DNA of 64,000 bases from Nitrospira sp. (GTDB lineage: Bacteria; Nitrospirota; Nitrospiria; Nitrospirales; Nitrospiraceae). The stretch lies in contig JAUYAO010000050.1 of assembly GCA_030692565.1 (NCBI GenBank), positions 1-64,000 on the forward strand, written 5' to 3'. This document shows, piece after piece, positions 1 to 64,000 of the stretch. The notes beneath the pieces are model-generated. The model made no database searches. It was not told the origin of the DNA and worked only from the letters and a program-made list of their open reading frames with translations. How positions within the stretch are numbered: position 1 is the stretch's first letter; each line of letters starts with the position of its first letter. Both the position numbers and the translations under genes were made by a program.

Positions 1-142
1 TCTGCCCCTCGGCACAGGTCAGAATAATCCGGGCCCGTTGCGCCAACGCCTGAGCGGGTTTCGGGCGGCGCGTCCACTGCTGCAAGGTCTCTCGTTCAGT
101 TGTCGTCAAGGTCAGCGGAGCTGTCGGTCGTCCCGTTCGCAT
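1..142 (-). CDS. IS630-family transposase, N-terminal fragment cut by window edge
   Basis: The minus strand opens with ATG at 142 and reads 47 codons without a stop before leaving the window. The start MRTGRPTAPLTLTTTERETL and the stretch RAQALAQRARI-like 'QALAQRARIILTCAEG' are typical of the N-terminal helix-turn-helix of IS630-type transposases. A good Shine-Dalgarno (GGGAGG) lies 5 nt upstream. The catalytic DDE part would lie beyond base 1, so activity cannot be judged. It marks one edge of the accessory island. Family identification is from recognition of the N-terminus only. Confidence 0.75.
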   Translation of the reverse strand, partial: MRTGRPTAPLTLTTTERETLQQWTRRPKPAQALAQRARIILTCAEGQ

Positions 143-185
143 GGCGTCCTCCCTTCGATACCTGAGGACACCAGCGAGGCACAAC

Positions 186-2888
186 TTATTCCACGGACTT
201 CAGAGACAGGACACTAGCTGCGAACTGAGAAACTAACCCCGCCAGCGTCATGTTCTGGTCGACCATGTCGTGGGGGATGAGCATGTATTTCCATGGTTTT
301 CCGCCGTTGCTGAGGGCGTGGGTCGTGGCGCGGGTGCACCAGGTGACGGCTGCCTCTTTCTTGGCAAGCACTTCTGGCGTGGTCATTTCATTCTTGGCTT
401 TGGGTTCGAGCATGTAGATGCAATCTGCTGCTTCGGCTACAAAATCAGGCTGGTAGTCATGTTCCGAGACTCCCTGCTTATAGGAAATCTGGAATTGCCC
501 AGAGGCCGGTCGGAACCACTTCTGTGAGTCTCGGTCCAGGATAATGGCCAGCCGTCGCTCGGTGTCGGAGTCAAACTTTTGCACGGAATACAGACCTCTC
601 TGAAATCCACCAAAGAGCATCTGTGCGATCCGGCTCCGATCTTCGACAGTTTGACGAAAGTCCTGGATCGGTTCACCGTCTCTCGCCGTATAAGCGCTAG
701 GCTTCAGATCTGTGAACCCTTTACTGACCACCACATCGTAGCCTATGGCCTTCTCCCACTGATGCGCCTGCATTTGTGCATGGACGAACGCGGCCAGCTG
801 CTTCTGATGGTAGATGAGGACGTTCCTCGCCTCCTCTTCGGAGAGATATGAGCGAAGGTGTCTGACCAGTTGGCCAGCGAGGTCATACAGCAGGTCAGAG
901 TGTTCGTCGTAGCTGATGTCATCAAGATCAACGAGTCCTCGGACCAAGTAATCTTCGAGCCGTTGCTCAGGCTGCATCCGCGCACCACAACTCAACGTCG
1001 CCTGTTCGTGAGTCCGAAGAATTTGGATCAGCAGGTCCCGTTCGACCGGCTGGTAGTGGATGTTCGCGCAATCCAAGGTAAAAGCATGAAACCCGGTGGT
1101 CACCTCACCCCTTGGCACAACTAGAATTCTTGGGATATCGATCGATTGCCGCACGACAAGCTGAGCCGTCTTGGCGACAACCTCTGCAATACTGGGGACA
1201 GCGGCCATGCCAGGTAGGGCCTGCTGACTTGGAGTTAAGGACTGTTTTACTTCTTCGACAATCTTCGCCTGAATCTCTGGCTTTAATAGGTCATTCGAGG
1301 AAGGCAGGTTCTCGTATTTTTGAATGATCTTGTACGCCGCCTGCGCAATCCCTCGCTCCGCTTCTCCCGCAAAAATGGGAGTAGTTTGCGGCGGCCCATC
1401 AGCAGGACCAGTCAGGGAGGCTCCGTGCAACTGTTCCTCGATCTTTGATTGAGCGACCACCGTTCGCATCTTTTGAAGATCATTCACCGGGTCCAAAAAC
1501 ACCTGGGCTAGACGGATCATGGAGTCGGGTTTGTTGGCCTCATCGATGATTTCTTGGAAACGGTCATGGGCCACAATGTTCAGGCGATCTACGGTGCTCA
1601 CCTCAGTTCGCTTGCCATAGGGAAGCCGGAGACCGCGTCCGATGGATTGCTCAATGAGGGTTCGCGCGTTGGCTGCGCGGAGTGGAACGATCGTGTAGAG
1701 ATTCGTCACGTCCCAACCTTCCTTCAGCATGTTCACGTGAATCACAATCTCGGTCGGCTCATCTGGGCTTTCGACGGCAAGAAGACGTTGAACCATCTCG
1801 TCTTCTTCCGCGCCCGTCTTACTGGAGTCCACCTGAATCACCTTGTCTCTGTATCGGCCTTCGAAAAATTCAGGTGACTGAATCAGTTTCATCAGCTGTC
1901 CCGCATGCGTCGTCTCGCGGGCGATAATGAGCATGAAGGGCTTCACTACTCGCTGCCCTGTCTGCCTTGCGTAGGTTTCCAGCTCCACCTTGGTGTTCTC
2001 GTGAAGACGCACGCCATCCTCCAGCTTGATCTGCTCAAGCTGAGCGGCATTGAACTGACTCGGGTTGAAATTCTTCTGCGTGACCACGGCAGGCTCTTTG
2101 ACAAACCCATCGGCCATCGCCTTAGCCAACGAATAGTCATAGATCACGTTCTTGAACGGCACCGGGCCTTGGGTGGACTCCACGAACGGCGTAGCTGTGA
2201 GTTCCAGCCCGAGCACAGGTTTCAGTTCGTTGATGGCCCGCACACCGGCTGACGCCCGGTAGCGGTGGGATTCGTCCATGAGCAAAACAAGATCATCAAG
2301 GCCTGCCAAATATTCAAAATAGCTCTGGCCGATGTATTCAGACAGGCGCTTGATCCGTGGCGCTTTGCCGCCGCGGACCTCCGAGTTGATCTTCGAAATA
2401 TTGAAGATGTTGATGTGGACCTCTTGCCCAAACCCAGGCAAAGGCGTGTGGCGAGCCGCGACACCGGACTCGTAGTTGTCTCCCGTGATAATCGTTGGCG
2501 GTTCGGTTGCAAACTCGGCGATTCCGGCAAAAACGTACTTTGATGTGTTCGGCGTAAAGTCGGTGATCAGCTTGTTGTAAATAGTCAGGTTCGGCGCCAA
2601 GACAAAAAAGTGATTGATGCCATGGGCAAGGTGAAGATAGCTAATGAACGCGCCCATGAGCCGGGTCTTGCCGACACCGGTGGCCAAGGCAAAGCAGAGA
2701 GAGGGGAATTCCCGCTCAAAGTCCGTGACGGTCGGGAACTCACTTTTGATCGCCGCCAGCGCAGCTGCGAGGTCCGCTCCCTTCTTCGGCGGGACAATCT
2801 CCGTGATCCGATCAAGAATCTCCAGCGAGTGCCGCTGCGGAGGTCGCAGGCTCAGGCGTCCGGCAATGGCATTCACGTGGCGGTTCAT
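186..2888 (-). CDS. res: Type III restriction enzyme Res subunit (SF2 helicase plus endonuclease)
   Basis: This 900-residue protein is the ATP-dependent translocase and nuclease of a type III restriction system. Near the N-terminus are a Walker A motif (ATGVGKTR, about residues 69-76), a Walker B/DExH box (DESH, 205-208), the TATPF motif III and the GLRLP-type motif VI (QSIGRGLRLPYG). Near the C-terminus is a PD-(D/E)xK nuclease core, with D815 in YQPDF and E828-P-K830 in LEPKAK. All key residues are present, so it looks intact. Its partner methyltransferase is at 3901-5538, about 1 kb upstream on the same strand, with three small genes between. Family length is normally 850-1000 residues. 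Confidence 0.9.
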   Translation of the reverse strand: MNRHVNAIAGRLSLRPPQRHSLEILDRITEIVPPKKGADLAAALAAIKSEFPTVTDFEREFPSLCFALATGVGKTRLMGAFISYLHLAHGINHFFVLAPNLTIYNKLITDFTPNTSKYVFAGIAEFATEPPTIITGDNYESGVAARHTPLPGFGQEVHINIFNISKINSEVRGGKAPRIKRLSEYIGQSYFEYLAGLDDLVLLMDESHRYRASAGVRAINELKPVLGLELTATPFVESTQGPVPFKNVIYDYSLAKAMADGFVKEPAVVTQKNFNPSQFNAAQLEQIKLEDGVRLHENTKVELETYARQTGQRVVKPFMLIIARETTHAGQLMKLIQSPEFFEGRYRDKVIQVDSSKTGAEEDEMVQRLLAVESPDEPTEIVIHVNMLKEGWDVTNLYTIVPLRAANARTLIEQSIGRGLRLPYGKRTEVSTVDRLNIVAHDRFQEIIDEANKPDSMIRLAQVFLDPVNDLQKMRTVVAQSKIEEQLHGASLTGPADGPPQTTPIFAGEAERGIAQAAYKIIQKYENLPSSNDLLKPEIQAKIVEEVKQSLTPSQQALPGMAAVPSIAEVVAKTAQLVVRQSIDIPRILVVPRGEVTTGFHAFTLDCANIHYQPVERDLLIQILRTHEQATLSCGARMQPEQRLEDYLVRGLVDLDDISYDEHSDLLYDLAGQLVRHLRSYLSEEEARNVLIYHQKQLAAFVHAQMQAHQWEKAIGYDVVVSKGFTDLKPSAYTARDGEPIQDFRQTVEDRSRIAQMLFGGFQRGLYSVQKFDSDTERRLAIILDRDSQKWFRPASGQFQISYKQGVSEHDYQPDFVAEAADCIYMLEPKAKNEMTTPEVLAKKEAAVTWCTRATTHALSNGGKPWKYMLIPHDMVDQNMTLAGLVSQFAASVLSLKSVE

Positions 2889-2964
2889 GCTGATGTGGCT
2901 CCAAGACGCGCAGGTGCCTTACTGGGACCGATCCCTAAACTGGTGGAGGACCTGCTCAGTCCAA

Positions 2965-3258
2965 TTACGCGACACGAACCATGTCCTTCTCAATGAGAGG
3001 ACGCATGCGCGGTTTCAGGGCGTCCTCTGTGACAAGATCGACGGCAGTTCCGAGCAGGGCCTCGAGATAGGCCTTCAGGTCCATGTACCGGTTGAACGTG
3101 GCAGCGTCCTGAAATTCCACCAGGATGTCCACGTCGCTGTCGCTTCGCATGTCATCCCGGGCGGCCGACCCGAACAGGCCCAGCTTCTTCACGCCAAACC
3201 TGACGAGAATGTCTTCTCGTCGGCCGGCCAACAGAGACAAGATTCGCTCTTTGTTCAT
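2965..3258 (-). CDS. Minimal nucleotidyltransferase (MNT/MntA-like)
   Basis: This 97-residue protein has the nucleotidyltransferase signature GLFGSAARDD followed by SDSDVDILVEF, that is GSxARxD...SDxDxxV, with all acidic metal ligands present. Such minimal nucleotidyltransferases are normally antitoxins that AMPylate a HEPN ribonuclease toxin. No HEPN partner is recognisable beside it, so it is either orphaned or works with another gene of the island. It sits between DUF2283 and res on the same strand, with a strong ribosome binding site (GGAGGATCAAGC before the ATG). The family is certain; the role here is inferred. Confidence 0.85.
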   Translation of the reverse strand: MNKERILSLLAGRREDILVRFGVKKLGLFGSAARDDMRSDSDVDILVEFQDAATFNRYMDLKAYLEALLGTAVDLVTEDALKPRMRPLIEKDMVRVA

Positions 3259-3455
3259 GCTTGATCCTCCAGCTCACTCATTGCTCGTAATCCCTGGGGT
3301 CCGTCTCCCGGCGTGCAAAATGATGAAGTCGATGCCTGGACCGGCTCCCGGCTAAATGAGTGATACAGTTCAAGTTCGCCGCAGGAGCAGTACCAATCGT
3401 GGTCACCTCGTGATCGTTCCGAATCACTGCATGATCACCGCTTCGGAGAGGCCAA

Positions 3456-3650
3456 CTAGGCAACCGCGTATTCGACGGATTTGGGATTCTGCACCCGCTT
3501 CGAGGCGTTGAGGATTTCCATGCCTACGATGTTCCCGTCCTTGTCATAGTCCAGAATAACACCGGGCTTGTCCTGGTCGCTCTCCTCGACCGGGGCATCA
3601 CTGAATTCAATCGTGAGCACGTCCACTTCTTCGTCATATTTCACTTTCAT
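3456..3650 (-). CDS. DUF2283 domain protein
   Basis: This 64-residue protein begins MKVKYDEEVDVLTIEFSDAP and ends with GNIVGMEILNASKR, the pattern of the DUF2283 family of small beta-rich proteins. I chose the ATG at 3650 because GGAGGAAGCC sits just upstream; an in-frame ATG further out would add 44 unrelated residues. Its start overlaps the end of the DUF4258 gene by 4 bp (ATGA), so the two are translationally coupled. DUF4258/DUF2283 pairs recur in bacterial genomes and look like toxin-antitoxin modules, but I know of no proven biochemical function. Confidence 0.85.
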   Translation of the reverse strand: MKVKYDEEVDVLTIEFSDAPVEESDQDKPGVILDYDKDGNIVGMEILNASKRVQNPKSVEYAVA

Positions 3651-3904
3651 GGCTTCCTCCAATATTTGCTGATCTTGCTGGTGCGGTAGACCGTCACCAC
3701 GACAGGGGGATTCACCGTGTCGTTGACCATCGCCCGCAAGAGATAGCGCTTTCCACCGATCTCCACGCGCGACTGGTAGCATGTGATATTGTCCACCTCG
3801 GGCACCTTCTGTTCCGGCGCACGCAACACGTCCTCCAAGAGCGATCGCGACAGTTTACGCTTTTCCAGCTCTTCCAGCACATGCTTCGAGTAGTGAAACG
3901 TCAT
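3647..3904 (-). CDS. DUF4258 domain protein, putative toxin partner of DUF2283
   Basis: This 85-residue protein begins MTFHYSKHVLEELEKRKLS and carries the features usual in DUF4258: an N-terminal SKHVLEELEKR helix, a central YQSRVEIGGKRYLLRAMV strand pair and a C-terminal VVVTVYRTSKISKYW. The fold class resembles small RelE/BrnT-like toxins. It overlaps mod by 4 bp upstream and DUF2283 by 4 bp downstream, so mod, DUF4258 and DUF2283 form one chain of overlapping genes. A toxin role is inference from size, pairing and context. Confidence 0.8.
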   Translation of the reverse strand: MTFHYSKHVLEELEKRKLSRSLLEDVLRAPEQKVPEVDNITCYQSRVEIGGKRYLLRAMVNDTVNPPVVVTVYRTSKISKYWRKP

Positions 3905-5538
3905 CGTCGTGGGTTCCCCTCGGCAAAGTCGAGTCCCTGTTGGCCAGCGGGGGCCGGAGCCTTCGGCAAATTCTCGATCTTGAGACTGTAATCGTCATGG
4001 CCCCATTCGCAGCGGGTGAGCACGGTCTTGGGAATCTTCTTGATCGTGAGATTGGGATACTTATCGGGCTTACCGCGGAAGGCCGAACACATCACCAAAA
4101 GAGAGCGCTCTTCGCCGACTTCGTCGCTCAGCGCCTGCAATTGGTCGTGACTCAGATTCTGCGTGGTGACATAGATGAAATCGCGCTCTGTGGAATGGCC
4201 ATGTTGCCAATAGACAGCATCGCTTGGGTCATAGGTGAAGCCCTCCAGCTTGCAGACCGCTTGAGCGAGCATGGCGGGATTGTAGGCCTTATTGATGACC
4301 CAGTTGCCCCATTTGTCCTTCTCCAGCAACGACGGCGCAAGGTGGTAGTAACGGAATCCACCGCCACCTTTCCATCCAACTGCTTCCGTGATACCGCCCT
4401 TGTCCTCATCATCAATGACCTTCTTGAGCCGGGGAATAATGTGCGTGTGGCAATGCTCGCCTAGTTCCACCATGATCCAGCGCCGCCCCATCTTGTGCGC
4501 CACTGCGCCTGTCGTACCGGAACCACCAAAGGAGTCGAGGACCAACTCTCCACGATTAGTTGCAATCGTAAGAATGCGTTGCATCAATCTTTCTGGTTTT
4601 GGCGTGTCAAAAGCATCTATCTTTCCGAATAAGGCGTGAATTTCTTTCTTTGCCTCGTCAGTGTGCCCGACTTCATCACTTGGCCACCAAGTCCAGGGAA
4701 CCAATCCTTCTACTTCAGAGAGGTAGCGGATGATATTGGGCTGTGAGTTGCCATCCTTGCCAAACCACACACGCCCCTCAGATCGAAGCCTTTCGAAAGT
4801 TTTCTGGGAAAGCCCCCAACACCGACCTTCAGGAGGCCTGTGTGCTTTCCCCCCAGGTGCAATAATTTCGTAGAATTGCTCAGAGGTAGCATGTCCCTCT
4901 TGAGCAGTCATAGGGATAGGGCGCCACCGACCTTTGGGATCCTTATTTGAGTTTTTATATACCTTTGCCTGGTCTTCGGTTAGGGGGACTTTATTCCGCC
5001 GTTCTTTGAATCCTGGCGGGTCCTTAGCGTAAACAATGACATACTCATGGACGTCACCAATGGCCTCCCGATTTTCTCTGGAGTAGCGCTTTTGCCAAAC
5101 ATTCTGCGCTATAAACTTGTCACGACCTGCAACTTCATCCATTAGGACCCTAAGGTACGGCATTTCATCATCATCAATTGAGATCCACAAAGTCCCATCT
5201 TGACTGAGAAGGGTCCAGAGAAGTTCCAATCTAGATCGCATCAACGTGAGCCATGTTGAATGCTCTAATCCGTCATCGTAATGTGTAAAAGCAGAACCCG
5301 TGTTGTAGGGCGGATCAATGTAGATGCACTTGATCTTGCCAGTAAACTCCTGCTCAAGTGCCTTGAGCGCCAACAGGTTATCGCCGAAGATAAGTCGGTT
5401 ATCAAAAATGTCATGGTCGGTGACCCGGTGCGCTGCATGGTGGGACTTCTCGCGGTCCCCCAACAAGATACGCGGCTCCAGCTTCGGCCGGTTCTCCTTC
5501 CCAATCCAGGTTAGCTCAAGCTTTGTCTTGCTGGCCAT
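3901..5538 (-). CDS. mod: Type III DNA adenine methyltransferase Mod (beta class)
   Basis: This 545-residue site-specific DNA methyltransferase has the catalytic motif IV DPPYNTG (DPPY at 75-78) ahead of the AdoMet-binding motif I DSFGGSGTTG (335-344), the beta-class order typical of type III Mod subunits. The DPPY motif points to N6-adenine methylation. The variable region between the motifs (about 150-310) would carry target recognition. With Res at 186-2888 it should form a type III restriction-modification system. Its first 46 codons have a diverged second copy at 9510-9648 in a chimeric fragment. Base composition of the central part (4600-5300) is more AT-rich than its flanks, consistent with a swapped recognition domain. 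Confidence 0.9.
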   Translation of the reverse strand: MASKTKLELTWIGKENRPKLEPRILLGDREKSHHAAHRVTDHDIFDNRLIFGDNLLALKALEQEFTGKIKCIYIDPPYNTGSAFTHYDDGLEHSTWLTLMRSRLELLWTLLSQDGTLWISIDDDEMPYLRVLMDEVAGRDKFIAQNVWQKRYSRENREAIGDVHEYVIVYAKDPPGFKERRNKVPLTEDQAKVYKNSNKDPKGRWRPIPMTAQEGHATSEQFYEIIAPGGKAHRPPEGRCWGLSQKTFERLRSEGRVWFGKDGNSQPNIIRYLSEVEGLVPWTWWPSDEVGHTDEAKKEIHALFGKIDAFDTPKPERLMQRILTIATNRGELVLDSFGGSGTTGAVAHKMGRRWIMVELGEHCHTHIIPRLKKVIDDEDKGGITEAVGWKGGGGFRYYHLAPSLLEKDKWGNWVINKAYNPAMLAQAVCKLEGFTYDPSDAVYWQHGHSTERDFIYVTTQNLSHDQLQALSDEVGEERSLLVMCSAFRGKPDKYPNLTIKKIPKTVLTRCEWGHDDYSLKIENLPKAPAPAGQQGLDFAEGNPRR

Positions 5539-5574
5539 TGCTCTTCCGTCAATTTCAAAATATCAGTCGCATGT

Positions 5575-8196
5575 TTACCGATTTGCACGCCCAGCTCGGA
5601 CTATGGGACGGACACGTGCCGCCTCACGGATGCCCTCCAGCGCAACTTTCATTTGCTCGTATACACTTACCGCGAGTGGGCTAGCAGTCTCCAAAGTTAC
5701 CGCGATACCGTATGGAATCGACTCGGCAAGCGTGCTCCCCGCTTCCAATCGACAATTGACCTGTATGGGAGCGGTGTCGCCTTGGGCTATGGGCACAGCC
5801 TGCTCGCCTTCCAGAATTTCGTGTTGGACGGTGCCGCGGGTGGCAGCGTTATGATCGACGTCGCGTCGTTTCAATTGCAGTTGTTCTACTGGAGGGTCGA
5901 ACCACAGATCGGCGATCCGGTAGGAACGGTGACGTGTGTTGATCGGTGTGAGCCACGCCAGGCTAATGGTCATCCGTCGACCAACACGCTGCGCGCTCAG
6001 AGCCGATGGAAGCGGGACTCGATAGACATGTGCTTCGCCGGTATTAAGACGGCCACAACCGAGCATGATGACGCGTTGGTCTGTACACACGCTGCCGCGA
6101 ACCCAGTCAGCTTGGCCATATCCCAGAAACTGTGCACAGGCACGCTTCACACGATTCCAACGCGCAGTGCCATTGTCTCGCTCATTCAAGGCAGCATCAA
6201 TCACGGACTGAAGGTCGCTCCAAGAAGCTCCATGAACAAGTAGAGCCTTTAGCAGAACCGAGATCAGCTCATCCGAAAGGGTGTCGCCTCCGGGTTCGGC
6301 ACGAAGCGCGTTGATTTGTTCATACAATTGGGCCGCCCGGCGAGCGGTCAGAGCCGTAGCATTGCTGGTCCCACAGGCTCGCGTGGTGTGGTTAGGTGGG
6401 ATCGCTGTTCCCCCAGGAGCGGCCACCTGCTGACCCAGCTGAGTTTGGTTTTGCGGTATTTTGAGCAAGGCGGGGTCAGAGCCGCCACTCATTATCTGTG
6501 GAACATAGTGTTGTCGACCACCGGCAACGAGGATGTCCGGCTTAATGGAACGACGAAACCCGCTAGCCACAGAAGAAATAGGGCTGCAATAGGTGGCATT
6601 GCGGAGAGGGTCGACAATAGTTGGCGTTGGGCTATTAGGCCCTAGGTCCGCGTGTACAGCTCCCACGGTAAGCGCATTGATGGACTCTGACGGAGCAAGC
6701 AGGCGTCTTTCTATGCGATTACGTGCCATAGCGCGAAATGTTTGTGCACGCAGATTCTCGTCGGAAAGGGTCGCTAACTGCGCTGCAGGTACCTCAAGAG
6801 CAATATCCTCGTAATGGTTACCTGCACTGACGATGAATACGACTTGGTATTTCCAGGCAAGCCAGTCCAGCAAGCGAGCCCAAGGACTCATCTCACGATC
6901 GAAGAGCTGATTGGCGTCTCCGATGCTGAAATTGATCGCCTTAACTGTCGGCGCCACCGCAGGCGTTACCCCATCACCTTCGAATATCCGCCGCACTGCA
7001 CGAAAGGTTAGGTCGACTGGCAGACTTCCTTCTGGCAACTGCTCCCATCGGATGTTATAGATGTCAGGGCGACCGGGATGCATGATTGGACGTGCATAGA
7101 CTGGGCGTTGCAGCGCACCATCGTTCGCATCCAGTTCTCCGTGAACGATTAGGGAGGCCATCGCGGTACCGTGACGCTGCTCACCAGCATTGTATCGAGT
7201 AGAAAACTCATCTGGATCGTCTATGATTAGTCGATCTTGTAGCGTCGCATGGTTTTCGAGCGGGAGACCATCTAATAGACCTACAACGGGATCACCTTGG
7301 GGAATGGGTTGTTGGCGAAAGCTTCCCGGCACCGACTCGGCCGGATGGGCGATGGCAACTTGTCCCATTGAACAGAAATACTTGATGTCTGTCAGACGCA
7401 GAAGTTTTGTGTCCTGGCCTGCATTGAGTGCATCAATAGTAGCCTGGACCTGAGACGCAGGCAGATCGACGAGTACACCATGGTAGTCGATCTCTGGAAT
7501 TGCAGATTGAGTAATACACTGACCACGAACTTCCCGAACAACATTCTGGAGCCGTCCATAAGCCTCAGCTCGCTTTCCAGCCGATTGACGGCACCATAAC
7601 TCAACTTCAAAACGGATCGTTGCTCTATTTTCGGCAAGGCATTCATTCCACCATTCAAGAGTATGGCGCTCTTGCAGACGGTCCCTCACGCTCCATGGGC
7701 GCACATCGTTCAGGTATTTGAAGATCGAGGCTAACGTCCCAAAGTTACGTGGTAGCTTTTCATCCCTTGACCGACACCAGATTCTCCATAGCTGGACGAT
7801 TTCGGTTAATTTTGCTTGGTTACTCATAACAATGAACAAGCGTCCAGGCAGTGGTGTCACGGAGGCACTCTGTTCAAAGAAGGCTGGAGATGGCTCAGCA
7901 ATATCAACTTCAAAGTCCCCAAGCCATTCCATTCCTCCGATTCGCCGAACGACATTCTGGAAATCTGAAACGGACCCTGCAACTTCGAATACGACGACCT
8001 GCTCTGGGTCAAGGCCAGCCGTGTCTGCGCGGACTATTCCAAAACTCTGGGAGAGAGCTTGAAAACGAGAAGCAAGCCGTCTCTTCTGCTGCGCCTGGGT
8101 TGGACGTCGCGGAGGTGGTGGTGGAAATGCCGATGATAAGACCTGCCTGGCAGCAACAGTCGCGGCGGGAAATATAAGGATTGGTTTATCGGGCAT
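5575..8196 (-). CDS. S8 (subtilisin-like) serine peptidase paired with AAA+ ATPase
   Basis: This 873-residue protein has a full subtilase catalytic set: Asp309 in VVGLLDG, His342 in RHGTAMAS, the oxyanion Asn460 in VSAGNHY and Ser611 in CGTSNATA. There is no signal peptide, so it should act in the cytoplasm, unlike secreted subtilases. The first 300 residues form a separate N-terminal region and the last 200 a C-terminal beta-rich region. It follows the AAA+ ATPase gene after only 12 bp and is almost certainly co-expressed with it. Such ATPase-subtilase pairs recur in variable regions and are suspected conflict or defence systems; that role here is inference. Confidence 0.85.
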   Translation of the reverse strand: MPDKPILIFPAATVAARQVLSSAFPPPPPRRPTQAQQKRRLASRFQALSQSFGIVRADTAGLDPEQVVVFEVAGSVSDFQNVVRRIGGMEWLGDFEVDIAEPSPAFFEQSASVTPLPGRLFIVMSNQAKLTEIVQLWRIWCRSRDEKLPRNFGTLASIFKYLNDVRPWSVRDRLQERHTLEWWNECLAENRATIRFEVELWCRQSAGKRAEAYGRLQNVVREVRGQCITQSAIPEIDYHGVLVDLPASQVQATIDALNAGQDTKLLRLTDIKYFCSMGQVAIAHPAESVPGSFRQQPIPQGDPVVGLLDGLPLENHATLQDRLIIDDPDEFSTRYNAGEQRHGTAMASLIVHGELDANDGALQRPVYARPIMHPGRPDIYNIRWEQLPEGSLPVDLTFRAVRRIFEGDGVTPAVAPTVKAINFSIGDANQLFDREMSPWARLLDWLAWKYQVVFIVSAGNHYEDIALEVPAAQLATLSDENLRAQTFRAMARNRIERRLLAPSESINALTVGAVHADLGPNSPTPTIVDPLRNATYCSPISSVASGFRRSIKPDILVAGGRQHYVPQIMSGGSDPALLKIPQNQTQLGQQVAAPGGTAIPPNHTTRACGTSNATALTARRAAQLYEQINALRAEPGGDTLSDELISVLLKALLVHGASWSDLQSVIDAALNERDNGTARWNRVKRACAQFLGYGQADWVRGSVCTDQRVIMLGCGRLNTGEAHVYRVPLPSALSAQRVGRRMTISLAWLTPINTRHRSYRIADLWFDPPVEQLQLKRRDVDHNAATRGTVQHEILEGEQAVPIAQGDTAPIQVNCRLEAGSTLAESIPYGIAVTLETASPLAVSVYEQMKVALEGIREAARVRPIVRAGRANR

Positions 8197-8208
8197 GCAG
8201 CCCCTATT

Positions 8209-9180
8209 TTAACGAGACTCGGAACATGCCCGGGACTTCCAAGCGGATAGCCGTTCCTGAGCGATTTTCTGAACATTACCGTTAGGAATCGTGAGAACGT
8301 AACGGCGAGCGAGGTCTCGCACGAAGTCCTCGATATCTGAATAACTCGCGCCGCGAAATGATTTCGAAAAACTACCAGGTCGCAGACCGCGTGCGAATTC
8401 CAATTGAGCAAACAAGCGATTGAGGAACACGGTTACTTGTTCCTGTGTAGGACGAGGTAACTCCAGGCGAAGCTGAAACCGACGCCAAACGGCGCGGTCT
8501 AACAGCTCCCGATGGTTCGTAGCCGTTACAACGACAACGTGTGGGGGCAAACTGTCGATCTGCAGCAAGAGCGCACTGACCACACGTTTGATTTCTCCTG
8601 TTTCGTGTTCATCACCGCGTTCTTTCCCCAGGGTCTCGAATTCGTCAAAAAATAGGACGCAGGCTCGTTGTCTGGCATAGTCAAAAACTTTTCGCAGGCG
8701 AGTCGCTGTTTCGCCCAAATAACTTCCGATAATACCTTCGTATCGGATCGATAGCATGGGTACCATAAGCTCATGTGCAAGAGACTCTGCCAAAGATGTT
8801 TTGCCATTTCCGGGTGGCCCGACTAAGAGCACTCGATGTCTCGGTGAAAGGCCAAAAGACCGTAGAAGGTCAGCACGTCGATGCTCCTCTATCAGAGAGC
8901 GACACTCTTTGGCCACTATCGGCGGCAAAATAAGACTATCAAACTCACGTTCGGGGGAAGCCTCATAGACCAAGTCTCCAACTGGAGATGTAGAAGAACT
9001 GATGGGCTTGGGCTGACCATGAGCACCGTTGGCATAAGCAGCAGTCAGTTGATCTGCAAGCATAGTGTGTTTCTTGGCTCGCTCTTCTGCAATTAGGGCT
9101 TCAACAGCCTGACGGAAACGTGGATTAGAGGTGTCTTTCCCTGTCTTTATTAGGGAAATCAAAAGATCAGATCTTGCCAT
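8209..9180 (-). CDS. AAA+ ATPase, partner of the S8 peptidase
   Basis: This protein of about 323 residues has Walker A GPPGNGKT, a Walker B LFFDEFE, a sensor-1 ATN (VTATNHRELLD) and an arginine-finger region AVWRRFQ, the FtsH/VPS4-like AAA pattern. I placed the start at the ATG beginning MARSDLLISLIKTG because this is the usual N-terminus of the group; an ATG at 9249 would add 23 residues and has a poorer ribosome site. The core is preceded by a helical N-terminal region of about 100 residues. It probably unfolds or delivers substrates to, or gates, the adjacent peptidase. The ATPase call is firm; the joint function is inferred. Confidence 0.85.
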   Translation of the reverse strand: MARSDLLISLIKTGKDTSNPRFRQAVEALIAEERAKKHTMLADQLTAAYANGAHGQPKPISSSTSPVGDLVYEASPEREFDSLILPPIVAKECRSLIEEHRRADLLRSFGLSPRHRVLLVGPPGNGKTSLAESLAHELMVPMLSIRYEGIIGSYLGETATRLRKVFDYARQRACVLFFDEFETLGKERGDEHETGEIKRVVSALLLQIDSLPPHVVVVTATNHRELLDRAVWRRFQLRLELPRPTQEQVTVFLNRLFAQLEFARGLRPGSFSKSFRGASYSDIEDFVRDLARRYVLTIPNGNVQKIAQERLSAWKSRACSESR

Positions 9181-9300
9181 ATCGAGACTACTTTCTGAAG
9201 AGCCGCCAGTCCCTCTAACTCCACAAGGGATATCTAATTGATAGCGCATCCTATCATGAAGAAGGCATCGTCCTCGACGGGTTTCTCAGACCTCGTTGGA

Positions 9301-9648
9301 TCAATGCCGTATCGCAGGTAATACAATTTGAAGTCGCCCTAAATTCCATCGCACGCCGAACAGTATTTCCTGGCCGACTCGCTGTTGCAGTTTCCCCTCA
9401 ATCTCGTTGATTAGTTGTTCGCGCCGACGGTCGATCTCGTCTTGAGCATCGAACAGGGCCCGGCGGCGTTTGCCTTGTTCGACCTCGCGTGCACCTTGAA
9501 GCGAGCCGGTATCGAAGAGGTCGTGCTCAGTGACTCGATGCGAAGCGTGATGGGACTTCTCGCGGTCCTCCAGCAGGATGCGCGGCTCCAGCTTCGGCCG
9601 GTTCTCTTTCCCAATCCAGGTGAGTTCGAGTTTGGTTCTTTGGGTCAC
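9301..9648 (-). pseudogene. Chimeric fragment: Mod N-terminus fused to SNF2-helicase C-terminus
   Basis: The open reading frame starts MTQRTKLELTWIGKENRPKL, which matches the first residues of the Mod at 3901-5538 almost exactly through RVTEHDLFD. It then switches to KRRRALFDAQDEIDRRREQL, which matches the extreme C-terminus of the SNF2 helicase at 11758-14889. Neither half contains a catalytic domain. The simplest reading is a deletion or recombination between two copies of a mod/helicase locus, leaving a 115-codon scar. It overlaps dinD by 4 bp. It is open and may be translated, but no function is expected. Confidence 0.8.
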
Positions 9649-10520
9649 CCTTTTCCCTCGTGACCGACCAGCCCCTGAGCATCTTTATCGTCCAGCTCTA
9701 GTTTAGGCGGTGTACTTTTGACTCGCTTCTCGACCTGAGCAATGTGCTCAGCGGGATTTATCTTTTCTGGGAGAGTGCCGCCAATGCGTTTGATGGCCTC
9801 CCTTACTTCTTTGCCGACCTGTTCGTGGGTTTGGATGGCGACGTGCTGACTGCCGACACCCTCTCTTGCCAGTTTATCGCGTGTTTGTGTCATCCTGAAT
9901 TGATTGGCTGCCAGTTCCGTGCTGTCCATTCGGTCCATCAGTTGCTCATTCTTAGGGATGCCCTTGTGCTTTTTAATCGCCTCATTTCCCAGTCCACCAT
10001 AGAGTCCTTTATAGCCTGCATCATGAAACACACCGAACATCTTATCCTGCACACCGGCATTACGGGCGGCCCCCGACAATGCTTTAAACTCCTCGGAGGT
10101 GTGCTTCCGCAGCTCCAATCTTTCCAGGTCTCTGGCTAGCCCATCGGACAGTTCCTGACGGCGTGTTTGGACGGCAAAGTATTTCTGAGCAAAGGCGATC
10201 TCCGGCTTGCGTGGGTCGCCGTTTTGGGCAATCAGGTAACAGGCAAATCGGGAAAGGTGAAAGTCGGGAACTTCCCTCGCACTCCTCGATCCAATCGTCA
10301 CCATTTTGCCGGCGCCGGCAAAATGGTTGGCAGGCTCATTTCCCGATTGTTTACACGAGGCTATCGCTCTCGTGATCGCATCCTCGAAACGTCTCCATTG
10401 GCTATAGCCGAGCAGCGGCTGAAGATCGCGAGCGCTCCAATACTCGGCTCCATGCTCATTCAGTAGTTTCAGGCTCTCAAAAGACTTGCCACCTAGAACA
10501 GGCAGATTCTCTTCCGTCAT
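9645..10520 (-). CDS. dinD: DinD-like DNA damage-inducible protein
   Basis: This 291-residue protein begins with a BRO/KilA-like N-terminal segment (YWSARDLQPLLGYSQWRRFEDAI). It continues with DFHLSRFACYLIAQNGDPRKPEIAFAQ-type sequence and the C-terminal DinD pattern ending in EKINPAEHIAQVEKRVK. E. coli DinD is SOS-induced and binds RecA to disassemble filaments; homologues are common in mobile and defence regions. The ATG at 10520 has AAGGAGAGC upstream. I see no clear LexA box in the preceding 160 bp. The 163 bp between this gene and 10684 hold no recognisable gene. Confidence 0.85.
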   Translation of the reverse strand: MTEENLPVLGGKSFESLKLLNEHGAEYWSARDLQPLLGYSQWRRFEDAITRAIASCKQSGNEPANHFAGAGKMVTIGSRSAREVPDFHLSRFACYLIAQNGDPRKPEIAFAQKYFAVQTRRQELSDGLARDLERLELRKHTSEEFKALSGAARNAGVQDKMFGVFHDAGYKGLYGGLGNEAIKKHKGIPKNEQLMDRMDSTELAANQFRMTQTRDKLAREGVGSQHVAIQTHEQVGKEVREAIKRIGGTLPEKINPAEHIAQVEKRVKSTPPKLELDDKDAQGLVGHEGKG

Positions 10521-10683
10521 GACGGCTCTCCTTTTTCCAGCCCATGTTCCACTTCCTTGTCATCGACATATTGGATCGCCCCAGCAGGCTGGTTTTCCTT
10601 TCATCGGTTCTTCTTCTTTTTGAAACCTGGTTCTCATTCCTCGGGAATGATGTCGCCCAGAACCTCCGGGTCACCGAGCAGTT

Positions 10684-10848
10684 TCACCAGCCGAGATCCT
10701 TGCGAATCTGTTTGAACGCCCGCGCAACCGGCACCCCTGTTCGTACCCCTCGCCGCCATGCGGAGAATCGGCGTTCAGCCAACGCTTCCCGATCCTTGAT
10801 CGGCAAACGAATGGCTTCGCGCTCGATCTCAAGTAATTTTTGACTCAT
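10684..10848 (-). CDS. Short addiction-module-like protein, probably degraded
   Basis: The 54-residue product starts MSQKLLEIEREAIRLPIKD and continues REALAER, the pattern of the short addiction-module antitoxin family (about 70 residues, 'LSxxERAELAERLL'). After AERR it diverges into FSAWRRGVRTGVPVARAFKQ and stops, so the second half does not look like the family. No toxin partner follows. I read it as an eroded antitoxin relic; translation is possible because AGGAACGAGC sits upstream of the ATG. Confidence 0.45.
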   Translation of the reverse strand: MSQKLLEIEREAIRLPIKDREALAERRFSAWRRGVRTGVPVARAFKQIRKDLGW

Positions 10849-10907
10849 TGCTCGTTCCTCCGTGTTAATCAATACCGTAAAGACGACACGGGTGTCGAAC
10901 AGGTCGT

Positions 10908-10941
10908 GGCCTGCCTGTGCGTGTCCGCACGCAGACAGGCC
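10908..10941. repeat. REP-like palindrome at a gene-fragment junction
   Basis: Left arm GGCCTGCCTGTGCGTG, a 4-nt loop TCCG and right arm CACGCAGACAGGCC form a hairpin with one 2-nt gap. It lies exactly where the reverse-transcriptase-like fragment stops being recognisable. The CCTGCCTG arm start recurs in the inverted repeats that bound the GIY-YIG insert at 12242-12523. Confidence 0.6.
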
Positions 10942-10949
10942 GGTTCTCT

Positions 10950-11096
10950 GAGTCGTTCATCTAGACTGGAAGCAAAATCGACGTAACCCACGGGGTCAAG
11001 GACGAAATCGTCGCGACTATCCCCATGGGCCAAGTGCCATCCGGTTAGCATAATTTCTGGACGGCAGAGCTGTTGGAACAGTCTGTTGTGAGCCAT
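10950..11096 (-). pseudogene. N-terminal fragment resembling a reverse transcriptase (RNA-directed DNA polymerase)
   Basis: From the ATG at 11096 the frame reads MAHNRLFQQLCRPEIMLTGW and then HLAHGDSRDDFVLDPVGYVD. I associate this pattern with the N-terminus of bacterial reverse transcriptases of the type found in accessory islands (WHLA..DSRDDF.LDP....DF). After about 49 residues it runs into the palindrome at 10908-10941 and loses similarity. No RT catalytic motif (xxDD) remains, so it is a dead 5' fragment. The family call is from memory of the pattern and is moderately secure. Confidence 0.45.
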
Positions 11097-11211
11097 GAGA
11101 CTTTAATTACTCCTGCCATCATCGGGAGGCGTTGCATCCGCAACGGCTTTTGCTTCTGCCAAGGTCAGCACGTACTTCTGTACTGGCTGTCGGGACCCCA
11201 GGATTCGAAGA

Positions 11212-11340
11212 TCATGTCAGCGTCCACCGGATGGAGAACAGCATCGTCTGCGAGACGCGTTGTTGCAGCTTTCCCTCAGTCTCGCTGATCAGCTGCTCGC
11301 GCCGGCGATCGACCTCGTCCTGTGCATCGAACAGGGCTAG
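11212..11340 (-). pseudogene. Isolated C-terminal tail of a second SNF2 helicase
   Basis: Translating this stretch gives LFDAQDEVDRRREQLISETE followed by GKLQQRVSQTMLFSIRWTLT and a stop at 11212-11214. This is a diverged copy of the last 40 residues of the helicase at 11758-14889 (LFDAQDEIDRRREQLINEIE ... RWTVK). Nothing else of that second helicase remains: the sequence upstream of 11340 belongs to the AlbA_2 pseudogene. With the copies at about 9383-9480 and 11803-11890 it makes three tails of the same gene family in 2.5 kb. Confidence 0.75.
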
Positions 11341-11345
11341 CCTTC

Positions 11346-11761
11346 TCATGCCCGCTTCTTCTTCAGCGCCTTCATGCCTTTTTCGGTCAGCCGATACTTC
11401 TGCAACCTGCTGTTCGGTTTGTCGGGGATGGTCAATTCGAGCAGCCCCGCTTCGATCAGTGGCTTGATGAGGCCGTTGCGGAACTTGGTGCGGTTTTGCC
11501 GCCCGAGGGCCTCCATCATCACAAGCAACGGTTGCGCTTTACGGCAGAGCCGCAGGGCTTCCACTTGGTCCCGACTTGATCCCTGGGCTCGGCCCCGGCC
11601 CCCGGGATGATCGGCGCCCGGAACGTCACCACGAGGGATCCTCCCCAGTCGTCGAACGTGGGTGGGGCGATGCCATAGCGCTTGAACTCCAACGTCGGCC
11701 CTTCCCTCTGCTTGAGAAGTCGGTTCAGTTCCTTGGAGTCTGCCGGTGCTTTGGAGTTCAT
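11346..11761 (-). pseudogene. Collapsed AlbA_2 (Schlafen-type) ATP-binding protein gene
   Basis: The ATG at 11761 overlaps the helicase stop (ATGA). It reads KELNRLLKQREGPTLEFKR, the start of AlbA_2 'divergent AAA' proteins, then jumps directly to FDDWGGSLVVTFRAPI, which normally lies hundreds of residues later, so most of the gene is deleted. Around 11570-11600 the frame also shifts: the continuation SRDQVEALRLCRKAQPLLVM and the winged-helix end (LIEAGLLELTIPDKPNSRLQ ... LTEKG) are in another frame. Intact relatives are about 450-500 residues. Both lesions make it non-functional. Confidence 0.75.
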
Positions 11762-14700
11762 TTCACTGTCCATCGAACGGTAAAGAGGCGCTCAGAGCTT
11801 ACCTTTTGTTGCAGCTTCCCCTCAATCTCATTGATCAGCTGCTCTCGCCGACGATCGATCTCGTCTTGGGCATCGAACAGGGCCCTGCGGCGCTTGCTTC
11901 GTTCGGCTTCGATCGCCTTGATCTGCTTTTGTCCGTCGAGCTTCTCTTCCAAGGTGAGCGCTGCCACGGCCGCCCTTCGGGCTTCCTTGATCTGCCGGTC
12001 AAATTCCTTAATCTCTCGTTCTAAGCCCACTTTCAAGTCATCGGCCCAGGCATCCAGTTTGTCGGCTTCAATCTCGAAGAATTCCGCATTGCGTTGCGAG
12101 ATGTGGCGGCGGATAGCGTCCTGACGTTCTTCCGTCCGCTTACGGAGAGTCGGAGGCTCAACAGATGAGCTTCCCGGCAGAGTGACTGTGGCAGGCAGAG
12201 AGAACAGCCGGCGGACAGCTTCCTCATCCAACACCTCGCCGCCTGCCTGCCGCGCCCGACCAGTCTCAATTTCACCCTTGAGCCACTTCCGTCCAAAGCC
12301 TGTCTTGAGCCATCGTTCTCGCTCCACCGCCTCTGCCCGTGATTGATACTCTTCGTAGTGAGCAATGCGAATAGGCTTATGGCAAGCCGTCCAGGCTGCA
12401 CCCCTTCCGGAACTGTGCTCCTCCCAACGTCGCGGCAGGTCGTCCGTCTGACCAATATAGTGACTTCCGTCATCGCATTCGACCGCGTAGACAAAAAAGA
12501 GGCCTGAGCGCGGCGCAGGCAGGTCGTCGGTCACTCCCGTAGAGATCAGATAGTCCTCGGCTTGATCCAACGCCTCCACGGTAAACAGCGAGAGGGTCAG
12601 CACACCAGACTTACCGACGAGTGGTTCGACCACGCTAACTTTGCCGTCATGTTTGCCATACTCGAAGGTCAGTTCTGCTGGGTTGAGCTGGCGGGTCTTT
12701 GCCTGCTCCAGCACATGCTCTGCCAGTGGATGTGCCAAGCGGTAGAGATGTGCTTCTCCAGTTCGACGAGGTAGTTCGTAGAGCCCCAGCGGGATCTCTC
12801 CTTTGAACGGACAGGAGCTGAGTCGGAACGAGGTGTCCGAAAGAAAGTCGGCGTGATCGCGCAGCTCAAAGCGAGTGAGTTGCATCAGGATGCGCTCATA
12901 TCGATTCAAGTACAGCCGTGAGCTTTCGTCGCTCACGCGTAGCTTTTCTCGTACCTCATCATCGAAGTGTTCGAACAGGAGCTGGCGCGCGCGAGTCATG
13001 GCTTCGTCGATTTGGGTGCCAAGCTCTCCCTGGAGCTGTTCAAATGAGGTCCTGATCTCCTGTGGTGTCCGGCACCGTTGATAGATGTCGTTAATCCGCT
13101 TTTCAAAATCCACGCCGGACTCAATCGCTCCCAGCACTTCGTCACTGGCCCCGAAGACTCCTTCAAACAACAGGAATTTCTCAGAGAGCAGCCGAAAGAC
13201 GTGCTGATCGGCCTCGTTATTCTGATTGAGGAAGTTCACCACGACGACGTCGTGCTTTTGTCCGTACCGGTGGCAGCGGCCGATGCGTTGTTCGATGCGC
13301 TGGGGATTCCACGGCAGATCATAATTCACGACCAGCGAGCAGAACTGGAGATTGATCCCCTCGGCTCCGGCTTCGGTGGCGATCATGATTTTCCCCTGGT
13401 CCTTGAAGTAGTCCACGAGAGCTGAGCGCAGGTCAGCCGAACGCGATCCGGTGATCCGATCCGTTCCCTGATGGTTCTGGAGCCATTCTTGGTAAATTTC
13501 CTTCGATCTCGGGTCGTTGTTCGAACCGTTAAAGAGGACGACATGGTCTTTCCACGGACTGTCGGCAAGCACTCGGAGGAGATATTCCTGTGTGCGCCTG
13601 GATTCTGTGAAGATAATGGCTTTCTGCGCCGCTCCCAATTCTTTTGCCTTGCCAAAGGCAGTGCGCAGAGCGGTGAGGAGGGCTTGCCCCTTCGCATTGT
13701 GGGTGATCGACACGGCGAGCTTCTGAAACCCTTCGAGGTCGTCAATTTCTTGTTGGATCGCTTTGCGGTCGGCTTGAGTGAGCGCTTCAGGCGCAGCCGC
13801 CTCTTCTTCCCACTCTTCCGCCATCTCGTCCAGAGCTTCGAAGTCTTCTTCCAGGGCTTCTTCAAGGGGGTTCGGCCCTTCGGCAAGACGAAGGCGTTCG
13901 CGAAGGCGCTGGCTCATTGAATGAAGCGCTCCGGCGATCGCAAACGAAGACGAGGCCAAAAGCTTCCGGAGGACAAGGGTCATCAGGGACCGTTGGCTCG
14001 ACGGGAGGGCCTGCAGATTGTCCCGACGGAGATAGTCGGACACTAAATGATAGAGCCGATCTTCATTTTCCGCAGGCGTAAAAGGCTGCATCATGGGTAA
14101 GCGCTTGGTATAGCGCACATAGGGCAACACCTGACGGCGAAGCGTCCGCTTACAGATCGGCTGCAGACGGGCTTTCAGGATATCGAAGGTCGGCTTGTTG
14201 TGCAGATTGGCGAATTGCTCTCGAAAGCTTTTGAGATCGCCGAAGATGCGGTCGTCCACCACACTGACCAGCCCATACAATTCGAGCAACGAGTTCTGCA
14301 GCGGCGTGGCGGTAAGCAGGAGCTTGGGTGCGTCTTTGAGCGCCTGCTTTATTGTGTTAGCGATGATGTTGCCCGGCTTGTAGACGTTCCGCAAGCGGTG
14401 AGCTTCGTCGATGACAACCAGGTCCCAACGCATGAGGCTGATCTCTGCCGCTTTGGTGCGGGCGAACTGATAGGAACAGATGATTACGTCGTCGCACTCG
14501 AACGGACGGACATGCCCCTGACGCACGGTGGCGTTGTAGGACTTCGTTTCCAAGATGCGGCAGGGCAAGAAGAACTTTTCCTGAAGCTCTTGGTGCCATT
14601 GCTTGCGGAGATTTGAAGGCGTGATGACCAGGACGCGGCGCTTCGGCTCAGCCCATATCTGTGAAAGCACGAGACCAGCTTCGATAGTTTTTCCCAGACC

Positions 14701-14889
14701 AACTTCGTCTGCAAGGAGAGCCCCTTTCGAGAGAGGCGATCGGAATGCGAAGAGCGCAGCCTCGATTTGATGTGGGTTGAGGTCTACCTGTGCATCCACT
14801 AACGCGCTTGCGAGCTTTTCGATGCTATCGGATGGACAACGTTTCGTGAGTTCGTGGGCGAAATACTTGGTGTGGTAAGAAGTTAGCAT
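11758..14889 (-). CDS. SNF2-family helicase with inserted GIY-YIG nuclease domain
   Basis: This protein of 1043 residues has Walker A DEVGLGKTIE, a DEAH box (VVIDEAHRLRN), motif III TATPLQN and the C-terminal helicase motif VI QRIGRCHRYGQ, the set of SNF2/RapA-like double-stranded-DNA translocases. I chose the ATG at 14889 (MLTSYHTKYFAHEL); an open frame extends upstream to 15135 but is unlike the family. Between TDD and GEVLDEE, 94 extra residues form a GIY-YIG nuclease module (FVYAVECDDGSHYIGQTDDL ... GFGRKWLK). The C-terminus is a charged coiled coil. The AlbA_2 gene follows by ATGA overlap. Helicases of this type usually travel with Mod/Res genes in defence islands. Confidence 0.88.
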   Translation of the reverse strand: MLTSYHTKYFAHELTKRCPSDSIEKLASALVDAQVDLNPHQIEAALFAFRSPLSKGALLADEVGLGKTIEAGLVLSQIWAEPKRRVLVITPSNLRKQWHQELQEKFFLPCRILETKSYNATVRQGHVRPFECDDVIICSYQFARTKAAEISLMRWDLVVIDEAHRLRNVYKPGNIIANTIKQALKDAPKLLLTATPLQNSLLELYGLVSVVDDRIFGDLKSFREQFANLHNKPTFDILKARLQPICKRTLRRQVLPYVRYTKRLPMMQPFTPAENEDRLYHLVSDYLRRDNLQALPSSQRSLMTLVLRKLLASSSFAIAGALHSMSQRLRERLRLAEGPNPLEEALEEDFEALDEMAEEWEEEAAAPEALTQADRKAIQQEIDDLEGFQKLAVSITHNAKGQALLTALRTAFGKAKELGAAQKAIIFTESRRTQEYLLRVLADSPWKDHVVLFNGSNNDPRSKEIYQEWLQNHQGTDRITGSRSADLRSALVDYFKDQGKIMIATEAGAEGINLQFCSLVVNYDLPWNPQRIEQRIGRCHRYGQKHDVVVVNFLNQNNEADQHVFRLLSEKFLLFEGVFGASDEVLGAIESGVDFEKRINDIYQRCRTPQEIRTSFEQLQGELGTQIDEAMTRARQLLFEHFDDEVREKLRVSDESSRLYLNRYERILMQLTRFELRDHADFLSDTSFRLSSCPFKGEIPLGLYELPRRTGEAHLYRLAHPLAEHVLEQAKTRQLNPAELTFEYGKHDGKVSVVEPLVGKSGVLTLSLFTVEALDQAEDYLISTGVTDDLPAPRSGLFFVYAVECDDGSHYIGQTDDLPRRWEEHSSGRGAAWTACHKPIRIAHYEEYQSRAEAVERERWLKTGFGRKWLKGEIETGRARQAGGEVLDEEAVRRLFSLPATVTLPGSSSVEPPTLRKRTEERQDAIRRHISQRNAEFFEIEADKLDAWADDLKVGLEREIKEFDRQIKEARRAAVAALTLEEKLDGQKQIKAIEAERSKRRRALFDAQDEIDRRREQLINEIEGKLQQKVSSERLFTVRWTVK
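12242..12523 (-). mobile_element. 282-bp inverted-repeat-flanked GIY-YIG insertion inside the helicase gene
   Basis: On the coding strand the insert starts with CCTGCCTGCGCCGCGC and ends with GCGCGGCAGGCAGG, which are inverted repeats differing by one 2-nt gap. Exactly 282 bp (94 codons) separates the two halves of a continuous helicase motif (TDD/GEVLDEE), so the insert keeps the frame. It encodes the GIY-YIG core: YAV, then HYIGQT, a conserved Arg (PRRWEEH), a Glu-rich helix (EAVERERWLK) and GFGRKWLK. Stand-alone genes of this size and sequence are common. An IR-bounded module inserted in frame suggests a mobile coding element. Confidence 0.75.
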
Positions 14890-15055
14890 TGCGATCGCAG
14901 AATACCTTGTTATTGCCAGGAAATCACCCCGCCTTTGGGGGGTCAGGGGGTATCGCTGAAGGCAATCCGGCAGGGTGGGAAACAACACGCGAAGGTGGCG
15001 CAAGTGCGGGTAGTGAGCGGGGCGGGCCAAAGTCGCAACATTGAAGTCTATGGAG

Positions 15056-15241
15056 TCACTGATCTGCGAGGAGAAACGGTCCTGGATTCTTTGCCACGAC
15101 CTTGCCGTTTTTTCACACGTAGATCGGTGTGCCATGCATCCGGGCGGTCTTCCTTGCCACCTTGGCGGCTCTTCGGAGTGCCCGTCCGACGGCTTGTGAA
15201 AAGGCGCTCGGAGATTGTTTCTTAGGCGATCGCTTGTTGAT
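15056..15241 (-). pseudogene. Dead small gene with in-frame stop
   Basis: After a perfect-looking GAGGAG ribosome site, an ATC stands where a start codon is expected. The frame then reads KKQSPSAFSQAVGRALRRAA and KVARKTARMHGTPIYV, meets TGA (15113-15115), and continues KNGKVVAKNP. I recall intact relatives as short proteins ending '...GTPIYVWENGKVV', where the stop replaces the Trp codon. Both start and Trp codon appear mutated. The remaining bases to 14890 hold no recognisable gene. Confidence 0.45.
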
Positions 15242-15269
15242 GTTTGCTCCTCGGTATGGAGATGGCTCG

Positions 15270-15522
15270 CTACCGATATACCTCGTCATGTGTTCCGATG
15301 TCGAGGAGGACGATCTCTTTCTTGGTCACTCTCAAGGTAAAGCGTGATGCGATGCGAATGAGTCAGGCTGGCGGCATGCAGCCCTTCCAGTTCGCCTTTG
15401 AGCGCGTGAAGTCGGAGGTGTGGCTGAAATGGATCGGCTTCTAGGCTTCTAAGGACTTTAGCCAGGGGCTTCTTTAGTTCGGGGTGGCCAGCGCGTACAT
15501 CAGGATTCGAGTTCAAGCGCAT
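15270..15522 (-). pseudogene. RelE/YafQ-like toxin, frameshifted
   Basis: The frame from 15522 reads HPELKKPLAKVLRSLEADPF and LKGELEGLHAASLTHSHRITL, the core of RelE/StbE-type mRNA interferase toxins, and then goes wrong. Removing one A from the AAA at 15339-15341 restores the expected ending TLRVTKKEIVLLDIGTHDEV-Y-R and a stop at 15270. The N-terminus before HPELK is also shorter than in the family. The gene follows its antitoxin with a 23-bp overlap. It is probably inactive, unless the extra base is a sequencing error. Confidence 0.7.
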
Positions 15523-15784
15523 CGATGAGTGTTTTGGTAGAGATGCGACGAATGCGCCCTTCCTTGAGGTCTGTCAAGGATCGTTTGATTCGGGTCACGT
15601 ATGACTTGCGATATCGCTCGGTCAATTCCTGGTACTGCGCTTCGGCCAGGATGGCGTAGGTGGGCTCGTTGTCCTTAAGGACATGGACCGGCCCACGCTT
15701 CAGCGCGTTGTCGATGACAGAGAGTCCTCGACGCCTGATTTCGGTGGCTGGAATGGTTTTTCGTACCGCGTTGGATGATCGCAT
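15500..15784 (-). CDS. Phd/YefM-type antitoxin
   Basis: This 94-residue protein reads TIPATEIRRRGLSVIDNALK, then GPVHVLKDNEPTYAILAEAQYQ, the prevent-host-death fold in which an N-terminal DNA-binding part represses its own operon and the C-terminal helix neutralises the toxin. Its partner is the frameshifted toxin at 15270-15522. If the toxin is truly dead, this is a relic antitoxin. It forms the right border of the accessory island; core genes start at bioB. Confidence 0.75.
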   Translation of the reverse strand: MRSSNAVRKTIPATEIRRRGLSVIDNALKRGPVHVLKDNEPTYAILAEAQYQELTERYRKSYVTRIKRSLTDLKEGRIRRISTKTLIDALELES

Positions 15785-15825
15785 GGCGTTATGCTCGCCG
15801 AAGCGATGAAAGACTACAAGATCGA

Positions 15826-16830
15826 TCAGCTCGCCACCGGCTGCTGGTAGTCCACTTCGATCTTGAAGCCCAGATCTTCGATCATGCCCCAGACTTCTGG
15901 TGCTGGGGAGCCTGGTGTCGTCAGGTAGTTATTCACGAAGACCGAGTCGGCCGGGTAGAGGGAGAGGGGTTGGAGGCTGCGGAGGTTGTGCTCACGTCCG
16001 CCGGCGATGCGGAGTTCCGTGCGCGGATGCAGAAAGCGGAACAGGCAGAGGACTTTGAGGCAGCGCTGCGGCGTGAGGGCGGCGATGTTCTCCAACGGCG
16101 TGCCTTCTACCGGATTGAGCATGTTCAAGGGAATCGAGTCGGGTTTCACGTCGCGCAGGGCGTCGGCCAGATCGATGAGATCCTCGTTGCTTTCCCCCAT
16201 GCCGACGATCCCGCCCGAGCAGATTTCCAATCCGGCCGCGCGTGCGTTCTTGATAGTCGAAAGGCGGTCCTGGAACGTATGTGTGGTGCAAATCGACTCG
16301 TGGAAGGCCTCACTGGTGTTCAGATTGTGGTTCACGCGGTCGACGCCGGCGGCTTTCAGCCGCTTGGCCTGCTCATCGCTCATCAAGCCGAGCGAGCAGC
16401 AGATCTGAATCGGGATTTCCTGTTTGATCGACCGGACGGCTCCGGCGATTTCATCGATTTCACGATCCAACGGGCTGCGTCCGCTGATGACGATGCAATA
16501 GCGCTGGGCCTTCGAGGCGGCAGCTTCGCGCGCGCCTTGGATCATCTGTTTCTGCGGGAGCAGATTGTAGCGTTCGATCGGCGCGTTTGAGACGGCGGAT
16601 TGCGAGCAATAGTGGCAGTCTTCCATGCAGGCGCCGCTCTTGGCGTTCTGCAGCATCTGCAGGCGGACGGTGCGGCCGAAGTATTTCGAGCGGACTTGAA
16701 AGGCGGCATGCAGCAAGGCGAGGAGGTCGTCATCCGGTGCGTCCAACACGGACAGCGATTCCGCTCTCGTGAGGGGCTCGTCGGTGAGCGCTTTGTTCGC
16801 CAGTTGCATGTAATCGGTCATGACAGACAC
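15826..16830 (-). CDS. bioB: Biotin synthase
   Basis: This 334-residue radical-SAM enzyme inserts sulfur into dethiobiotin to form biotin. The radical-SAM cysteines are C68, C72 and C75 in GACMEDCHYCSQ, and conserved BioB stretches follow (YNHNLNTSE-like VNHNLNTSEAF, SGGIVGMGE, LNMLNPVEGTPL). Length is normal. It is the last gene of the long minus-strand core block and follows lapB after 69 bp, so it may be co-transcribed or have its own promoter. No other biotin genes are in the window. Confidence 0.96.
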   Translation of the reverse strand: MSVMTDYMQLANKALTDEPLTRAESLSVLDAPDDDLLALLHAAFQVRSKYFGRTVRLQMLQNAKSGACMEDCHYCSQSAVSNAPIERYNLLPQKQMIQGAREAAASKAQRYCIVISGRSPLDREIDEIAGAVRSIKQEIPIQICCSLGLMSDEQAKRLKAAGVDRVNHNLNTSEAFHESICTTHTFQDRLSTIKNARAAGLEICSGGIVGMGESNEDLIDLADALRDVKPDSIPLNMLNPVEGTPLENIAALTPQRCLKVLCLFRFLHPRTELRIAGGREHNLRSLQPLSLYPADSVFVNNYLTTPGSPAPEVWGMIEDLGFKIEVDYQQPVAS

Positions 16831-16899
16831 CTTTCAGTCGTGCGTGCAGAAAACGGGTTTGATCGATACGGGTTGTACGAGATCGGGACGGAAGAAAAC

Positions 16900-18300
16900 C
16901 TACACGGTTTCAAACGGAGAAGCAATGCCCTGGTAGGGGACGGTGCGGGCGGAAGATGGAGCACTCTCTGCGCCTGCGGCCGGCTGGCCGGCTTCGAGCC
17001 AGGGGAGGGCTGTGAGGGTATTCCAGCGGGCGCAGCGGCGGCAGCGGCCCGACCATTCCAATGATTCCTGCTGGCACTGGGTACAGATGTACGGCACGAT
17101 GACGCGCTTCTTGAAGCTGAGCGCTTTCTTAAGTTCGACGATGGCCTGCTCGAAGTGCTGCTTGCGCAGGTACAGGTTGGCCATGATCTTGTGGTAGTCG
17201 AGCAAATGGTCCTGCGGCCCTTCGATCGTGGAGAGTACGTCGAACGCCTCGTCGACCATTTCAAGCCGATAGTAGAGTTTCCCCAGATAGAACTGCAGCA
17301 CGGGATTCTGGGGGTCTTGCTGCAGGGCTTCCTGGTACACGCGGATGATCTCGCTGGGCTCGCCTTGCTCCAGGAACAGTTCTTCTAAACGATGGAGGAT
17401 GATGACGCTTCTGGTCCGGCTGTAGACCTTCTTCAAGATTTCTACCGCGTCCTTCGTCTTGCCTTCATGGATCAGGATTTCCCCGATGCCGATGTAGGCC
17501 GGCAGGAAGCTCCGTTCTTTCTTGATAGCGCCGCGGAAATACCGGCGGGCCTTGTCGGGGTGCCCTCGCTCCAGCAGCTGGCGGCCGACTTCGTACATGC
17601 AGCCGACGAGGAGATCCGCTTCGGCCTGCTTTTCCGATTCAGGCAGATTCGCTTTTAACAGGCGGTGTTGAATTTCCAGCGCATCGCTCCACTTTTCCAG
17701 GCGGATGAGCAGGTCGCGTTTGCGGATCAAGGCGGTCAGGTTATCCGGTTCGATCTTGAGAATCTTCTGCAAGGCCTGCAGCGCGTCTTCATAGCGCTTG
17801 GCGCCTTCCAGATCTTTCCCCAGCTCCAGCAGGACTTCGATGTTTCGATCGTCGACGCGATGGGCATGCTGGTGCAGCCGGATGGCTTCGGCGTAGTTGA
17901 GTTCGGAGCGGTAGATATTGCCCAGCCACAGCAGGGAGTCCACGCGATTGGGATCCATCGCCAGCGCTTTCTCAAAGAGGCTCATGGCCTCGACCGTGCG
18001 CTTGGACATGAAGGCGTGGGTGCCTTCGCGGTGCAGGGCGTCCACTTTTTCTTTCCGTCGCGCCAGGCGGCTGCTTTGCCAGGTGATGATGGCATGCGCA
18101 GTTTGCTGTAAGCCCACCACGAAGGTCACGACCACGGCGCCGATGGCCATGGAAATGAGCACCAGCGTCACCGGGCTCAGTTCAAATTCCACGGCAGAGC
18201 TCGTGCGGACCATCACCATGCCGGGGTTCAGCTCACGGAAATAGCTATAGATGAAGACGCCGGCGCTGATGAGGAAGATGGTGAGCAGCAGTCTGAACAT
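16900..18300 (-). CDS. lapB: LapB-like TPR protein with C-terminal rubredoxin-type zinc site
   Basis: This 466-residue protein has an N-terminal membrane segment (residues 2-20), a second hydrophobic stretch (about 45-68), a long array of tetratricopeptide repeats, and a C-terminal CxxC...CxxC metal site (C406, C409, C420, C423). That architecture matches E. coli LapB/YciM, which regulates LpxC turnover and lipopolysaccharide assembly at the inner membrane. The two N-terminal membrane stretches differ from E. coli LapB, where a separate LapA contributes; here a LapA-like part may be fused. A proline/alanine-rich tail follows the metal site. rsfS lies 3 bp upstream. Confidence 0.75.
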   Translation of the reverse strand: MFRLLLTIFLISAGVFIYSYFRELNPGMVMVRTSSAVEFELSPVTLVLISMAIGAVVVTFVVGLQQTAHAIITWQSSRLARRKEKVDALHREGTHAFMSKRTVEAMSLFEKALAMDPNRVDSLLWLGNIYRSELNYAEAIRLHQHAHRVDDRNIEVLLELGKDLEGAKRYEDALQALQKILKIEPDNLTALIRKRDLLIRLEKWSDALEIQHRLLKANLPESEKQAEADLLVGCMYEVGRQLLERGHPDKARRYFRGAIKKERSFLPAYIGIGEILIHEGKTKDAVEILKKVYSRTRSVIILHRLEELFLEQGEPSEIIRVYQEALQQDPQNPVLQFYLGKLYYRLEMVDEAFDVLSTIEGPQDHLLDYHKIMANLYLRKQHFEQAIVELKKALSFKKRVIVPYICTQCQQESLEWSGRCRRCARWNTLTALPWLEAGQPAAGAESAPSSARTVPYQGIASPFETV

Positions 18301-18303
18301 GGT

Positions 18304-18738
18304 CTAGACCGATTTTCGTGCTTTGGGTGTCCTGACGATAATGCGCCGTTTTGGTGCGACAGGCTTTTCGGGCTTCTCTTCCGGCTTCTCTTCCGGAATG
18401 CTCAGTGGCTTCGCATCGCTCCAGAGACGCTCCAGCGCGTAGTGCTCGCGGGCGTCCTGCCGAAAGATATGCGCGACGACGTCGCCGAAATCCATCAAGA
18501 CCCACTGGCCTGATGTGGTGCCTTCGACGCTGAGGGGCCGGTCTCCCTGGCCGGTCAGGACGTCGCTGACATGGTCTGCAATGGCGCGTGTCTGCCGATC
18601 TGATTCCGCTGACCCGATGACGAGGTAGTCTGCTACCGAGGTTAACGGACCGACGTGCAGGATCTGGACATCCAGGGCCTTCTTGTCGAGCATCGCTCGA
18701 CCGATTTCAATAGCTGTGACCTTAGATGTGCGTGCGAT
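18304..18738 (-). CDS. rsfS: Ribosomal silencing factor RsfS
   Basis: The protein of about 145 residues contains the RsfS/Iojap core (LDKKALDVQILHVGPLTSVA, DYLVIGSAESDRQTRAIADH, QWVLMDFGDVVAHIF) and a basic tail. RsfS binds ribosomal protein L14 and blocks subunit joining under nutrient limitation. The start is unusual: no ATG, GTG or TTG exists at the expected place. An ATC at 18738 lies 6 nt after GGGAGG and gives the family's first helix (ARTSKVTAIEIGRAM). The first in-frame ATG (18693) would delete that helix, and the far upstream ATG at 18912 would overlap nadD by 191 bp. The nadD-rsfS order is conserved in many bacteria. Confidence 0.85.
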   Translation of the reverse strand: MARTSKVTAIEIGRAMLDKKALDVQILHVGPLTSVADYLVIGSAESDRQTRAIADHVSDVLTGQGDRPLSVEGTTSGQWVLMDFGDVVAHIFRQDAREHYALERLWSDAKPLSIPEEKPEEKPEKPVAPKRRIIVRTPKARKSV

Positions 18739-19462
18739 GCTGATCCTCCCGATATAACTGTTGGCGAAGTATATAAGATTCCACAGGGGGCGGCAACAAA
18801 TTTGCCAGCATTGTCCCGCGCTGAATGCGGTGTCTGATGTCGGAGGCAGAAATGGGAGAGGGCGGAAGCGGCAAGCAAATGATCGTCTGTCCGGACGGGA
18901 GCGGCAGGTCAAGCCGATCGAGTGCCCCGGTATCCAACGCCGCCAGCTGGTTGGGGCTGACGTGTCGAAGGAAGGGCAGAGCGGTCAAGCTCTGGAACGA
19001 CTGACCCGGCCGGGAGATGACCACGAACGAGCAGGCCGCCAGCAGCGCATCGGGCTCTCGCCAACTGGCTAGGTCGAGGAACGCATCCAGGCCGATCAGG
19101 AAATACAGCCTGGTTCTCGATCCGTACCGGCGCTGAAGTTCACGGACGGTATCGATCGAGTAGGATTTCCCCTGGCGTGAGATTTCGATATCGGAGAGCT
19201 CGAATCCTGGCGTGTCGGCGATGGCGAGACGCACCATTTCATATCGGTGATGGGCCGGGGCGAGGGCGCTGTCTTGCTTGTGCGGAGGATCGCCCGTCGG
19301 AATGAACAGCGTCCGGTCGAGGGCCAGAATCTCATACGCTTTCCGGGCGATGGCCAGATGGCCATTATGAATGGGGTTGAAGCTGCCGCCGAAGAGGCCG
19401 AGGCGTCGTGGGTGTGAATTTTGAGCGTCGGGTACTGAGGGGGCAGAATCGGGGGCAATCAT
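18722..19462 (-). CDS. nadD: Nicotinate-nucleotide adenylyltransferase
   Basis: This 246-residue enzyme makes deamido-NAD from nicotinate mononucleotide and ATP. The nucleotidyltransferase signature GLFGGSFNPIHNGHL is at residues 22-36, and the second motif SASDIRHRI lies near the C-terminus. The first 20 residues before the core are extra and variable. It starts 17 bp after proB and overlaps the proposed rsfS start, so the three genes are likely translated from one mRNA. Confidence 0.95.
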   Translation of the reverse strand: MIAPDSAPSVPDAQNSHPRRLGLFGGSFNPIHNGHLAIARKAYEILALDRTLFIPTGDPPHKQDSALAPAHHRYEMVRLAIADTPGFELSDIEISRQGKSYSIDTVRELQRRYGSRTRLYFLIGLDAFLDLASWREPDALLAACSFVVISRPGQSFQSLTALPFLRHVSPNQLAALDTGALDRLDLPLPSGQTIICLPLPPSPISASDIRHRIQRGTMLANLLPPPVESYILRQQLYREDQHRTHI

Positions 19463-19478
19463 GGCTCAGCACTCGCGC

Positions 19479-20600
19479 CTATAAGATGACGAGATTGTCG
19501 CGATGGATCACTTCGTCATATTCCTGTGGGCCGATCTGTTGCTGGATGTCCTGAGTCTTCAGTCCTTTCATGCGGCCCAGCAGGTCGGAGGAGAAATTCA
19601 CGAGACCTCTGGCAAACTCTTTTCCGTCCTGATCGATGCAGCTGATCGGATCGCCTGAGTCGAATTGCCCGGTGACCTCAATGATTCCTGACGCGAGCAG
19701 ACTCTTTCCACGCAGGGTCAGGGCTTCGACGGCTCCCTGATCGACCCGGATGTGTCCGCGCGGACGAAGGGTAAAGGCGATCCAATGCTTGCGGCTGTTC
19801 AGGCGGCGTTCCTTTGCGAGGAAGAGGCTCCCGCCGGGCTCCCCTTTCAAGACTCTGGGGAGCAAGCCGGGCTGTTGGCCGTTGACGATCAATGTGGCGA
19901 CGCCGTATTCACCGACCTTCTTGGCCGCGCGTACTTTCGTGGCCATGCCTCCGGTCCCCTCGAAGGTGCTGGAAGCGCCGGCTTTGCGTTCGACTTCTTC
20001 GGTGATATCCGGAATGAGCGGAATCAGCGTCGCGTCGGGATTCTTGCGCGGATCATCCGTGAACATGCCGTCGACGTCCGACAAGATGACGAGCAGGTCG
20101 GCATCGACCAGCTGCGCGACTTGCGCGGCGAGCGTATCGTTGTCACCGACGCGGATTTCTTCGACGGCGACGGTATCGTTTTCGTTGATGATCGGCAGCA
20201 CGCCGAAGCCGATCAGGGCCGTGAGAGTGTAGCGGGCGTTGAGAAATCGGCGGCGGTCGGCGAGGTCCTCGTGAGTCAGCAAAATCTGGGCGACTTGAAT
20301 GCCGAGCGGCTCAAACGCTTTTTCATAGGCCCACATCAGCCGGCTCTGTCCGACGGCGGCGGCGGCCTGCTTGATGGGGAGACTCTTCGGATATTCTTTG
20401 AGTTGCAGCTTTTTGATCCCGGAAATAATGGCGCCGGACGAAACGACAAGGACCTCTCGCCCGTCTGCGCGTAAGGCGGCGATTTCGCCGGCCAATCGCT
20501 CGATCTGCTCGGGGCGCAACCCGGTCTCTCGAGAGGCGATCAGGCTGCTCCCGACTTTCACGACGATGCGTGTGGCTTGTTTTAGGAGTTCGTCTCGCAC
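19479..20600 (-). CDS. proB: Glutamate 5-kinase
   Basis: This protein of 373 residues phosphorylates glutamate in the first step of proline synthesis. The amino-acid kinase core (RIVVKVGSSL, VSSGAIISGI, NENDTVAVEEIRVGDNDTL, LLSDVDGMF-like VILSDVDGMFTDDP) is followed by a C-terminal PUA domain (residues about 280-370). I chose the GTG at 20600 (VRDELLKQATRIVVKVG), which has GAGGACG upstream and overlaps the end of obgE by 19 bp; an ATG 30 codons earlier adds a non-conserved Arg-rich stretch. The obgE-proB-nadD-rsfS order is a common conserved cluster. Confidence 0.95.
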   Translation of the reverse strand: MRDELLKQATRIVVKVGSSLIASRETGLRPEQIERLAGEIAALRADGREVLVVSSGAIISGIKKLQLKEYPKSLPIKQAAAAVGQSRLMWAYEKAFEPLGIQVAQILLTHEDLADRRRFLNARYTLTALIGFGVLPIINENDTVAVEEIRVGDNDTLAAQVAQLVDADLLVILSDVDGMFTDDPRKNPDATLIPLIPDITEEVERKAGASSTFEGTGGMATKVRAAKKVGEYGVATLIVNGQQPGLLPRVLKGEPGGSLFLAKERRLNSRKHWIAFTLRPRGHIRVDQGAVEALTLRGKSLLASGIIEVTGQFDSGDPISCIDQDGKEFARGLVNFSSDLLGRMKGLKTQDIQQQIGPQEYDEVIHRDNLVIL

Positions 20601-21607
20601 GGCGTCGTCCTCAGGGACTCGACTTGTTTCCCGACATACGCGATGAGTTCGGTGAGCCCTTCCCGGGTGGCGGCCGACACGGGAAAACACTTGTACTTGC
20701 GCTTCTTGCAGTAGGCCTGGAGCTGGCTCAGGCGGTCGGACGTTCCGCTGATATCAATTTTGGTGGCCACGATCGCGCAGGGGCGGTGGTTCAGCGATTC
20801 GTCGTAGGCATCCAATTCCTGCCGCATGACCTCCAGGCTCTGGACCGGTTCATCCGGGGCCCATTCGGACACATCCACGAGGTGGAGAATCATCGCGGTG
20901 CGTTCAATGTGCCGGAGAAACTGAAAGCCGAGCCCCTTGCCTTCGGAGGCGCCCTCGATCAACCCGGGAATATCGGCGACGACAAAGCTGCGGTCTGTCC
21001 CCCAGCGGACGACGCCGAGGTTCGGAATCAGTGTCGTAAAGGGATAGTCGGCGATCTTTGGACGCGCAGATGAAATGGCCGCGATGAGGGTCGATTTCCC
21101 GGCGTTCGGAAAGCCGACGAGTCCGACGTCTGCCAAGAGCTTCAGCTCGAGGCGGAGGTGCTTTTCTTCGCCCTCGGTGCCGTGTTCAAAGTGGGTCGGT
21201 ACACGATTCGTGGGAGTGGCGAAGTGGCTATTGCCGCGTCCGCCACGTCCGCCATGGGCAATGACGACGCTCTCTCCGTTGGCGACCAGGTCGGCTAGGA
21301 CTTCGCCGGTCTCCTGATCGTAAATTACGGTGCCGACGGGGAGTGCGACGGTGACGGGCTTGCCGCGGCGTCCGCTGCAATGGGAGGCGCCGCCGTGCCG
21401 TCCGTCTTCGGCTTCGTAATGTTTCTGATAGCGGAGGTCGAGCAGGGTCGTGAGTCGATGTGAGGCGGTGAAGATGACGTCGCCGCCGTTTCCGCCGTCG
21501 CCGCCGTCAGGCCCGCCGCGTGGGACAAACATTTCGCGACGGAAACTGCCCGAGCCGTCTCCGCCTCGCCCGGCTTTTACAAAGACCTTTACTTCATCGA
21601 CAAACAT
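20582..21607 (-). CDS. obgE: GTPase ObgE/CgtA
   Basis: This 341-residue GTPase acts in large-subunit ribosome maturation and stress control. It begins with the Gly-rich Obg fold (MFVDEVKVFVKAGRGGDGSG, about residues 1-158). The G domain follows with G1 GFPNAGKST, G3 DIPGLIEGA and G4 ATKID. The C-terminal extension is absent, which is usual in this length class. It lies downstream of rpmA in the standard rplU-rpmA-obgE order, separated by 102 bp that contain a strong hairpin. Confidence 0.97.
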   Translation of the reverse strand: MFVDEVKVFVKAGRGGDGSGSFRREMFVPRGGPDGGDGGNGGDVIFTASHRLTTLLDLRYQKHYEAEDGRHGGASHCSGRRGKPVTVALPVGTVIYDQETGEVLADLVANGESVVIAHGGRGGRGNSHFATPTNRVPTHFEHGTEGEEKHLRLELKLLADVGLVGFPNAGKSTLIAAISSARPKIADYPFTTLIPNLGVVRWGTDRSFVVADIPGLIEGASEGKGLGFQFLRHIERTAMILHLVDVSEWAPDEPVQSLEVMRQELDAYDESLNHRPCAIVATKIDISGTSDRLSQLQAYCKKRKYKCFPVSAATREGLTELIAYVGKQVESLRTTPCETNS

Positions 21608-21638
21608 GGCATGTCCCCGTTCAGAGTCGAGAGTATAC

Positions 21639-21668
21639 CTGACCCTGCCCCCGATAGGGGAGGGTCAG
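21639..21668 (-). terminator. Hairpin between rpmA and obgE
   Basis: CTGACCCTGCCCC and GGGGAGGGTCAG form a stem with a single bulged base and a 4-nt loop. On the minus strand no T-run follows, so it may be an attenuator or mRNA-processing site that lowers obgE relative to the ribosomal protein genes rather than a full terminator. A TATACT on the minus strand just downstream could be a -10 for obgE. Confidence 0.5.
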
Positions 21669-21709
21669 GGTGGTTTTGAGCCGAGTAGTGAGCGCGAAAG
21701 AAAAGAGAG

Positions 21710-21973
21710 TTAGGCTTTGACAGGGGCAGGGTAGACGCTGACTTTCCGTCGGTCTTCTCCACCTTCGAACTTCACAACGCCGGTCACTCGCGCGAACAAT
21801 GTGTGATCCCGTCCGAGATCGACATTAAACCCGGGGAAAAACTTGGTTCCACGTTGACGGACGATGATGCTGCCGGCCTTGACGGTTTCGCCGCCATAGG
21901 CCTTGACGCCCAAATACTGTGGGTTACTGTCCCGTCCGTTCCGTGACGATCCGCCGCCTTTGTTTGTTGCCAT
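21710..21973 (-). CDS. rpmA: 50S ribosomal protein L27
   Basis: This 87-residue protein begins [20 protein letters not shown], the conserved L27 start, and continues [26 protein letters not shown]27 reaches the peptidyl-transferase centre of the large subunit. It has the short N-terminus (no Firmicutes-type cleaved extension). It follows rplU after 24 bp. Confidence 0.98.
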
Positions 21974-21997
21974 GGCAGGTCCTTCTCAATAAAGTGC

Positions 21998-22312
21998 TTA
22001 TGCCGTTGCAATGCCGGTGATGCGCAGGCTCGTAAAGCCCTGACGATGCCCGCGGGTACGCCGGTAGTTTTTGCGTCGCTTCTTCTTGAACACGGTGATC
22101 GAGCGGGTGCGTCCGTGCCGGACGATTTCCGCTGTGACTTTCGCGCCCTTCACCAGAGGTTGTCCGATGACCACCCCGCCGTCTCCGTGCACGAGCCGGA
22201 CTTGGTCGAGCTCAATCGTTGATCCCACATCGCCTTCAAGTGTGGCCACTTGCAACAGTGACCCAGACTCGACTCGATACTGTTTCCCGCCCGTTTCAAT
22301 AATCGCGTACAT
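21998..22312 (-). CDS. rplU: 50S ribosomal protein L21
   Basis: This 104-residue protein starts MYAIIETGGKQYRVESGSLL and contains the conserved KVTAEIVRHGRTRSITVFKK-KRRKNYRRTRGHRQ end that contacts 23S rRNA. It is the first gene of the long minus-strand core block. The predicted transcription start from the promoter at 22344-22372 leaves a leader of only about 25 nt with GGAGGAGATATAGGAC, so there is no room for a structured autoregulatory leader. Confidence 0.98.
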   Translation of the reverse strand: MYAIIETGGKQYRVESGSLLQVATLEGDVGSTIELDQVRLVHGDGGVVIGQPLVKGAKVTAEIVRHGRTRSITVFKKKRRKNYRRTRGHRQGFTSLRITGIATA

Positions 22313-22343
22313 GTCCTATATCTCCTCCAAAGCAGAACGGCTC

Positions 22344-22372
22344 ATATAACAGAGGGGTGATCCGAGTGTCAA
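22344..22372 (-). promoter_or_regulatory. Sigma-70-type promoter of the rplU block
   Basis: On the minus strand TTGACA (22372-22367), a 17-bp spacer and TTATAT (22349-22344) precede rplU by about 30 bp. The -35 is a perfect consensus. Confidence 0.8.
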
Positions 22373-22547
22373 GCGAATGACCGGGACTTCCCTCAGAACC
22401 CGTCCATTGTTGTGACTGGTGCAGGTTCCTTCCTACCCTCTTTTGGGGGCTAGGAGGGCGTGAGTCATTGGCAGTACTCTGAGACTCCCCCAAACAGCCG
22501 TGCGACCGGCTATGTATACCAGATTTTTACCCGGCGAGGTGAGCGAC

Positions 22548-22892
22548 ATGCCCCAAGCGACGCGATTTGTGATTCGAACGTACCATCGTATTCCGGTCCG
22601 GTGTCTCCTCTATTACATGGGGGGAGAGTTTCTCGGGAAGGGGACGGTGGTGAATATGTCGAGGAATGGGATGCGTGTCCTGGGTGATCATCAGGTGGTG
22701 CCCGGCATGGAGCTCGTCCTGCGTCTCTCGCTTCCTGATAAAGACGAGCCTGTGGAGATTCAGCGCGTGGTGGTCCGATGGGTTCGCGGTCTGCTCTTCG
22801 GAGCCAAGATTGTGACGCTGGCTCCGGATGGTGAGGAGCGGGTGGGAAGCTTCTTGAGCGCCAGACTGCGGTCTTACTGCGCTTCGTCCTAG
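22548..22892 (+). CDS. PilZ domain protein
   Basis: This 114-residue protein carries the PilZ c-di-GMP-binding pattern: an Arg-rich RTYHRIPVR segment near the N-terminus and NMSRNGMRV about 30 residues on (the [DN]xSxxG motif), followed by beta strands (LVLRLSLPDKDEPVEIQRVV, VRWVRGLLFGAKIV). It is a single-domain protein, so it probably acts as a c-di-GMP receptor or adaptor. The ATG at 22548 has GAGGTGAGC upstream; an earlier start at 22500 adds 16 residues without a good ribosome site. It is transcribed divergently from rplU. Confidence 0.85.
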   Translation: MPQATRFVIRTYHRIPVRCLLYYMGGEFLGKGTVVNMSRNGMRVLGDHQVVPGMELVLRLSLPDKDEPVEIQRVVVRWVRGLLFGAKIVTLAPDGEERVGSFLSARLRSYCASS

Positions 22893-22952
22893 TCTTTCTT
22901 TCCGCGAGAAGGTACTTCCCCGAACAATGCCAACGAGGAGGCTGGGGCTTGC

Positions 22953-22981
22953 TTGACCCCTATCAAGGCCCAGGCTATAGT
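22953..22981 (+). promoter_or_regulatory. Promoter of ilvE
   Basis: TTGACC (22953-22958), a 17-bp spacer and TATAGT (22976-22981) lie 53 bp before the ilvE start, leaving a leader of about 47 nt with GAGGAGAG. Confidence 0.75.
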
Positions 22982-23034
22982 TTGCGCTCGTTTTCGCCGC
23001 CAGTGGGGATTCGTTTACAGAGGAGAGTTCGTCG

Positions 23035-23949
23035 ATGTTAGAGCCTGTTGACAAGATCTGGATGGACGGCAAGTTGGTTCCGTGGGCTGAGGCCAATGTC
23101 CATATTCTGACGCATTCCCTGCACTATGGATTGGCCGCATTCGAGGGAATCCGTTGCTACAAAGGTAAATCGGGGTCTGCGATCTTCCGGCTTCAGGAGC
23201 ATGTCGACCGGCTGTTTGATTCTGCGCATATCGGGATGATGGAGATGCCCTACGATCGCAAACAGATTGCCGAGGCGATTGTGGAGACCGTACGGGCGAA
23301 CCGCTTGGATGCCTGCTACATTCGGCCCTTGGTCTACATCGGCTATGGGGCGATGGGCGTGCATCCCGGCAACAACCCGATCAGGGTGGCGGTGGCCGCC
23401 TGGCGGTGGGGGGCCTATCTCGGTGACGAGGCGTTGGCCAACGGGATGCGTGCGCGGGTGTCGTCCTTCACCCGGCATCATGTGAACGTGTCGATGACGC
23501 GGGGAAAAATTTCCGGGTACTATGTGAATTCAATCCTGGCGAAGCGCGAGGCCAAAGCGGATGGGTACGATGAAGCCATCATGCTCGATCCCGAGGGATA
23601 CGTGGCCGAAGGCACGGGAGAAAATATCTTTATCGTGCGTCGCGGGAAAATCAAAACCACCCCCTTAACGTCCATTCTCGAAGGCATTACGCGAAACTCG
23701 ATTATCGACATGGCGCGGGAACGGAATATCCCTGTGACGGAAGAGCGGTTTACCCGCGACGAAATGTATTTGGCCGACGAAGTATTCGTCACCGGCACGG
23801 CGGCTGAACTGACACCGGTGCGGGAGATAGACAATCGACGAATCGGAACGGGCAAGCCCGGTCCCATTACCCTCGCGTTGCAGAAGGCCTTCTTTGCCAT
23901 CGTACGCGGGGAGGATCCTGCGCACGAATCCTGGATTACCCGCATCTGA
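23035..23949 (+). CDS. ilvE: Branched-chain amino acid aminotransferase
   Basis: This 304-residue PLP enzyme transfers the amino group in the last step of valine, leucine and isoleucine synthesis. It is a class IV (fold IV) aminotransferase: [18 protein letters not shown] at the N-terminus, the PLP-lysine region [20 protein letters not shown] (Lys in ILAKREA), [20 protein letters not shown] and [14 protein letters not shown]. Length is normal. It is monocistronic, with its own promoter and a strong hairpin after it. Confidence 0.96.
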
Positions 23950-24042
23950 CAATTCTGTCGAGCTCTGCACAGTCGATAGCTCGATCCATTGGGCTTCTCT
24001 GAACATTGATCTGGGGCAGAGTCTCGGTATAATCGCAACGTA

Positions 24043-24080
24043 GTGAGGCCCGCCTGCGAGTCTTCGCAGGCGGGCCTCAC
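24043..24080. terminator. Perfect hairpin between convergent ilvE and secG
   Basis: GTGAGGCCCGCCTGCGA, a 4-nt loop and its exact complement give a 17-bp perfect stem. It sits in the 170 bp between the 3' ends of ilvE (plus) and secG (minus) and can serve both directions. No long T-run follows on either side; the GC-rich palindrome could also be a REP-type repeat used as terminator. Confidence 0.7.
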
Positions 24081-24119
24081 TCTATCGATGGAACGTTGTA
24101 ATTGCGTAAAGAGGTTGGA

Positions 24120-24470
24120 TCAATGCGCGGCTGCCGGAGCATCCCCCGCCGGATGCGATTCTGTCGCGGGGGCCGGAGGAGCCGCAGGGGCGGACGAAGT
24201 TTCTTTCGGCTTGAGATCGATCACGGTTGACGCAAAGTTCCGCTGCTTGGCGAGAATGGCCAAACTAAAGGATGTCAGCATAAAGACCGCGGCGACGCCG
24301 ACGGTCAATTTGCTCAAGAAGTTCGCGGGGCCACGGCTTCCGAAGACGGTCTGACTTGAGCCGCCGAAAGACGCCCCGATTTCCGCTCCCTTTCCCGACT
24401 GCAGCAAAATTGCGCCGATCATCAGGAAGCAGACAAACACATGAAGAATGACTACCAGCGTATACAACAT
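24120..24470 (-). CDS. secG: Preprotein translocase subunit SecG
   Basis: This 116-residue membrane protein has two membrane segments (about 2-20 and 51-70) around the conserved LLQSGKGAEIGASFGGSSQT-VFGSRG loop, the SecG signature. It assists SecYE during protein export. The C-terminus is an Ala/Pro-rich tail. It is the last gene of the gap-pgk-tpiA-secG run and follows tpiA after 2 bp. Confidence 0.95.
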   Translation of the reverse strand: MLYTLVVILHVFVCFLMIGAILLQSGKGAEIGASFGGSSQTVFGSRGPANFLSKLTVGVAAVFMLTSFSLAILAKQRNFASTVIDLKPKETSSAPAAPPAPATESHPAGDAPAAAH

Positions 24471-24472
24471 GC

Positions 24473-25246
24473 TTAATGCCCCGATCGTTTTTGTGCGAGA
24501 GTGGCGATACTAGCAAAGGACTCGACCTTGAGGCAAGCCCCACCGACCAATGCGCCGTCGATCTCTTCCGACGCCAGAAAATCTGACACGTTTTGTGGTG
24601 TGACGCTGCCGCCATACAAAACTCTGGTTCCCTCCGCAATGGCGGAAGACCATTCCTGCTGCAAGAGTTGTCTGATGGTCTGATGCACTGGAATCGCCTG
24701 TTCCGGCGATGCGGCTTTTCCCGTTCCGATGGCCCAGACCGGCTCGTAGGCAATGGTGAGGGTCGCCAGTTGTGCGGCTTCGAACCCTGCCAGGCTTTCC
24801 TTGAGCTGTCCGGTGATGATCTCTGTCGTGCGTCCTGCTTCACGTTGGTCCAACGATTCACCAACGCAGAGGATCGGCTTGAGCCCATGCCGAAAGGCTG
24901 CAGCGAGTTTCTTCCGTATCACGTCGTCACCTTCGCCGAATAGGGCGCGTCGCTCAGAGTGTCCGAGAATGACGTACCGGCAGCCAAGATCTTTCAGCAT
25001 TGGCGCGGAAACTTCTCCGGTATAGGCGCCGTGGTCCTCCCAGTGGAGGTTCTGGCCAGCCAGGCCGATGGATGAGCCGGACCCCAGCGTCTGACGGACG
25101 GAGTCCAGCGCGGTAAATGGCGGGGCGATGACGATTTCGACGGCGGAGGCGGGGAGTTTCCTTTGAACCAACTCACGGACGAATGTTGCCGCCTCGGAGG
25201 CGGTCTTGTTCATTTTCCAGTTGCCGGCGATCAGGGGTATGCGCAC
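24473..25246 (-). CDS. tpiA: Triosephosphate isomerase
   Basis: This protein of 257 residues interconverts dihydroxyacetone phosphate and glyceraldehyde 3-phosphate. Conserved parts are IPLIAGNWKMNKT (catalytic Lys), YVILGHSERRA (catalytic His), AYEPVWAIGTGKAA (catalytic Glu) and VLYGGSVTPQNV. I chose the GTG at 25246 because GAAGGACACT precedes it and the family begins just there; the open frame runs another 61 codons upstream into pgk. Confidence 0.96.
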   Translation of the reverse strand: MRIPLIAGNWKMNKTASEAATFVRELVQRKLPASAVEIVIAPPFTALDSVRQTLGSGSSIGLAGQNLHWEDHGAYTGEVSAPMLKDLGCRYVILGHSERRALFGEGDDVIRKKLAAAFRHGLKPILCVGESLDQREAGRTTEIITGQLKESLAGFEAAQLATLTIAYEPVWAIGTGKAASPEQAIPVHQTIRQLLQQEWSSAIAEGTRVLYGGSVTPQNVSDFLASEEIDGALVGGACLKVESFASIATLAQKRSGH

Positions 25247-25289
25247 AGTGTCCTTCGTTCTGACGTACGATGAACGTGGGCTCAAATGT

Positions 25290-26489
25290 CTAGAGGGCTC
25301 GGTCCGGGAGGGCGACCAATCCGGGGAGTTGCTTGCCTTCCAGAAGTTCGAGGGCTGCGCCTCCGCCGGTTGAAATGAAGGAGATGCTGTCCGATTCCCC
25401 TGCCCGGTGAATGGCCATGGCGGTTTCACCGCCTCCGACGATCGTCAACGCATAGGCATTACCCACGGCATGGGCGATGGACAGCGTTCCGCGGGCGAAG
25501 GCATCGATTTCGAACATTCCCATGGGACCGTTCCACAAAATCGTTTTGGCATCCTGCAGGGCCTCGCTGAACAACTTCACGGACGCCGGCCCGATATCCA
25601 GCCCGTACCACCCTTTAGGAATTTCTTGCACGGGAACAATCTTCGTTTCAGCGCCGGGCTCACGGCTGGCGGCGACGACGCAATCGACGGGGAGATAAAA
25701 TTTCACTCCCCGGGACAGGGCATGCTCCTCAATGCCTCGCGCAAAATCGAGCATGTCTTTTTCAACGAGGGAGTTGCCGATTTCCAGGCCCTTGGCTTTC
25801 AGGAAGGTGAAGGCCATACCGCCGCCGATGATGACCTTGTCGACACGCTTCCCCAGGTTTTCGATGACCCCGATTTTTCCGGACACCTTGGCGCCGCCGA
25901 GAATGGCGACGAACGGGCGCACCGGATTTTCCACGGCGCCTTCCAGGTACTCGATTTCTTTCTTCAGGAGCGCGCCCGCAGCCGAAGCCTTGATGAATTT
26001 GGTGATCCCGACGGTTGAGGCGTGCGCCCGGTGCGCGGCGCCAAATGCATCATTCACAAAGACGTCGCCGAGTGACGCGAGCGCCTTTGCGAAGGCGTCA
26101 TCGTTCTTTTCCTCGCCCGGATGAAAACGAAGATTCTCCAGCAGCATCACATCGCCCGGATTCATTTTTGCGACCAGCTTCTCGACGGCGGGCCCAATGC
26201 AATCCGGCGCGAAGATCACTTCTTTGCCGAGCAACCGGCTCAGCCGCTTCGCTACCGGGGCCAAGCTATACTTCGGGTCAAACGCTCCCTTCGGGCGTCC
26301 CAGGTGAGAGCAAAGAATGACCATGGCGCCTTCGTCGACGACACGGTTGATCGTCGGCAGCGTCGAGCGGATGCGGGTGTCGTCGGTGATCTGGAGCGAC
26401 TCGTCGAGGGGAACGTTGAAGTCCGCGCGGATGATCACGCGCTTTCCTCGAAGCTTGACGTCATCGATGGTTTGCTTGCGCAAATTCAT
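25290..26489 (-). CDS. pgk: Phosphoglycerate kinase
   Basis: This 399-residue enzyme makes ATP from 1,3-bisphosphoglycerate (or runs in reverse in carbon fixation). It shows the N-domain RVIIRADFNVPLDESLQITD and HLGRPKG, the linker region VSGKIGVIENLGKRVDKVII, and the nucleotide-binding end NGPMGMFE...IVGGGETAMAIHRAG plus STGGGAALELLEGK. Length is normal. It lies between gap and tpiA on one transcript. Confidence 0.97.
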   Translation of the reverse strand: MNLRKQTIDDVKLRGKRVIIRADFNVPLDESLQITDDTRIRSTLPTINRVVDEGAMVILCSHLGRPKGAFDPKYSLAPVAKRLSRLLGKEVIFAPDCIGPAVEKLVAKMNPGDVMLLENLRFHPGEEKNDDAFAKALASLGDVFVNDAFGAAHRAHASTVGITKFIKASAAGALLKKEIEYLEGAVENPVRPFVAILGGAKVSGKIGVIENLGKRVDKVIIGGGMAFTFLKAKGLEIGNSLVEKDMLDFARGIEEHALSRGVKFYLPVDCVVAASREPGAETKIVPVQEIPKGWYGLDIGPASVKLFSEALQDAKTILWNGPMGMFEIDAFARGTLSIAHAVGNAYALTIVGGGETAMAIHRAGESDSISFISTGGGAALELLEGKQLPGLVALPDRAL

Positions 26490-26564
26490 GAGAGCTCCTT
26501 TACAGGCCTCCGCAGCAGGTCGCGTTCAGACGTGCATCCCGCGTGAATGCCGATCGCCCGTTGG

Positions 26565-27617
<1,053 letters not shown>

Positions 27618-27638
27618 TCACCGGCAATCGTGTTCGCG

Positions 27639-27667
27639 ATAGTATCGGCGGTCCGAACCCTTGTCAA
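27639..27667 (-). promoter_or_regulatory. Promoter of the gap operon
   Basis: On the minus strand TTGACA (27667-27662), a 17-bp spacer and TACTAT (27644-27639) lie about 60 bp before the gap start. Confidence 0.8.
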
Positions 27668-27839
27668 GCTATACGAAGGTAGGAATACGTGAAGAAACCC
27701 CAGTATTTGAGGCCTTTTCCCCAACGGTGGCCTCAGTAGAAACAAGGGGGGCTGTGTGGCGCAAGGCGGGTTGCTTCTCCGGATCCCTCTTCGCTAGAGT
27801 TCCCGCTGGAAAGAGTGATGTTTGGGAGGTGAGGGACGG

Positions 27840-30254
27840 ATGGCGGATACGCTGTCGGAGAAAGCCGCGCAGGCATTGGAGTGGCCGAAGGTCCTTGAGT
27901 GCCTGGCACGAGGAGCTCAATCCGCGCTGGGGGCTGCACGTTGTCGGGCGATGGCTCTGGGTAATGATCTAGAGGGTCTTGTCAGGCGTCAGCAGGAGAC
28001 GACGGAGTGGTTGCGGCTTAGCGATGGGAGTGATCCGGCCCCGGTGCTGTCGTTTCCGGATACGCGCGAGCTCGTCGAACGGGCCAGCAAGGGGGGCGTG
28101 CTTGAGGCGCTGGAGTTGCGGGACTGCGGACTCGTGTTGACACGGATGGACGAGGTCGCGCGCTTTTGCGCTCGCCATGCACACGAGGTCCCTATGGTGG
28201 TGGCTCTGGCAGAGGGCCTGCAATCGACTCGCGAGCTTCAGCAGATAACGCGGGCGCTCGACGCCGCGATTCAGCCCGATGGGGCGATCAAAGAATCGGC
28301 CACGCCGGAGTTGCGGCGCCTGACCCATGCCGCGCAGGAACTGAAACAGCGTATGCGCGAGCAGTTGGATCGGATACTGCACTCCAGTCGATACGAGGAC
28401 GTTCTGCAGGAAACGTATTTCGCTCAGCGGGAAGGCCGTTATGTGCTGCCGGTGAAGGCGGACATGCGAGGGCGTATGCCGGGGATTGTGCACGATGTGT
28501 CGGCCAGCGGCGCGACGGTATTTCTTGAGCCGCGCGAGCTGGTGGAGTTGAACAACTCGATCAAGGTCGCCGATCTGGAGATCGAGCGGGAAGTGCGGCG
28601 CATCCTGCGCGAGCTCACGCTTCTGGTGGCCGGGCAGGCGGAGGCGTTGCAGGCCGGGGTCGAAGGACTGGCGGAGCTTGATGCGGTGCAGGCGAAGGCG
28701 GCGTTCAGCCGGCGGCTCAAGGCCAATCCCGTCCTGTTGAATGAGCAGGGGCGGGTCCTGCTGAAACAGGCCCGTCATCCGCTGTTGATCCTGGCAAAAG
28801 ATGACATTGTGGCGAACGATATTCTGCTCGATGAGTCCATTCGCGTCCTGGTTATTTCCGGTCCCAATACCGGTGGCAAGACGGTCACGCTGAAGATTGT
28901 CGGTTTGTTTTCGCTGATGGTGCGAGCGGGGTTGCATCTCCCCTGTGCCCCCGAGTCGGAGATGGCCATCTTCCCAGCGCTCTATGCCGACATCGGTGAT
29001 GCACAGGATCTGAGCCGTGACCTTTCGAGTTTCTCCGCCCACATGTCGCAGATGGTGCAATTGCTCGCAGAGTCGGCACGGTCGCTGAGCAGCGGGGCGG
29101 ATACCGGACAGTCGCTGGTCTTACTCGACGAACCGGTGACGTCGACCGATCCGCAGGAAGGGGCGGCGCTGGCAGAAGCCCTGTTGTGCCACCTCGCATC
29201 GCTGAATATGAAAGTCGTGGTGACGACTCACTACGGACCGTTGAAAGAACTGGCCCAAACGATGCCGGGATTTGCCAATGCCAGTGTTGAGTTTGATGTG
29301 ACTCGCTTGGCGCCGACCTACCGCTTGTTTCTCGGTGTGCCCGGAGGCTCGTCGGCATTGGAGATCGCCGGTCGTCTCGGGATGGATGGAAAGATTTTGG
29401 ACGATGCGCGTCAGCGCTTGCCCAAGGATGACCGACGGTTGGAAGACCTCATGGTCGATCTCCAGCAGAAACAGCGGCAGTTGGCCGACGATGTGGAACG
29501 GGCGGCGCAGGCGCGAGTCGAGGCCGAACGCGCCGCCGTTGAAGCGAAGGCGTTGCAGGCACGCTTGGAAGAGGCGGAACTGGAAGCGCGGAAGGGGTTG
29601 AAGAAGAAGCTGGGCGAGCAGTTTCAGCGGGCGCGGGCGGAGGTGCAGGCGACCGTCGATGCCCTCAAGCGCGAGCAGAAGCTGATCAAGGCCAAGGAGA
29701 CCTCCCAGCGTCTCAGTGAATTGGAAATCCAGACCAAACACGAACTGGTTCCTGCCGGCGCACCGATTCCGGTCGAACAGCTCCGAATCGGCGACCAAGT
29801 GGAAATCGCCGGGCTGGGTATGACCGGCATTCTGCTCGAAGATCCGCAGGGGAAGAAACGCGTTCGGGTGAAAGTGGGCGAAGGTGAAGTCCTGGCCACG
29901 GTGGCGAACCTCATTGGCGTTGCATCCGGTGCGGCGGCGCCAACACCTCTGTCGCCCGCGTCCGCATCAACTCCGCGCAAGTTTTCAACCGGCGGTGGGC
30001 TGGGTCTCGACGAACAGACGGTGGTCGATGTGCGCGGGCAGGCGGCTGATGAGGCGCTTGATCACGTCATTGCCGCGCTGGATCGGGCGACATTGGACGG
30101 CGCTCCGTTCTTGCGCATCATTCATGGACATGGGACGGGCAAGCTGAAAGCCTCGTTACGAGCGTCTTTGAAAGACTCTCCGTATGTGGCCACCACGCGC
30201 CCGGGTGATCGGGCGGAAGGCGGGGATGGAGTGACGATCGTGTCGATTCGGTAA
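27840..30254 (+). CDS. mutS2: Endonuclease MutS2
   Basis: This 804-residue protein has the MutS-type ATPase (Walker A SGPNTGGKTVTLK at about residues 341-353, Walker B LVLLDEPVTSTD), a long coiled-coil segment (about 520-620) and a C-terminal Smr nuclease domain (VDVRGQAADEALDHV ... IIHGHGTGKLK). MutS2 lacks mismatch-recognition domain I and acts in recombination suppression and in rescue of collided ribosomes in some bacteria. The ATG at 27840 follows GGGAGGTGAG; a TTG 6 codons earlier is less likely. It is divergent from gap. Confidence 0.95.
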   Translation: MADTLSEKAAQALEWPKVLECLARGAQSALGAARCRAMALGNDLEGLVRRQQETTEWLRLSDGSDPAPVLSFPDTRELVERASKGGVLEALELRDCGLVLTRMDEVARFCARHAHEVPMVVALAEGLQSTRELQQITRALDAAIQPDGAIKESATPELRRLTHAAQELKQRMREQLDRILHSSRYEDVLQETYFAQREGRYVLPVKADMRGRMPGIVHDVSASGATVFLEPRELVELNNSIKVADLEIEREVRRILRELTLLVAGQAEALQAGVEGLAELDAVQAKAAFSRRLKANPVLLNEQGRVLLKQARHPLLILAKDDIVANDILLDESIRVLVISGPNTGGKTVTLKIVGLFSLMVRAGLHLPCAPESEMAIFPALYADIGDAQDLSRDLSSFSAHMSQMVQLLAESARSLSSGADTGQSLVLLDEPVTSTDPQEGAALAEALLCHLASLNMKVVVTTHYGPLKELAQTMPGFANASVEFDVTRLAPTYRLFLGVPGGSSALEIAGRLGMDGKILDDARQRLPKDDRRLEDLMVDLQQKQRQLADDVERAAQARVEAERAAVEAKALQARLEEAELEARKGLKKKLGEQFQRARAEVQATVDALKREQKLIKAKETSQRLSELEIQTKHELVPAGAPIPVEQLRIGDQVEIAGLGMTGILLEDPQGKKRVRVKVGEGEVLATVANLIGVASGAAAPTPLSPASASTPRKFSTGGGLGLDEQTVVDVRGQAADEALDHVIAALDRATLDGAPFLRIIHGHGTGKLKASLRASLKDSPYVATTRPGDRAEGGDGVTIVSIR

Positions 30255-30286
30255 GGAGGTCTTGCGGGGTAATGAGAGGAGTAGTA

Positions 30287-30326
30287 TTGACGAGGTGAAA
30301 TAGGTCGGTATATTGTTATCGTATAC
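30287..30326 (+). promoter_or_regulatory. Promoter and possible operator of brnTA
   Basis: TTGACG (30287-30292) and TATTGT (30311-30316, 18-bp spacing) form a plausible promoter. GTATA and TATAC (30308-30312 and 30322-30326) form a small inverted repeat over the -10, a fitting place for autorepression by the BrnA ribbon-helix-helix antitoxin. Inferred from position only. Confidence 0.4.
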
Positions 30327-30340
30327 AGACTAGGGCGCGC

Positions 30341-30661
30341 ATGAAGAGACTGTTGGGGCTTGAAGGGTTCGATTGGGATGAGGCGAATCTCACGAAGAAT
30401 TGGGATAAGCATCGCGTTACTCCGTGGGAGTGCGAACAGGCGTTCTTCAATCTCCCGCTGGTCGTGGCCGATGACTACGTCCACTCTCTCACTGAGGCCC
30501 GCTACTATGTGCTGGGGCAAGCCGACGCTGGCCGGCGGCTCTTTCTCGTGTTCACCATCCGCAAGCGAAGAGTGCGGGTCATCTCGGCGAGAGACATGAG
30601 TGTGAAGGAACGGAGGACGTACGATGAGCAAGTTAAAGCCGAAACCGACGTTCAAGAGTGA
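30341..30661 (+). CDS. brnT: BrnT-family ribonuclease toxin
   Basis: This 106-residue protein has the BrnT pattern: FDWDEANLTKNWDKHRVTPW near the N-terminus, an EAFFN-like AFFNLPLV helix, a strand pair LGQADAGRRLFLVFTIRKRR and VRVISARDMSVKERRTY. BrnT is a RelE-fold ribosome-independent RNase. The antitoxin gene overlaps its 3' end by 38 bp. The start codon lacks a strong ribosome site (AGGG only), which may keep toxin levels low. The pair marks the left edge of an accessory insert after mutS2. Confidence 0.9.
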   Translation: MKRLLGLEGFDWDEANLTKNWDKHRVTPWECEQAFFNLPLVVADDYVHSLTEARYYVLGQADAGRRLFLVFTIRKRRVRVISARDMSVKERRTYDEQVKAETDVQE

Positions 30662-30914
30662 CGCGCAGGAAGCCGCCTTTTGGGCGTCGCATGACTCAAC
30701 GGAGTATATCGATTACTCCAAAAGCCGCAGGATGATCTTTCCAAAGCTCAAGCCATCGACGGAGACGATCTCGCTGCGGCTGCCAAAATCTCTTCTGGAC
30801 CAACTCAAGACATTGGCCAACAAGCGCGATGTCCCCTACCAGACGCTCCTGAAACTCTTTGTGCTTGAACGAGTGCAGGCGGAGCTGCATCTCAAGCCGG
30901 CCAAGGCTGTGTGA
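30624..30914 (+). CDS. brnA: BrnA/CopG-type antitoxin
   Basis: This 96-residue protein begins MSKLKPKPTFKSDAQEAAFW and ends with a ribbon-helix-helix region (ETISLRLPKSLLDQLKTLAN, KRDVPYQTLLKLFVLERV). It should bind BrnT and repress the operon. The ATG has GGAGGACG upstream, stronger than the toxin's site, so antitoxin should be in excess. Confidence 0.88.
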   Translation: MSKLKPKPTFKSDAQEAAFWASHDSTEYIDYSKSRRMIFPKLKPSTETISLRLPKSLLDQLKTLANKRDVPYQTLLKLFVLERVQAELHLKPAKAV

Positions 30915-31227
30915 GGGAGCAGACAACCATCCTTCTTGCTCGCAGCGCCCCCACGATGAAGCGGTGGTCGCTCGATGCGCGCGCTAAAAGCCTGTCTGGC
31001 GATTCCTTTGGGGGAGATGCGGCGCAGAGAAAGCTCTGGTGGAACGCGCTGACGGACGGAACAGCCTCAGCGCACTTGATAGTCAAGACTGTTTCTCTTC
31101 CTCGGACCTCCGCTTTGAGGGCAAGGAAACTCTCGACGATGGCTGCGAACTTTCTCAAGGCGGTTGACGTGAGTAACCAGCTATAATGCCGCTGTCCGCA
31201 GAGATTTCTCCGTCTAGAGGAAACTGC
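30915..31227 (+). other. Spacer between brnA and the helicase gene
   Basis: These 313 bp contain an open frame of 91 codons that overlaps brnA, but it resembles no family and lacks a convincing start. I see no RNA gene or repeat. The last bases hold AGAGGAAAC, the ribosome site of the helicase. Confidence 0.5.
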
Positions 31228-34200
31228 ATGTCCGCCAAGCACGTCAAAGCGAGACATTGGATCGCGACAGGCATCTTTGACGCACTCACCTCCTTCCACG
31301 ATTTCGAGCAACGAGTCAATGGCATTGCGGAGGAGAAAGACCGTGGCGATGTCTTTGAGATTTTCGTCGAAGGGTTTCTCGCCACTCAATCCATTATGCA
31401 GTGCGTCACCCACTGGGTCGTGGGCGACATTCCCCTGACGCTACGGCAACAGTACAATCTTCCCAGCGATGCGAAGGGGATTGATGGCGTGTATGAAAGC
31501 CGCCTCGGGACGCATGTCGCCTATCAAGTCAAATACCGCCAGAAGGGTTATCTCACCTATACCGAAGTCGCACCGTTCCTCGGCATCACCGAACGCTTTA
31601 CTGAGCGCGTCATCTTCACGACTGCCAGCGAACTCGCTGACGATGCGCTCAATCGTGGCGGGATGCGGCTGGTCCGCGGCGATGATTTTCGTGCGCTTGA
31701 ACCAGAGGATCTCGCCCGAATTGAAGCGTGGCTGAAAGCAAGGCCGCTGCCGCGGTCTCCTGCCACCCCCAAGCCCTATCAAACCGCCGCACTGGCAGAC
31801 ATCAAGACGGCGCTCAACACACATGATCGCGCTACCGTCGTCATGGCGTGCGGTACAGGTAAAACCCTGGTCTCCTTGTGGGCATCACAAGACGCACAAC
31901 CGAAAACCGTGCTCGTCTTGCTGCCGTCCCTGACGCTCCTCCAACAGACGCTGGGTGAGTGGAGTAAGCATCACACCTTTACGCCAGGCTTTCGCTATCT
32001 CTGTGTCTGTTCAGATCAAACCGTAGGCTTAGCGAATGATGAATTAGAAGTCCGTCCCTCTGATGTTGAGTTTCGCATTGATACCAACCCCGATGAAGTC
32101 ACCCGTTTCCTCGCCCATCCCACGGATGAGGTGAAAGTCATTTTCTCGACCTATCAGTCGTCGCCCGTGGTGGGCGCAGGCTCAGCAGGCTACACATTTG
32201 ACATCGGCATCTTTGATGAAGCCCACAAAACCACAGGACGAGAGGGTGGCGCGTTTAGCTATGCACTCTCCGATGAGCGCCTACGCATCAGGAAGCGGCT
32301 GTTCTTCACCGCCACTCCCCGTCATTACGACATTCGCCATCGCGATAAAGAAGGCGAGTTTCGCATTCAGTCGATGGACGATCCACAGGTCTACGGCATA
32401 CGCGCCCATACGCTCTCGTTTGCGAGTGCTGCGAAGCGGGACATTATCTGCCCGTATAAAGTCGTCATTTCGCTCATCGACAAACATATGGTCAGTGACT
32501 TTGCGTGGAAACACGGAATTACGCTGGTCAAGACTGCTCTCGTGCAGGCACGATGGGTAGCCAATCTGCTCGCCTTTCAGCAAGCGGTCAAGAAAACAGG
32601 CGCCACAAAAGCCCTGACCTTTCATAGCCGCGTCAAAGCGGCAGAAGAGTTTGCCAGTGACACCACGCATGGCATCGGACGCTATCTCAACGGCTATGAC
32701 GTGCGCCATGTGCATGGCAAACAACGAAGTTCCGAACGAAAAGCCCTGCTCGATGCCTTTCGCCATGCTGAGAACGGGGTGCTCACCAACGCGCGCTGTC
32801 TGACCGAAGGGGTGGATGTGCCGGCGGTCGATATGGTGGCATTTCTCGATCCCAAACAGAGCCGTATCGATATTGCCCAAGCGACGGGACGAGCGATGCG
32901 AAAACCGCGAGGAGCCAGCACCAAGACTTTGGGCTATGTCGTGGTGCCGTTATTTGCCGCTGACTGCAAGCAGAAGAGTCTGGATGAGGCAATTGAGTCC
33001 GAAGCGTTTGACCAAGTCGCCGATGTACTCAATGCCATGCAAGAGCATGATGAGGACTTACTCGACATTATTCGTGAACTGCGAGAGCGCAAAGGCGCTG
33101 GCGCACCGTTTGATCTCAGGCGATTACACGAGAAGGTGGAAATCATTGGTCCTGCGGTTGACCTGGAGCGCCTGAATACCAGCATCAGTATTGCCATCGC
33201 GGATCGCATTGGCAGCAGTTGGGATGAGTGGTACGGGCGGCTCAAAGACTATAAGCAGCGGGAAGGGGACTGTCTCGTACCTATCAGCCATCGCGAGCAA
33301 GGCTTTCGGTTAGGATCGTGGGTTAGCCATCAACGCGACGACAAAGATAGGATGTCCCCAGATCGTCGTCATCGGCTCGACGCGCTTGGGTTTGTATGGG
33401 ATAAATTTGTAGCTCAGTGGGAAGAAGGCATTGCCTATCTCGAACGCTACCGCAAGACTAAAGGGCATTGTCGTGTGCCTCAACGCCATCACGAGCAAGG
33501 CTATCCGTTAGGATCGTGGGTTGCCGTTCAGCGCGCAGCCCAAGACACCATGCCACCCGAACGCCGCCAGCGCCTAGACGCGCTCGACTTCGTCTGGGAT
33601 CGACATGAGGATTGGTGGGAAGAGGGCGTTCGCTACCTCGAATGCTATCGCAAGGCTCAAGGGGACTGTCTCATGCCCCATAGCTACCGCGACCCAATCT
33701 CCGGCTTTCGGTTAGGATCGTGGGTCACCAATCAACGCACAGCTCAAGACACCATGCTGCCCGAGCGCCGTCAGCGGCTTGATGCACTCGGGTTTGTGTG
33801 GGATACCCGTATCGTTCAGTGGGAAGAAGGTTTCCGCTCCCTCGAAATCTTTCGCCAGCGAGAAGGACATTGTCTCGTGCCTCAACTCTATCGCGAGCAA
33901 GACTATCGGTTGGGACAGTGGGTTGCCGTGCAACGCACCACCAGAGACGTTCTGTTGCCAGACCGCCGTGCGCGGCTCGACGCGCTGGGCTTCGTGTGGG
34001 ATGCCCGTACCGCTCAGTGGGAAGAGGGCTGCCGCTCCCTCGAAAGCTTTCGTCAGCGGGAAGGACATTGCCGCGTATCGACAAGCCATCGCGAGCAAGA
34101 CTTTCGCTTAGGGACGTGGGTTGGCGTGCAACGCGACAACAAAGATAGTATGTCACTAGAACGTCGTCAGCGGCTGGACGCGCTGGGATTCGTATGGGAT

Positions 34201-34803
34201 GTTTTGACCGCTTCGTGGGAAGAGGGTTTTCGCTTCCTGGAACTCTTTCGCCATCGGGAAGGGCATTGTCGTGTACCTACAAGTTATCGTGAGCAAGGCT
34301 TTCGGTTGGGACAGTGGGTCGACAAACAACGCCAAAATAGAGACACCATGCCTTCCGAACGTCGTCAGCGGCTGGACGCGCTGGATTTTGTGTGGAATAA
34401 ATTCGCGACTTCGTGGGAAGAGGGCTTTCGCTATCTACAACTGTTTCACCAACGTGAGGGACATTGTCGTGTGCCTACAAGCTATCGTGAGCAAGGCTTT
34501 CGTCTAGGACAGTGGGTTGGCGTGCAACGCGCAACCCAAGACAAATTGCTGCCCGAACGCCGTCAGCGGCTCGACGCACTGGGGTTTGTGTGGGATGCCC
34601 GTACTGCTCAGTGGGAAGAAGGCTTCTGTTTCCTCGAAATCTTTCGCCAGCGTGAAGGACACGGTCGTGTGCCTAAGAGCCATCTCGAACAAGGCTTTCG
34701 GTTAGGGCAGTGGGTCGGCGTGCAGCGCCGCACCAGAGATGCCATGTCACCAGACCGTCGTCGGCGCTTAGATGCCCTAGGTTTTGTCTGGAAGGTGCTC
34801 TGA
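31228..34803 (+). CDS. Restriction-type nuclease-helicase with eight helicase-associated repeats
   Basis: This protein of 1191 residues has three parts. The N-terminal part is an Mrr-like PD-(D/E)xK nuclease (KGIDGVYES ... HVAYQVKYRQ, where Gln replaces the usual Glu). The middle is an SF2 helicase: Walker A MACGTGKTLVS, IFDEAHKTTG, FFTATPRHYD, TEGVDVPAVD and motif VI QATGRAMRKP. The C-terminal 530 residues are eight tandem helicase-associated domains of about 66 residues. I chose the ATG at 31228 with AGAGGAAACTGC upstream over a start 14 codons earlier. It lies beside brnTA and is not accompanied by a methyltransferase. A defence role is likely; its target and trigger are unknown. Confidence 0.85.
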   Translation: MSAKHVKARHWIATGIFDALTSFHDFEQRVNGIAEEKDRGDVFEIFVEGFLATQSIMQCVTHWVVGDIPLTLRQQYNLPSDAKGIDGVYESRLGTHVAYQVKYRQKGYLTYTEVAPFLGITERFTERVIFTTASELADDALNRGGMRLVRGDDFRALEPEDLARIEAWLKARPLPRSPATPKPYQTAALADIKTALNTHDRATVVMACGTGKTLVSLWASQDAQPKTVLVLLPSLTLLQQTLGEWSKHHTFTPGFRYLCVCSDQTVGLANDELEVRPSDVEFRIDTNPDEVTRFLAHPTDEVKVIFSTYQSSPVVGAGSAGYTFDIGIFDEAHKTTGREGGAFSYALSDERLRIRKRLFFTATPRHYDIRHRDKEGEFRIQSMDDPQVYGIRAHTLSFASAAKRDIICPYKVVISLIDKHMVSDFAWKHGITLVKTALVQARWVANLLAFQQAVKKTGATKALTFHSRVKAAEEFASDTTHGIGRYLNGYDVRHVHGKQRSSERKALLDAFRHAENGVLTNARCLTEGVDVPAVDMVAFLDPKQSRIDIAQATGRAMRKPRGASTKTLGYVVVPLFAADCKQKSLDEAIESEAFDQVADVLNAMQEHDEDLLDIIRELRERKGAGAPFDLRRLHEKVEIIGPAVDLERLNTSISIAIADRIGSSWDEWYGRLKDYKQREGDCLVPISHREQGFRLGSWVSHQRDDKDRMSPDRRHRLDALGFVWDKFVAQWEEGIAYLERYRKTKGHCRVPQRHHEQGYPLGSWVAVQRAAQDTMPPERRQRLDALDFVWDRHEDWWEEGVRYLECYRKAQGDCLMPHSYRDPISGFRLGSWVTNQRTAQDTMLPERRQRLDALGFVWDTRIVQWEEGFRSLEIFRQREGHCLVPQLYREQDYRLGQWVAVQRTTRDVLLPDRRARLDALGFVWDARTAQWEEGCRSLESFRQREGHCRVSTSHREQDFRLGTWVGVQRDNKDSMSLERRQRLDALGFVWDVLTASWEEGFRFLELFRHREGHCRVPTSYREQGFRLGQWVDKQRQNRDTMPSERRQRLDALDFVWNKFATSWEEGFRYLQLFHQREGHCRVPTSYREQGFRLGQWVGVQRATQDKLLPERRQRLDALGFVWDARTAQWEEGFCFLEIFRQREGHGRVPKSHLEQGFRLGQWVGVQRRTRDAMSPDRRRRLDALGFVWKVL
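33214..34800 (+). repeat. Eight tandem ~198-bp coding repeats (helicase-associated domain)
   Basis: Each unit encodes W(E/D)E...L..(Y/F)R..(E/Q)G(H/D)C.VP, then (F/Y)RLG.WV..QR...D, then RR.RLDAL.FVW. Units 4-8 are most alike at DNA level. Unit 3 has a 2-residue insertion and unit 8 has Gly for the conserved Cys. The similarity suggests recent expansion by unequal crossing-over. Confidence 0.9.
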
Positions 34804-34971
34804 GTCTCGGTGATGGACTCGGTTGCTGCCCGCAGGGGTAATCTCGCAATGCAACCCCCCCCCTAATAAGCGCTCTGTTCTCCGCTTATTCCCTTGAGGG
34901 TGGCTTGGATTGGGCACTCAGCAAGCGAAAAGGGCCAGCCGGGCTGCGCCATCATCTTTTTCAGCATCCCG

Positions 34972-36315
34972 CTATGACAGGTGGTGTTTGGCCATGCGAT
35001 AGCGCAGCGTGTTGCGCGTGATTTTGAGAAGCCGGCTGGCTTCTGAGACGTTCCCGGCTGATTTGCCGAGGGCTTCCTCCAGCAGCTTCTTCTCCATGTC
35101 TTGAAACGACAGACCGAAGGCGAGCAGCGAGGGCTTGAGTTCGGCGTTCGGCTGCTCGGGCGCTTTGCCGGTTTTGACGGAGGCCGGGAGGTGCTGGGGT
35201 TCGATCTGATTGGCCTTGCAGGTAATCGTAAGCCACTCGACCACGTTGTGAAGCTCCCTGACGTTGCCCGGCCAATGATGACGCCGGAGGACGGTTGACG
35301 CCTCCGGGCTGATGCCGGTGATGCGACAGCCGTGGTCACGGCGCGCTTGCGCCAGAAAGTAATGCAGGATCGGCTCGATGTCCTCCAGCCGTTCGCGCAG
35401 CGGAGGAATGCGGAGCTGATACACATTGAGCCGGTAGTAGAGATCGAGACGGAATCGCCCGGTCTTGATATGAGCCGGGAGGTCTTCGTTGGTCGCGGCG
35501 ATGATTCGGATGTTTACCCTGTGGCTGTGCGTATCGCCGAGCGGATCGATCGTGCGATTTTCGAGGACTCGCAGCAGTTTGGCCTGAGCCGCGGCGCTCA
35601 TCTCCCCGATTTCGTCGAGGAACAACGTGCCGCCTTCGGCGAGTTGGAACCGTCCGGGCTTCGTGTGTTTGGCGTCGGTGAAGGCGCCCTGGTGATAGCC
35701 GAAGAGTTCCGACTCGAGCAAATGTTCGGGAATGCCGGCACAGTTCAGCGCGATGAGCGGGCCGAGCGCTCGTGGACTGGCAGAGTGAATGGCCTGGGCA
35801 AAGAGTTCCTTGCCGGTGCCGCTCTCCCCGGTGATCAGGACGGTGGCGTCCGTCAGCGCCACTTCACGGGCCAATTGCTTGATGAGCTGCATCTGCGGGG
35901 ACCGGCTGATGATGAGGTCGAAGCGGTCCGCCGGCCGCTTGGCGGTGAGCGGCGGGCTCGATAGAGACAGTGCGCGGCGAACGGCAGCATCAAGGTCGGC
36001 TACCGTGATAGGCGCGGTCAGGTAGTCAGCGGCGCCGGCGCGCATGGCATCGACCGCGTCTCGCGCCGAATCATGCGGTCCGATCAGAATGACGGGTGGA
36101 GAACCTGGGTGCAGGATGGTCTGGTGCAGCAGGGGTTTGCCGGTTTCCGGGCTGCCTTCGCACAGAATGAGTGCGAGGTTCTGGCGGTGGAGTTCTCGGA
36201 GGCCCGCTGCCACATCGGATACGTTGAGCAGAGTGGCATGGGAGGGGACGACCTGCTCAAGGGCACGCCGGATGTGAGGATCACGTGAAATCAGAAGGAC
36301 TGTCGTAGGGTTCAT
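34972..36315 (-). CDS. NtrC-family sigma-54-dependent regulator with degenerate receiver
   Basis: This protein of 447 residues has a receiver-like domain (about 1-110), an AAA+ sigma-54 activation domain (Walker A TGESGTGKELFAQAI, FLDEIGEM) and a C-terminal Fis-type helix-turn-helix (KSAGNVSEASRLLKITRNTL). The receiver lacks a normal phosphoacceptor: where LLDxxLP is expected it reads LILCEGSPE, and the usual KP is AP (YLTAPI). The sigma-54 contact loop reads GAFTDA in place of GAFTGA. It may therefore be controlled without phosphorylation. The ATG at 36315 has GGAG upstream. Bases 34804-34971 hold no gene but include a run of nine Cs at 34855-34863. Confidence 0.88.
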   Translation of the reverse strand: MNPTTVLLISRDPHIRRALEQVVPSHATLLNVSDVAAGLRELHRQNLALILCEGSPETGKPLLHQTILHPGSPPVILIGPHDSARDAVDAMRAGAADYLTAPITVADLDAAVRRALSLSSPPLTAKRPADRFDLIISRSPQMQLIKQLAREVALTDATVLITGESGTGKELFAQAIHSASPRALGPLIALNCAGIPEHLLESELFGYHQGAFTDAKHTKPGRFQLAEGGTLFLDEIGEMSAAAQAKLLRVLENRTIDPLGDTHSHRVNIRIIAATNEDLPAHIKTGRFRLDLYYRLNVYQLRIPPLRERLEDIEPILHYFLAQARRDHGCRITGISPEASTVLRRHHWPGNVRELHNVVEWLTITCKANQIEPQHLPASVKTGKAPEQPNAELKPSLLAFGLSFQDMEKKLLEEALGKSAGNVSEASRLLKITRNTLRYRMAKHHLS

Positions 36316-36417
36316 TCGGAGGGCTCCTTGGTCAGGACTCCTGGCGAACCACCGATCGACTAGAGACAGCCTACTCTTCATTGTGGCCGAATGAAAGAGG
36401 GGGAGGGGGCGCCGAAC

Positions 36418-37374
36418 TCAGGGAGAAGGCGGCTGGTTTGCTCTGGCGATGGCTACATTTCGTTGGAGTCCGACCAGTTTTGCCCGGCGGATGGGGCTGT
36501 ATTGAAAGGATGAACGAAAGGTCGTCTCATCCATATGGGCCAGTTTTTCCAGAGAGGGCGCTTGTGTGAGCGGTGAGGGCTGAAAAGCCGGTTCCCGGGT
36601 GAAGCCCGCCCGCAGATTGAACGGACAGACATCAAGGCAATCGTCACAGCCGAAAATACGATTGGCGAATTGCCGCTGCAGGTCGTTCGGGATCGTGGCG
36701 GCTTCTCCGCGATGTTCGATCGTTAGATAGGAGAGGCAGCGATTGGCATCGACGACATACGGATCTGTGATGGCCTGGGTAGGACAGGCCTGCATGCAGA
36801 GGGTGCAACTCCCGCAGAGGTCCGTTGCCGGTTCGTCGGCCTCCAATTCCAGGGTCGTGAGAATTTCTCCCAGAAGCAGCCAGGATCCATGGTCCGGCGA
36901 TACGAGATTGGAATGTTTGCCGATCCAGCCCAGCCCTGCCTGTTCGGCCCAGGCCTTTTCCATGATCGGCCCGGTATCGACGTAGGACCGGGTGATCGCC
37001 TGAGGGGCCAATGTGGCGATTCGTGCTTCCAGATGTTTGAGTTTCGCGCCGAGTACGTCGTGATAGTCCCGCCCCCAGGCATAGCGGGCGATGCGGCCAT
37101 ATCCCGGTTGTTCGTCGGCCCGTTCGTCGGTCAGGTAATTCATTCCAACGCAAATGATGGAGCGACAGCCAGGTAAGACGATGCGCGGGTCAGCCCGTTT
37201 CTCCGGCGCTCGCTCCATCCAAGCCATGGTGGCGTGGTAGCCGCGCCGGAGCCACTGGGTCAGCCGTGTGGCGAGCGTTGTTTGCGGTGAGCCGGGGGTG
37301 TCGACGCGGGCGATCCCGACGGCGTCGAATCCGAGCGCGAGGGCTGCTTGTTTGATCGCCCGAGTGAGGGGCAT
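36418..37374 (-). CDS. queG: Epoxyqueuosine reductase QueG
   Basis: This protein of 318 residues catalyses the last step of queuosine tRNA modification using cobalamin and two 4Fe-4S clusters. It shows GFDAVGIARVD at the N-terminus, the conserved RYAWGRDYH, two ferredoxin-type cysteine sets (CGSCTLCMQACPTQAI and FGCDDCLDVCPFN) and the family order between them. The family often carries HEAT repeats at the end; these are absent here. I chose the ATG at 37374, directly after the upstream gene; an open frame continues 79 codons further inside that gene. Confidence 0.93.
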   Translation of the reverse strand: MPLTRAIKQAALALGFDAVGIARVDTPGSPQTTLATRLTQWLRRGYHATMAWMERAPEKRADPRIVLPGCRSIICVGMNYLTDERADEQPGYGRIARYAWGRDYHDVLGAKLKHLEARIATLAPQAITRSYVDTGPIMEKAWAEQAGLGWIGKHSNLVSPDHGSWLLLGEILTTLELEADEPATDLCGSCTLCMQACPTQAITDPYVVDANRCLSYLTIEHRGEAATIPNDLQRQFANRIFGCDDCLDVCPFNLRAGFTREPAFQPSPLTQAPSLEKLAHMDETTFRSSFQYSPIRRAKLVGLQRNVAIARANQPPSP

Positions 37375-37378
37375 AGGG

Positions 37379-37753
37379 TTACTGTTGGGGCGAACAATCG
37401 TAGCGGACGCTGAACTGGGCGGAACAATGACCGGATTGGCAACGATTGCAGGCCCCGGTGATCTTGGTCTTCCAGTCGGTTTGTTTGTCATCGAACCGGC
37501 ACAGCAACCGGCCGCCGGTTGAGATGGTCGTCCAGGGTTTGGAGGAGCCGGGAGCTTGGGCCACACGGCAGCCCGGAGGGAATGGCACGGCACAACTGTG
37601 GGAGGGTTCACCTTTTCCCATGCCGAAGCTGCAGGACTGTTCGGTGGTCGCGGTCGATTCCTGCATCAGCTGGGCAGAGGCGGTATCGGCCAGGGGAAAC
37701 TGAAGCCCGGTCGTCACGAACAGACACAGCAGAATTGAGTACGCGCGATGCAT
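37379..37753 (-). CDS. Cysteine-rich secreted protein of unknown function
   Basis: The 124-residue protein starts with a signal peptide (MHRAYSILLCLFVTTGLQFP, then LADTASAQ). The mature part has eight cysteines, including CNRC and a CxxxxxxxC arrangement, suggesting disulfides or metal binding in the periplasm; CNRCQSGHC resembles a haem-like or zinc motif but no CxxCH is present. It precedes queG by 4 bp and is probably co-transcribed. I do not recognise the family. Confidence 0.65.
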   Translation of the reverse strand: MHRAYSILLCLFVTTGLQFPLADTASAQLMQESTATTEQSCSFGMGKGEPSHSCAVPFPPGCRVAQAPGSSKPWTTISTGGRLLCRFDDKQTDWKTKITGACNRCQSGHCSAQFSVRYDCSPQQ

Positions 37754-37825
37754 GACGCATCCTAGCACAGAGTGATTTGTCCCGGTCAATTGCGATTCCT
37801 GCTCGCGGGCCCTGGGAGGGGCCGG

Positions 37826-37831
37826 TATAAT
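37826..37831 (+). promoter_or_regulatory. Perfect TATAAT six bases before an ATG
   Basis: A consensus -10 ends 6 bp before the ATG at 37838, which has no usable Shine-Dalgarno. A transcript started there would be leaderless. No good -35 is seen. Confidence 0.5.
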
Positions 37832-37837
37832 CGCGCC

Positions 37838-38395
37838 ATGGTCAAACGACTGCTTTCGTGTCTCGCCGTGATAGGTGTCTTGAGCCCGATCTGGTGCTGG
37901 CCCGGTGATCCTGTCTCACTTGAGGTGAAGGTGCAGGCCACCGGCGGGGTCAAGGCGACCGCCACGGTGCTTTTTCCGGTCGAACCGGGGATCATACAGC
38001 AGATGTTGACTGACTATGCCCACTGGCCAAACCTCTTTGACACGCGGATGCGGATGGCGGAGATTCGTGAGCAGCCTGGCAGCGTGTTTACCGATATCCG
38101 GATCGAACATGCCCTGCTCGCCGGCGAGCGGCGTCTGCTGAGCGAGTCCCGGACGCTGGCGACCGGTGGCCTGTTGACCGAACTGAAGGGCGGAGATTTC
38201 AAGCAATATCGCCGCGTGTGGACCTTGTCTCCGGCAGAAGGAGGGACACACACGAAGGCGGAATTCGAGTTGCTGGTCGAGATCGAGACGTTTGTGCCTG
38301 ATTGGGTCATTGCCGTCGCGATGCGCCAGGAGCTGGAAACGCATTTTCGGATTGTCAGAGAGAAGGCGTTGGTCCGGGCTACGCAGGGAAGATGA
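37838..38395 (+). CDS. SRPBCC/START-like protein with signal peptide
   Basis: The 185-residue protein has a signal peptide (VKRLLSCLAVIGVLSPIWCW) and a polyketide-cyclase-like START fold: KATATVLFPVEPGIIQQMLT, DYAHWPNLFDTRMRMAEI, then a run of beta strands and a long C-terminal helix (MRQELETHFRIVREKAL). Such proteins bind hydrophobic ligands; the ligand here is unknown. Its 3' end overlaps that of thiI by 17 bp, tail to tail. Confidence 0.7.
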   Translation: MVKRLLSCLAVIGVLSPIWCWPGDPVSLEVKVQATGGVKATATVLFPVEPGIIQQMLTDYAHWPNLFDTRMRMAEIREQPGSVFTDIRIEHALLAGERRLLSESRTLATGGLLTELKGGDFKQYRRVWTLSPAEGGTHTKAEFELLVEIETFVPDWVIAVAMRQELETHFRIVREKALVRATQGR

Positions 38396-39557
38396 ATTCC
38401 GACAGCTCGGCTTTCTCGACTCCCTGTTTCACCAGACGGGGGATATCCAGCGCGCGTTCGATGTTGAGGAGTTCCTCAAGGCGTGTCTTGGTGCTGGGGT
38501 GCGGCGGGGTGAACAGTTTGCAGCAGTCCTGATCCGGTTCGATGGATGTTTCGTACGTGCCAATCCGTTTCGCATCGTCCGTAATTTCCAGTTTGTCCAT
38601 TCCGATGAGCGGCCGCAGGATCGGCAGGCCCGCCACCTCTTCGACTACCGAAATGTTCTCAGGGGTCTGAGACGCCACCTGGCCTAAGCTGTCTCCGGTG
38701 ACGAGGCCCCAACACTGTTCCCGCCTCGCGAGTTCCTCCGCAATCCGGAGCATCATGCGGCGATAGAGCACCACGCGAAACGGCGCCGGGGTGTTCAGGA
38801 CGATCTCGCGTTGAATTTCTCCGAAAGGAATCACGTAGAGCCGGGACTTGTGCAGGTAGGCGGTGAGCGTCTGCACGAGATCGCGGACTTTGTCTTCCGA
38901 GTCGCGACTGACGAGTGGCCGGCCCGAGAAGTGAACGAAGAGGGCGCGGCAGCCGCGTTTGATCATGCGATAGGACGCGACCGGCGAGTCAATCCCGCCG
39001 GAGATGAGGCAGGCGACCTTGCCGCTCACTCCCACCGGCATGCCTCCGGGGCCCGGGGTCTTTTCGATTGCGAAATAGACATCCCGGGAAAGCATCTCAA
39101 GATAGACGGTGATGTCGGGGTCTCTGAGGCTGACGGCTTTGCCCGTCTGTTCGTGGATGGCAGCACCGACGATGCGTTCCGCGTCCATTGACGTCAACGG
39201 CAGGCGCTTATCGGCGCGCTTCGCCGTCACGCGGAAGGTCGAATAGGATTTCGTTCGAAGCTCGTCAATGATGGCCGCGCTGAGAGCCTCGAAGTTGGGG
39301 TGCGCCAGATCGAGCGGCACGGAGTCGGCCAGTGAAAAGTTCGCAATGCCGCAGACGCGGGACAGCCGCTGGCGAATGATGTCACGGTTGGCTTCTGACG
39401 GAAGGATCACCCGGATGCGGCTGCGAAGATTTTCGACCTGCCTGACCCCAAGATCGCTGAGGGCCAACTGGATGTTGCGAACCAGGAGATCCTCGAAGTA
39501 GTCGCGATTGCGACCTTTGAGGGCAAGTTCGTGGTAGTGGACGATGGCGCATCTCAT
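38379..39557 (-). CDS. thiI: tRNA 4-thiouridine synthase ThiI (no rhodanese domain)
   Basis: This 392-residue protein has an N-terminal ferredoxin-like/THUMP region (residues 1-165) and a PP-loop ATP pyrophosphatase (LISGGIDSPVASYRM at about 183-197). It adenylates uridine 8 of tRNA and supplies sulfur for thiazole in some species. The C-terminal rhodanese domain of E. coli ThiI is missing, as in many bacteria, so sulfur must come from another carrier. The C-terminal CCKLFTPPHPSTKTRLEELL is conserved. Confidence 0.93.
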   Translation of the reverse strand: MRCAIVHYHELALKGRNRDYFEDLLVRNIQLALSDLGVRQVENLRSRIRVILPSEANRDIIRQRLSRVCGIANFSLADSVPLDLAHPNFEALSAAIIDELRTKSYSTFRVTAKRADKRLPLTSMDAERIVGAAIHEQTGKAVSLRDPDITVYLEMLSRDVYFAIEKTPGPGGMPVGVSGKVACLISGGIDSPVASYRMIKRGCRALFVHFSGRPLVSRDSEDKVRDLVQTLTAYLHKSRLYVIPFGEIQREIVLNTPAPFRVVLYRRMMLRIAEELARREQCWGLVTGDSLGQVASQTPENISVVEEVAGLPILRPLIGMDKLEITDDAKRIGTYETSIEPDQDCCKLFTPPHPSTKTRLEELLNIERALDIPRLVKQGVEKAELSEFIFPA

Positions 39558-39566
39558 GGTGTTAGT

Positions 39567-39735
39567 GGGATGCTGAAAATAGCCGCTTTCTCACCCGCCC
39601 GGCCCAGGCGCGCCAAGACGCGCCTTTCCTCTGGATTCGTTCTCGGCTTGCCAACATTCTCAACGTACCCCAGAGGGTACGCCTCCGGTGTTTGCCTCGC
39701 CTGCGGCCTTGTTGGACGACTGTTTTGAGCATCCC
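39567..39735. mobile_element. MITE-like element with 13-bp terminal inverted repeats
   Basis: The 186 bp between thiI and trxB are almost filled by a 169-bp element. It begins GGGATGCTGAAAA and ends TTTTGAGCATCCC, which match as inverted repeats at 12 of 13 positions. Inside are GC-rich imperfect palindromes, including GTACCCCAGAGGGTAC. It has no coding capacity. I recall similar ggatgctgaaaa-type elements in Nitrospira genomes, but copy number cannot be judged here. Confidence 0.65.
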
Positions 39736-39743
39736 CAGGAAGT

Positions 39744-40670
39744 TCAGAGGTTATGGCCAGGTGTTTCTAGAAAACGTTCCGCGTCGATGGCGGCCATGCA
39801 GCCGGAGCCTGCGGCGGTGACGGCTTGGCGATAGGTCGAGTCCTGCACGTCGCCGGCGGCGAAGACGCCCGGGACATTCGTAGCCGTGCCGGTGTGCGTC
39901 CGGATATACCCCTTTTCGTCCATGTCGATCTGCCCTGCAAAGAGCGCGGTGTTGGGTCGATGGCCAATGGCGACAAAGACGCCGGCACAAGGAACGTCAG
40001 CGATTTTTCCGGTTACCACGTTCTTGAGCCGCGCGCCGGTGACGACTTCCGAGCCCAGGATGTCTTCGACGACCGTGTTCCAGATGAAACTGATCTTCTC
40101 ATTATGCAGAGCCCGGTCTTGCATGATCTTTGAGGCGCGCAGTTTGTCCCGCCGATGGACGATCGAAACTTTCGTGGCGAATTTGGTCAGGAAGTTTGCT
40201 TCCTCCAGTGCACTGTCGCCCCCGCCGACGACGATGAGTTCCTTCCCCTTGAAGAAAAACCCATCGCAAGTCGCGCAAGTGGAGACGCCGTGCCCGGTCA
40301 GTCTTGATTCGTTCCTGAGGCCGATGGGAATGGCCGAGGCGCCGGTCGCAATGATGACCGTCTGGGTTTGGACGGTTTGCTCCCCATCGATGGTCAAAGT
40401 GAACGGCCGTTGTGCGAGGTCCACGGCTGTGACATCGCCGGTGAGAAACTCGGTGCCGAACCGCTCGGCTTGCGCCCGGGTTTCTTTCATCAACTCCGGG
40501 CCCATGATGCCTTTGGCGAAACCGGGATAGTTCTCAACTTCGGTCGTCGTCGTGAGTTGACCGCCGGATTGCCAGCCCTCGATGAGCAGGGGGGACAGAT
40601 TGGCGCGCGCCGTATAGATGGCGGCGGTCAATCCGGCCGGTCCTGAACCAATGATGACAACGTTGTGCAT
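39744..40670 (-). CDS. trxB: Thioredoxin reductase
   Basis: This protein of 308 residues reduces thioredoxin with NADPH. FAD-binding VVIIGSGPAGLTAAIYTARA starts the protein, the redox-active CATC is at 132-135, the NADPH motif is GGGDSALEEA, and the second FAD motif is GVFAAGDVQD. The ATG at 40670 is the family start; an upstream open frame of 50 codons overlaps the coaE 3' region and is not conserved. Confidence 0.96.
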   Translation of the reverse strand: MHNVVIIGSGPAGLTAAIYTARANLSPLLIEGWQSGGQLTTTTEVENYPGFAKGIMGPELMKETRAQAERFGTEFLTGDVTAVDLAQRPFTLTIDGEQTVQTQTVIIATGASAIPIGLRNESRLTGHGVSTCATCDGFFFKGKELIVVGGGDSALEEANFLTKFATKVSIVHRRDKLRASKIMQDRALHNEKISFIWNTVVEDILGSEVVTGARLKNVVTGKIADVPCAGVFVAIGHRPNTALFAGQIDMDEKGYIRTHTGTATNVPGVFAAGDVQDSTYRQAVTAAGSGCMAAIDAERFLETPGHNL

Positions 40671-40720
40671 GGGAATGGAATCTAACACAGTGAGAAAAGA
40701 GAATGCATGGGGAGGGGAAG

Positions 40721-41323
40721 TCAGGTTGACGTACGTATTGATCGGTACAGGGACCGAACCTGATTTTTGAGTTGTGGAAGCGAAAGAGTTCCATCTAGCA
40801 CATAGTCGGCGCGGCGGCATTTGTTTGTCAGCGGCATCTGGCTCTTGATCCGTCGAAGGGCTTCGGCGCGGGAGAGGCCGTTGCGCTTCTTAAGGCGGGC
40901 GATTTGGGTTTCACGGTCGGCGTTCACGACGATGGTGGTATCCATGCGTGTGTCGATACCGGCTTCGAAAAGCAGGGGAACGTCGTAGATCACGATTGCC
41001 TTGGGATCTTTCCTGGCAGCTTGTTTCGTCAGCCTGATCTGTTCGCGTGCGACACGGGGATGGATGATTTGCTCAAGTTGGCGCAGCTTGGCAGGATGCC
41101 CAAAGACTTTCGCACCCAAGGCCGGGCGATTCAATGTGCGATCAGGGTTCAGGACCGTCTTGCCGAATGCGTTGACGATCTCCCTCCAGGCTGGTTTGCC
41201 TGGTTGAACGACTTCCCGCGCCAGCGCATCGGCATCGATGATCACGGCACCGCAGCGTTTGAACATGCCGGCGACCGTACTCTTGCCGGTGGCGATGCCG
41301 CCTGTGAGTCCCACTAGGATCAT
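40721..41323 (-). CDS. coaE: Dephospho-CoA kinase
   Basis: This protein of 200 residues carries out the last step of coenzyme A synthesis. It has P-loop GLTGGIATGKSTVA, DADALAREVVQPG and the lid region YDVPLLFEAGID. I chose the ATG at 41323, six codons inside the longest frame, as the family begins MILVGLTGG. trxB follows after 50 bp. Confidence 0.94.
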   Translation of the reverse strand: MILVGLTGGIATGKSTVAGMFKRCGAVIIDADALAREVVQPGKPAWREIVNAFGKTVLNPDRTLNRPALGAKVFGHPAKLRQLEQIIHPRVAREQIRLTKQAARKDPKAIVIYDVPLLFEAGIDTRMDTTIVVNADRETQIARLKKRNGLSRAEALRRIKSQMPLTNKCRRADYVLDGTLSLPQLKNQVRSLYRSIRTST

Positions 41324-41369
41324 GGCGGCGGAGCTTATCACGGGGGTGCCGACCTCACAAGAAACACGG

Positions 41370-41399
41370 TTGACAGGCTGCCGTGTGCGCCTGTAAGAC
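41370..41399 (+). promoter_or_regulatory. Promoter of the beta-helix protein gene
   Basis: TTGACA (41370-41375), 18 bp and TAAGAC (41394-41399) end 7 bp before the ATG at 41407. The gene has no Shine-Dalgarno, so the transcript would be leaderless. Confidence 0.55.
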
Positions 41400-41406
41400 C
41401 TAACCT

Positions 41407-42429
41407 ATGCGCAATCTGATGTTCGCAATCGGGTGCTTGTTGAGTTTGGCCAGTCCGGCTTGGGCGGAAGAGCCTTCAGTAACGGCTCCTCGAACCATTA
41501 CCGTCGCGCTCGATGGCACTGGGGACTTCACGTCGATCCAGGAGGCCGTGGATGCCGCGAAGAAAGGCGACACGGTATTCTTAAAGCCTGGCGCCTATGC
41601 CCAAGACCTCACCATCCACAGCAAGGACAAGATCAAGCTGATCGGGGCCGGAGTGGACAAGGTCACGATGTTGGGCCGCGAAGACCTTGTGGGGGTGCTG
41701 CACGTAGGGAAGTGGCCGTATGGGGCCACCAATATCGAAATCAGCGGGTTGACGATCAATGAGCATGGCGGTCACGCGCTCGGGATTTTTAACGGCAAGG
41801 GGATCACGCTGCGTAATCTTCACGTCAAGGGGATGCTCTTCGGACAGCAGGTGCAGGATGTGCGCATTGAAGACTGTGTAATCGGCGGCAGCGAGACGAC
41901 GGGCGTGCAGTTTTCCGACTCACAAGCTGTCTTGGTTGGTAATGTGATTCATGACAACGACCATGGGGTGAATGTTGCCGGCAAGTCGGACGTGCGATTG
42001 GAACGAAATGTCATTATCCGGAGTCTGTTCGAAGCCGTCGTGGTGAACGACAAGGCGAAGGCCTCGCTGGTCGGCAACACCCTTGTGAAAAACGGAGGCG
42101 GAGCAGCCTTTCTCGGTGCGTCCCAGAGCGATGCGTCCGGAAATGTTATCGGCCTGAATAAGGTCGGTTTTCTGGTCGCTCCGTCCAGCCGGGTCACGAC
42201 CTCGTTCAATGCGCTGTTTAACAGCGAAGGTGACTACATGCGCGCCGGATCTCCGAATACTCCCGCGCCTGATTTGAAACAGGATTCGGACGTTTTAGGT
42301 GATCCTCGCTTCGTCGATGCGGAGCACGACGATTTCCGGCTTCGGTCAGATAGCGGGGCTCTTAATAGAGGCCAGTTCCCATTTCTCGGTGCGCTTCCTC
42401 CCGTTCAAAAGCTTTCCTCCAAGCGCTAA
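41407..42429 (+). CDS. Secreted right-handed beta-helix protein
   Basis: The 340-residue protein has a signal peptide (MRNLMFAIGCLLSLASPAWA) followed by TITVALDGTGDFTSIQEAVD, the N-terminal cap of pectin-methylesterase/NosD-like beta helices, and about nine helical turns rich in N and G (VIHDNDHGVNVAGKSDVRLE, NVIIRSLFEAVVVNDKAKAS). No polysaccharide-lyase or esterase catalytic residues stand out, so substrate is unknown. It is likely periplasmic or surface-exposed. Confidence 0.8.
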   Translation: MRNLMFAIGCLLSLASPAWAEEPSVTAPRTITVALDGTGDFTSIQEAVDAAKKGDTVFLKPGAYAQDLTIHSKDKIKLIGAGVDKVTMLGREDLVGVLHVGKWPYGATNIEISGLTINEHGGHALGIFNGKGITLRNLHVKGMLFGQQVQDVRIEDCVIGGSETTGVQFSDSQAVLVGNVIHDNDHGVNVAGKSDVRLERNVIIRSLFEAVVVNDKAKASLVGNTLVKNGGGAAFLGASQSDASGNVIGLNKVGFLVAPSSRVTTSFNALFNSEGDYMRAGSPNTPAPDLKQDSDVLGDPRFVDAEHDDFRLRSDSGALNRGQFPFLGALPPVQKLSSKR

Positions 42430-42462
42430 AGTCGTTGAAACATCACGCGATGGTCTGTGTCC

Positions 42463-42490
42463 CTGACAGATTGAAACCGTGTGGTATGCT
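42463..42490 (+). promoter_or_regulatory. Putative promoter of the small gene at 42575
   Basis: CTGACA (42463-42468), a 16-bp spacer and TATGCT (42485-42490) precede a leader of about 80 nt. Confidence 0.45.
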
Positions 42491-42574
42491 TTCTCTACGG
42501 TTCTGCTCTCCCGACCTCACGCCTCTCAAGAAAACCGAGAGTAGGGCCGATAAGCATCTACCAGGAGGTTTCCA

Positions 42575-42760
42575 TTGGCCAGCTTCCGACAGGATTTCGA
42601 TACCAGATCCGGTGACGGAATCCCTTCTCTGGAAGACATGGAGTCTGGGAAGCTCGTCGGAGCGGTCCTCCCGATGTCCGATAAGGCTCAGACCCAGATG
42701 CGTGAGAGTATCGAAGTCATCGATTATCTCCTCAATCAGGAACGTGTCGTTTGGATGTAG
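42575..42760 (+). CDS. Small conserved-looking protein, TTG start
   Basis: The 61-residue product reads ASFRQDFDTRSGDGIPSLED, then MESGKLVGAVLPMSDKAQTQ and MRESIEVIDYLLNQERVVWM. It is acidic, without membrane segment. A perfect AGGAGG lies 6 nt before the TTG, which strongly supports translation. I do not recognise a family; the second half is predicted helical. The 190 bp after it hold nothing recognisable. Confidence 0.6.
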   Translation: MASFRQDFDTRSGDGIPSLEDMESGKLVGAVLPMSDKAQTQMRESIEVIDYLLNQERVVWM

Positions 42761-42950
42761 TCCTGCGCTTCCTCCGCTCTTTCTTTCCCGTCCGTGGCAG
42801 TATTTTCTCCCAATCACTTTCGTGAGCAATCTCCCGAGGAGATCAAGGCCGTTCCGCGAGATGATACGTGCTTGACAGTCCCCGTCCGCCTTACTACTCT
42901 CTTGATTCATTCTCGCTTGCGCTCATTGTTTATACATAAAGGGGTGTCGT

Positions 42951-43469
42951 ATGGATCACGTGTTGCTGCGGCGTGCTGTCCTTGTTGGAAGTCTGATGTT
43001 CGGGCCTGGCATTGCGGTCGCCCAAGAGATGCCGAAAGAATCAGTCTTGCCCTTGAGCCTGGCTCAACGGGCCACTCAGGCTGCTGTCGATGCCTGCAAG
43101 AAAGACGGGTATCGCGTGAGCGCGTCGGTCGTCGATCGCGCGGGCTTGCTGCGCGCGATGGGACGGGCGGATGGAGCTGGTCCGCATACCATTGATAGCA
43201 GTCGAAAGAAGGCGTACACCGCAGCGAGTTTGCGTCGTGCGACGAGCGAATTGGCTGATCTCATGAGCCGGACGCCGACGCTACAGGCGTTGCGGGATAT
43301 GAATGAGCAGATTCTGATGCTGGGCGGCGGCTTGCCGATCGAGATCGGTGGAGAGGTGGTTGGTGCGATCGGTGTCGGCGGTGCGCCCGGGACTCATCTA
43401 GACGATGCCTGTGCCGAAGCGGGTCTGGATGCCATTGGCGCTGCCCCGAAGATTCCGGCGGCGAAGTAA
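42951..43469 (+). CDS. GlcG/HbpS-family haem-binding-like protein, secreted
   Basis: This 172-residue protein has a signal peptide (ending in GIAVAQE) and the GlcG/HbpS (DUF336) fold: LAQRATQAAVDACKKDGYRV, SVVDRAGLLRAMGRADGAGP, a KKAYTAASLRRATSE helix and LGGGLPIEIGGEVVGAIGVG near the end. Family members bind haem or act as redox sensors or cofactors, but the precise role varies. AAAGGGG precedes the start. The next gene overlaps its stop codon (TAATG). Confidence 0.88.
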   Translation: MDHVLLRRAVLVGSLMFGPGIAVAQEMPKESVLPLSLAQRATQAAVDACKKDGYRVSASVVDRAGLLRAMGRADGAGPHTIDSSRKKAYTAASLRRATSELADLMSRTPTLQALRDMNEQILMLGGGLPIEIGGEVVGAIGVGGAPGTHLDDACAEAGLDAIGAAPKIPAAK

Positions 43470-43921
43470 TGCGACTCCTGCGGCGGTATATCCTCGTCGC
43501 TGCGATTGGCTTGTTGAGCGCGTGCAATAGCGGTGTGCCGGAGCCGGCGTCCACTGAAATCCCAGGGACCGGTCTCCGGCTGACGGTCGTGCGAGTCGCT
43601 ACCGATCCGTTTCTGTCCCGGCATAACCTGGCCATGACGATCGGACGCGCGGGTAACTGCACGGAGACGGTAGACCTTTTCCCCGACACCGGCCACACCA
43701 GTCGCCGCAATGTGTATGTTACGGCCAAGGCCCAGGTCTATGTCGTCGGACAATTCGATGCCCGTGTGATCGACGTTCGCCAGTGCAGTATTACGCTCTC
43801 GGAATTCCGGCACCTCGACAGAGACGTCATCTTCGTTGGAGCGTTTGATGAGGATGCGGAAGAGCATTGGGGATTTGTGTCGGCCTCAGAACGCCAGGAA
43901 CGGCCGTTTGAAAAGCGGTAA
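43469..43921 (+). CDS. Putative lipoprotein of unknown function
   Basis: This 150-residue protein has a signal sequence with lipobox (LIGLLSAC-type: AAIGLLSAC at about 12-20), so the mature N-terminal cysteine should be lipidated. The body is predicted beta-rich (LRLTVVRVATDPFLSRHNLA, RRNVYVTAKAQVYVVGQFDA). It overlaps the previous gene by one base and is probably co-transcribed. No family recognised. Confidence 0.65.
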   Translation: MRLLRRYILVAAIGLLSACNSGVPEPASTEIPGTGLRLTVVRVATDPFLSRHNLAMTIGRAGNCTETVDLFPDTGHTSRRNVYVTAKAQVYVVGQFDARVIDVRQCSITLSEFRHLDRDVIFVGAFDEDAEEHWGFVSASERQERPFEKR

Positions 43922-43981
43922 CCCTCGTTCGCCAGCGAACAAGGAATCGCTGGCGGCTGATTCGATGTCTGCTGAGCGCGT

Positions 43982-44191
43982 ATGAATCAACCGATCGTCG
44001 GGTACCACCTGGATGAGTATCGCGACTGGGTCGCCGACCTGGCTTGCGGCCATGGGCAGCATGTGCGCCATCAACCGCCGTTCTTCTCTCGCCCCTGGGT
44101 GCTCACACCGGAAGGCCGGGAGCGCCAGCTTGGCCAGTTGCTATTTTGTAAGCGCTGCCAGGAGCCGGACCTGTCTCCCCCGGTCGCGTGA
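43982..44191 (+). CDS. DUF3565 domain protein
   Basis: The 69-residue protein begins MNQPIVGYHLDEYRDWVADL and continues ACGHGQHVRHQPPFFSRPWV, ending with CKRC. This is the DUF3565 pattern, with CGHxQHxRH and a second CxxC likely forming a zinc site. Function is unknown. No Shine-Dalgarno is evident upstream. Confidence 0.85.
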   Translation: MNQPIVGYHLDEYRDWVADLACGHGQHVRHQPPFFSRPWVLTPEGRERQLGQLLFCKRCQEPDLSPPVA

Positions 44192-44333
44192 TTCTTCATG
44201 CCAGCGGCATGGCTGCCTTTCTCCACTCAAATAACTGAATTGCTTGGTGCCGCCACCTTCCGGTGGTAGCCTTCCCGATAACGCCTGGCATCCAGGAGTT
44301 GATCTCTGCCAGGCGGTTCGAAGGGAGAGGGCT

Positions 44334-44936
44334 ATGCCTACCGCGACATTGACGGGGCCGTCCTCGCAGGAGCATCGGAAGGGGTTTTTTCTGCATCGCG
44401 TGCAAAGGGGGTATGCGGCCTGGGTTGGCTTCATGCTCTTCTTGTATTCCACCTTGTTCTTCACGCTGGCCTTTTACGGACCGCATCTTGGGCCGATGAT
44501 CACGTTGTACGGTGGCGGCTCGCTTGCAGAGCGTCAGGCCGCCGCCAGCGAGATGTTATTGCTCAGCGAAACCGTGTCGGTGGCCGTGCCGGTCCTGTTT
44601 CTTGGGGCCGTCATTTTCAGCCTGGTTCTGACCCGCCGGGTGGCGGGGCCGCTGGTCCAGCTAGACCAGAGTATCCAGGAATGGGCGAAGGGGAATCTGA
44701 GCCGGCGCTTACAGTTTAGGCAGTCCGATCGCCTGGATGAGCTGGCATCAACGGCCAACCAGGCGCTGGCCAAGGTCGAACAGGCGTTTGGAGACATCCA
44801 TCGCCAGACGGCAGTGATTCAGGCGGCTCTGGCATCGAACCAACTGGAGAGTCCGGAGTCCGTTCAGAAGGTGCAGCAGGCAGCAGCGTCCCTTGAAAAG
44901 GTCCTCGGCGAGTTTTCGTTTAAGCAGGGCCGCTGA
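44334..44936 (+). CDS. HAMP-domain membrane protein
   Basis: The 200-residue protein has two membrane segments (about 27-49 and 80-102) with a short periplasmic loop between them, then a HAMP linker (LTRRVAGPLVQLDQSIQEWA, KGNLSRRLQFRQSDRLDELA) and a helical end (STANQALAKVEQAFGDIHRQ). No kinase, cyclase or chemotaxis signalling domain follows, so it is a stand-alone HAMP protein that may signal by protein contact. The ATG at 44334 has GGGAGAGG upstream. The pilin-like gene starts 4 bp after its stop. Confidence 0.78.
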   Translation: MPTATLTGPSSQEHRKGFFLHRVQRGYAAWVGFMLFLYSTLFFTLAFYGPHLGPMITLYGGGSLAERQAAASEMLLLSETVSVAVPVLFLGAVIFSLVLTRRVAGPLVQLDQSIQEWAKGNLSRRLQFRQSDRLDELASTANQALAKVEQAFGDIHRQTAVIQAALASNQLESPESVQKVQQAAASLEKVLGEFSFKQGR

Positions 44937-44939
44937 TCT

Positions 44940-45548
44940 ATGAAGGCTACGCTTGTATCCCGGAAGGGTTTCACGCTCATCGAGTTGATGGTCGTGGTCA
45001 CGATCGTCGGGATTCTTGCGTCGGTGGCCATGTTGTCCTACCGCCATTTCACCAAGAAAGCGCAATCAGTCGAAGCAGAAGTCGCGCTGACGGAGATCCA
45101 TCGGTTGCAGCAGCTTCACCATGCTCAGAGCGGATCCTTCGCCGGCGATTTGGGTGCGATCGGCTTCAATCCCATTCCTCCGCTGAAATTCTATTCAGTC
45201 GGAATGCGATTTCTTGGAGGGACCGATGGGATCGCCTATCAGGCCTATGCCTATGCGAAGGGGGATGCGGATGGATCGACGAGACTTGTGTTGACGCAGT
45301 ATCAGGATGGACATATGACCGTGGATAAGTCGGTGGTGTCTGCAACAGCGGCGTCCTCCGGGGCGGGAGGCGGCAGTGCGGGGTCTCTGCCGGGGTCGGG
45401 AGGCTCTGCGGGGTCACAGCCTGGAGACGGGGGAGGATTGGGGGATGACCCGCTGGCCGGTGGGAGTTTGGGGTCGAGCTCTTCAGCAAGTAGCGGTCAG
45501 CGAACCGTCACACATTCGAACCAATCCATCGGGATGAGCTCAAAATAG
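44940..45548 (+). CDS. Type IV pilin-like protein with Gly/Ser-rich tail
   Basis: This 202-residue protein starts with the prepilin signal KGFTLIELMVVVTIVGILAS, with cleavage expected after the Gly and methylation of Phe, and the conserved Glu at position 5. A single N-terminal helix leads to a pilin-type head (AEVALTEIHRLQQLHHAQSG). The last 70 residues are a low-complexity Gly/Ser/Pro stretch. It is located directly after the HAMP gene, far from any pilus assembly genes in this window, so it is either a minor pilin or a pseudopilin. Processing by PilD is expected from the motif. Confidence 0.85.
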   Translation: MKATLVSRKGFTLIELMVVVTIVGILASVAMLSYRHFTKKAQSVEAEVALTEIHRLQQLHHAQSGSFAGDLGAIGFNPIPPLKFYSVGMRFLGGTDGIAYQAYAYAKGDADGSTRLVLTQYQDGHMTVDKSVVSATAASSGAGGGSAGSLPGSGGSAGSQPGDGGGLGDDPLAGGSLGSSSSASSGQRTVTHSNQSIGMSSK

Positions 45549-45554
45549 AGATGA

Positions 45555-46691
45555 TTACTGGACGGTTTCAACCTTGTGGTTTGGCTGGGCAGCGAGAGCG
45601 AGGCCGGGTCCGACCCAGGGCTCAAGGTGAGCCCCTCGATAACCATAGCCCCCTTGCACGGGGTCAGTCGCCAAGAGTAATGGCGTATCGAGATCCAGGA
45701 TGGCAAAACCCTTCATCCCCAGGACGAGGCTGAACGAGCAGCCCATCGCGATGCGGGTTTCGACCATTCCCCCCACCATCAGTTTCAATCCGGCCGCGAG
45801 CGTCGTTTCTGCAATGGCGACTGCTTCGACCACGCCCGTCTTCATGATTTTGATATTGATGTAGTCTGCCGCAGCCTGCGCGATCACGGTGCGGGCGTCC
45901 GCCAGTGAGCGAACCGACTCATCGGCGGCCACGGGGATACCGGTGTCCCGACGAATTGCCGTCATACTGTCGAGATCGTCCCGCACGACCGGCTGTTCGA
46001 GGAGGACCATGGTTCCCCCGAATCGTCGGACACCTCTGGCAAATGCCAGGCACTCCTCACGAGAGAACCCCTGATTCCCATCGCCGATAAATGAAATGCC
46101 CGGCAGTGCATGATGTACCGCTTCCAGTCGACGGATATCCTGCTCCACATCATTGCCCACTTTCATTTTGAAGAGGCGAAAGCCTTGTGCGTACCAGCCG
46201 CTGGCTAAGGCTACAGATTTTTCAAGGGTGGCGATGGGAATGGTGATGTCGGTTTCCCGCGGGCGGATGTCTTGCCCGCCCCAGAGCTGCCACATGGGAA
46301 CCTGTGTCGATCGACAGTGCGCATCGATCATAGCCGTCTCAAGCCCACACCGGGCCGCAGGATAAGCGGGAGCGGCCTGTGCCATGTCGGCGGCGCATAG
46401 GGCATAGTGTCCAGCCGATACTCCGATCAACGTTGCGGCGAGCCGGCGGAGAGTGGTCAGGCAGGATTCGCGAGTCTCTCCACCGACCTCCGGGAAGGGC
46501 GCAGATTCTCCATAGCCCTGTGTTCCGTCGTGCAGCGTGATACGGACGAAGATGTTTTCCGCGACCACACGGGCCCCGGTCGCGACGACGAATGGGTCGG
46601 TGATCGGGATATCGATGGGCCAGAACTCGATCTTGACGATCTGATCGCGGACGATCGGCGTCACCTGCGGCGTGGTCATGATTACCGTCAT
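45555..46691 (-). CDS. Enolase-superfamily dipeptide epimerase (L-Ala-D/L-Glu epimerase-like)
   Basis: This protein of 378 residues has the muconate-lactonizing/dipeptide-epimerase layout: an N-terminal capping domain (WPIDIPITDPFVVATGARVV), the KxK catalytic pair in FKMKVG, metal ligands in GDGNQG, LLEQPV and ADESV, and the second catalytic Lys in INIKIMKTG. These enzymes epimerise L-Ala-D-Glu from recycled peptidoglycan; the exact dipeptide is uncertain. The ATG at 46691 has a -10 TACTAT 8 bp away and no Shine-Dalgarno. Confidence 0.85.
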   Translation of the reverse strand: MTVIMTTPQVTPIVRDQIVKIEFWPIDIPITDPFVVATGARVVAENIFVRITLHDGTQGYGESAPFPEVGGETRESCLTTLRRLAATLIGVSAGHYALCAADMAQAAPAYPAARCGLETAMIDAHCRSTQVPMWQLWGGQDIRPRETDITIPIATLEKSVALASGWYAQGFRLFKMKVGNDVEQDIRRLEAVHHALPGISFIGDGNQGFSREECLAFARGVRRFGGTMVLLEQPVVRDDLDSMTAIRRDTGIPVAADESVRSLADARTVIAQAAADYINIKIMKTGVVEAVAIAETTLAAGLKLMVGGMVETRIAMGCSFSLVLGMKGFAILDLDTPLLLATDPVQGGYGYRGAHLEPWVGPGLALAAQPNHKVETVQ

Positions 46692-46699
46692 GGGACGGG

Positions 46700-46729
46700 A
46701 TAGTACCGAGAGGGAGATCCTGCTGTCAT
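46700..46729 (-). promoter_or_regulatory. Promoter of the dipeptide epimerase gene
   Basis: On the minus strand ATGACA (46729-46724), an 18-bp spacer and TACTAT (46705-46700) end 8 bp before the ATG at 46691. A start site at the ATG would give a leaderless mRNA. Confidence 0.55.
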
Positions 46730-46849
46730 CAGGAAATACACGGCATGCGGAGCACGAGGAGACCCCTTGTCTGGCCTGGCCCTTGACAGGGCAGGGGCCA
46801 TTGGTCGACAACCCTGAACGCGTCCAAAGAGAGGATGGGCCCTGTCGGC

Positions 46850-49636
46850 ATGCTCCGCTATCGCTATCAACGAATTCTGGTATTGGCGCTCACTGGTCTC
46901 CTGAGCGTCTATCTCCTGGCTCCCTTACTGGTGTCTTACGGAGTGACGCAGTGGCTGAGTCGCCAGGGGTATCGGAATGTCATTGTGCAGTTGGGATATC
47001 CCGGATGGCAGGAGCTCTCGATTCCTGTCGTGTCGTTTCAGCTGGATCTGGGCGATGAAGTCTTGATGGTGTCTGTGACCAACGTTCAGGTCGAGTATCA
47101 ACTTCCTGATCTCTTGCACGGCCGAGTCTCGCGGGTGGTGCTGCCCTATTTGGCCATTCAGATGCTCAACAATCAGGACCCGTCTTCCACTGGCGTACCC
47201 GTCGACGCAACTGTGTTGGAAGAAGGACGCGGATCCCCATGGAATGTGCTCACGGCCGGTGATCTGCTGCGACGGATCCCGGTGTTGCCCTTCGAGCATG
47301 TGGAGCTGAGCCAGGTGACGGTATTTCGTGAGCAGGCGACAGGTCCGCTTCGCAGAGTGGCGATTCAGGGTGTGATCGAACAGCGGGATGGTGAGCTCGG
47401 GGGCCGCTTGTCGTTTCAGGGGCGGGAGACGGCGTCGTACATCCTTTCTCTGACAGGTCATTCAGCGACGACGTGGGCGGCGACGTTGGTGTCGCAACGG
47501 CCGCAGGCCGCCCCGATTCTTACCTGGCAGTCGACGGCGCAGGCGCGCGATGGGCAGGTGCAGGTTGAGGGGAAATTAGAGATCAATGTTCGGGAGCTCG
47601 CTCCGTTCATTGCCTTGGCCGTTCCGATCGGACCGGAGCTGAGCCAAGTGTCAGGGCACGTGTCCGTCGCATGGACGGGCATGGCTCCGTCCAGCGCGGC
47701 ACTGAGTGCGCTTCGCGAAAGCCCGGAATCACTATTCCAAGGATCGTTTCAGGCCACCGTGACGTTGCCGGCGTTGAAAGGCGTGGCCAAGCAGATTGCC
47801 CTGTCTTCGTCCGGGAATTTCTCTGGATCCCCGGCGCGACTGGGATGGACGATTGATCCCGGTGTGTTGGGAACGGCGACGGTGAATATGCAGCCTCGCT
47901 TTGTGCCGGATGCGGTCAGGTCGTTGTTGCCGCGGGGCGATCAGCCGATTCGTGTCGAACAGCGCCAGCCGCTTCAGGGGATACTCTATTGGGCAGAATC
48001 GCCGATCCGTCTGACGGTGGATGGTCCGGTCCATGTGAGTTATGGGGCGGCGACGGGGCCGCTGGTGGTCGAAGTGGATGCCGTTCACGCAGATTTGGTC
48101 GGTCAAGATCTCGTGTCGGCCGAAGGGGAGTTCCATCTGCGAGGGCTGGTGCCGCCCAGCTTGACCGCGGGGGTCTCTGTGCGAGAAGTTCGGGGCGATC
48201 TTTGGGGACGCGTGGTGCTCAAGCAGCGCGTGGTTAACGGTACCTTGCATGTGCCCTCCATGATGACCGTGAAACAGTTTCAACAGGGACGTGTGGCGAT
48301 GTCGTCCGCGACCATTGAGGTGGTTGCACCGATTCCGGTCCGTTGCGCGCTGGAATCCGGACAATGCACGGCCGGTCCGGGAACGCTCCGGATCGGCGCG
48401 CAGGGGATTCGTTCGGCCGGATACGACGTCACGCTGGCAGAGGGGACCGTGACGCTCGAGAGCGCCGAATCCGTAGGGAGTTCGTGGACAGCCCAAGGCG
48501 GTATCAACCTGGTCGGGGTGCGAATCGAGCCGCTACCAGTGACGCTTCCGCCGTCTGCGTGGCAGGTGAAGTTTGCCGCGAATCAGGCCGGGTTCAAGGC
48601 CGATGTGCGGGGAGACCTCCCTGGTCGAGAGAGTGTCGTCACCGCAACGGTGGCCCAATCATATGGGCGGGATGGATCGGCGCGACTGGTGCTCGGGCCC
48701 CTCCGGTTCGACTCAGAGGCGAATCGTTTGCAGAAGTGGCTGCCCGGTCTGCCTGCTTCATTCGATCTCACCGACGGTCGGATCACGGCGAGTACGGATC
48801 TTGTGTGGACCCCCAGTCGATCGAAGGACTCATCATCGGTCGTCTCCCAGTCCGGCAAGATCAAGATTCAGGCGGATCAGCTGTCCGCAGCTGTTCGGGG
48901 GATGGCGATTCAGGGGATCAACACGACCTTGGATTTTGATCTCCAGGGTTTTGAACAGGTGCGATCGAGTCAGCCGGCAGTGGTGACCGCGGCGGCTATT
49001 CAGACGGGGGTGGCGCTGACGAATGTGTCCGTGACAGCCGATCTGCAGTGGGTACTGTCAGACCCTTGGCCGGTGCTCGATCTCAAGGATATTCAGGCGG
49101 GTCTTTTCGGAGGATCTGTGACGAGTCCCGGTCTTCGTCTCGCCCCGGCTACGATGCCCCACCGACTCGTGTTGTCACTGCGGCGCTGTGATCTGGCGAA
49201 GCTCTTGAGTCTTGAACAGCAAAAGGGATTGCAGGGAACAGGCCTGTTGAGCGGGGCCATCCCGCTCACGGTGACGGCGAAAGGGGTGAGTGTCAAGGAT
49301 GGAACGGTGGAGGCAGAAGCGCCAGGCGGGGTGATTCGCTACCAACCCTCCCCGGAGTCCGCGGCCCTCCTGACGGACGCCGATTCGAATGTGAAGCTGG
49401 TGGCACAGGCGCTCAGCAACTTTCAGTATACGGTGTTGAAAGCCGGGGTGCAGTACGCTGAAGATGGAGTCATGCAATTGGCCGTGCGATTGGAGGGGAG
49501 AAATCCGGACATGAAGAAGAGCCCGCCCATCCATTTCAATGTGAATGTTCAGGAAAATATTCCCGCGCTCTTGCAAAGTCTCCGCCTGGTGCAGGATATT
49601 GAAGAATCGCTTCAAGGCAAGATGCAACGACGATGA
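46850..49636 (+). CDS. ydbH: YdbH-like intermembrane lipid transport protein
   Basis: This large protein of 928 residues has one N-terminal membrane anchor (residues about 8-28) followed by a long, repetitive beta-strand region, the AsmA-like bridge fold. YdbH with outer-membrane lipoprotein YnbE forms one of the bridges for phospholipid transport to the outer membrane in E. coli; TamB and YhdP are the other two. The C-terminal segment (ENIPALLQSLRLVQDIEESL) is the YdbH-type end. Identity rests mainly on its neighbours YnbE and YdbL in the E. coli order. I chose the ATG at 46850; one at 46835 directly abuts the purine-rich ribosome site. Confidence 0.82.
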   Translation: MLRYRYQRILVLALTGLLSVYLLAPLLVSYGVTQWLSRQGYRNVIVQLGYPGWQELSIPVVSFQLDLGDEVLMVSVTNVQVEYQLPDLLHGRVSRVVLPYLAIQMLNNQDPSSTGVPVDATVLEEGRGSPWNVLTAGDLLRRIPVLPFEHVELSQVTVFREQATGPLRRVAIQGVIEQRDGELGGRLSFQGRETASYILSLTGHSATTWAATLVSQRPQAAPILTWQSTAQARDGQVQVEGKLEINVRELAPFIALAVPIGPELSQVSGHVSVAWTGMAPSSAALSALRESPESLFQGSFQATVTLPALKGVAKQIALSSSGNFSGSPARLGWTIDPGVLGTATVNMQPRFVPDAVRSLLPRGDQPIRVEQRQPLQGILYWAESPIRLTVDGPVHVSYGAATGPLVVEVDAVHADLVGQDLVSAEGEFHLRGLVPPSLTAGVSVREVRGDLWGRVVLKQRVVNGTLHVPSMMTVKQFQQGRVAMSSATIEVVAPIPVRCALESGQCTAGPGTLRIGAQGIRSAGYDVTLAEGTVTLESAESVGSSWTAQGGINLVGVRIEPLPVTLPPSAWQVKFAANQAGFKADVRGDLPGRESVVTATVAQSYGRDGSARLVLGPLRFDSEANRLQKWLPGLPASFDLTDGRITASTDLVWTPSRSKDSSSVVSQSGKIKIQADQLSAAVRGMAIQGINTTLDFDLQGFEQVRSSQPAVVTAAAIQTGVALTNVSVTADLQWVLSDPWPVLDLKDIQAGLFGGSVTSPGLRLAPATMPHRLVLSLRRCDLAKLLSLEQQKGLQGTGLLSGAIPLTVTAKGVSVKDGTVEAEAPGGVIRYQPSPESAALLTDADSNVKLVAQALSNFQYTVLKAGVQYAEDGVMQLAVRLEGRNPDMKKSPPIHFNVNVQENIPALLQSLRLVQDIEESLQGKMQRR

Positions 49637-49653
49637 CGAGGCAGGGGGATATC

Positions 49654-49851
49654 ATGAGACGATGTGGGGTAAGACTTGCGATGGGGCTTTGGCTTCTGTG
49701 GGGGATGGCCGGCTGTACGCCCCGTGTAGAGGTGGCCGCACCAGAGAAGCCGATTACCATCAATTTGAATGTGAAGATCGATCATGAGATCCGAGTGAAG
49801 GTCGATAAGGATCTTGATCAGGTCCTGTCTAACAACAGCGGACTGTTTTAA
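49654..49851 (+). CDS. ynbE: YnbE-family outer-membrane lipoprotein
   Basis: The 65-residue protein has a lipoprotein signal (LWLLWGMAGC) and the YnbE body KPITINLNVKIDHEIRVKVD. It oligomerises to form the outer-membrane end of the YdbH bridge in E. coli. The ATG at 49654 has AGGGGG upstream; an ATG at 49633 overlaps the ydbH stop (ATGA) but has a weaker site. Confidence 0.9.
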   Translation: MRRCGVRLAMGLWLLWGMAGCTPRVEVAAPEKPITINLNVKIDHEIRVKVDKDLDQVLSNNSGLF

Positions 49852-49872
49852 CGATCGGCAAAGGAGATGAGG

Positions 49873-50208
49873 ATGGCCCGCATACGCATGATGGTTGGTG
49901 TGGTTCTCGTGGCGCTCTGTGTGGGGATCAGCCTTCCCGCCTGGGCCTTGTCGCTGGAGGAGGCGAAAGCCAAGGGGCAGGTAGGAGAAAAGGCCAACGG
50001 GTACTTGGGTGCGGTGACCGGAGGGAACGCCGAAGTGCAGGCGCTGGTCAGCGACATCAATCAGAAGCGGAAGCAGGCCTACGAAGAGATTGCGAGACGC
50101 AATGGTACCAGTGTGAATTCCGTCGAGACCCTGGCTGGAGAGAAGGCCATTCAGAATACGAAGCCCGGGAATATGGTTGAGGGGCCCGGCGGCTGGATAA
50201 AGAAATAA
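49873..50208 (+). CDS. ydbL: YdbL-family periplasmic protein
   Basis: This protein of 111 residues has a signal peptide (ending SLPAWA) and the YdbL/DUF1318 body LSLEEAKAKGQVGEKANGYL, then NAEVQALVSDINQKRKQAYE and GEKAIQNTKPG. In E. coli YdbL modulates YnbE oligomerisation. The ATG at 49873 has AAGGAG six bases away. It completes the ydbH-ynbE-ydbL operon. Confidence 0.9.
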   Translation: MARIRMMVGVVLVALCVGISLPAWALSLEEAKAKGQVGEKANGYLGAVTGGNAEVQALVSDINQKRKQAYEEIARRNGTSVNSVETLAGEKAIQNTKPGNMVEGPGGWIKK

Positions 50209-50212
50209 TCAG

Positions 50213-50857
50213 CTATCCGTAGCGATCGTTCTTCCACGGCAGCGCGGTATTGGAGTAGCCCCGCACTTCCCAGAATCCCTTTTCATCCTTATCTGAAAAT
50301 GTGATCTCCTTGATCCACTTTGCGCCTTTCCAAGCGTAGCGCTTCGGGACAATGACACGGACCGGGCCCCCATGCTCCTTGGTGAGCGGTTTCTCGTTCC
50401 ACTTATACGTCAGTAGCACGTCGGCATCGTCGCAGACGTCGATCGGCAGATTCGTGGTGTAGTCATCGTACGATTTGAAGAGGACGAATTTGGCGAGCGA
50501 CAGCGGTTTCACGACGGAGATGATCTGCCGGAAGCTCACGCCTTCCCAGTCGTTGTCGTACCGGCTCCAGGAGGTGACACAGTGAAAATCCGAACGGTCT
50601 TGGATATGGGGCTGTTGGAGAAACTGTTCCCACGTCCAGGTGACCGGAGTCGTGACAAACCCGCCGATGGTCAATGTCCATTCTTGGAGGGGAATGTCCG
50701 GTTTGAATCCGAGGTCCAGCACCGGAAAGGTTTCGACGAGATGTTGTCCCGGAGGAAGCCGGTCGTCGCCTTCATAGAAGACCTCACGTTCTTCGCCTCC
50801 GCGCCGGGCTTTCGCCCACTGCTCTTTGGATTGTGTTAACCGAGAATCATCGTCCAT
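50213..50857 (-). CDS. Sulfite-oxidase-like molybdopterin oxidoreductase
   Basis: This 214-residue protein is the molybdopterin-binding core of the sulfite oxidase family without haem or dimerisation domains (the YuiH class). The molybdenum-ligating cysteine is in DFHCVTSWS, and WEGVSFRQII, YTTNLPID, EHGGPVRVIVPKRYAWKGAK and GFWEVRGYSN are typical. There is no signal peptide, so it should be cytoplasmic. The physiological substrate is not known. It is convergent with ydbL with a 4-bp gap. Confidence 0.9.
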   Translation of the reverse strand: MDDDSRLTQSKEQWAKARRGGEEREVFYEGDDRLPPGQHLVETFPVLDLGFKPDIPLQEWTLTIGGFVTTPVTWTWEQFLQQPHIQDRSDFHCVTSWSRYDNDWEGVSFRQIISVVKPLSLAKFVLFKSYDDYTTNLPIDVCDDADVLLTYKWNEKPLTKEHGGPVRVIVPKRYAWKGAKWIKEITFSDKDEKGFWEVRGYSNTALPWKNDRYG

Positions 50858-51012
50858 CGTCTGGCCTCCAGTCGAAGGGTACGGGAATCAGGCCTCTTTT
50901 GACAAGTCGCCCTGATTGATCCGCTGTGCTCGACCATCTCACAGACGTTGAATTTCCTTCTCGAATCAATGGCCTGGGGGCACAATAGGGCCTGCTACAC
51001 TTGTATGCCTCT

Positions 51013-51594
51013 ATGAGATCCCGTCCTATGCGCAAAGTTCTTGTGAGACGATATCGCCCTGCCGCTGGCTTGGCCGTGCTCGTGGTCGTCCTGGTGTCGG
51101 CCTTGGCGGCGGAGGGGAGCGTTGCCTGGACTGAGCGTAAGGCTTCAGTGGAACAGGGAGGAGTTGCCAGCAATCGCGCGGCTGTCAGCCGGCAGACATC
51201 GCGCTCGTCTGCCCCGGTACAAAAGGATGTGGGGATTTCCAAGAAACAGCGCATCAGGAAGGGTCCTGCCCTGGAAAAGGGCAAGGGGCCGACAAAGGAA
51301 CAGTCTGTCCGCCGCGCGCCTCGCCGTGCGCGAGCAACCACACAACTGAGGCCTCAGGCCACGCTTACGCCGAAGCCTGACGTGTCCTATCATGGGATGC
51401 TTCAGCAGCCGCAGCGGTATACCCCGCATTACGAGCATGGCAAGGGAGGAGTTCCAAACCCGCATGCCGGCGCGCTGCTCCACGAGCATTTCCAGGAACT
51501 CGACAAGAATCGAGACGGCTCGATCGATCCGTTTGAGCGGGCCTTGGGCCGGCTCGATCTTGAGCGCGACCTCGCTGATCATCAGTGGCCGTAG
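51013..51594 (+). CDS. Secreted basic protein with a single EF-hand
   Basis: The protein of 193 residues has an N-terminal hydrophobic segment (AAGLAVLVVVLVSALAAEGS), a Lys/Arg-rich disordered middle (KKQRIRKGPALEKGKGPTKE) and a C-terminal EF-hand calcium loop DKNRDGSIDPFE preceded by a helix. The lone loop is complete, with D/N/D/S/D/E ligands. Start codon is uncertain (ATG at 51013 or 51028; neither has a strong ribosome site). Family otherwise unknown. Confidence 0.65.
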   Translation: MRSRPMRKVLVRRYRPAAGLAVLVVVLVSALAAEGSVAWTERKASVEQGGVASNRAAVSRQTSRSSAPVQKDVGISKKQRIRKGPALEKGKGPTKEQSVRRAPRRARATTQLRPQATLTPKPDVSYHGMLQQPQRYTPHYEHGKGGVPNPHAGALLHEHFQELDKNRDGSIDPFERALGRLDLERDLADHQWP

Positions 51595-51683
51595 ATCAGT
51601 CAGGCTGTCGATGCTTCAGGAAAATCTTCCTCCCGCCGATAGAGGCACTAGGTATGCGTAGTAGGCATGATAGGGAGGGGTGG

Positions 51684-51920
51684 ATGCGGATTGGACTCTG
51701 TGTGGCGTTGCTTATCAGTTTCGGGTGTGCCGGAACTCCCCCTCCTTCGACCAACAACCTGGCGGAGACCTCTCGCCAGGATTCGTGCGCCTCTCGCCTG
51801 CAACAGTCTGACCGTGGCGATATCCGTGGGCGTTCCTGCCACGATCAACATGCCTGGTGGAATGACGTCGGTAACGCGCTGAGTGGTGCCGCCACGGCGG
51901 TTCGACTCCCACGCCCGTAG
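51684..51920 (+). CDS. Small putative lipoprotein
   Basis: The 78-residue product begins MRIGLCVALLISFGCAGTPP with a plausible but atypical lipobox (SFGC). The rest is polar. AGGGAGGGG precedes the ATG. No family recognised, and no partner is evident. The 233 bp that follow hold no gene. Confidence 0.5.
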   Translation: MRIGLCVALLISFGCAGTPPPSTNNLAETSRQDSCASRLQQSDRGDIRGRSCHDQHAWWNDVGNALSGAATAVRLPRP

Positions 51921-52153
51921 ATTTGCACGCAGAACCGGCCGGTCAGGCCAGACCCCTTCCCCTGAGCAGGCTCCTCTGACTTTGGTCCGTTGTCCTCATT
52001 CTGTTTCAGCCATCCACATCCAGATACCAACCCCGTCCGTACCTCTTCATAGCGATCATGTGCGGCTTGGTCTGCGCCCCTCTTGTAAGAAACCGGCGGC
52101 GGCGTCGACTATACGGGCAGGTTGTTCCATTGACAGACCTGAGAGGAGTCCCC

Positions 52154-52891
52154 ATGATACTCCACGAAGCCGCTATGACGAGCCAAGCGCCGACGACCAA
52201 TCCATCCCAGCAATCAAACGGAAGCAAGTTCGCCATGATGGCAGGTATCGTCGTGGCTATCGGACTATTTTTCTACTTCGACCTGGGAAGGGTTCTGTCT
52301 CTGGACGCCTTGAAAAGTAATCGAGACCACTTGCTGGCCTTCACCGAGGCGAATTATGCGACGGCGGTCGGTCTTTTCATCCTTGCCTACATCGTGGTGG
52401 CGGGCTTGTCCCTGCCGGGTGCGGTCATTCTGACGCTGGCCGGAGGATTTCTGTTTGGTAGTATCCTGGGCACCCTCTTTGTGAATCTTGGCGCGACGAC
52501 CGGGGCGACGCTGGCCTTCCTAACGGCGCGCTATCTGTTGCGCGACTGGGTGGAGCAGAAGTTCGGGAAGTGGCTGGGACCCGTTCAGCAGGGCTTTACC
52601 AACAATGCGTTCAGTTATCTGATGACCTTGCGCCTAATTCCCTTGTTCCCGTTCTTCGTAGTGAATTTGGTCTCCGGCCTCACCCGTATGAACGTGGGAA
52701 CCTATGTTGCGGCAACGGCGCTGGGTATTATTCCGGGTTCGTTCGTCTATGCCTACGCCGGCCGGCAGTTGGGAACGATCAACTCGTTGAAGGAAATCGC
52801 CTCGCCGAATGTCATTGGGGCCTTTGTGCTGTTGGGGCTGTTGGCCCTCATTCCGACGGTCTATAAGAAATTTAGAGGAGCGCGCGGATGA
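52154..52891 (+). CDS. TVP38/TMEM64-type (VTT domain) membrane protein
   Basis: This 245-residue protein has about six membrane segments and the VTT core: SLPGAVILTLAGGFLFGSIL, LGATTGATLAFLTARYLLRD, and LRLIPLFPFFVVNLVSGLTR. VTT/DedA-type proteins are lipid scramblases or transporters. The ATG at 52154 follows GAGAGGAG. It overlaps the following disulfide reductase gene by 4 bp (ATGA), a pairing seen in several phyla, which suggests a joint role at the membrane that has not been defined. Confidence 0.88.
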   Translation: MILHEAAMTSQAPTTNPSQQSNGSKFAMMAGIVVAIGLFFYFDLGRVLSLDALKSNRDHLLAFTEANYATAVGLFILAYIVVAGLSLPGAVILTLAGGFLFGSILGTLFVNLGATTGATLAFLTARYLLRDWVEQKFGKWLGPVQQGFTNNAFSYLMTLRLIPLFPFFVVNLVSGLTRMNVGTYVAATALGIIPGSFVYAYAGRQLGTINSLKEIASPNVIGAFVLLGLLALIPTVYKKFRGARG

Positions 52892-54441
52892 GCCAGCAAG
52901 ATGAGAGCCTGATGCTGCCGGACGATGAGCATAATCAGCGGCTTGTCGCCAATGTGCATCCTGCTGACTGGGTCAATCCGGAGCCGCCCGGTCGCTACAA
53001 CATGGTAGTCATCGGGGCTGGGACAGCCGGCTTAATCACGGCTGTCATCGCCGCGAGCTTGGGCGCGAAGGTCGCGCTGATCGAAAAGCATCTGATGGGC
53101 GGCGACTGCCTGAATGTTGGCTGTGTGCCGTCAAAGGGAGTGATTCGCGCTGCGCGGGCCTGGGCCGACCTCCGCAATGCCGCTGAATTCGGCCTGCACA
53201 TTCCCGCCGGCGTGAAGTATGACTTTGGTGCGGCGATGGCGCGTATGCGAAAGCTACGGGCGAAGATCAGCCACAATGATTCGGCGCAACGCTATAAAAA
53301 TCTAGGCGTCGATGTGTTTGTCGGCAACGCGCGGTTCGCAGGGACGGAGACGGTGACGGTCGAAGGGCCGGCCGGCAATCGCTCGCTGCAGTTTGTGAAA
53401 GCGGCGATTTGCACCGGCGCGCGCGCTTCCGCGCCACAGATTCCCGGGCTGCAAGAGGCGGGTTATCTCACCAATGAAACGGTGTTTTCTCTCACGGAGT
53501 TGCCGCCACGTCTCGCGGTGATCGGCGCGGGGCCGATCGGGTGCGAGTTAGCGCAATCGTTTGCCCGGTTTGGCAGCCAGGTCTCTTTGATCGAAACCCA
53601 GCACGGCATTCTGCCGAATGAGGATCGAGATGCGGCGCAGATTGTTGAACCGCAGATGGTGAAGGATGGGGTGCAACTCCTTTGTTGCGGCAAAGATCTG
53701 AAGGTCAGCAGGGTGGACGGCGTGAAGCGTCTCACGGTTGATTCCCATGGCCAACAGTACGACGTGGCGGTCGATGAAATTCTGGTAGGTGTCGGCCGCA
53801 CTCCGAATGTGGAAGGGCTGGGGCTGGACGCGGTCGGGGTCGAGTTCGATAAGAATGGCGTCAAGGTGAATGGCCGGTTGCAGACCAGCAATCCACGCAT
53901 CTTCGCGGCGGGTGATGTCTGTTCCCGCCACAAGTTTACCCACGCTGCCGATGCGATGGCGCAGATCGTGATCCAAAATGCCCTGTTTCCCCATCCGTTC
54001 GGTTTAGGCTATGCCAGCGTGGATTCGCTGATCATGCCCTGGTGCACGTTCACGGACCCAGAGATTGCACACGTCGGGATGTATGAGAAAGACGCGAAGG
54101 AGAAAGGTCTCGAGGTCGAAACCTATACGTTCAAGTTGGATGAAGTCGACCGTGCCATCCTTGACGGCGAAGACAAAGGATTTGCGCGGGTTCACATTCA
54201 AAAGGGTTCGGACAAGGTCCTGGGAGCGACGATTGTGGCAGCGCATGCCGGCGAGATGATCAGTGAATTCTCCGTCTTGATGAAAGCCGGACTCGGGGCC
54301 AAGACGATTGCCGGGACCATCCATCCCTATCCCACCCAGGCGGAGGTCAATAAGAAGGTGGTCAATCTCTGGCGCAAGGCGCATTTCACGCCGGCGACGA
54401 GGAATCGGCTCGTGAAACTCTTTGCCTGGATGAGGAGGTAG
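52888..54441 (+). CDS. Pyridine nucleotide-disulfide oxidoreductase (MerA/Lpd-like, not a mercuric reductase)
   Basis: This 517-residue flavoprotein has FAD-binding VVIGAGTAGLITAVIAASLG, the redox pair in GGDCLNVGCVPSKG (CxxxxC), the NAD(P) motif IGAGPIGCELAQSFARFG, and AAGDVCSRHKFTHAAD with the C-terminal dimerisation domain containing the His-Pro pair (TIHPYPTQ-EV). The vicinal C-terminal cysteines that define mercuric reductase are absent (it ends KLFAWMRR), and there is no N-terminal metal-binding domain. It is translationally coupled to the VTT protein, so the substrate may be membrane-linked. True substrate unknown. Confidence 0.88.
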   Translation: MSQQDESLMLPDDEHNQRLVANVHPADWVNPEPPGRYNMVVIGAGTAGLITAVIAASLGAKVALIEKHLMGGDCLNVGCVPSKGVIRAARAWADLRNAAEFGLHIPAGVKYDFGAAMARMRKLRAKISHNDSAQRYKNLGVDVFVGNARFAGTETVTVEGPAGNRSLQFVKAAICTGARASAPQIPGLQEAGYLTNETVFSLTELPPRLAVIGAGPIGCELAQSFARFGSQVSLIETQHGILPNEDRDAAQIVEPQMVKDGVQLLCCGKDLKVSRVDGVKRLTVDSHGQQYDVAVDEILVGVGRTPNVEGLGLDAVGVEFDKNGVKVNGRLQTSNPRIFAAGDVCSRHKFTHAADAMAQIVIQNALFPHPFGLGYASVDSLIMPWCTFTDPEIAHVGMYEKDAKEKGLEVETYTFKLDEVDRAILDGEDKGFARVHIQKGSDKVLGATIVAAHAGEMISEFSVLMKAGLGAKTIAGTIHPYPTQAEVNKKVVNLWRKAHFTPATRNRLVKLFAWMRR

Positions 54442-54453
54442 GAGAGGAACGGC

Positions 54454-55206
54454 ATGACGGCCTTGCAGAGGGTGGTTGCGCTCACGGTTCTGATCTCAGG
54501 CAGCCTCGGTGGTCAGGTAATGTCCTGGGGGCAATCTGCGCCGGTCATCGAGGTTGGGAAGTTCTCCTCGGATCAGCCCGGGGCAGGCCTTCCTGGCGGC
54601 TGGAAGCCCCTGACGTTCAAGAAGATCCCGAAGCAGACGGAATATGTGCTGGTGAAAGATGGCGAACAGGTCGTGGTGAAGGCCACGAGTGACGCTTCAG
54701 CCTCCGGGCTGACGAAGGAAGTGGCCATCAATCCCAAAGACTATCCCATTGTCCGCTGGCGCTGGAAGGTCGAGAATCTGCTTCAGCATAGCGACGTGAG
54801 CCGGAAGGATGGGGACGATTACCCGGCCCGGCTCTATATTACGTTTGCCTATGATCCCGACCATGTGAGCTTCGGGAGGAAGTTGAAGTACAAGGCGGGC
54901 CGGGCGCTCTTTGGCGACATTCCCATCGGCGCGTTGAACTATATCTGGGACACGAAGACGCCGGTCGGTGCGATCGTTGAAAATGCCTATACCGATTTTG
55001 CCAAAATGGTGATCGTCGAGAGTGGCACTCAGAAAGTGGGCATGTGGGTCGACGAAGAGCGGAATATTTACGAAGACTACAAGAAGGCGTTCGGGGAGGA
55101 GCCGCCGATGATTAACGGCGTCGCGATCATGAGCGATACGGATAATACCAAGGAACGCGCTACAGCCTACTACGGTGATATCATTTTCAAAAAGGTGGCC
55201 CAATAA
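54454..55206 (+). CDS. DUF3047 protein, secreted
   Basis: This 250-residue protein has a signal peptide (ending near MSWGQSA) and the DUF3047 pattern: FSSDQPGAGLPGGWKPLTFK, KDYPIVRWRWKVENLLQHSD, DDYPARLYITFAYD, LNYIWDTKTPVGAIVENAYT and VMSDTDNT-like GVAIMSDTDNTKERATAYYG. The family is periplasmic and of unknown function. It follows the disulfide reductase after 12 bp and probably belongs to the same transcript. Confidence 0.85.
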   Translation: MTALQRVVALTVLISGSLGGQVMSWGQSAPVIEVGKFSSDQPGAGLPGGWKPLTFKKIPKQTEYVLVKDGEQVVVKATSDASASGLTKEVAINPKDYPIVRWRWKVENLLQHSDVSRKDGDDYPARLYITFAYDPDHVSFGRKLKYKAGRALFGDIPIGALNYIWDTKTPVGAIVENAYTDFAKMVIVESGTQKVGMWVDEERNIYEDYKKAFGEEPPMINGVAIMSDTDNTKERATAYYGDIIFKKVAQ

Positions 55207-55284
55207 ACTGCCGGTTGCCGGTCTTCCCGCCCTGTGTCTGCCTGTGCTCACGATCCCTGTTCGGGTCAACAGGCCCATTCATCC

Positions 55285-55317
55285 GTGATGCTTTTGTGAC
55301 AATCGCTTGTTATCCTG
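55285..55317 (+). promoter_or_regulatory. Two 11-bp-spaced GTGA repeats and -10 before the response regulator
   Basis: CGTGA at 55285 and TGTGA at 55296 are 11 bp apart, as expected for an OmpR-family dimer site. A -10-like TATCCT (55312-55317) begins 11 bp after the second repeat. Matching arrays lie at 57849 and 62995, suggesting autoregulation by the regulator encoded here. Confidence 0.65.
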
Positions 55318-55323
55318 ACAATC

Positions 55324-56070
55324 ATGGTAGATGGGGGACAACATAGGCAAAGTGTGAAGCCGCGAAAAATCCTCGTGATTGAAGATGACCGGGACATTGC
55401 GCGTCTCGTGGAACTCCATCTGCATGATCTGGGATATGACGTACAGGTGGCGCATGATGGTGTGTCCGGCCTCAAGCAAGCCCTCTCCAAACCCTACGAT
55501 TTAATCATCCTCGATCTGATGCTTCCAGGGATCGAAGGATTGGAGGTGTGCCGAAGTCTACGCGCCAAACCCAACTACACTCCCATCCTGATGCTGACGG
55601 CCAAGTCAACGGAGCTGGATCGTGTGCTGGGCCTGGAGGTCGGCGCAGACGATTATCTGACCAAGCCGTTTGGTATTCGGGAACTCCTCGCCCGAGTAAA
55701 GGCGTTATTCCGCCGCATGGAGGCGCTCGGATCGCAGATGGCTTCAGGCACGCAGAACACGATTCAAGTGGGTGATCTCGTGATTGATGCTGAAAAGCGC
55801 ACGGTCACGCTTCGCGGTCAATCGGTTGACCTGACCGCCAAAGAGTTTGATCTCCTGCTTCAGTTTGCTCAGCACCCAGGCCGAGCCTATACACGCTCCC
55901 AACTCCTTGATCTGGTGTGGGGGTATGCCCACGAGGGCTACGAACACACCGTGAACTCCCATATCAACCGGCTGAGGGCCAAGATCGAGCGCGACCCTGC
56001 CCACCCTCAGTACGTGTTGACGGTGTGGGGAATCGGCTACAGGTTTTATGAAGAGCAAGTAGAAGGCTAG
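55324..56070 (+). CDS. OmpR/PhoB-family response regulator
   Basis: This 248-residue protein has a full receiver (DD at 21-22, phosphoacceptor D64 in LILDLMLPG, Lys in DYLTKPF) and a winged-helix DNA-binding domain (VDLTAKEFDLLLQFAQHPGR, RSQLLDLVWGYAHEGYEHTV, NSHINRLRAKIERDP). The ATG at 55324 has no ribosome site and coincides with the predicted transcription start; GTG at 55354 (after ATAGGCAAA) is an alternative giving a normal receiver start. The kinase gene follows after 4 bp. Confidence 0.93.
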   Translation: MVDGGQHRQSVKPRKILVIEDDRDIARLVELHLHDLGYDVQVAHDGVSGLKQALSKPYDLIILDLMLPGIEGLEVCRSLRAKPNYTPILMLTAKSTELDRVLGLEVGADDYLTKPFGIRELLARVKALFRRMEALGSQMASGTQNTIQVGDLVIDAEKRTVTLRGQSVDLTAKEFDLLLQFAQHPGRAYTRSQLLDLVWGYAHEGYEHTVNSHINRLRAKIERDPAHPQYVLTVWGIGYRFYEEQVEG

Positions 56071-56074
56071 TCCG

Positions 56075-57565
56075 ATGTTCAAAACCCTGTATGGGAAGCT
56101 GGCCATTGTCCTCCTCGGACTGTTTTGCCTAATAGGCGCCGTGGCCATTTTACTGACGTTGTATACGACTCGGCTGTATTTCCAAGAGGTCAACCAGAAG
56201 CTCAACCGAACCTTGGCCGAGCACATGGTTTCTGAAAATATCCTGATGCAGGCGGGACAAGTGAATGAAGCGGCGCTCAAGAAGATTTTTCACATGCTCA
56301 TGGTGATTAACCCCAGCATCGAAGTCTACCTGCTCGATGCTCAGGGGACGATCCTGACCTTTTCAGCCCCTCCCGCAAAGGTGAAACGACAACGCATTTC
56401 GCTAGACCCACTGGAGCGGTTTTTGTCGGGAGACGAAGACCTCCCAATTCTGGGTGACGACCCGCGTGACATCAATCGTGAGAAGATCTTTTCGGTCTTT
56501 CCCATACAACGCTTAAATGGCCAAATCGAGGGTTATCTGTACGTGATCCTGGGTGGCGAGGAACATGATTCGGTGGCGCAGATGCTTGGAGGGAGTTACA
56601 TTCTCCGTTTGAGTCTGTGGGCCGTAGCCGCAACACTGCTGTTTGTCCTTCTGACCGGACTCCTTATTTTTGAGTTATTGACTCGGAGGCTCAGAACGCT
56701 CGCCGTGGCGATGGAGACCTTCAAGCGGGGTGATTTTTCCAAACAGCCAGATTCTTCATACCGGTCTCAGGTTCATTTCAATACAGCTCGGAAGGGAGAT
56801 GAAATATACGAGTTAGGCACGATCTTTACCCAGATGGCGGATCGTATCCATCAGCAGGTAGGGCAGCTCAAACAGATTGATTTGTTGCGACGCGAGCTGG
56901 TAGCCAATGTCTCTCACGATCTTCGCACGCCCCTGACATCCCTTCAGGGCTATCTCGATACCCTGCTCATGAAGGAAGGGACGCTGTCGCCGCAGGAGCA
57001 ACGGACCTATCTTGAAATCGCGACCAAGCACAGCGAGCAATTAGGAACATTGGTGGCCGAGCTGTTTGAGCTGGCGAAGCTGGATTCATGCGAGATGGAG
57101 CCTCACGTCGAGGCGTTTTCCCTGGGTGAACTCGTACAAGACGTGGTCCAACAACTCCGGCTTGCCGCAGAACAGAAGCGTGTCGGGCTCCAAACAGACT
57201 TTCTGGAGGACCTTCCGTTCGTGTCAGCTGATATTGGGCTTATCGAGCGGGTCCTTGAAAATCTCATCGAGAATGCCCTCCGGTACACCCAGCCAGGCGG
57301 TATCGTAACCGTGGCTCTCACCCAAAGAAACGAGACAATCGTGGCACAGGTGACGGATACCGGTTGTGGAATTTCGCCTGAGGATCTCCCATACATTTTC
57401 GACCGGTTCTTTCGCGCGGGGGCAAGCAACCAGGAGCATTCCACCGGGGCGGGGCTTGGTCTTGCCATCGCCAAGCGGATACTTGAGCTCCATGGAAGCG
57501 CCATTGAGGCCCAGAGCATCCTCAATAGCGGAACGACCGTCACCTTTCATCTGCCCGCTGCTTGA
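56075..57565 (+). CDS. Sensor histidine kinase
   Basis: The 496-residue membrane kinase has transmembrane segments at about 7-29 and 177-201, a periplasmic sensor region of about 145 residues between them, and a HAMP domain (200-265). The phosphorylated His281 lies in NVSHDLRTPLTS. The ATP domain has N box ENALRYTQPGG, G1 DTGCGISPED, F box YIFDRFFRAG and G2 GAGLGLAIAK. It pairs with the upstream regulator. The sensed signal is unknown; the periplasmic domain (NPSIEVYLLDAQGTILTFSA) looks PDC/PAS-like. Confidence 0.93.
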   Translation: MFKTLYGKLAIVLLGLFCLIGAVAILLTLYTTRLYFQEVNQKLNRTLAEHMVSENILMQAGQVNEAALKKIFHMLMVINPSIEVYLLDAQGTILTFSAPPAKVKRQRISLDPLERFLSGDEDLPILGDDPRDINREKIFSVFPIQRLNGQIEGYLYVILGGEEHDSVAQMLGGSYILRLSLWAVAATLLFVLLTGLLIFELLTRRLRTLAVAMETFKRGDFSKQPDSSYRSQVHFNTARKGDEIYELGTIFTQMADRIHQQVGQLKQIDLLRRELVANVSHDLRTPLTSLQGYLDTLLMKEGTLSPQEQRTYLEIATKHSEQLGTLVAELFELAKLDSCEMEPHVEAFSLGELVQDVVQQLRLAAEQKRVGLQTDFLEDLPFVSADIGLIERVLENLIENALRYTQPGGIVTVALTQRNETIVAQVTDTGCGISPEDLPYIFDRFFRAGASNQEHSTGAGLGLAIAKRILELHGSAIEAQSILNSGTTVTFHLPAA

Positions 57566-57924
57566 CCCTCCATTGAGTCCATCGGTTCTCCATCGACGAA
57601 ACACTCATCCCAACCGCGATCGTTTTGTGACAGGTGGATTGCTTGGGAAGCGATCCTTTGCACAGGTCATGCTGTTAAGCGCGGTTCCCTTTCAGGGACG
57701 TGTCTTGGTGGTGACTTCGCCTGCGGGTCTGTTGGTTATCAACCTCTCCGCAGTCCACACTCTCTCCGAAGCAGATGACGCTCGCATCACCGTGATGCCG
57801 AGGTCTGATCCCGGTCTGACCAAGACGCTCGGTGCCCCGTGATCAAAATGTGATTGTTTTGTGAGACGAACGTGATTCGGGTGCGCCATCATGCGTCCTG
57901 AATGGCGAAACGAAAGGAGCATCG
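57566..57924 (+). other. Intergenic region after the kinase, with regulatory repeats
   Basis: These 359 bp hold no convincing gene. A 57-codon frame from the ATG at 57669 has no ribosome site. At 57615-57633 the sequence CCGCGATCGTTTTGTGACA differs at only three of 19 positions from the repeat pair before the response regulator, a possible extra binding site. The stronger triple repeat lies at 57849. Confidence 0.5.
57849..57892 (+). promoter_or_regulatory. Three 11-bp-spaced GTGA repeats and -10 before the zinc-ribbon gene
   Basis: TGTGA at 57849, TGTGA at 57860 and CGTGA at 57871 are spaced exactly 11 bp. A -10-like CATCAT (57887-57892) begins 11 bp after the last repeat, the geometry of a PhoB-type activated promoter without a -35. 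It would drive the genes from 57925 on. Confidence 0.7.
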
Positions 57925-58122
57925 GTGACGTGTCAACGTTGCAAGGGCTTGATGGTGGAAGAGCGGTTCTTCGATTTTCTGGACAGCAGTGTCCAAAATA
58001 ATCCGGCATGGCGTTGTGTCAATTGCGGAGAGGTGACGGAGATGATCATTGTGCGCAATCGATCTGTACAGTCACGAACGAGCGATGTGTGGAACGGCCT
58101 TAATGTCTCTCTCATTCCATGA
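57925..58122 (+). CDS. Small zinc-ribbon protein
   Basis: This 65-residue protein starts at GTG, five bases after AAAGGAG. It has CQRC near the N-terminus and CVNC about 30 residues later (MTCQRCKGLMVEERFFDFLD, AWRCVNCGEVTEMI), two CxxC pairs that should bind one zinc. Role unknown. It is the first gene behind the triple GTGA repeat and is probably induced by the adjacent two-component system. Confidence 0.8.
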   Translation: MTCQRCKGLMVEERFFDFLDSSVQNNPAWRCVNCGEVTEMIIVRNRSVQSRTSDVWNGLNVSLIP

Positions 58123-58183
58123 CGGAGCAGACTGAGTTCTCCGGGTAAAGTGGCAGAGTCGAAACTAACAAGGAGGATCGACA

Positions 58184-58810
58184 ATGAATAATATGAACAG
58201 CATAAAGAGGATGGTATTTGTGGTGGGGCTGATGGGCTTGCCCATTGTGTCGCTTCCGGCCTGCGCCGGAATGATGCAGGACTCAAAAGGGGCGATGATG
58301 GAGAAGGGCGAAACGATGACCAAAGATGGCTCCATGACGAAGACGGACAAGAAGATGATGGGGCAGAAAGACGGCTCGATGATGGAGCAGAAGACCGGAA
58401 TGATGGAAGGACAGATGGCGGAAATCCGTACCGGCATGCTAGCGGGTGCGGGTAGCCATCACGCAGCCGGGACGGTCTCCGTGACCAAAGATCAGAGTGG
58501 TCACAAGACCCTGAACCTGACGGAGATTCTCGTGGATCAGGTACTTGATGGACGGGTCTATCTCGCCAAAAACGGCGATTATCGCACAGGGATCGAGCTG
58601 GGAAAGCTGACGCAATTTTCCGGGACGGTCGATTTTCCGATTCCCGGCACGGTTAATCTGGAGGAGTACGACAGCGTGGTGATCTGGTGCAAGAAGTTCA
58701 ACGTGGAGATCGGCCGCGCGTCCTTCGGGAAAGCAACGATGGAAGCGGGCGATGCGATGATGGACAAGAAGGAGGCGATGATGGAAGGGAAGAAGGGAAT
58801 GACGAAATAG
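58184..58810 (+). CDS. DM13-domain protein with methionine-rich repeats
   Basis: This 208-residue exported protein has a signal sequence with a possible lipobox (VSLPAC), then a Met/Lys/Asp-rich segment (KGAMMEKGETMTKDGSMTKT) and the DM13 domain: HHAAGTVSVTKDQSGHKTLN, DYRTGIELGKLTQFSGTVDF, YDSVVIWCKKFNVEIGRASF. DM13 is proposed to bind a redox cofactor through the conserved Cys (VIWCKKF here). A second Met-rich tail follows. Met-rich segments often bind copper or silver; that is inference. AGGAGG precedes the start. Confidence 0.85.
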   Translation: MNNMNSIKRMVFVVGLMGLPIVSLPACAGMMQDSKGAMMEKGETMTKDGSMTKTDKKMMGQKDGSMMEQKTGMMEGQMAEIRTGMLAGAGSHHAAGTVSVTKDQSGHKTLNLTEILVDQVLDGRVYLAKNGDYRTGIELGKLTQFSGTVDFPIPGTVNLEEYDSVVIWCKKFNVEIGRASFGKATMEAGDAMMDKKEAMMEGKKGMTK

Positions 58811-58826
58811 CAGGGCGGAGGACATC

Positions 58827-59411
58827 ATGAACAAAGAGATCACCAACGCTCACAGAGGCCTTTCGTGGAGAGGTGTGGTCATAATTGTCGGAATCGTATT
58901 GGGAACCATCGTCCAGTACGTGAACTCGCCTCAGGAGGTCCATGCCTTGACCGGAATGCAGGTGCCGGAGATCACGAGCTCGGCCTGGATCAATTCAGAG
59001 CCTCAATCGCTCAGTGGTCTCCGTGGCAAAGTGGTCCTGGTCGAGTTCTGGACCTTTGACTGCTACAACTGCCGAAATGTGGAACCCCAGGTGAAGCAAT
59101 GGCATCAGCAGTACGCGGATCGCGGACTCGTGGTCATCGGCATCCATTCCCCGGAGTTCGCGTACGAAAAGGACATCGATGCCGTGACACGCTATGTCAG
59201 GGATCACGGCATCCGCTACGTCGTGGCCGTGGATAACGATTTCGTTAATTGGGATCGCTTCGGCAACCGCTATTGGCCGGCGATGTACCTCGTCGATAAA
59301 CAAGGGGTAGTCCGCTATGTGCGAGTGGGTGAGGGAGGGTACGCCCAGACGCAACGGGTCATCGAAACCTTGCTGAAGGAAGACTTTTCGCATGAGACGC
59401 CTAAAAAGTGA
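58827..59411 (+). CDS. Membrane-anchored thioredoxin-like protein (TlpA/DipZ type)
   Basis: The 194-residue protein has an N-terminal anchor (VVIIVGIVLGTIVQYV), then a redoxin fold: LSGLRGKVVLVEFWTFDCYN, redox pair CYNC, GLVVIGIHSPEF and the cis-Pro in RYWPAMYLVDKQG. The insertion around DIDAVTRYVRDHGIRYVVAV is typical of DipZ C-terminal-like proteins. It should act on periplasmic thiols. It follows the DM13 gene after 16 bp and may keep its cysteine or a bound metal in the right state. Confidence 0.87.
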   Translation: MNKEITNAHRGLSWRGVVIIVGIVLGTIVQYVNSPQEVHALTGMQVPEITSSAWINSEPQSLSGLRGKVVLVEFWTFDCYNCRNVEPQVKQWHQQYADRGLVVIGIHSPEFAYEKDIDAVTRYVRDHGIRYVVAVDNDFVNWDRFGNRYWPAMYLVDKQGVVRYVRVGEGGYAQTQRVIETLLKEDFSHETPKK

Positions 59412-59504
59412 TCGGGCAGTGTGTGAGCAGGTCACATTGTCGCTACCTCAAGATTCGTCTTTGATGGACAGGCCTGGATATGCACATTTGCGCATGCGGA
59501 CGCA

Positions 59505-60692
59505 ATGCCCATAGATGAGATTCCCCAAAAGGTCAGTGATCGCTATGCTCGGGCTGCGTCAACGGGCGAGCAAATGTGTTGCCCGACCAGTTACGACATG
59601 GCCAATCTCCAGTCCTTCATCCCGGAAGAAGTCCTCAAGATTTCGTATGGTTGCGGGACGCCCGCCGGGCTCAAGACCGTCTCCCCAGGGGAAACCGTGT
59701 TGGATATCGGTTCAGGTGGCGGCATCGATTGCTTCGAAGCCTCCCGGCTCGTCGGCCCCACTGGTCACGTCATCGGGATCGACATGACGGACACGATGCT
59801 GGCCATCGCCCGGAAGCATGCCCCCGTCGTCGCAACCAATCTTGGATATGCCTCCTCCAACGTCGAGTTTCGCAAAGGGATGGCAGACGCGATGCCGGTG
59901 AACGACGGCGCCGTCGATCTCATCATCTCCAATTGTGTGATCAACCTGGCGCCGGATAAACGGAAGGTCTTCAGGGAAATGTTTCGCGTTGCCAAACCGG
60001 GTGGACGATTTACGATCTCCGACATCGTGGCCGATCAGCCCGTTCCGCAGTACTTGGTGCATGACGCTGAAAAGTGGGGCAACTGCCTCTCCGGGGCGCT
60101 GACGCTTACCGACTATATCGCGGGGATGGTGGGAGCCGGCTTCCTGGGCATTCATCTGCTCAAGTCCTCGCCCTGGCAGGTGATCGACGGCATTCACTTC
60201 TTCTCTGTCACCTTGACGGGATTTAAACTTCCCGCCGGCGCGCCTCAGTCGGCCGTTCGTTATGCCACGCTCCGCGGACCGTTCAGCCGAGTGGTCGATG
60301 AACTGGGCACGACCTATTCCCGAGGCATTCCTCAGCCAATCACGCCGGACACTGTGTGCCTCTTGAGCCAGACTCCGTTGGTTTCTCACTTTATCTTGTC
60401 CTCCGCCCCCCTGTGGTTGGATCGAGCCGATGACCGATGGACCGCAGTCTATCCGTCAGACGCGCCCTGCCTCTGGCAAGGGTATTTCGCCATGCTTGCC
60501 GGACCCTTCGTCGAAGCCGCCGATGACGATCACCATGTGTATCGCCGAGGCGAACCGTTGGAGATCTGTTCGAAGACGCTAGAAGTATTGGAATCCGACA
60601 CCTACGTTCCTCATTTCGCGATCATCAACCGCGCAGGCCAGATCGTCAGCGGTGACGCTGTCACTTGCTCTCCCAATGGAGACTGTTGCTGA
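59505..60692 (+). CDS. arsM: ArsM-like arsenite methyltransferase
   Basis: This 395-residue methyltransferase has the AdoMet motif VLDIGSGGGIDCF (66-77), the ArsM hallmark SNCVINLAPDKRKVFREMFR, and cysteines suited to As(III) binding (C25-C26, C50 in SYGCGTP, C144 in SNCVINL). The C-terminal 150 residues are an added domain ending in the cysteine-rich CSPNGDCC. ArsM methylates arsenite to mono- and dimethylarsenic. Its neighbour arsS would adenosylate the dimethyl product. The ATG at 59505 lacks a strong ribosome site. Confidence 0.85.
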   Translation: MPIDEIPQKVSDRYARAASTGEQMCCPTSYDMANLQSFIPEEVLKISYGCGTPAGLKTVSPGETVLDIGSGGGIDCFEASRLVGPTGHVIGIDMTDTMLAIARKHAPVVATNLGYASSNVEFRKGMADAMPVNDGAVDLIISNCVINLAPDKRKVFREMFRVAKPGGRFTISDIVADQPVPQYLVHDAEKWGNCLSGALTLTDYIAGMVGAGFLGIHLLKSSPWQVIDGIHFFSVTLTGFKLPAGAPQSAVRYATLRGPFSRVVDELGTTYSRGIPQPITPDTVCLLSQTPLVSHFILSSAPLWLDRADDRWTAVYPSDAPCLWQGYFAMLAGPFVEAADDDHHVYRRGEPLEICSKTLEVLESDTYVPHFAIINRAGQIVSGDAVTCSPNGDCC

Positions 60693-60771
60693 TGCTTGGT
60701 GACGATGAGTCACGCAGGCGATCTCGGTAATCGGTTCTGAAACGGGCCGCGGCATGTTGAGAAAGAATCCT

Positions 60772-61814
<1,043 letters not shown>

Positions 61815-61822
61815 GGGCTACG

Positions 61823-62956
61823 ATGGACATCTCCCTGCGCGCCTTCGCTCTCGTGTTCGCTCTCGCCTTCGCAAACGGAGCCAACGACGTCTCGAAAGCG
61901 ATCGCGACCTTAGTTGGCAGCGGGGTCACCGATTCTCGGTCGGCTATCGCCTGGGGCGCTGTCTGGACCGTGATCGGAGCAGCGGCGGTGGCCTTTGTTG
62001 CGAGTGCGATGGTGAAGACCTTCAGCCATGGCCTCGTCCAGGCCGGCACGATCATCGAACCGGCCGCTACCCTGGCGGTCCTAACCGGGGCGATGGCGTG
62101 GGTCCTCTTCGCTTCGCGCACGGGCCTCCCTGTCTCACCGACTCATGCGCTCACCGGGGCCATCGTCGGCACCGGCTTCGTCGCCTTCGCCGGAGACGGA
62201 TTGATCTGGCCCGCGATCGGGAAAAAGATTGCCCTTCCGTTGTTGCTCAGTCCGTTCCTCGCCCTCACGGTCTCTCTGCTCATCCATCCAGATGTTCGCG
62301 CGCTCGCGAGGAAATGGGAAGGGTCCTGCTTGTGCGTGATGCCGGCCTCTCGGGCGCTGGTGGCGATCGATCCTCGTGGGGGAACGAGGACCTTGTTTCA
62401 AACCACACACTTCGGACAGCCGGTGATCGCGGTGCCTTCTCAATGCGACCGCGCCGGCTTACAGGGGCTGGTCGTGGGACTCGATACGATTCACTGGAGC
62501 TCCAGCGGCCTTGCGTCGTTTGCCCGCGGCACGAACGACGCGCCGAAGATCGTGGCGATGCTTCTGCTCGGCAGTGCGACCGCCGCATGGCCCAGCACCT
62601 CGTCCCAGCTTGCCGCCTTCGGAGGGGTCGCCCTGGCGATGGGACTGGGCAGTTACTTCGGAGGGCTGCGCGTTACTGAAGTGCTCGCCGAAAAAGTCAC
62701 GCGCATGGACCATGCGGAAGGATTATCTGCAAACCTGACCACGTCTTTACTGGTCCTGGTCTCGGGAACACTGGGGCTGCCAGTCTCGACGACCCACGTC
62801 AGCAGCTCGGCCATTATCGGAATCGGCCTTCTCAAAGGCCTGAACGTCATACGCTGGACGACGGTTCGCGACATGGTCCTGGCCTGGGCGGTGACACTGC
62901 CCGCGTCGGCTCTCCTCGCTTGTATCGCCTATCTCATCCTCACCAGAATTCTGTAG
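61823..62956 (+). CDS. PiT-family inorganic phosphate transporter
   Basis: This 377-residue membrane protein has the two PiT signatures: FANGANDVSKAIATLVGSG near the N-terminus and ASFARGTNDAPKIVAMLLLG in the second half, each followed by hydrophobic helices, and GLPVSTTHVSSSAIIGIGLL. PiT carriers import phosphate with protons and can also take up arsenate. It begins 8 bp after arsS and is surely co-transcribed. A central hydrophilic loop (about 165-235) separates the halves. Confidence 0.92.
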   Translation: MDISLRAFALVFALAFANGANDVSKAIATLVGSGVTDSRSAIAWGAVWTVIGAAAVAFVASAMVKTFSHGLVQAGTIIEPAATLAVLTGAMAWVLFASRTGLPVSPTHALTGAIVGTGFVAFAGDGLIWPAIGKKIALPLLLSPFLALTVSLLIHPDVRALARKWEGSCLCVMPASRALVAIDPRGGTRTLFQTTHFGQPVIAVPSQCDRAGLQGLVVGLDTIHWSSSGLASFARGTNDAPKIVAMLLLGSATAAWPSTSSQLAAFGGVALAMGLGSYFGGLRVTEVLAEKVTRMDHAEGLSANLTTSLLVLVSGTLGLPVSTTHVSSSAIIGIGLLKGLNVIRWTTVRDMVLAWAVTLPASALLACIAYLILTRIL

Positions 62957-62994
62957 CAGAGTATTAAGGAAGTCCGCCTCGCTCGACTCCATCT

Positions 62995-63049
62995 TGTGAC
63001 TAATATGTGATCAATGCGTGAGAGTTTGGTGATATTTCCTGGCTACGGT
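62995..63049 (+). promoter_or_regulatory. Four 11-bp-spaced GTGA repeats before the beta-propeller gene
   Basis: TGTGA at 62995 and 63006, CGTGA at 63017 and GGTGA at 63028 are each exactly 11 bp apart. A weak -10, TACGGT (63044-63049), begins 11 bp after the last repeat. Same layout as at 55285 and 57849. Confidence 0.7.
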
Positions 63050-63096
63050 GGGGTTGTCTATCTAACGACCCACTCGGCAAACATAGGAGGCAGCAA

Positions 63097-64000
63097 ATGA
63101 GAAAGATGTACGTGCGCGTGATGGCACTCGTATTGGCATTGTCCGGAGGGTTGATCGGCAACGTCTTTGCCGATCAGAAGGGGCAGATGGTATACACCAT
63201 GTCGAATGCCTCGTCCGGGAATGCTGTTTTGGCGTTTGAGCAGCGTGGCGACACATTGGTTCCGGCCGGGAGTTTTCCCACTCAAGGCGTCGGCTCAGGG
63301 GGTGGGCTTGGTAATCAAGGGGCGATCGTGCTGAGTGAAGATGGAGAGACGCTCTTTGCCGTCAATGCCGGAAGCGACGAGGTGTCGGTATTTCGTGTCC
63401 GTGCCGATGGCCTAGTCCTGGCCGATAAGGTGAGTTCGGGCGGTGTGCGCCCGATCAGCATCGCCGTGCATGAGGACTGGGTCTATGTGTTGAATGCGGG
63501 CGGAAGCGGCATAGGCAATATTGCGGGATTCGTCTTGACGAGCCGCGATACGTTGAAGCCCATCCCTGGATCGACCCGTCCGCTCAGCGGTCCGGCAACG
63601 GCGCCGGCACAAGTCGAATTTAATCCCGAAGGAGACACGCTGGTGGTGACGGAAAAAGCCACTCGGATCATCGACACCTATACGGTGGATGATTATGGTA
63701 TCGCGACTGGCCCGGTCTCTCATGCCTCGTCCGGCATCACCCCGTTCGGATTTTCGTTCAATAAGCGAGGGGTTCTCATCGTCAGCGAGGCGTTCGGTGG
63801 AGCAGCCAACGCCAGCGCGGTTTCTTCATACGCGCTCCACGAGGGTTCCTTGAGGCTCCTCAGCGCCTCAGTCCCAGACTTACAATCGGCGGTGTGTTGG
63901 ATCGTCGTCACCAAGAACGGCAAATTTGCCTTCGGCAGCAACACCGGCAGCAACAACATTTCCAGTTACCGCGTCGGGCGGGACGGGACACTGACCTTGC
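63097..64000 (+). CDS. Secreted beta-propeller (lactonase/YVTN-type) protein, cut by window end
   Basis: The frame from ATG 63097 (AGGAGG upstream) is open to the window end, 301 codons. It has a signal peptide (MALVLALSGGLIGNVFA) and repeated propeller blades such as GNAVLAFEQRGDTLVPAGSF, ETLFAVNAGSDEVSVFRVRA and KFAFGSNTGSNNISSYRVGR. This is the 7-bladed lactonase-like family (Pgl/YVTN type), which in secreted form is of unknown function. Its promoter region carries four GTGA repeats, so it is a likely strong target of the nearby response regulator. Confidence 0.85.
   Translation, partial: MRKMYVRVMALVLALSGGLIGNVFADQKGQMVYTMSNASSGNAVLAFEQRGDTLVPAGSFPTQGVGSGGGLGNQGAIVLSEDGETLFAVNAGSDEVSVFRVRADGLVLADKVSSGGVRPISIAVHEDWVYVLNAGGSGIGNIAGFVLTSRDTLKPIPGSTRPLSGPATAPAQVEFNPEGDTLVVTEKATRIIDTYTVDDYGIATGPVSHASSGITPFGFSFNKRGVLIVSEAFGGAANASAVSSYALHEGSLRLLSASVPDLQSAVCWIVVTKNGKFAFGSNTGSNNISSYRVGRDGTLTL

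Follow-up and report, generated by a model that had tools for sequence, protein, structure and literature searches.

The window analysed here, a stretch of 64,000 nucleotides from Nitrospira sp., carries an in-frame insert in a gene for a DrmD-like SNF2 helicase. We consider this insert most probably a mobile DNA element that is autonomous and spreads within protein-coding genes without any splicing step (probability about 0.75). Its features and those of its host gene are collected in Table 1. The minus-strand open reading frame of the host (15135-11758, 1125 aa) stays open across the insert, with no stop codon inside it, and the host protein reads TDD on one side and GEVLDEE on the other. 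The two ends of the insert are inverted repeats of each other save for a 2-base GC bulge (CCTGCCTGC[GC]CGCG versus CCTGCCTGCCGCG). Both ends pair in the single-strand DNA fold, although the folding energy of the whole element is ordinary (z -0.56). Elements of this kind are about 280-300 bp long, a multiple of three. The insert has neither a start nor a stop codon of its own and can therefore probably be translated only within the host protein. Only one of 23 copies has a methionine within the first 25 residues, and free-standing relatives (such as L064-L066 and L069) start with ATG. A sequence-only reading had placed a 282-bp in-frame insert at this position between TDD and GEVLDEE, and had described it as a complete GIY-YIG module that leaves the frame open on both sides. 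The first claim proved exact to the base, and the second was confirmed by Pfam, AlphaFold2 and the open reading frame.

Table 1. Positions of the insert, its parts, its host gene and a short palindrome in the window
Feature	Position	Strand	Remarks
Mobile element (probable)	12242..12523	-	282 bp, 94 codons, phase 2; homologous sites empty
5' terminal inverted repeat CCTGCCTGCGCCGCG, encodes LPAPR	12509..12523	-	first bases of the insert's coding strand; codons fixed at DNA level across phyla
3' terminal inverted repeat CGCGGCAGGCAGG, encodes RQAG	12242..12254	-	last bases of the insert's coding strand; pairs with the other end in the DNA fold
GIY-YIG catalytic domain PF01541	12301..12495	-	conserved YIG, R, H, E residues
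Host gene, DrmD-like SNF2 helicase	11758..14890	-	frame to 15135; start probably ATG at 14890
Short palindrome CCTGCCTGTGCGTGTCCGCACGCAGACAGG	10910..10939	+	30 bp; intergenic, 3' of helicase, outside large ORFs; expected 0 per window

The host protein matches the Pfam families SNF2-rel_dom and Helicase_C. It also matches PADLOC DrmD (E = 7e-213) and NCBIfam DISARM_DrmD_b (E = 8e-215, which is under the curated cut-off of that model). Near the helicase gene lies an IetAS-type defence pair (the subtilase-like IetS and the AAA ATPase IetA; 5575-9249), and a match to PDC-S13 was found at 9645-10520. Together with the helicase, these genes form a small defence island. Two partial minus-strand copies of the helicase's C-terminal tail are present 3' of the gene (9343-9534, 66% identical, and 11218-11385, 63% identical). 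They could be remnants of related helicase genes, or could reflect repeated recombination at that end.

Every insertion site was empty in relatives wherever this could be checked. The helicases of four members of the same bacterial family (G038, G023, G058 and G012; L032-L035) are uninterrupted at the site, with 74-89% identity around it, and read V-[T/A]-D-[N/S/H]-G-E-V-L across the insertion point. The closest of them (L032) has GTGACCGACAATGGCGAGGTG where the window has GTGACCGACGA[282 bp]CGGCGAGGTG. A second species (G042, L003) is filled at the same codon, and its element protein is 89% identical to that of the window. Close homologues of the helicase thus mostly lack the domain (four empty, two filled), and its presence in all of them, which would have refuted the sequence-only reading, was not observed. 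At HsdR site a, the empty sequence GCAAGGA^CGGCTCG (L177; GCAAGGACGGCTCG in L177 and L130) and the filled sequence GCAAGGA[CCTGCC...CAGG]CGGCTCG (L005, 282 bp in brackets) differ at the junction by exactly 282 bp, the alleles being from different genomes. HsdM and HsdR proteins joined across their flanks align in single pieces to uninterrupted plasmid genes. For these two queries 172 and 668 records were matched, and in 171 and 228 of them, respectively, at least 80% of the query was found in one place. TrmD, Ogt, HsdM and HsdR also align to solved structures around the insertion point. By hand count the target is GA^CGG at 8 of 13 sharp-ended sites, usually an Asp-Gly pair. We did not find a near-identical pair of strains differing by the element alone, so the insertions cannot be dated as recent.

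Profile and peptide searches recovered 32 distinct copies at 18 sites in about 12 bacterial phyla. By Pfam and homology, the hosts are the DrmD-like SNF2 helicase (one site), HsdR (four), HsdM (two), HsdS (two), an N6_N4 methylase, an Eco57I-type methylase, DUF1156 methylases (two sites), an SNF2/NOV_C helicase, another SNF2-type helicase, TrmD, Ogt and a RibD_C (dihydrofolate-reductase-like) protein. According to their record titles, the copies come from Nitrospira, Omnitrophota, Bacteroidia, Deltaproteobacteria, Brocadiaceae and other Planctomycetota, Chloroflexi, Patescibacteria groups, Gammaproteobacteria, Nitrospinota, Ignavibacteria, Aerophobetes and Verrucomicrobia. An assembly artefact was rejected, as independent genomes and phyla contain the element. 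At all 18 sites it lies in one orientation only and in the host's frame, reading LPAPR...RQAG where the ends are typical; they are atypical at HsdR site d and in L046, L051 and L171. If frame and orientation were random, the chance of such agreement at 18 independent sites would be about (1/6)^18, on the order of 1e-14. The many unrelated genes that hold the element in frame lend good support to the proposal of a mobile coding element that can enter genes without destroying them. Two copies (L169 and L170) each contain an internal stop and are probably decaying. In 18 whole genomes that were searched, the in-frame copies scored 124-162 bits and all other GIY-YIG genes no more than 76 bits; therefore, the in-frame family is discrete in these genomes. 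A divergent free-standing member (L165, 99 bits) lies outside any host frame. Plasmid and phage collections yielded no close copy, just more distant GIY-YIG genes with <45% identity, and IMG/VR gave a single weak edge match only.

The ends of the element are preserved at the DNA level, beyond what the peptide demands. Across 23 copies, almost invariant codons encode the terminal PAP and QA (CCT 22/22, GCG 23/23 and CCG 22/23; CAG 22/22 and GCA 22/22), and for the invariant core residues (YIG, GR, LK) several or all synonymous codons are in use. The inner stem covaries: where one arm is altered, the other arm follows (CCGCAATCGG in L053, CCTGAG in L059). The inverted repeats are thus conserved around other GIY-YIG copies, and the sequence-only reading, which their absence would have refuted, stands on this point as well.

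One could argue that the insert is a recruited functional domain, in which a nuclease fusion was selected for better defence and the inverted repeats are incidental scars. In favor of this view, restriction-modification, DNA methylase or SNF2/defence-type genes account for 15 of the 18 sites, purifying selection acts on the domain (see below), and the host in the window is DrmD-like and near an IetAS system. But TrmD, Ogt and a RibD_C protein host the same element too, the conservation of its ends extends to synonymous positions in the DNA, most homologues lack it, and nuclease-free palindromes with the same ends occur in frame in housekeeping genes. Given the first two of these points, we set aside a recruited defence domain as the sole explanation and regard it as unlikely.

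The domain itself looks like an intact GIY-YIG nuclease and is under purifying selection, but cleavage is inferred only, as there are no biochemical data. The insert matches Pfam GIY-YIG (PF01541) with E = 5e-14, and AlphaFold2 predicts a confident GIY-YIG fold (pLDDT 90.5), for which the best PDB match is the UPF0213 GIY-YIG protein 1zg2, followed by Slx1. YIG, R33, H37 and E70 are invariant in 22 copies, which meets the criterion for the GIY-YIG superfamily. Between the species of the window (G000) and G042, dN/dS is 0.07 and 0.085 for the host parts and 0.16 for the element, where 9 of 24 changes are nonsynonymous (p = 2e-4 against neutrality). Therefore, both the interrupted helicase and the nuclease domain are maintained. 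The suggestion that the helicase may gain a nuclease activity is backed by the conservation of catalytic residues and by purifying selection only, and the activity remains an inference.

The insert might instead be removed after transcription or translation, like an intron or intein, leaving the host protein unchanged. Its clean position in conserved genes and the pairing of its ends in the single-strand fold would fit this view. On the other hand, there is no Rfam match and no Hint/intein domain, the insert begins with Leu and is usually followed by a host Gly, and nearly every copy keeps an open frame across the insert, a feature that RNA splicing would not require. We therefore consider removal very unlikely. 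As to the individual candidates, an intein was rejected, since Pfam gives GIY-YIG only in the insert, and Leu in first place with mostly Gly after the insert contrasts with the required nucleophile and Cys/Ser/Thr at +1. A group I or group II intron was rejected as well, with no Rfam match (E up to 1, positions 9000-16000 of the window) and almost nothing between the domain and the ends. The sequence-only reading had likewise noted the lack of splicing residues, and this held: neither an intein/Hint domain nor an intron was detected.

Palindromes of 24-48 bp that share the ends of the element were found in many genomes, and the one in the window (Table 1) is probably a non-autonomous relative. 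Counting the ends, 47 of 70 palindromes from the Nitrospira family (p = 8e-9) and 35 of 40 from Planctomycetota (p = 2e-12) have a length that is a multiple of three, as do 26 of 31 with duplicates removed (p = 1e-8). In-frame short palindromes lie in HsdR, HsdM, HsdS, tyrosine recombinases, MurF, HemC, RecG, CinA, a methylase and a CO-dehydrogenase flavoprotein; others are intergenic. In the tyrosine recombinases (integrases), the palindrome sits at the same place in three genomes, and in the HemC of L208 it forms a clean 16-residue insertion relative to solved homologues. The reading frame is LPA...QAG in 19 of the 24 palindromes that were judged clear (p = 5e-6). One linker position of HsdS holds differing palindromes across genomes and, in L058, the GIY-YIG element. 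The earlier comparison to palindromic coding elements therefore fits well, as genes also contain short in-frame palindromes with the same ends. The preference of the palindromes for GA^ targets is modest (21/64). One genome, G1090, contains seven palindromes of exactly 48 bp (L202, L204-L209) with near-constant arms and wholly different loops, several of which are in frame in core genes (MurF, HemC, CinA).

Palindromes are enriched near in-frame GIY-YIG copies (5 of 21 loci, compared to 1 of 54 loci with other GIY-YIG genes; p = 0.006). At the genome level, co-occurrence is weak, and only the local association is significant. A search of G1090 gave no GIY-YIG match despite its seven palindromes. 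Since palindrome-rich genomes do not reliably carry a GIY-YIG copy, trans-mobilization of the palindromes is not established. This leaves room for a passenger model, in which another enzyme (e.g., a REP-type Y1 transposase) or hairpin replication errors move the palindromic ends and the GIY-YIG domain has no role. Same-ended short palindromes in genomes without a detected GIY-YIG copy speak for this model, as does L157, where one gene holds both a GIY-YIG element and, in frame, a REP-associated transposase unit. But the nuclease is the sole conserved coding content of the element and evolves under purifying selection, for which a passenger would have no need. Nor does the element itself have any other transposase linked to it. 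We consider the passenger model unlikely.

We therefore return to the reading of an autonomous element. The element tree groups by site, with 17 changes for 18 site labels, the minimum possible. In HsdM, same-site elements are 84% identical compared to 64/47% for the hosts; for HsdS, the respective values are 74% versus 44% and 63% versus 31%. The copies in the NOV_C helicase nest inside the clade of HsdM site a, for which the support of 96/95 belongs to the whole clade. Defining recurrently occupied sites as those with related copies in different hosts, based on the tree and the identity comparison, the criterion of recurrent occupation known for homing endonucleases is met for HsdM a and b, HsdR a and d, the NOV_C helicase and HsdS. 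It is possible, though, that the higher identity of elements than of hosts at a site reflects stronger constraint instead of homing.

In the mechanism we propose, the fused nuclease would cut or nick its target, in many cases at GA^CGG on the coding strand, and repair templated from the element would copy it into the break. The substrate may be the empty site or the hairpin ends, and the encoded GIY-YIG domain would be the simplest engine. Within one gene family this would amount to homing, because copies that occupy the same site in different phyla group together on the tree, and their identity to each other often exceeds that of their hosts. Jumps to new genes, such as the one suggested by the nested NOV_C copies, would be rarer, with the hairpin-forming ends marking the exact boundaries. 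The short palindromes of 24-48 bp would probably be non-autonomous derivatives that use the same or related machinery. Copies would persist because they land in frame in tolerant loops of genes often exchanged between bacteria, and restriction and defence genes are the apparent main vehicles. Mobility via the GIY-YIG nuclease is likely but inferred, since neither transposition nor cleavage has been observed; the alleles described above make the mechanism directly testable.

The closest known systems are the Rickettsia palindromic elements (RPEs), in-frame coding palindromes for which no enzyme has been described (PMC2229807, PMC10969869). Like the present family, they consist of palindromes with inverted-repeat ends that lie in frame in genes for unrelated proteins and are translated with the host, and their mobility mechanism is unknown. 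By organization (no sequence comparison with RPEs was made), the RPE criterion of a palindromic unit in frame in many unrelated genes is met by both the long and the short forms. However, RPEs are about 105-150 bp long and were described from Rickettsia, whereas the present family measures 24-48 bp or about 280-300 bp, occurs in about a dozen phyla, and encodes a GIY-YIG domain in its long form. A GIY-YIG domain within a type I restriction subunit has been reported before: the HsdR protein MCA0838 of Methylococcus capsulatus contains an inserted GIY-YIG that is absent from an 80% identical homologue, which its authors viewed as a very recent insertion (Dunin-Horkawicz et al. 2006, PMC1564403). 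This is probably the same phenomenon, but the ends of MCA0838 were not compared. It was presented as a lone curiosity in that survey of GIY-YIG proteins, the relevant sections of which name no boundaries, inverted repeats (CCTGCCTG/CAGGCAGG in our element) or palindromic relatives.

GIY-YIG homing endonucleases of the I-TevI type and inteins are also selfish nucleases in conserved genes that recur at the same site in distant hosts. In contrast to these, the element has no intron, intein or splicing, its nuclease stays in the predicted protein, and it has inverted-repeat ends and many host genes. With REP/RAYT systems it shares the organization of a small enzyme-coding unit bounded by a type of palindrome that also occurs alone in genomes. 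But it has a GIY-YIG instead of a Y1/HUH fold and lies in frame inside genes rather than mostly outside them. The RAYT/REP criterion is unmet, as the element encodes GIY-YIG only and no Y1 (HUH) transposase. Likewise unmet is the criterion for a DDE insertion sequence or MITE, since no target-site duplication was found at the HsdR site, the only one tested at the nucleotide level. Based on the literature comparison and the failed intein, intron, DDE transposon and RAYT tests, we therefore place the element among the in-frame palindromic coding elements, where it has a good chance of forming a class of its own. No description of such a family with its ends, multiple hosts or palindromic relatives was found in the open-access literature searched, which does not cover most subscription journals; the element is real and, within these limits, apparently undescribed so far.

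It would be a case of selfish DNA existing as one of the translated domains of host proteins, neither beside them nor spliced out, and it joins two old puzzles, namely the movement of coding palindromic elements and the presence of GIY-YIG domains within unrelated proteins. It also calls for caution, as some "extra domains" of bacterial proteins may be mobile insertions without host function. A bolder reading, which in our view could equally well turn out right or wrong, is that of an autonomous "protein-domain transposon" that has no start, stop, promoter or splicing, must land in frame, encodes its own mover, and drives the tiny in-frame palindromes of core genes across phyla. If this is true, coding palindromic elements such as RPEs would gain the kind of engine that they have been lacking.

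Some further arrangements were observed around GIY-YIG genes. The HsdR copies L055, L057 and L163 carry a variant GIY-YIG element with a right end that lacks the usual repeat; its left end sits after a different in-frame palindrome (GCCTGTCTGCGTGCGG.CACGCACAGGCAGA in L057 and L163). In the minus-strand DUF1156 methylase ORF of L157, which also holds a GIY-YIG element, a second in-frame insertion encodes a REP-associated tyrosine transposase (NF047646, E = 5e-24, above the cut-off) and is bounded by GGTGFQPV...TGKMPVP. The free-standing GIY-YIG genes of L064, L065, L066 and L071 appear to lie just 3' of a tRNA-like sequence, part of which is repeated on the far side in some of them. Judged by eye only, they might represent another GIY-YIG mobile unit that targets tRNA ends. 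In L008 and L009, again by eye, GIY-YIG genes adjoin an apparent tmRNA or tRNA 3' end (CTCCACCATTCGAC...), with an inverted copy of adjacent sequence nearby.
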